Assembly (NCBI RefSeq): GCF_051622035.1
Contig: NC_135367.1
Coordinates: forward strand, 27,048,001-27,112,000
DNA length: 64,000 bases
Reading direction: 5' to 3'
Source: Arctopsyche grandis
Taxonomy: Eukaryota > Arthropoda > Insecta > Trichoptera > Hydropsychidae
Each line of letters begins with the position of its first letter. Within the stretch, counting starts at the first letter, position 1. The translations under genes and the position numbers were made by a program. The notes beneath the pieces were generated by a model that worked only from the letters and a program-made list of their open reading frames with translations, did not search any database and had not been told where the DNA came from. Positions 1-64,000 of this stretch are shown here, one piece after another.

Positions 1-294
1 TGCAAGATAGAAGTACATGTGTATTAGGACAGAATTCCGATCTGAATAGCAAAAGGATATTAATAAAATCCGACTAAATTCCGTAAAGAATAGGTTGCTG
101 AAAGACATGCAATTGCATGGAATGGTTTGGAAAATGTGATATAATTTTGGAATATAATAATAAATAACCAAGTGTAATAAATAATATAATAAGTAAATTT
201 TAAATAACCGTCATTGTTTTTGAATATTTCATTTACAGATTCAACTTATGGTGGCGACAACAATTTCATGTAAAATAATATCATATATTATATA

Positions 295-719
295 TCGGTA
301 TTCTGTGTGTCTGTGTAAGATAACGCTCGCCTTACTACATATAATAGTCATTTCTATAATAATACGAAAATAATAACAGATCAACAAAAAACTATATACA
401 TATAGTGTTAGCTACCAATTTTTTCTCTAGGGAAATAAGTCTCTGGGCATTTAGCGCCATCTATTGAAAATTTATTTAATTAATTCATTAATTTTTCTAT
501 TGGTGTTTTATATTATTTATATGTATGTAGCTAGGTAGGTATTTTTACCATTTTTTTTCATATTAAACAATTAAATTTTATGTATTTAAAAGGTATTTGA
601 AAAAATTCGAGCGCCTGCGGATCGAGCACAGGACCGACATATTTCTTTTAATTTTTTTTCATTTAATAACTTAATATGCCATAACCCATGCGATGATATT
701 TCATCGGGCGCAACACTAG
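295..719 (+). mobile_element. Helitron-like non-autonomous element, copy 1
   Basis: Starts TCGGTATTCTGTGTG and ends CTAG followed by host T, with the hairpin CGATGA-TATT-TCATCG 12 nt before CTAG, the layout of a Helitron 3' end. The same sequence recurs near 2370-2843, 13994-14827, 53290-53457 and 55240-55920. No coding capacity is seen. Confidence 0.65.
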
Positions 720-2369
720 TGAGTATATAATAATACAGTATAGATGTAATATGCATATGTACATATAAAGTATTTTAAAATTCAAAAACGTCATTCATTT
801 AATTAAAATTTAAATGTGTCAAAAACCCTTTTGAACCTTTTCTGTCTTCTTAAGTAGTTTTTTTTTCACCAGCTGAGTCAGATATTCAAATGCCTTCCAA
901 AATACAAAATGCATAAGTGCAATTTCTGTTGATTTATTTTAGTTGAATTGATGTACAATATTGATTTTGAATTTGTATATACATAGATATGTATATGAAT
1001 ATAATAAATTAAAAATACAATACAATTTATAACATATACATACAATTGTTTATATAATGTATGCAAAATAAAATACAATTCTTTTCGTTTTTTCGTTTTG
1101 ATGTCTTCTTTTTTTTTTGCTTTGAATACTATGTATTAAAAATACAGGTAATACTCAAATTCGTGTCTAAACTTTAAATAAACTATATAACGAACGTGTC
1201 AAGAAGCATTTATTTTTTCCAAATTCACGCAAACTTGGCAAATAACAATAAACGTGCGCTAATGATGCATATAAGCGATTTTAATCATTACGATGACGCT
1301 TCTCAATCAAACTAAACACTATAAATCACCTTTGAAAGAGTAAAGAACCAGTTTCAGAATCCTTGCATCGATTTCAAAGATCTCTAGTTATATTTTTTTT
1401 ATTTCCATTTTACTGGACACTGTTTCGTGCACGGACTCGTTCGTGTCGCTGCGAATCTCGCAACAATAAATAACCTTAAAAATAAAATAATAACAGAAAA
1501 ACAACACAACTCGTTCATTCACAACACAAATGTGTAGTAGTGGTACTTTTTATTTCTCCACTTATCATATTTCATAAGCAATGAGTTCGTTGCAAAATAG
1601 TATGGAAAAAAATTCGATTCATAAACCTACTGTTATATCTATGTGATGACAAAATTATCCCGTTACGCTCTGTTGGAGTTGACGGTTTCCATTTCGATAC
1701 GAAAATATTCATCATCAAACTCCCAATATGTTTGTTTAATTATTGATGAGTCGCATTCACTTATATGTGCTTTGTTTGTAATGTTTGCTCGGCGTTCACA
1801 AATGTAAACACTCCTTTTGTATATACAGAAAACATGAATGATAATTTCGTCTGTGTCCATACTGAGAAATAATTAGTCGCATAATTTAAAATTAACAGTC
1901 GCGTACTGAAACTGGATGATGTATGACTTCCATCACATTTTAATACTGTTCACTTTTCGAATATGAAACTATGTATGCTGTTGTCAAGACAAATCGTTCT
2001 CTGAAAACCGCTCTTTCACAGAACTATCGGTCGAAGATGCTGAGATTCAGCTGAAAAAAAAAGTGTTTCAACACAAGTGGAGCGGAAAACCAGCTGTGAC
2101 AATAATTTAAAGAGTTGTTTACAGTATAATTTATCAAGTAAATATCTGACGTTTAATCGATTCAAATGGATTTATTGATATGTTTGTTCAATAGTCTAAA
2201 TGTGCTTGCTTGTGTGTGTTTATTAAAATATATTCAAATTCTCAGATAAACATGATACAATATTGCGTATGATGTGTCTGATGATCGTAGGATGATCTTT
2301 GGCTATTAATATGATATTCTGATTGTATTATTTTTGTTTAGGCATAATTCTAAGCTTTATACACTCTTA
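720..2369. other. AT-rich intergenic stretch, no gene recognised
   Basis: Contains only short open frames. One of 65 codons on the minus strand (1663-1860, beginning MDTDEIIIHVF) has a real ATG but resembles no family I know and shows no neighbouring exon. The GC-richer piece at 1430-1470 could be the 5' end of a gene lying to the left, but nothing supports that further. Confidence 0.4.
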
Positions 2370-2843
2370 CTAGTGTTGTGCCCGATGGAATATCTTCGCA
2401 TTAGTTATAGCATATCAAGATATTAAATAAAAAATAATTAAAAGAAATATGTCGGTCCTGTGTTTGATCTGCACGCGGTCGTATTTTTTTCAAATGCCTT
2501 TTAAATATATTTATATTTAATTGTTTAGTATGAAAAAAAAAGGTAAACACTACCTACCTTCCTACATATGAACAAAATAATACATTAAAAGAAAAATGTA
2601 TTAAATACATTTTCAATACATGGCGCTAAATGCTCAGAGACTACTTTGCCTAGATGAAACATTGGTAGCAAACAGTATAAATAGAAGTTTTTTGTTGATC
2701 TGTTATTATGTTCGTTCTATAATATATTCGTACGTTTTGCTGGCAGTGTTTTAACTGTGACGTACATATGTCAAATCCAAACGACTATTATAGTACGGCG
2801 AGCGTTATCTTACACAGACACACACACACAGACAGAATAGCGC
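2370..2843 (-). mobile_element. Helitron-like non-autonomous element, copy 2
   Basis: Reverse-complement copy of the 295-719 element: the CTAG end is at 2370-2373 with its hairpin just inside, and the CTATTCTGTCTGTG end is near 2840. The element's opening TC has decayed to GC. Confidence 0.6.
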
Positions 2844-2870
2844 TATTATATTACTCTTATACCTATAAAT

Positions 2871-3068
2871 CAGTGGTTCTTAACCTGGGTTCGATCGAAC
2901 CCCAGGGGTTCGGTGAGTCAGTCTCAGGGGTTTGGCGGAAGTCAAGACACACACCCGAATCATATGATTCAGTTGCCAATTAAGAAGGATTCTAATTAAG
3001 AAGGGTTCGGTGAATGCGCATATGAAACTGGTGGGGTTCAGTACCTCCAACGAGGTTAAGAACCACTG
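2871..3068. mobile_element. hAT-type MITE with perfect 8-bp target duplication
   Basis: Terminal inverted repeats CAGTGGTTCTTAACC and GGTTAAGAACCACTG flank 198 bp. CTATAAAT is duplicated exactly on both sides (2863-2870 and 3069-3076). The termini match the common CAGTGGTTCTYAACC hAT/Charlie pattern. Too short to encode a transposase. Confidence 0.9.
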
Positions 3069-3214
3069 CTATAAATACATAAGTATATCAAAGGGTTGCT
3101 CATCAAATTACTAGTGGTTTTATCTGGCTTGGCTCGGTATTTGTAATATAAACCACTTAAACATGGCTAATATAGTTGTTAACATTCTTTAAATTTTTAC
3201 CAATCAGAACTGAA

Positions 3215-3370
3215 AAAGGTATCCGGATCCGGCACTGACAAAGGAATCTGGAATCGGAATTGAAATCATAAATGGGAATCGGAATCGGAAATGAAATCCG
3301 AATCAGAAATCGGAATTGAAATGAGAATCGTAAATCGGAACTGAAATTGGAATGGAAAATCGGATTCTTC
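3215..3370. repeat. Degenerate minisatellite of GGAATC/GGAATTGAAATC units
   Basis: About 155 bp of purine-rich imperfect tandem units built from GGAATC and GGAATTGAAATC. Every frame read through it gives low-complexity peptide, so open frames here are not genes. Confidence 0.7.
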
Positions 3371-3390
3371 CACCCAAACCTTACATACAT

Positions 3391-4336
3391 ACATGTACAT
3401 AGTTACAGACATACAAAGTCTCTTTCGATATTATATATTGAAGAAGATTGAGATAGTTTAATAATTGAAACACGTGTAGTTGCTTATTATTTGCACTTAG
3501 CAACTAGCAACCTGGCATCTCCCAAGAAAGTTATTCGATAATGAGCATTGATATATAGAAGAAAAATCTTTACTTTAATGGAAAAATTTGATTTTATCAG
3601 TATTTCAAATCTCTATAAATTATTTATTAATAGTAACCTGACTTGATTACTTGTTCGGGCTTTCGTTTTTAAATGTAATAAATTATAACAATCAACATTA
3701 CCATCAGCTGAATAAAGAAGATATTTTTTTTTGCTTTTTGTACAATCAAGGTTTAAAAAATAATCAGATTTTTCAAATTCTTCATACAGGGTAAAGATCA
3801 CTTGTATTTTATTTGGAAATTATTTGTTAGTCTCATATATGTACATACATTTTTATTATAATAAAGATCATTTTTTTACTTATTTCCAACGAGACATATT
3901 GCATAAGACTTTCAATCTGTATTCAATGAAATGCCATTCAACAACTACCGGCAATTGTTACACTATTTAATTTATGTGAGAAGGTTATTGTTCTAGTAAT
4001 TTTATTAAATTAACAAATAAAAGAGAAACTTTGCATTATGATTTTATAATCACATATTTATTTTTCATTTTCTTCTTTCAATTCAAAAATTAAATTAAAT
4101 GAAGCAAAAGTTGTGCAGAATATTTTTTTATTTTTATAATATAATACACAAAATTTCTACACGATATAAATACTCTCATACTTATTTTGTATCAGCTTAA
4201 GTCAAAACACATCAAATAATAGATACAGACATTGCATGTAAGCCTCTATATACATATGTACATATGTATGTGTCTATTTAATTACAGTATGTTTCAGTTC
4301 GTTTTAAGAATGCATACTAATAAGTCTTCTTTGTAC
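3391..4336. other. AT-rich 3' flank of transporter A
   Basis: Nothing gene-like is seen. It should contain the 3' UTR and poly(A) site of transporter A. Confidence 0.4.
4067..4072 (-). terminator. Candidate poly(A) signal of transporter A
   Basis: TTTATT (AATAAA on minus) 265 nt past the stop codon of transporter A; another candidate stands at 4127-4132. Choosing between them needs transcript ends. Confidence 0.3.
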
Positions 4337-17885
<13,549 letters not shown>

Positions 17886-18747
17886 TAAAAATTAACCGAA
17901 TGAGTTATAAACAAACAATTATTAGCTTCGACTCTGTCCTTGAATAGATATTCGTTCAAACGTTCCTTTCAAATCTGCAGTACATAGATAGGTATGACAT
18001 CTCTTAAACATGTCAAACGTTATCGCATTTGCGTGACACTTTGAGACAATTGTACCATATCTTTAAATTAGTTCAATTATTATAAAAACAGACCAGAAAA
18101 TTTTATGTATGTAAATATTTTATATTTATATATGTACCTATTATGTTTGAAGAATTTTTTTAAAGTAAAATGCTTACATATAGTAGACGATAACTATCCG
18201 ATTGTTGACCCAATAATATGAAATGTAATATTCGTTATCGATTCATTGAGTCGTAATGGAATTTTATGTGCAATTGCTATTAAATGAGATTTTTTATCAT
18301 GCTTTTTAAAAGTTTAAAATTGCATTAACAATGTGCGAAATGTGATAAGAAATATTAGATGACCTGGTTGCAATCAATTTTGAAAGATCAAATTTGATTA
18401 TTTCGAAATACACATGTATTTATGTATTGTTGATTTCATATGAAATAACGACAATTATTTATTTCACTGGCTTATGTATATAAATTAAATTAACAGAATA
18501 ATAATTATTTTTATGCAAATGCTTAGTCTAATGTACCCCATCATTATAACTATTTATACAGAATAGTACATAATATAGAAAACTATAAATCATTATGAAA
18601 AGTGAATAACAGAAAAGCATTATACATACAGTGATGTTCTAGATGTTCAGTGAGTGGAAAATATTTATTTAATTGATTAAATACTATGTAATTAAATATC
18701 TCTTTAAAATCATTCTAGTATCAAAATAATAACCTAATTACCTATAA

Positions 18748-18966
18748 AGGTCTGTTCATACCTATCCAGCACGACCCGAATCCTGCAAGTATCCTGCAAG
18801 TACGGACAGTATTCTTTAGCACATTCTATATGGACGCGCATGAATGCGTAAATGCGCATGCGCGAATAGAGTATGAATACGTCCATATAATGCACCAAAG
18901 AATACTATCCGCACTTGCATGACACCTGCAGGATACGGGTCGTGCTGGATAGGTATGAACAGACCT
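18748..18966. mobile_element. Harbinger-like palindromic MITE, copy 2
   Basis: Ends AGGTCTGTTCATACC and GGTATGAACAGACCT, flanked by TAA and TGA. Homologous to the MITE at 10588-10788; it lies upstream of transporter A. Confidence 0.85.
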
Positions 18967-19689
18967 TGATAGGTGTAACATAAAAGTATTTTATGTTAAA
19001 ACTAACAAAATTCGTCAACCGAAAATTATAATATAGATGTATATATGTGTATATAATGTGAATAATCAAAATTAATGAAGTTGGTTAAGTCTTTCGTTAA
19101 TTTTAAATACTTTGAAATTATTATATAAAGAAAGGTATGATATTTCGATAGATGAATTAAAACTTATTTAAAACCGTATAGCACTGATTAATTTAAATAG
19201 CTGGTGATTTGTTTATATAATAAAATAACTATCGATTCTTAATTGATCAAGTCATCAAGACATCGTTTAATAATACAAAAATAAAATACCCAAACGCGGT
19301 AGAACAATTTAGAAAATCATGTGCTCGCGTCGACACACCAAAACATACTGGATTGCAGCATAGATTAATGTGTACACACATTTTAGAGCCAGAGGTATAT
19401 GAACTTGAATACTTACATACATTAGGTTGTTGTTTACGCTTAAAATTACTATAACATATATCCATATATCAGAAAATCGTTTAGTTAAAACTGTTTGAAA
19501 ACCTTTAATTGTGTTTTAAATATTTAAATATTGGTTTATCAAACGTTCGTTGAAATGCAATAAATAATGGTGTTTTCTTGAAAGTGTATGCTAATTACCG
19601 CTTACATTCTATAATTTGTTTTCAAATTGAAGATAAATACGTATAAATGCTTTGAAACTGTAATATCTGAAAAAATATTGAAAATAAAG

Positions 19690-19810
19690 TTTGAATGCAC
19701 ATCTATATTATTAATGCACACTATAATATAGATATGCACCCTATAATATATGTAGATATGCACCCTATAATATAATATATGTAGATATGCACACCGTAAT
19801 ATAAAGTGTT
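19690..19810. repeat. Short tandem repeat, GCACCCTATAATATA units
   Basis: Three to four imperfect copies of a 24-31 bp unit containing GATATGCACCCTATAATATA. Intergenic. Confidence 0.7.
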
Positions 19811-20216
19811 GTCTATATATAATATGGACAACACTATATTTATTAATGCACAATTTAAGTGTTTCTACTTATCGACATATCGGTAAGTGGATTATTTCGC
19901 ACATTGCAATCGCGCACACGACATTCGTTGCCACAAAAATTCCGAATACGGAATATCGTGCACTCTAGTTCTCGATAGCATGATAGTGCACGTGTGTGAG
20001 GACGAAAACACACTGAGAGGCACGCGGCACGTGTTTCTTTTTTAAATACTTTTGCACATATAAAAAAAAACGCAAGCACGCATAAACATCCCCGAGTAAG
20101 GCGACCATATTTCCTCAAAACGGGATGCTCCGCAAAAAATTGTTCCTCTCTGCATATGAAAAAAGTGTTGCACGCCCAAAAATATTATAATTTTTCCCTC
20201 AAATAACCATTAATAT

Positions 20217-21268
20217 TGTTGCGTAGAGGTGGGTTGAGGGTACAAATGAAAGGTCAAAGTCGCTTCACAGCATTTATTGAATGATTCAGGAGGTCCACGC
20301 GCAACTAGCGCTCGTCCCAGAATAATCCTTGTACCAAGTGTAAGTTGTAAGGTACGTTGCTCACTACAGCTTCCCCGATCCGTTTATTTTTCCATCGTCT
20401 AGGTACATACAGTTTTACAGTCTCACGCTCTCAAGCACATGCAGTCTTACGCTCTCGTCCGGATTTTGAGAACTAGTGGGAAGTGCCGTTCGGCCTAATC
20501 CAAGGGTCTCCATTGTTCACCCCCGAATGCACTTAACCGGCGGCTCCTCTTCTCCCGTTTTCCCACGTTACAATATTGTCAAGGAATGTTTATATTTTTG
20601 AGATTGAATTGATTTAATATAATATAAAACCATGGGAAGTCAATTATAATCTATCCATTTAATGATAGTTACTTTTTTATTCTAAAATATTCACTTAAAT
20701 CTCAAAAAGGTCGTCAAAATTAAAAGGCTTGTATTTATTTTTGTCAGTATTTAAATCTGAAAGCTCAGTACTTATATTAATCGGCCAGTATCCACCGTTC
20801 AGTATACAAGTGGTGAGTTTAAATAATGAAAGGTCAGTATTTATTAAATGGTCAGTATTAAAATGTAAATGGTCAGTATTGTAGCGTATACTAAAAGGAG
20901 CCGCCGTTATAATTGGTTTCGAGGATTATCTCCAGGCTTAAGTACAAGTCGGCTTACAATGAGATATCCCCGAATGCACTTAGCGGGGTAGCGGTAGCTC
21001 GGTCGCATTCCGGTAGAGTTCTCAGAACCCACAGCGATAGCATGGGACTAACTTCCGTGGCACATCTAGTACGTGACCATAACAATAGGTAAACAAACCG
21101 GACGTCGAAGATGCCCTGAGTGACCTATCCGTTATAAGGCGGTACTTAGGCGATATCAAAACATTTTCGACGGAGCACTGGCAGTGCGTGTATCTCCTCA
21201 GTCACCAATAAATGCTGTGACACGACTTTGGCCATTTACTTGGATCCTCCACCCACCCCTATGCAACA
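20217..21268. mobile_element. DNA transposon-like element with long inverted ends
   Basis: Begins TGTTGCGTAGAGGTGGGTTG; the reverse complement of the right end reads TGTTGCATAGGGGTGGGTGG. Similarity of the arms runs about 80 bp, including CACAGCATTTATTG. The interior has inverted GGTCAGTATT words but no open frame of note. No convincing target duplication, so superfamily unassigned. Confidence 0.7.
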
Positions 21269-21545
21269 GTATGAATGATAAATAGTAAGTTTTATTTTGA
21301 CGAATGGCCAGTATTACTTTTTGATAGGTATCAACACAAAGTTGATACGATCTTGATAGACATTTCCATCCAACATGCATTGCTATTTGTTATGGCGAAT
21401 GTACGTCAGATTTCTATACTGTCCATTTGTTATTTATACTGAGATTTAATAATATAATATTGATCATTTTATTATAAAATACTGACCGAAAACTGATTTA
21501 TATACTTACCGAAATTTATTAAAATACTGGCCATTTGTTCCCAAA

Positions 21546-21722
21546 GGTAATTGGATTATTAGTCACATTGTGGTGGTCACAAAGACAATTTTTGCCATTA
21601 AAATCGCGAATACGCAAAATTTGGCACTCAAGGTCTCGTTAGTATGATGGACTTTTCGGCTGCCAGATGTTCCGTTATATAGATTTTAGTGATTTTGTGA
21701 CCAGTAATCACCGAACCGTTTC
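21546..21722 (-). mobile_element. MITE adjacent to the HPS1 start (family member of 42158-42372)
   Basis: Reverse complement of the repeat at 42158-42372; shares GGTGATTACTGGTCAC and CTGGCAGCCGAAAAGTCCATC. Its right end is 120 bp before the HPS1 ATG, so it may be part of the promoter or 5' UTR. Confidence 0.65.
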
Positions 21723-21842
21723 CAAATTAAAATGAGCCAAGTAAAAAAAAAATATTTCGCCTGGCAACACCGATATCAAATGTCAAATTTTACTAAAATA
21801 TGTACCGGCTGTCAAATTGAGTGTTGATAATTTTTGCGCAAA

Positions 21843-24800
21843 ATGAAGTCTTTTTTGGTATTCAATAACATCAACGATCTGGTGTTTTGGAAATGGGATC
21901 ACCTTTTCGTGAAGCACATCCTTCATCTTGCCAGAGGACAAGGATTGATCAAATCCACAGACCAGGTAGAAATAATAGTCATCGCCCTGAAGTACAATAT
22001 ATTGTTTCATATTATAAAACATAACATCTAAGAAATCTGAACTTTTCAGATTTCAGAAACGGACGCTGGCTTCAGCGGGGAACTGAATCCAGATATCGTG
22101 ATTCAAATATTTTCACCGATCATAACATCGCAGAGGATAATGAGTTGCCAATTTGGCAATTCATATTCTTCGGTTCAATGCCGAGATGATACCAATATAG
22201 TTTTTGATGAGGTACTAATTCATTCATATATATTTATATTAAAAAATAATTAAATCGTAATGTTTGTACACTTCTTATATACATATTTTAATGTATTTGT
22301 AGTATGTCGGATATTTATTCGTTCACATCAGCAAAAACAGCGTATGTTGGATGCAAAAGTCACTCGGAACTCTTATCACCATCGTTAAGTACTTCTGCGG
22401 TCCTGATGTTTCACTGTATGTTTCTAAACATTGTATACATATATTCTGCTTAGTATTTTCATACAAATATACACCGTCGGTAATTTTGTATTTAGATTAA
22501 AACAAGAAAGGCAAAGAGCCGGAGTGTTGATGGCTTTAAATTCCTGGCAACGCTTGATATTCCGAGATCAGGCTGCTCTCGTAGGTGCTTCAGAATCTCT
22601 ATCGACTGGCACCGAGTCAATGACAGCAACCTTGGCTGCTTTGAAAGCTGCTATCAATGCCTTACCACCACCCACAACACCGACACATGCAGCTATCTAT
22701 GTCAAAAATAAGCTTTTATCATTGTATTCGACGTAAGTTTTCAATTGGCAAAGGTTTAAACTGTTTTGTTTTATGTTTAAATACTAATTTTATATATTTT
22801 AGACGGGGAACAGAAGACTTAATTCCGGCAGATACTATGTTCTTCGGTGTGATGAGCGTCGGAGCTCAAGATAAATGGTCTCGGAAACCTCCCAGTGATT
22901 CTGAAAGCCGTTCTTCAAGTCCTGTAGAAGATGACTATGAGGAACAACCTTGTAATTAATCCTTTATCTATATACATATATGTGGTAGAGATTCCTGACA
23001 GATGACGCTGTTCAGGACCACGGTTGGGATGTGGTGGTTTAGGTGAAGATCAAAAACGTGCGTTTTCAGTCATGTTGTTTATAAAGACGATACGTGCGGA
23101 GGTTTAGCGACCGACCGCGCGGAGCACAGGTCCAACTGCGACTAACCGTTATATCTCTGCCCTTTTTCATCCCCTTCTCACAATCAGTCGTAACATACTC
23201 TTTCTCAGCCATAGCCCATACATCAGCCTTTCGTTCAATTCTAACCCTACATACATATATGAAGTATCGATAGATCATGTATTGTACATATTTGTGAACA
23301 ATTTTGACTGATAAGTATCCGATATCGTTCTCATCTATCTATATATGTATGTATATAAAAATGAATGTCTGTATTGTAAATTGTCTGTACTGTATGTCCA
23401 ACATTGTAAATTTTTAGTCATTAGTATTATTTATTACTTTCACTAACTAACAATATTAAAATGATTCTATTTAAGACGACGGTGAAAGCATCGGCCAGAC
23501 ATTATCCTGGACCGTTCTCATTGGTGGCACACCCTATGGATTGCATTTGCACCGACTGGCTCGCAATATAACCCTCGTCTTGGGCATCGGAATGAACGGA
23601 AACTCAGCTCAGCACGTCGTCACAGCTCTACATGCACTTTCAGCAATCACTCCAACGCTAACCCAGCGAGACCTAGACGCTTTGAAGCAGGCATTCTCTC
23701 CATTAGATGTGGCAATGAAAAAGGTAAACGAACGTTACAAAGAAATAAACCATTCAAATTATACAAGTTTCCAATTTTAGGCAATAGATAGTCTCAAGAA
23801 GTGCAAGAATCAGGCGGAGTCGCCGCAGCGGAAACTTCAGTCTCAATGGGACGTCATCAAGAAACGGCTATCAGACTTTCTGCGCGAAGGCACCGGCTCG
23901 TGGGCGTCTCTGGAAGCGTCCATATCTTCATTAGCCGTCGGACTTCGCACCGCTTTCCATCTGGCCTGCCGCGGTTTCTCTCCTCCAGATCTTGCCATTC
24001 AACCAGTAGCTTTGCAAGTGCACACGAAATTATCACCGCTCTATCAATTCTTGCGCGTGAAAGCGATGGGAAACTTCACACTCGGATCATATCCTTTCTA
24101 TAATCAGCCATAGCTCTGCTCTGGCTAAAATTCATATACATATGATAAATGTACTTTTGAATATTTATTTGTAATTTATACTAGGAAGGCTTGACAGGTA
24201 ACTCCAATGCACCTTCCTGGTCAGAAATATTTTACATTTGATACTATGTAGTATTATACTGGGTAAATACATATCAATTTGTAAATTTGCAGCATTTTAT
24301 ACAATTCAGTAAAATTCAAGATTGCTGAAAACTCGAGATTTTGCGAGAAAATTGGTGAGGTTGCCAATTTTTTGGAACCGTTTCAATGAAAATCAGATAA
24401 ATTGGCAAACTTTGATATGAAACGATCGACTTGAAGTCATAAATTCAAGGTCTAGCCAACAGAAACCAGTGGGATTCGAACCCGTGACCACTCTGTTCAA
24501 AGCATTAAATGCTAACCACTAGTCTATTCTGCTGGTTATCTATATATATAAAAATCAATGTTTGTCTGTCTGTCACGTATGCGTTCTTATACCATTCAAC
24601 CGATTGCGATGAAACTTACATGAGTTATTGTGTGCATGCCTGAGATGCATTCTGAAAAAAAAAAACGGAATCGGGAAAACAGGAATGAGTGGCATTGCAA
24701 CGTAATAATTTCAAATGTGTTCGCGTCGCCACTTGCGTTGTTAGGGTAAAATTAACAAAGCATTGAACAATTTCAAATGTATTGGCCGCCTGCGTTTTTC

Positions 24801-27405
24801 CAACAAATTATCATTACTGTAATTTTATTTGATTATTAAGTATTAATTTGAAACTGAAACATTCACTTCGAGAACGGGAATCACATGCGTTATTGTGGCA
24901 TTGCAACGCATGCCGGGTTCAGCTAGTTGTATATAAATTTGTTTCCTTAACTGTAAATTGTTATAAAACTCCGGTGATGAGCAGATACGTCGAAGAGTTT
25001 CCGGGGTTGGTTCACTTCCTGCATATAGATCGGTGCTATCATCGTCTCACAGCTCCGGCACTACCGCATTGCAGTGAAATGCTGTCAGCTTCGAAGGTTC
25101 TACTGATTATATATTTGATAGTTTGCTCGTCATACGACAGTTAATCCTTAAACATACATATATACTGTGAGACGGAACAACTACCATTGAATATATGTAC
25201 ATATTTTCAGATATGGGCCATGGTGGAAAAGTCAAGGTCGAACCTGCAAGAGGGTCACTTGTCAAGCATGTGGAAGGATGGAGCATTACACTACGCGCAT
25301 TTGGTGTGGTTCGAGGACTCGTCTGGAGGTCCGCTTAAGCCTCGACCCCTATCTGTGCAGGCATTGAGAGCTCTACCACCACCTAATACGTTACCGGAAG
25401 ACTATTATCTGTTAGTGCATATGTTACAGTCGAAGTGTATATTCAGTTGTACATAATATATTCCAACTGGCGTTTTAGGTCATTCATATTCGAATACAAT
25501 TCAACTAGTAAGTTATATCTCTACAAGCGCAAATATACTTTCAACAATGTGCGCCAGTTGTAATATAACAGCCGAGTTCTGACAGCTCTGATGTCTTTAC
25601 GAATGCTTTAGAATTCAATAATGCGTTAATATTTGCTAGATATTACGAATATCTAGCAAATGAGTATCGTATTACGATTACTCTAAAGGTCTGACCGCAC
25701 TATGCGTCAACCGAACGATGCGACCCGACACAACAGTGTGCGACAGTATTAGGTAAACCGCACTTGAACGACAGCGATGCGACCTACGTAGTAAATTACG
25801 TCAACCATTCGTTCGGTACCTCGGAGCAAAATGGACGAAACCAACGCTATTATAATATCTTTGATATGCGAGAGAGAAGAACAATCGAGAAAAACCAAAA
25901 GATTATGGCTACATGCTATTTCAAAGTCACGATATGAAGAAGGAGAATAATTGTCGCAAGGCAACCCCTACTCCACGACACCTTGCGTCAAAATTGGTCG
26001 GAAAGTTAACTTTGACGCACGGTGTCGTTCTACGTCATGCGACTATCGCGCAGTGCGTTATGTCTCATACAATTTCATACAAACAATATTTGGTCGCGTA
26101 CTGTTGTGAAGTGTCGGATCATTCGGTTGTCGCATAGTGCGTTCAGACCTTAAGAATGTGTTCAAAACAAAAATGCAGAGAAATGTTATAATAATAGAAG
26201 TGCCTTTACTAATAAATTGCTGTGTGTTAATAATACGCGGTACGTCTCCATACTACGCTACAACGCACGGAATACAATCAGGCTCATCACATATTCACTA
26301 CAGAAATTAAAGTTTTATTTTGATATAGATTTATTTACAATTTCGAATATATGGTGGTGATGGGCGTTGGTGGCCAATCCGTTTCTTTTCTCGGTTGGCT
26401 GCTGATTTTTATCCACTTTTTTGTATTTGTCTGTCCTTGGGAACTCTTAAATTAACGTGTAATGTATATTTTTAACAAAAATATGTATAATATAAAATGA
26501 ATGATGTTTATATTAATTAAACTTAAATAATCGGTTATTTATATAATTGAGTATTCGGCGCCACTAAGAGAAATGTTTTTACATTTATTTAAAAATAATT
26601 TTTACATTTCTCTGGTGCCACCCCTGAAATTTTATGTAGAATGCGGACGATCGCCATGACACTTTTAAAAACTGTCAAACTACGATGTTAATTGAATAAT
26701 ATGTTACTTGAATGATCATTTTACCTATAAAAATGTATCCCATGTTGTTTATTGTGTGTTTTTGAATGCATCGTGCAATTTTTAACGATGCACTTGCCCA
26801 TCTTGTGAGTAATATAAACAAATAGAGAAGTTTTTTATATCGGACATACGTCGAGCACCAAGCATCAAATACGACTGATGCTAAAATTATTTGAAAAGGT
26901 CTGTGGACATTCCTCACTTGACAACAATATGACGCCTAAAGCATTATTCTATTATTATAACATTTCTCTGGAAACATGTGACTTTCCAACTCAATTTATT
27001 AGTGACGTTTTCACGACAACTTAACCTCTCCATCTTACCTGGTACCAATTATTATAGTTGAACTGTATTTTCAGTTGTTATATATTTTGAACAGTTGGAA
27101 TGTAATTCCCAATATGAATCAACTTACGTGGGTTAGACGGAATATATTCCAATTAGTCAAAATATATTACAACTGGAAGATATTGGGATGTTATAAAATA
27201 GTAATGGGTCTTGATTGTATTGCTTTACGATTTCAGGAAGTTGACTGAGGCTAGTTTCCCTGGCAATTCTAGGAACATTCGTTGTCTGGAACTCTTCGCT
27301 GTGCACATCGGTCTACTACCTGCCGGTACTGCGTTGACTCATGCACGTCGATTGGCCGCTACTATTTGTGATATCAATGCACCTCATCCTGCAAATCTTC
27401 TGTAG
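21843..27405 (+). CDS. HPS1: HPS1, BLOC-3 complex subunit
   Basis: HPS1 pairs with HPS4 to form BLOC-3, the exchange factor for Rab32/38 in lysosome-related (pigment) organelle biogenesis (family knowledge). Exons: 21843-21965, 22050-22211, 22303-22415, 22496-22732, 22803-22951, 23476-23723, 23781-24088, 24970(or 24985)-25096, 25211-25410, 27237-27405, giving about 611 or 606 aa; human HPS1 is 700 aa. The N-terminus MKSFLVFNNINDLVFWKWD resembles the first longin-type strand of HPS1. The best match is YVEEFPGLVHFLHIDR, parallel to YLEDFPGLVHFIYVDR of vertebrate HPS1. The end RCLELFAVHIGLLPAGTA matches the conserved C-terminal RCYELLALHL region. All introns except the seventh are GT-AG; the seventh has U12-type AT-AC or AT-AG signals. 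The ATG at 21843 starts the recognisable N-terminus. It lies between two ABC transporter genes with no evident functional link. Confidence 0.92.
22982..23240. repeat. Dispersed repeat, copy 1 (HPS1 intron 5)
   Basis: Shares about 235 bp with 27948-28182, including ACAGATGACGCTGTTCAGGA and CGCGCGGAGCACAGGTCCA. Neither copy has a long ORF or clear termini. The two copies lie inside and just past HPS1 in the same orientation. Confidence 0.7.
24176..24538 (-). repeat. tRNA-headed SINE in the U12 intron of HPS1
   Basis: The minus strand reads CCAGCAGAATAGACTAGTGG (A-box-like), then GGGTTCGAATCCCAC (B box), and ends in the shared ...AAGGTGCATTGGAG...AAGCCTTCC tail. The head differs from the SINE at 15340 while the tail is the same. 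Confidence 0.7.
24539..24926 (+). mobile_element. Helitron (non-autonomous), in the U12 intron of HPS1
   Basis: 388 bp from TCTATATATATAAAAATC to GGGTTCAGCTAG, inserted between host A and T. The 5' part with TGTCTGTCTGT and CCATTCAACCGATTGCGATG is a widespread insect Helitron signature. A GCAACGCATGC hairpin-like segment precedes the CTAG end. A partial 5' end of a sister copy is at 23339-23400. Confidence 0.85.
25687..26150. mobile_element. Harbinger-like MITE, CCGCACTATGCG family
   Basis: Ends AGGTCTGACCGCACTATGCG and CGCATAGTGCGTTCAGACCT, flanked by TAA on both sides (25684-25686, 26151-26153). 464 bp, no transposase. Intron 9 of HPS1. Confidence 0.88.
26176..26970. mobile_element. hAT-type element, CAGAGAAATG family, copy 2
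   Basis: Ends CAGAGAAATGTTATAATAAT and ATTATTATAACATTTCTCTG. Flanks CAAAAATG and GAAACATG agree at 6 of 8 positions. It is 795 bp against 359 bp for the copy at 14025 and contains an extra internal hairpin. Intron 9 of HPS1. Confidence 0.8.
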
Positions 27406-27725
27406 TTTATTTAAATACACTTTATATATCGATCTTTGTCACAACTCAAAATTTGGAAAAAAGCTTTTTTATACATAAGTATACTTGGTCGGTATTGTAA
27501 AATGACTAACAAATTTAAAGCATTTCAAAATGTTTGAAGGTGTCTCTTAAAAAATAACTCATTTTGAGTTGTGAAGCTTGTCGCAAATGAGCGATATGTG
27601 GTGTGATATGATATGTGTCAAATTTTTAAATGTCAAAAAATATTTTTTATTTTAACTATTTCAATTTTATTCGGTGCAATTTGTATGCCTAAATACTATA
27701 CAATTTTATTAGGATCTGAATTTTT

Positions 27726-27731
27726 AATAAA
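27726..27731 (+). terminator. HPS1: Candidate poly(A) signal of HPS1
   Basis: AATAAA about 320 nt after the HPS1 stop codon in otherwise plain AT-rich sequence. AATAAA is frequent by chance here, so support is modest. Confidence 0.35.
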
Positions 27732-27947
27732 TAATGTATGTATAATATCTTAGAAGAACATTCCATTTTATATATAAATCATGTTGGCTGACATTTTGTT
27801 GACTGGCATATTTTGTAAAGTGCAATTTTTTGTACAACCATTATCTTCTATTCAAATTATATGCGATAACATATGTATATCAGAGAAAAAAAGATTTTTC
27901 GTTAAAAGATAACAATTTATTAATTTAACATGTACATATGTATGTAT

Positions 27948-28182
27948 GTGGTAGAGAATCCTGACAGATGACGCTGTTCAGGACCACGGTTGGGATGTGA
28001 CGGTTTAGGTGAAGACCAAACACCTCATGTTGTTTATTAAGTTGAAACGTGCGGAGGTTTAGCGACCAACCGCGCGGAGCACAGGTCCACCTGCGACTAA
28101 CCATTACATCTCTACCCCTTTTCATCCCCTTCTCACAATCAGTCGTAACATACCCTTTTTCAGCCATAGCCCATACATCAAC
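27948..28182. repeat. Dispersed repeat, copy 2
   Basis: Second copy of the repeat at 22982-23240, starting at GTGGTAGAGAATCCTGACAG. It lies about 540 bp past the HPS1 stop codon. Confidence 0.7.
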
Positions 28183-28226
28183 CTTTGTTTATGAAAATGG
28201 TTGGTATTTAACTGACCGATTTTTAA

Positions 28227-28790
28227 CTCTTTGAATGCTTACGTCTTTTCTGTTGAAAGCCCGCCACGCTGAAAATTTCAAACTAGAATTATTTTGAAAT
28301 CCAATAGAAAGCAGGTATAAAAATTGTAGGTAATCCAAACAAACCCTAGATAACTACCGACGAGGATTTCGGGTTTTGTAAAAGTGTGTTTAGACTCTCT
28401 AATATATCTTGCAACAATATATAATAAACAATATATTTTTCCAAAACTAGTTCCATCTTCTTCATAGTTGTTAAAATATAATGCTCACAATCTAAATGCC
28501 AAGCCACAATCTAAAATACTCAGCAGTTAGGGATTTCCATCGGGTAATTCTGCTATGGTTATAAATTCAGAAATTCCAGTGTAAACGAGTCTTTATAAAC
28601 GTTGACAAATGAATGACACGGATTATACGATCCATGTTCAATGTATTTTTTTCAATGCTACCTAGAAAGGCTTAGCGGATAAAATTCTTGTTTACTTTGT
28701 ACATTCTCAAAATACAACGCCTATTGGCGTTCTTCAGGCCTATGAACTTGTTGGCAAAACGCCGATCGGCGTTGGTCAGCTTTCAAAGGA
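28227..28790. mobile_element. piggyBac-like MITE flanked by TTAA
   Basis: TTAA stands on both sides (28223-28226 and 28791-28794). The ends CTCTTTGAATGCTTACG and the complement of GGTCAGCTTTCAAAGGA form imperfect inverted repeats. A relative begins at about 63882 and runs off the window. Confidence 0.75.
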
Positions 28791-28794
28791 TTAA

Positions 28795-29630
28795 TTGTAA
28801 AAATATTTAAACAATTTATTCAAAACAATCGTTCATGCAGTTAATGGGTTTTAGTTGTACGCCTATATAAGAATTTAATTTATTATTTGAGTGCTACATT
28901 TTTATATACATACATATGTATAATTTTTTCATTGCATTCAAATTGAATTCGATTTTATTCCATAGTGTATAAGACTGATAAATATTTATTAATTACCTGA
29001 TTTCGTTATGTAAATATTTATGTTTTCGTTTTATATTTAATCATTATAAAAATTCAATTTGTGTGCCGTTTTGAATTTTTTTTGGTGAATTGTATTATTT
29101 TACTCATATTATATTTATTATTGTTAGATGTTTTAAAGCATATCATAGAATTTAAAATTGTATTCAATTTATTATTATTACAACACTTTAGTTATTTCTG
29201 TAATCATTTACATATATGTGGAATAAATTACACATACGAATAAACCTATGAATAGTGTTTTATTTTTTTAACATAAAAAAATCGTATAAAAATATCTGTT
29301 CAAATTATGCAAAAAAAATGTATTTTTCGATTGAATACAATATTGTCCGTAGTTCATATGAATTAAATTAACTACTTTTTATATTTGTGTAAAAATGTGT
29401 CAAAATTATTACAGCCTTGATTAAAAATTTCAAAGCTATTCAACTGGTTACTATTGTACAGATATAATAAATAAAGTACAAAAATTTTGACCAGAATCTC
29501 GCGGTACTTTTAGAACTTGATTTCATTGGAGAACCTTTCCTCAGAAATTCTGAGCTCATGCCCTAGCCAGCTTAACGGAAATCTCGCAATATATAATATA
29601 TACATATTTTAATAGGATATTGTGCTATAT
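28795..29630. other. AT-rich intergenic stretch without recognised features
   Basis: Only very AT-rich sequence and short spurious frames are seen here, between HPS1 and transporter B. Confidence 0.5.
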
Positions 29631-29633
29631 TCC

Positions 29634-29760
29634 TGTAGGCATATATAGCACAACTTGTACTATCCCGAATCGAAGTCGACAATCTCATCTATTTCTTAAA
29701 ACACATGTGTCACAATTGCATGTTGACCTTGCCCGAAATATATGTTCATACAAGGGCAAA
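29634..29760. repeat. Partial relative of the 9395 LTR
   Basis: TGTAGGCATATATAGCACAA followed by CTTGTACTATCCCGAATCGA parallels the first part of the LTR at 9395. Only about 70 bp are convincing. Confidence 0.45.
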
Positions 29761-29804
29761 GATACAATTCGACTTGCTCTACATTTTCATTTTATTTTTC
29801 ATAG

Positions 29805-30203
29805 ACAGGTAAACCCCAATGCGCCTTCCCAGACAATTACAAACATTGCAGCATTTTTTATTAAATAACTCGCTGTATTTTAAGAGGCTGAAAAACACGA
29901 AATTAACAATGAATGAATAAATTAATTAATCCATAGAGACATCTATGGATTTAGACTTGTACATACATTTTTACATATTGTACATAAATCAAATTCAGAT
30001 ATTTGTGACATAGTGGGTAGGATGGTTTTTGCCAATTAGATAGAGGAACCGTTTCAACAATGAAATCAGATAAATTGGCAAACGATTGACTTAGTCACAA
30101 ATATCCAAGTCTGATCAGCAGTTTTAAATATTAGCATGAGATCGAACCTGGTATCCTCTCGGTGCTAAACATAAACGCAACCACTGAGCCATATTGCTGG
30201 CTA
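29805..30203 (-). repeat. tRNA-headed SINE
   Basis: The minus strand reads AGCCAGCAATATGGCTCAGT, a B-box-like GGTTCGATCTC and the shared AAGGCGCATTGGGG tail. Intergenic between HPS1 and transporter B. Confidence 0.65.
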
Positions 30204-30520
30204 AACAACAAACATAAACAATCGCGAGCCCAAAGAAACCACCGCAGCTACAGCTACGCACCAAACGTTGAGCCCGTAGGAATTTTTGAGAACATGATTT
30301 CGCCAGGAAGCTACAGCCGCCAGTGAGCTTCAGTTCAGCCTGTCTGCGCCTCCAAAGTTGAGCAACTACATATCTCCTTCGCCGTACAATACATACTTCG
30401 GCCGTTCGGCCGGTTTAAACTTAAATTTATCAGCATTTTTATAGATCATATTAATAAAAAAAAATTAAGTGTATGCGAATAGTGCAAAATCTTACCTTGT
30501 GATAGATGTTGTGTGAGAAA

Positions 30521-31108
30521 TGGGTCTACGTGACGAGACAGAATGTTAAATTACAGAAAACACAAATATCGGAAGGCAAAGATCGAAAATCAAAAGATCT
30601 TAAGTCGAAAGATCAAAAAAATATGGTGCAGGGTAAACGGTTCCTATTTACTTAATTTGCGCGAGCAGGATACAACATGAACAAGAGGAACAGGCTTTTC
30701 CTCCCATATTAACGTGCGCGCGCAGAATACGGGAGGGAAAGCATGTTCCTCTTGTTCCTGTTGTATCCTGCTCGCGCAAATTAAATGAGTATGTACCGTT
30801 GTAGTATGTACATGTATGGTGCATGGTTAACGGTACATACTCATTTAATTTGCGCGAGCAGGATACAACAGGAACAAGAGGAACATGCTTTTCCTCCCGT
30901 ATTCTGCGCGCGCACGTTAATATGGGAGGAAAAGCCTGTTCCTCTTGTTCATGTTGTATCCTGCTCGCGCAAATTAAGTAAATAGGAACCGTTTACCCTG
31001 CACCATTTTTTTTTGATCTTTCGACTTAAGATCTTTCGATTTTCGATCTTTGCCTTCCGATATTTGCGTTTTCTGTAATTTAACATTCTGTCTCGTCACG
31101 GAGACCGG
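30521..31108. repeat. 588-bp palindrome made of smaller palindromes
   Basis: The left arm from about 30521 (GTGACGAGACAGAATGTTAA) is matched by the right arm ending about 31106. Each arm contains its own inverted repeat, from TTTGCGCGAGCAGGATACAA to TTGTATCCTGCTCGCGCAAA with GTGCGCGCGCAGAATACG at its core. The central spacer is near 30800-30830. The arms look almost identical. Related single-arm sequence lies at 63085-63330. It is 430 bp upstream of the transporter B start codon. Confidence 0.88.
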
Positions 31109-31539
31109 TGAGAAATATAGTGTTGAAAATTTTAATCACAATAAAAATTAGCCAGAAAACCAAAAAGGTTTAGTTCTGAACAAAACCAGACGACAACAGA
31201 GACTGGACGTTTTCAATTTCATTCATGAAAATATAGTTCTGTTTCCTGTTGATTTTTCAATAAATAAAATAAAAATAAAATAGTGTTTTTACCCCCAATC
31301 CCACATCTAGGATATTGTTCTTTTGATGATCAACCAATACTCAACATCTTTGAAGGAATACATCTGACTTTGAATATGACCATGAGATCCAAATTTGATC
31401 CCCAGACTTTAACTGTAGATTGGTCGATTGTTCGATTTTCATTTTAACATTATATGATTGCAACTTTTGGCTTTTGTTTGAGAAACATCGTAAGCATAAA
31501 ATTTGACGGTAAGCTTTTGATGACCCGATCATTTCCAAC

Positions 31540-45902
<14,363 letters not shown>

Positions 45903-45934
45903 ATCGTTTTACATATTTTTTTAAATATACTTAA

Positions 45935-45940
45935 TTTATT
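45935..45940 (-). terminator. Candidate poly(A) signal of the JHBP-like gene
   Basis: TTTATT on the plus strand (AATAAA on minus) lies 153 nt past the JHBP stop codon and only 33 nt from the transporter B stop codon, so the two 3' UTRs would overlap. Confidence 0.4.
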
Positions 45941-46069
45941 TTTATGTTACATTCTAATTCTAATGAGTTTGAACACATCGATCATAAGATTTAATTTATA
46001 CAAATCCGAACCTTATTATTTTGGTTAGTACTTTAAAAAAATATATATTTACATTACGAAGTTATTGAT

Positions 46070-46075
46070 AATAAA
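46070..46075 (+). terminator. Candidate poly(A) signal of transporter B
   Basis: AATAAA lies 168 nt past the stop codon of transporter B, just short of the JHBP gene's stop codon on the other strand. A cleavage site 10-30 nt further on would fall at or inside the 3' end of the JHBP coding exon. Confidence 0.45.
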
Positions 46076-46092
46076 ACAGGTAGATTTATGCC

Positions 46093-47409
46093 TTATCCAA
46101 AATACAACGGATATGGTAAAAGTCCATCGTTATCGTTTTCTATAAGATAAACAATTTCTTTCACTGTTAAATCGTCACCTATGAGCAATTTCGAAAATTC
46201 TAATCCAATCTTGGAGATCCTCTGAACGACATAATTCTTTAAAGTCTGAAAAATCCTCGGAAACAACGCCGTCGCAATATCACTGAACACTTTACTGACG
46301 ACGTGACTTCCCAAAATGCCAGTAATTTTGATCTAAAACGAAAGAAATGCATTATTGAAACATTATATAATCATTAAACTTCAAGTATATTGTTGTGAAT
46401 ACAAACTTGGAATCCTTCTACGAATGGCTCCAAACCGAAATCTAAGACTTTCACAAACTCTTCTCTCAATGACAACTTTAAAAATATTTCAAGCAAAATT
46501 CGATGAACTTTAATTCTGAAATTATACGTATTACTTCACAAATTAGCTAATTTGATTAATAAAATAAAAATTAACGATATTGATTACATACGAAAATTTA
46601 CCCTTTCCAAATATAGGTATTAAGCGAGAAATCTTTCCTTTTAAATTGTATTTTCCTGAAAGATGTTTACTTTTTTATATATAAAAATATTCATTTCACA
46701 ACCTAATACAATACAATAACACTTATAGAGCATACCTGATATTTCTAAAGCTGGAAAAGTCATATCCAAATCGGCTTGCACTGGTAATACATGCAATTCT
46801 AACTTATCTACGTAAAAATACCTCAATCCAGATATCTTCACGTCTTCCAATAATCCATTTAATCTATAAAAAAGATACATTTACTATGGTTGAATTCTCA
46901 CAGTAACATCATTAGACAATACCTAAAGTTTGACATGTCGTAGTCGATGCTCACGTTATTTATAACATAAGGATCCAATATTGGAATATTTCTATTGATA
47001 TTACCAACTGGCATTGTTTTCCTGAGTCTCTCGAACTTTCTGATGATTTTGTCTTCTATTAAAACCACTGGCTTTTCAGTCTCGAGACCTGATGAATTTT
47101 TATACAGATAACAATTACTGTTGACTATTAAATACATATATAAATTTATCTTTTGCAAAAATTGAGTTATTTGTAATTTAAGTATGATATTACCAGACAA
47201 ACAATGAATTTTTTGACGATTGCTTTCATTTAAGTTGAAGATCAGAAATCAAATTAAAATATGAGTTTAAATAGTCAATGGAAAATCATAAGAAATGTGA
47301 CTTAACGAATTGGATAAGTTAACAACCAAGTAAATATAGTTGAAAAACTTCACTTACTGATGACCAATGATAAACACACTAAACTGGTAAGATTTCTCAA
47401 AGAAAACAT
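46093..47409 (-). CDS. Secreted takeout / juvenile-hormone-binding (JHBP) family protein
   Basis: Members of this family are haemolymph or antennal carriers of hydrophobic ligands such as juvenile hormone (family knowledge). Exons on the minus strand: 47409-47358, 47088-46923, 46863-46736, 46655-46592, 46515-46407, 46332-46093, giving 252 aa with all junctions GT-AG and in frame. The first exon encodes a hydrophobic signal peptide (MFSLRNLTSLVCLSLVI). Family marks are PILDPYVINNVSIDY near residue 60, the short GKGKFSIKVH turn exon, and a C-terminal helix followed by LLPYPLYFG. The mature part contains no cysteine, so the N-terminal Cys pair typical of takeout/JHBP proteins is missing and the segment before the first helix is short. 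The gene faces transporter B tail to tail, with 190 bp between stop codons, and lies 0.9 kb upstream of the 3' end of transporter C. The ligand is unknown. Confidence 0.85.
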
Positions 47410-48331
47410 AATTAACAATGACTTAATAATAGTCAGTTGCACTTTCTTTACGGGCCGCAGCACAAGAATGACTGAAATATGATTCATAACAATCATCGAC
47501 TTTTCCCATGGAGCAAAAGTGTTCGATATACTAATGCCCCACTTCTATTGTTCATTTCATAAAAAATTAAACGATATTATTTAACAGTTCTGATTGTATT
47601 ATAAATAAGAAACGCATAATAGTATACAGATCGTCTGCTGATAAGTGTCATATTAAAAAAATAAAACTAAATTCGTTTCAGATGATTTATTTTAACATTT
47701 CTTAACATGTAATATTAAAACAGTCTTTGCAATAAATTTACAAAAATATATTTATACATTAAAATACAATGTGCTCGCTTCGAGATAATTTTCGCAATTA
47801 GAGATTGCAAAAAAACATAAATCAAAAAACTTAATACCATTTTTATTCGTAACAATGTACATATTAATCTTTTATTTTTTTTTAAATATGTATAAAAATA
47901 TAACATTAAGTCGCAAAAACAATCGTACTGTATTTGGAATGCAGCAATTATATATTTTTCCATTCGTAGTTGTAAGGCTTATTAAATAATTATAGTAAGT
48001 TCACATACTCGTTATATAATATACTATACATTGTTAAATTAATGGTAACGTAATTTTTGCCTTCTTTTATATTTTCATTACATAATACATACACATATAT
48101 ATACACACACAATTTTACAGAACACCAAAAAAAAAAAAAAAAATTGGAAACAGAAACACAACATATCAATGAAACTATCACTATAATTAATAATCTAAAA
48201 CCCATTTTCTTCATTCGAAAATCAATAATACTGATACGTTCATACATAGAAATAATGCAATTTATGTATATCCATCAGTTTATACAGAAATCATTTTTAA
48301 TAAGATTACTAAACGGCCGTTTACATATTCT

Positions 48332-60775
<12,444 letters not shown>

Positions 60776-61389
60776 TTCTATTTATTTTATATATGCACCG
60801 GGGCATAAAAAACGTTTAATATTTATTATTATGTATAAATGCACACCACGACCGTCATAATTTCAATCGATGCAATTTCACAGCCGCAGGTCGATATAGA
60901 TTATTTTATCGTATTAAAAATATAACTATTTTTATTGTATTAAACTATCAGTCTTAAAAATTTAGTGCAAAAATATATTCTATCTATAAAATAGGTCACG
61001 TTTTCAATGTTTCTGTATACGTTCGTTGAATGAAATCTGAAACAAGCAAAAAAAAGTGTAAACAAATAGCATCCATGGTACAAAATTTTGAAAATAAACT
61101 GACAGTATTCATTTGTTATAAATTTCATACATTATATTATTATTATAAACTATATAGATCTGATATGGATGTCGTTTTTGAAATGCTGCTGCCACTAAAC
61201 AATCATTTTTTCGACAAGGGGATCATCATCCATATTTTGTAAATCTATCTGAGTAAAGTAAAGATTTAAAAATTGAATTCAAAGTTGGTAATAGAGTCGT
61301 TTGATGACAATATAATTTGAACAAAAGTACATATTTACTCCATATGAAATGAAATATGAATTCAAACCTGGTATAATACGTAATCTTTG
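60776..61389. other. Upstream flank of transporter C
   Basis: Presumed promoter and 5' UTR region of transporter C on the minus strand. I see no convincing TATA box or initiator and no gene. Confidence 0.4.
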
Positions 61390-61747
61390 GGGTTTGGTGC
61401 AAACGATCGACAAGCGCCAGACAGACTGAACCATAGATGAACTGGATGGCTGCTTTAAATGCAATTCTCGACTTCACGAATGATAGATTGCACATCAGAT
61501 GACGAGTAACCTTTCGATGTGCACAGATGCAATTATTAAAATTGAGTTGGATCTTTCTAGCGAGTTTAATAAGGCAAAATTCGGAACTAATGTATCAGAA
61601 GCACAGAACGTATACAGGGTAGGTATGTCGGGACTTCGGGTAGATTTCGCTTAGTGTAAGTGCGAGCAGTGCGTACGCATAAGGTACACGTACAGTTAAT
61701 CTGTGGTTCAGTCTGTCTGGCGCTTGTCGATCATTTGCACCGCATCG
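61390..61747. mobile_element. DNA transposon with 8-bp target duplication (copy 2, uninterrupted)
   Basis: Same inverted ends as 10338-10856 (GGTGCAAACGATCGACAAGC) and an exact duplication AATCTTTG at 61382-61389 and 61748-61755. At 61680-61682 it has a single TAA where copy 1 carries the MITE. Confidence 0.85.
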
Positions 61748-61769
61748 AATCTTTGCCATATTTTTATTT

Positions 61770-62175
61770 TACATAGATATAAACCAAGAAGGCTTGACAG
61801 GAAGACCCCAATGCGCCTTCCTAAACAATTAATTACAAGCATTGCAGCATTTTTACTACATAAGTCGCTGTATTTCAAGAACACGAAATTAACAATTAAT
61901 TAATCTATAGAGACATCTATGGATTTAGACTTGTACATAAATTTTTACATATTGTACATAAATCAAATTCAGATATGTGACATAGCGGGTAGAACGGTTT
62001 TTGCCAATTTGATGGAGGAACCATTTCAACAATGAAATCAGAAAAATTGACAAACACTGATGAGAAACGATCGACTTGGAGTCACATATATCCAAGTCTG
62101 ACCAGCAGCATTAACGATTAGCACGGAATCAAACCCGGTAACCTCTCGGTGCTAAACATAAACGCAACTGCAGGT
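61770..62175 (-). repeat. tRNA-headed SINE
   Basis: Tail GACCCCAATGCGCCTTCC at the left, then the body words TTGCCAATTTGATGGAGG and GAAACGATCGACTTGGAGTC. The head near 62120-62170 is mutated (AATCAAACCCGG). Confidence 0.6.
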
Positions 62176-63881
62176 TAGATATGATATTAATGAATAATAA
62201 AGTTAAATGATAAAGGTGAATAGGTATTTGGAAGTAGGGTATAGCCATTTAATGGTTGATGTAAAACTTGGTAAGTTAACTATGTACCAGTGTCGTGACG
62301 TGAAAATCTCTGTTTATAATCGCACAGCCTTGCTTACGTGTGCGCAAGCAGGATACAAGGGGACTCGGTATGAGGTCATAGCATGTAATATTATATATCA
62401 CCAGTGACATTTAAGACTTTTTAAATGTCACTGGTGATGCTATTGACCAGAAACTGAACTTGAACAATAAATCGTTATCAATTAAACCTTTTGCAAATTA
62501 CTGCACTTCACATATGTACATATAATATACTGGAAGTAATATATTTATCGTTCTTAGCAACCATCATAATTATGTTAAGTTACGTTTTCACGGCCAGTAT
62601 TATCTGGCGGTTTTATAACTGATAATAATGGTGATCTATGTATGTTTGTATTTACACATGTACGCAATAAATTAACCGCATTGAGCTAATGAAAAATATT
62701 GCTATTAATGCTTCTGCGTAGAGTATTCGTATTCAAAATCTTTGGAATTGGCCTGTTTATATTATATATGTAAATATCTTTTTTTTTTTTTGTTCATAAA
62801 TGTGCATCTATGATTTTGTGACAACCCCGAGGTACTGGCCGTGAAACCATCGGTTGGCCAGCGCGAGAAGCAAGCACTTCCTTCCCGGCCGTCGAAATAA
62901 ATAGTTAGGCATTACTAACACGGTCGTTTCACTCGCCCTACCCCTATAATTTCCTAAAGTTAATCAACGTTTTTAATAACTCAAGTATTTAAAAACGTTC
63001 TTCTGGCAAAAATGTCCTGGTTTGGTCCTACGTTTGTCACACCTAAAAAACGGGTCTACCTCACGGCACCGAAAGTAAAAAGGTCAAAAAAGCAAATATC
63101 GGAAGGCAAAGATCGAAAATCGAAAGATCAAAAAAAAAAATGGTGCATGGTAAACGGTACTATGTATATATAAGTATCAGTGATATGCGGTGAAATTATC
63201 TCTCTTTTTGTCATACGGCCTTGTTTAATGTGCGCGCGCAGAATACGGGAGGAAAAGCCTGTTCTTCTTGTATCGTGCTCGCGCAAATTAAGTGAGGATG
63301 TACGACGGGGGGAGAGAGAGATTCCCCGCACGCCACTGATATAAATATATACTAACCGTTTTTCATATGTATGCATAATAAACGAATATTTTCGACTTTT
63401 TCACGGTCACCCCTAAAAAAATGGTCATCTTTTTATAGTAAAGTTTCGGTCACCATCTTGCGAGTTGGGACCGATTTGGCCATGTTATGTAGTTTGTCGC
63501 TGTTTCACTTCCTTCTCGCCCGTCATATTAAACAGTCATGTATACAAACATACATAATATGCATAACCGTAATTTCACTCCTTTGCACCCCCATAAGATA
63601 ATTGAGAAATTCTCACGGTGTCAGAAAGCCCCACTTGAATTTCAAATAACAACGCTTACAGCCGATAATATACCAATACACTACAGCAGCCAGTATATGT
63701 ACATTTGAATCGATTGCTTATATCGTGTTCCCTTTTCTGTTGGCAAACAAGTTGTTGGTCGTTGAGAAACAGCAGCGACAAACAAATCGCTAGAGACATG
63801 TCTGCCGATCTGCCTGCTGACCGATCTCTCTCAAACACAAGTCAGAAAGACAAATCTCTGGGTCTATGACCACCTCAGCCC
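62176..63881. repeat. Repeat-rich intergenic tail
   Basis: Holds a short hairpin (ATCACCAGTGACATTTAA and its complement, 62396-62440), a single-arm relative of the 30.5-kb palindrome (63085-63330), and a 'GAGTTGGGACCGATTTGGCC' block shared with about 40410. No gene is recognised. Confidence 0.5.
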
Positions 63882-64000
63882 TTTGAGTGCTGACGTATTT
63901 TCTGTTGAAAGCCCGCCACGCTGAAAATTTCGCCAACATTTCCAACTACAATTATTTAGAAATCCAATAGGAAGCAGGTATAAAAATTGTAGCCAATCCA
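63882..64000. mobile_element. Start of a piggyBac-like MITE, cut by the window end
   Basis: CCCTTTGAGTGCTGACG followed by GTTGAAAGCCCGCCACGCTG matches the left part of the 28227 element. The right end lies outside the window. Confidence 0.6.

Follow-up and report, generated by a model that had tools for sequence, protein, structure and literature searches.

A U12-type, probably AT-AC, intron in the HPS1 gene of Arctopsyche grandis and its in-frame candidate acceptor sites

Minor introns and mammalian HPS1

For the mouse homologue of the human HPS gene, an AT-AC intron is reported by Feng et al. (1997; cited in PMC9526055). In human HPS1, the variant NM_000195.5:c.1599-16T>G is placed on the acceptor side of exon 17, and in a minigene it led to skipping of that exon, an outcome predicted by no software according to the same report (PMC11355033). 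The naming of this variant therefore puts human intron 16 at c.1598/c.1599, in phase 2 within codon 533. We strongly infer that intron 16 is the mammalian AT-AC intron. A U12-type branch site near c.1599-16 would explain both the skipping of exon 17 and the failed predictions, as a fit to the published observations and not a proof.

In U12-type introns the acceptor lies 10–20 nt from the branch site, with 11–13 nt being optimal (PMC8199999). The same 11–13 nt optimum has been given for minor introns in a second source, in which the AT-AG and GT-AC pairs are disfavoured (PMC3584512).

The intron analysed here belongs to the HPS1 gene of Arctopsyche grandis (Trichoptera: Hydropsychidae) and lies in a window of 64,000 nt, which is the whole stretch of DNA that was analysed (NC_135367.1, positions 27,048,001–27,112,000 of the forward strand; all coordinates below are those of the window). 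In the alignment of the junction, human NITMVS-YLEDF corresponds to NFTLGS-YVEEF, and the split Ser is human S533. The intron cuts this Ser codon after its second base (phase 2). Codon and phase are the same as those deduced for human HPS1 intron 16, human being the only relative compared. The preliminary description had put a human AT-AC intron at about this place, had considered from this that the intron may be ancient, and had suggested aligning the junction with vertebrate HPS1; as far as codon and phase go (S533, c.1598/c.1599), the comparison with human HPS1 supports it.

The gene and its exceptional intron

The HPS1 gene model comprises ten coding exons.

21843–27405, + strand: HPS1, from start codon to stop (open frame, Pfam, PDB match)
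21843–21965, 22050–22211, 22303–22415, 22496–22732, 22803–22951, + strand: HPS1 exons 1–5
23476–23723, 23781–24088, 24970–25096, 25211–25410, 27237–27405, + strand: HPS1 exons 6–10
23781–24088, + strand: HPS1 exon 7, with a phase 2 end inside the Ser codon aligned with human S533
24970–25096, + strand: HPS1 exon 8, which would start at 24985 if the CAG were used

The open frame is 611 aa long with the AC acceptor and 606 aa long with the CAG acceptor. The first (Fuz_longin_1, E 2.5e-20) and third (Fuz_longin_3, E 1.3e-13) longin domains were found above the Pfam cut-offs, while the second scored 17.6 bits against a cut-off of 23.8 bits. The sole PDB match of the protein is human HPS1 (8zwc_A, E 3.1e-22). 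Together, the longin domains, which are those of the FUZ/MON1/HPS1 group, and the human match support the assignment of the gene at 21843–27405 as an HPS1 orthologue, the identity given to it in the preliminary description.

The donor of exon 8 (GTTCTACTG, in the region 25080–25210) looks weak, and about 12 residues before the KVW motif of human HPS1 are missing from exon 8 here. Several exon-sized ORFs flank the gene at 4337–14057 and 34148–58705; by eye these are ABC transporter-like (ABCC/MRP) and perhaps represent a gene cluster.

Eight of the nine introns are GT-AG, and the exception is the one that follows exon 7.

24089–24969, + strand: U12-type AT-AC intron as proposed, 881 nt (motifs, frames, join scores)
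24089–24096, + strand: U12-type donor ATATCCTT, an exact match to RTATCCTT at the first intron base
24943–24951, + strand: U12-type branch site TTCCTTAAC, an exact match, with the branch A at 24949 or 24950

Taken singly, neither word is rare, and the counts are close to those of shuffled sequence. The donor 8-mer occurs five times on both strands of the window (3.88 expected from shuffles) and the branch 9-mer twice (0.77 expected). The joint chance of donor and branch site at one fixed junction is about 7e-9, the product of 3.88/128000 (donor position) and 0.77/128000 × 40 (branch region). A scan of both strands for exact motifs returned seven [AG]TATCCTT donors and five TTCCTTRAY branch sites. 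Only one exact donor–branch pair lies 50–5000 nt apart on one strand of the window, and it is the pair of the HPS1 intron; for the second copy of the branch 9-mer, at 56418, the 5 kb upstream contain no exact donor. Both motifs had been claimed to match the minor-spliceosome consensus exactly, which holds.

An exact donor, an exact branch site and an AC within the 10–20 nt distance range, all features of the U12 type, are found together in this intron. This combination supports its assignment (24089–24969) as a genuine U12-type intron, which would presumably be spliced by the minor spliceosome (U11/U12/U4atac/U6atac). Rfam at gathering cut-offs reported no family in the 64-kb window, and the RNA fold near the acceptor is unremarkable (z −0.52). 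A scan for bacterial-type promoters and terminators over 24500–24990 gave nothing and has no bearing on the splicing question.

Translation continued past exon 7 ends at a stop at 24111, and upstream of exon 8 its frame is closed by a stop at 24830. GT-AG and GC-AG joins across the junction were enumerated with the first donor base at 24001–24104 and acceptors up to 25010, and those in frame and open were kept and scored by alignment to a human HPS1 fragment; the enumeration covered joins made directly from exon 7 to exon 8. Six in-frame GT-AG joins (top score 79) and 19 in-frame GC-AG joins (top score 83) were obtained, of which the best five of each kind were inspected. With the donor at 24089 the scores were 108 for the CAG, 97 for the GAG, 93 for the AC and 92 for the AA at 24965–24966. 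A simple GT-AG or GC-AG join, which would destroy the conserved block, is practically excluded by the gap between 79 or 83 and 93–108.

A wider list, to which AT-AA, AT-AT and GT-AC ends were added, held 56 in-frame joins, and the best 30 of the 56 were inspected. In this list an AT-AT join, 24091–24986, encodes the same protein as the CAG join and therefore has an equal score, 103. A join of donor 24086 with the GAG scored 98 in the wider list and 103 in the GT-AG/GC-AG comparison. Neither join starts with the U12 donor motif, and both were rejected.

The intron contains two insertions, and the donor, branch site and acceptors are untouched by both. The first is an interspersed repeat at 24174–24533, in which a tRNA-like stretch was noticed by eye on the minus strand; ARAGORN reported no tRNA in the 64-kb window. 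Partial copies of this repeat are found within 15451–15779, 30045–30083, 39777–40323, 58914–59350 and 61777–62108. The second, picked out by eye at 24539–24926, extends to 16 nt short of the branch site and is presumably Helitron-like, going by its ends (TC...CTAG between A and T, with GGCAT/ATGCC arms near the 3′ end). No other copy of it was found in the window at E 1e-3. Outside the intron, 22970–23231 (HPS1 intron 5) and 27936–28186 (downstream of the gene) form a repeat pair of 91–92 % identity, and a near-perfect inverted repeat is located at 30523–31106, with arms of 278 nt that are 98 % complementary and 28 nt apart.

Choice of the acceptor

Three acceptors at the end of the intron have to be weighed, together with the 15 nt that separate the first from the last.

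24968–24969, + strand: AC, the favoured acceptor, 19–20 nt from the branch A and in frame
24970–24984, + strand: 15 nt encoding PVMSR, a proposed exon lengthening (GC 0.60; coding log-odds 3.06 over 24971–24982)
24980–24981, + strand: in-frame AG (GAG), which adds one Arg, branch +31
24983–24984, + strand: in-frame AG (CAG), gapless against human HPS1, branch +34

Distances written with a plus sign, from +7 to +34, take the second of the two possible branch A positions, 24950, as their origin; on this count the AC ends at +19. Further in-frame ends are an AA at 24956–24957 (+7), an AA at 24965–24966 (+16) and an AT at 24977–24978 (+28). The protein at the junction reads LGS-PVMSR-YVEEF with the AC and LGS-YVEEF with the CAG. 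The AC form has a five-residue gap against human HPS1, located exactly at the junction (score 93 vs 108).

The preliminary description had listed one AC and one AG, the first adding PVMSR and the second giving a gapless match. Translations and alignment agree on both, including that they keep the frame; the list itself was incomplete, as the GAG is also in frame and had been missed. It had further placed the AC at the usual distance from the branch site. This is correct for the 10–20 nt range, but 19–20 nt is the upper end of that range and not the 11–13 nt optimum. Its remark that the AG is unusually far from the branch site is borne out: the branch A is 31–32 nt from the GAG and 34–35 nt from the CAG, both beyond 10–20 nt, and the CAG is about 14 nt past the published range.

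The composition shifts at the AC rather than at the AG. The GC content of 24970–24984 is 0.60, against 0.07–0.40 in the last 15 nt of the eight other HPS1 introns, and the 18 nt between the branch site and the AC have a GC content of 0.17. GC by itself is the weaker measure, since 8.5 % of intronic 15-mers are as rich as 0.60. A coding log-odds score was considered as well, with codon frequencies from the other codons of the gene (the 15 nt left out) and the introns of the gene as background. The four full codons CCG GTG ATG AGC score 3.06 log units towards coding. Among 3345 overlapping intronic 12-mers, 0.42 % score at least as high, and the value exceeds that of 90.7 % of 571 in-frame exonic 12-mers. 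Because only 12–15 nt and overlapping windows are involved, this exon-likeness is support and not proof.

The AC at 24968–24969 is most likely the acceptor used, because AC normally pairs with an AT donor, the site lies inside the distance range and the 15 nt that follow it are exon-like. It is held with good, though not full, confidence that this is an ancient U12-type AT-AC intron in which the AC is joined and PVMSR is a 15-nt in-frame lengthening of the exon. The U11 and U12 snRNPs together would recognise ATATCCTT and TTCCTTAAC, the branch A would attack the donor at 24089, and the AC at 24968–24969, which is canonical for this donor and no more than about 20 nt from the branch, would serve as the acceptor. 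The splice site would then be unshifted, and PVMSR would be an exon gain in the linker that precedes the third longin domain. These would be residues 448–452, and the third longin match in Pfam starts at residue 459, six residues on; an insertion is likely to be tolerated in this linker. The earlier suggestion that the acceptor is drifting from AC to AG, or that both are in use, is not the preferred reading, as neither is needed when the AC is normal and in range and the next 15 nt look like exon.

Use of more than one acceptor is nevertheless the alternative that survives best, and is rated as a minor possibility. Splicing would be mostly to the AC, with a real share to the CAG (or GAG), giving two or three HPS1 forms that differ by PVMSR or by one Arg. 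The AC, GAG and CAG are all in frame; minor introns of mouse and human are reported often to take cryptic or alternative 3′ sites (PMC6717393), and 76 % of non-canonical U2/U12-like sites were alternatively spliced in one human survey (PMC4176328). However, the AGs are 31–35 nt from the branch site, beyond 10–20 nt, and AT-AG is a disfavoured pair. Three in-frame sites are also weak evidence, each being in frame by chance with a probability of 1/3. A graded series, from the AC to a GAGCAG tandem, that yields two or three BLOC-3 forms and has an AG reached 34 nt past the branch is likewise doubtful.

That the CAG at 24983–24984 is the sole acceptor is improbable. The ancestral AC would have turned into AG in place, leaving an AT-AG minor intron with a distant branch site. 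AT-AG minor introns exist (PMC4176328), the CAG join scores best among those with the donor at 24089 (108, gapless against human HPS1), and its boundary is the same as that deduced for human exon 17. Yet a gain of five codons at the edge of the exon would lead one to expect the gapless match equally, because omitting them restores the old alignment whatever dinucleotide ends the insert. The CAG also lies at 34–35 nt, an in-range canonical AC would have to be skipped, and 24970–24984 would have to be intronic in spite of being exon-like. Additionally, an acceptor that had always been there would have stood too far from the perfect branch site.

An intron ending in the AA at 24965–24966, at +16, would be an AT-AA minor intron that adds TPVMSR. 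This end keeps the frame and its distance from the branch is more favourable than that of the AC; among the non-canonical minor pairs of animals, AT-AA is reported to be the most frequent (PMC10639083). The canonical AC nevertheless stands three bases downstream, the alignment is no better (92 vs 93), and orthologous non-canonical minor introns amount to about 3.8 % in animals in the same report; this end is considered very unlikely. Coincidental U12 motifs that mask a GT-AG intron or an unseen extra exon are hardly credible, for although each motif by itself occurs at about the frequency seen in shuffles, the joint chance is about 7e-9, simple GT-AG and GC-AG joins break the conserved block, and codon and phase match human intron 16.

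Age of the intron and comparison with known systems

The shared codon and phase suggest that the HPS1 minor intron is probably ancestral, inherited from a common ancestor with vertebrates. Lin et al. (2010) list 19 U12-type introns of Drosophila melanogaster in their Table 2, and HPS1 is absent from it; therefore, going by that table, the D. melanogaster lineage probably lost or converted the intron. A search for HPS1 relatives, built on an alignment of this protein with the human fragment, gave 142 patterned stretches in one collection (viral_contigs) and 79 in another (genome_contigs), neither of which covers animal genomes, and tblastn confirmed none of them. Among the papers listed by a literature search, none was on a minor intron in insect HPS1 by its title.

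The locus supports an HPS1 AT-AC intron that predates the split of the lineage of A. grandis from vertebrates. The junction may also serve as a natural test of how the minor spliceosome measures from branch site to acceptor, with an AC at 19–20 nt set against in-frame AGs at 31 nt and 34 nt; whichever acceptor is taken, the protein stays readable. Annotation programs that allow GT-AG ends only, or that use protein homology alone, would probably misannotate the junction.

Compared with the mammalian HPS1 AT-AC intron, taken as human intron 16, the gene, the Ser533-equivalent codon and phase 2 are alike. The two were compared by position, and the differences here are the 15 extra exon nt and the two in-frame AGs. 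Like U12-type AT-AC introns generally, the intron has exact donor and branch consensus, an AC within 10–20 nt and no pyrimidine-rich stretch just before the AC; it differs from them in a branch–acceptor distance at the long end and in its two repeat insertions. With non-canonical minor introns (AT-AG, AT-AA) it shares an AG and an AA that follow the branch site in frame, but a canonical AC is in range, so a non-canonical end is unneeded. The HPS1 intron of A. grandis is most likely one more example of the known U12-type AT-AC introns and not a novel type of splice site.
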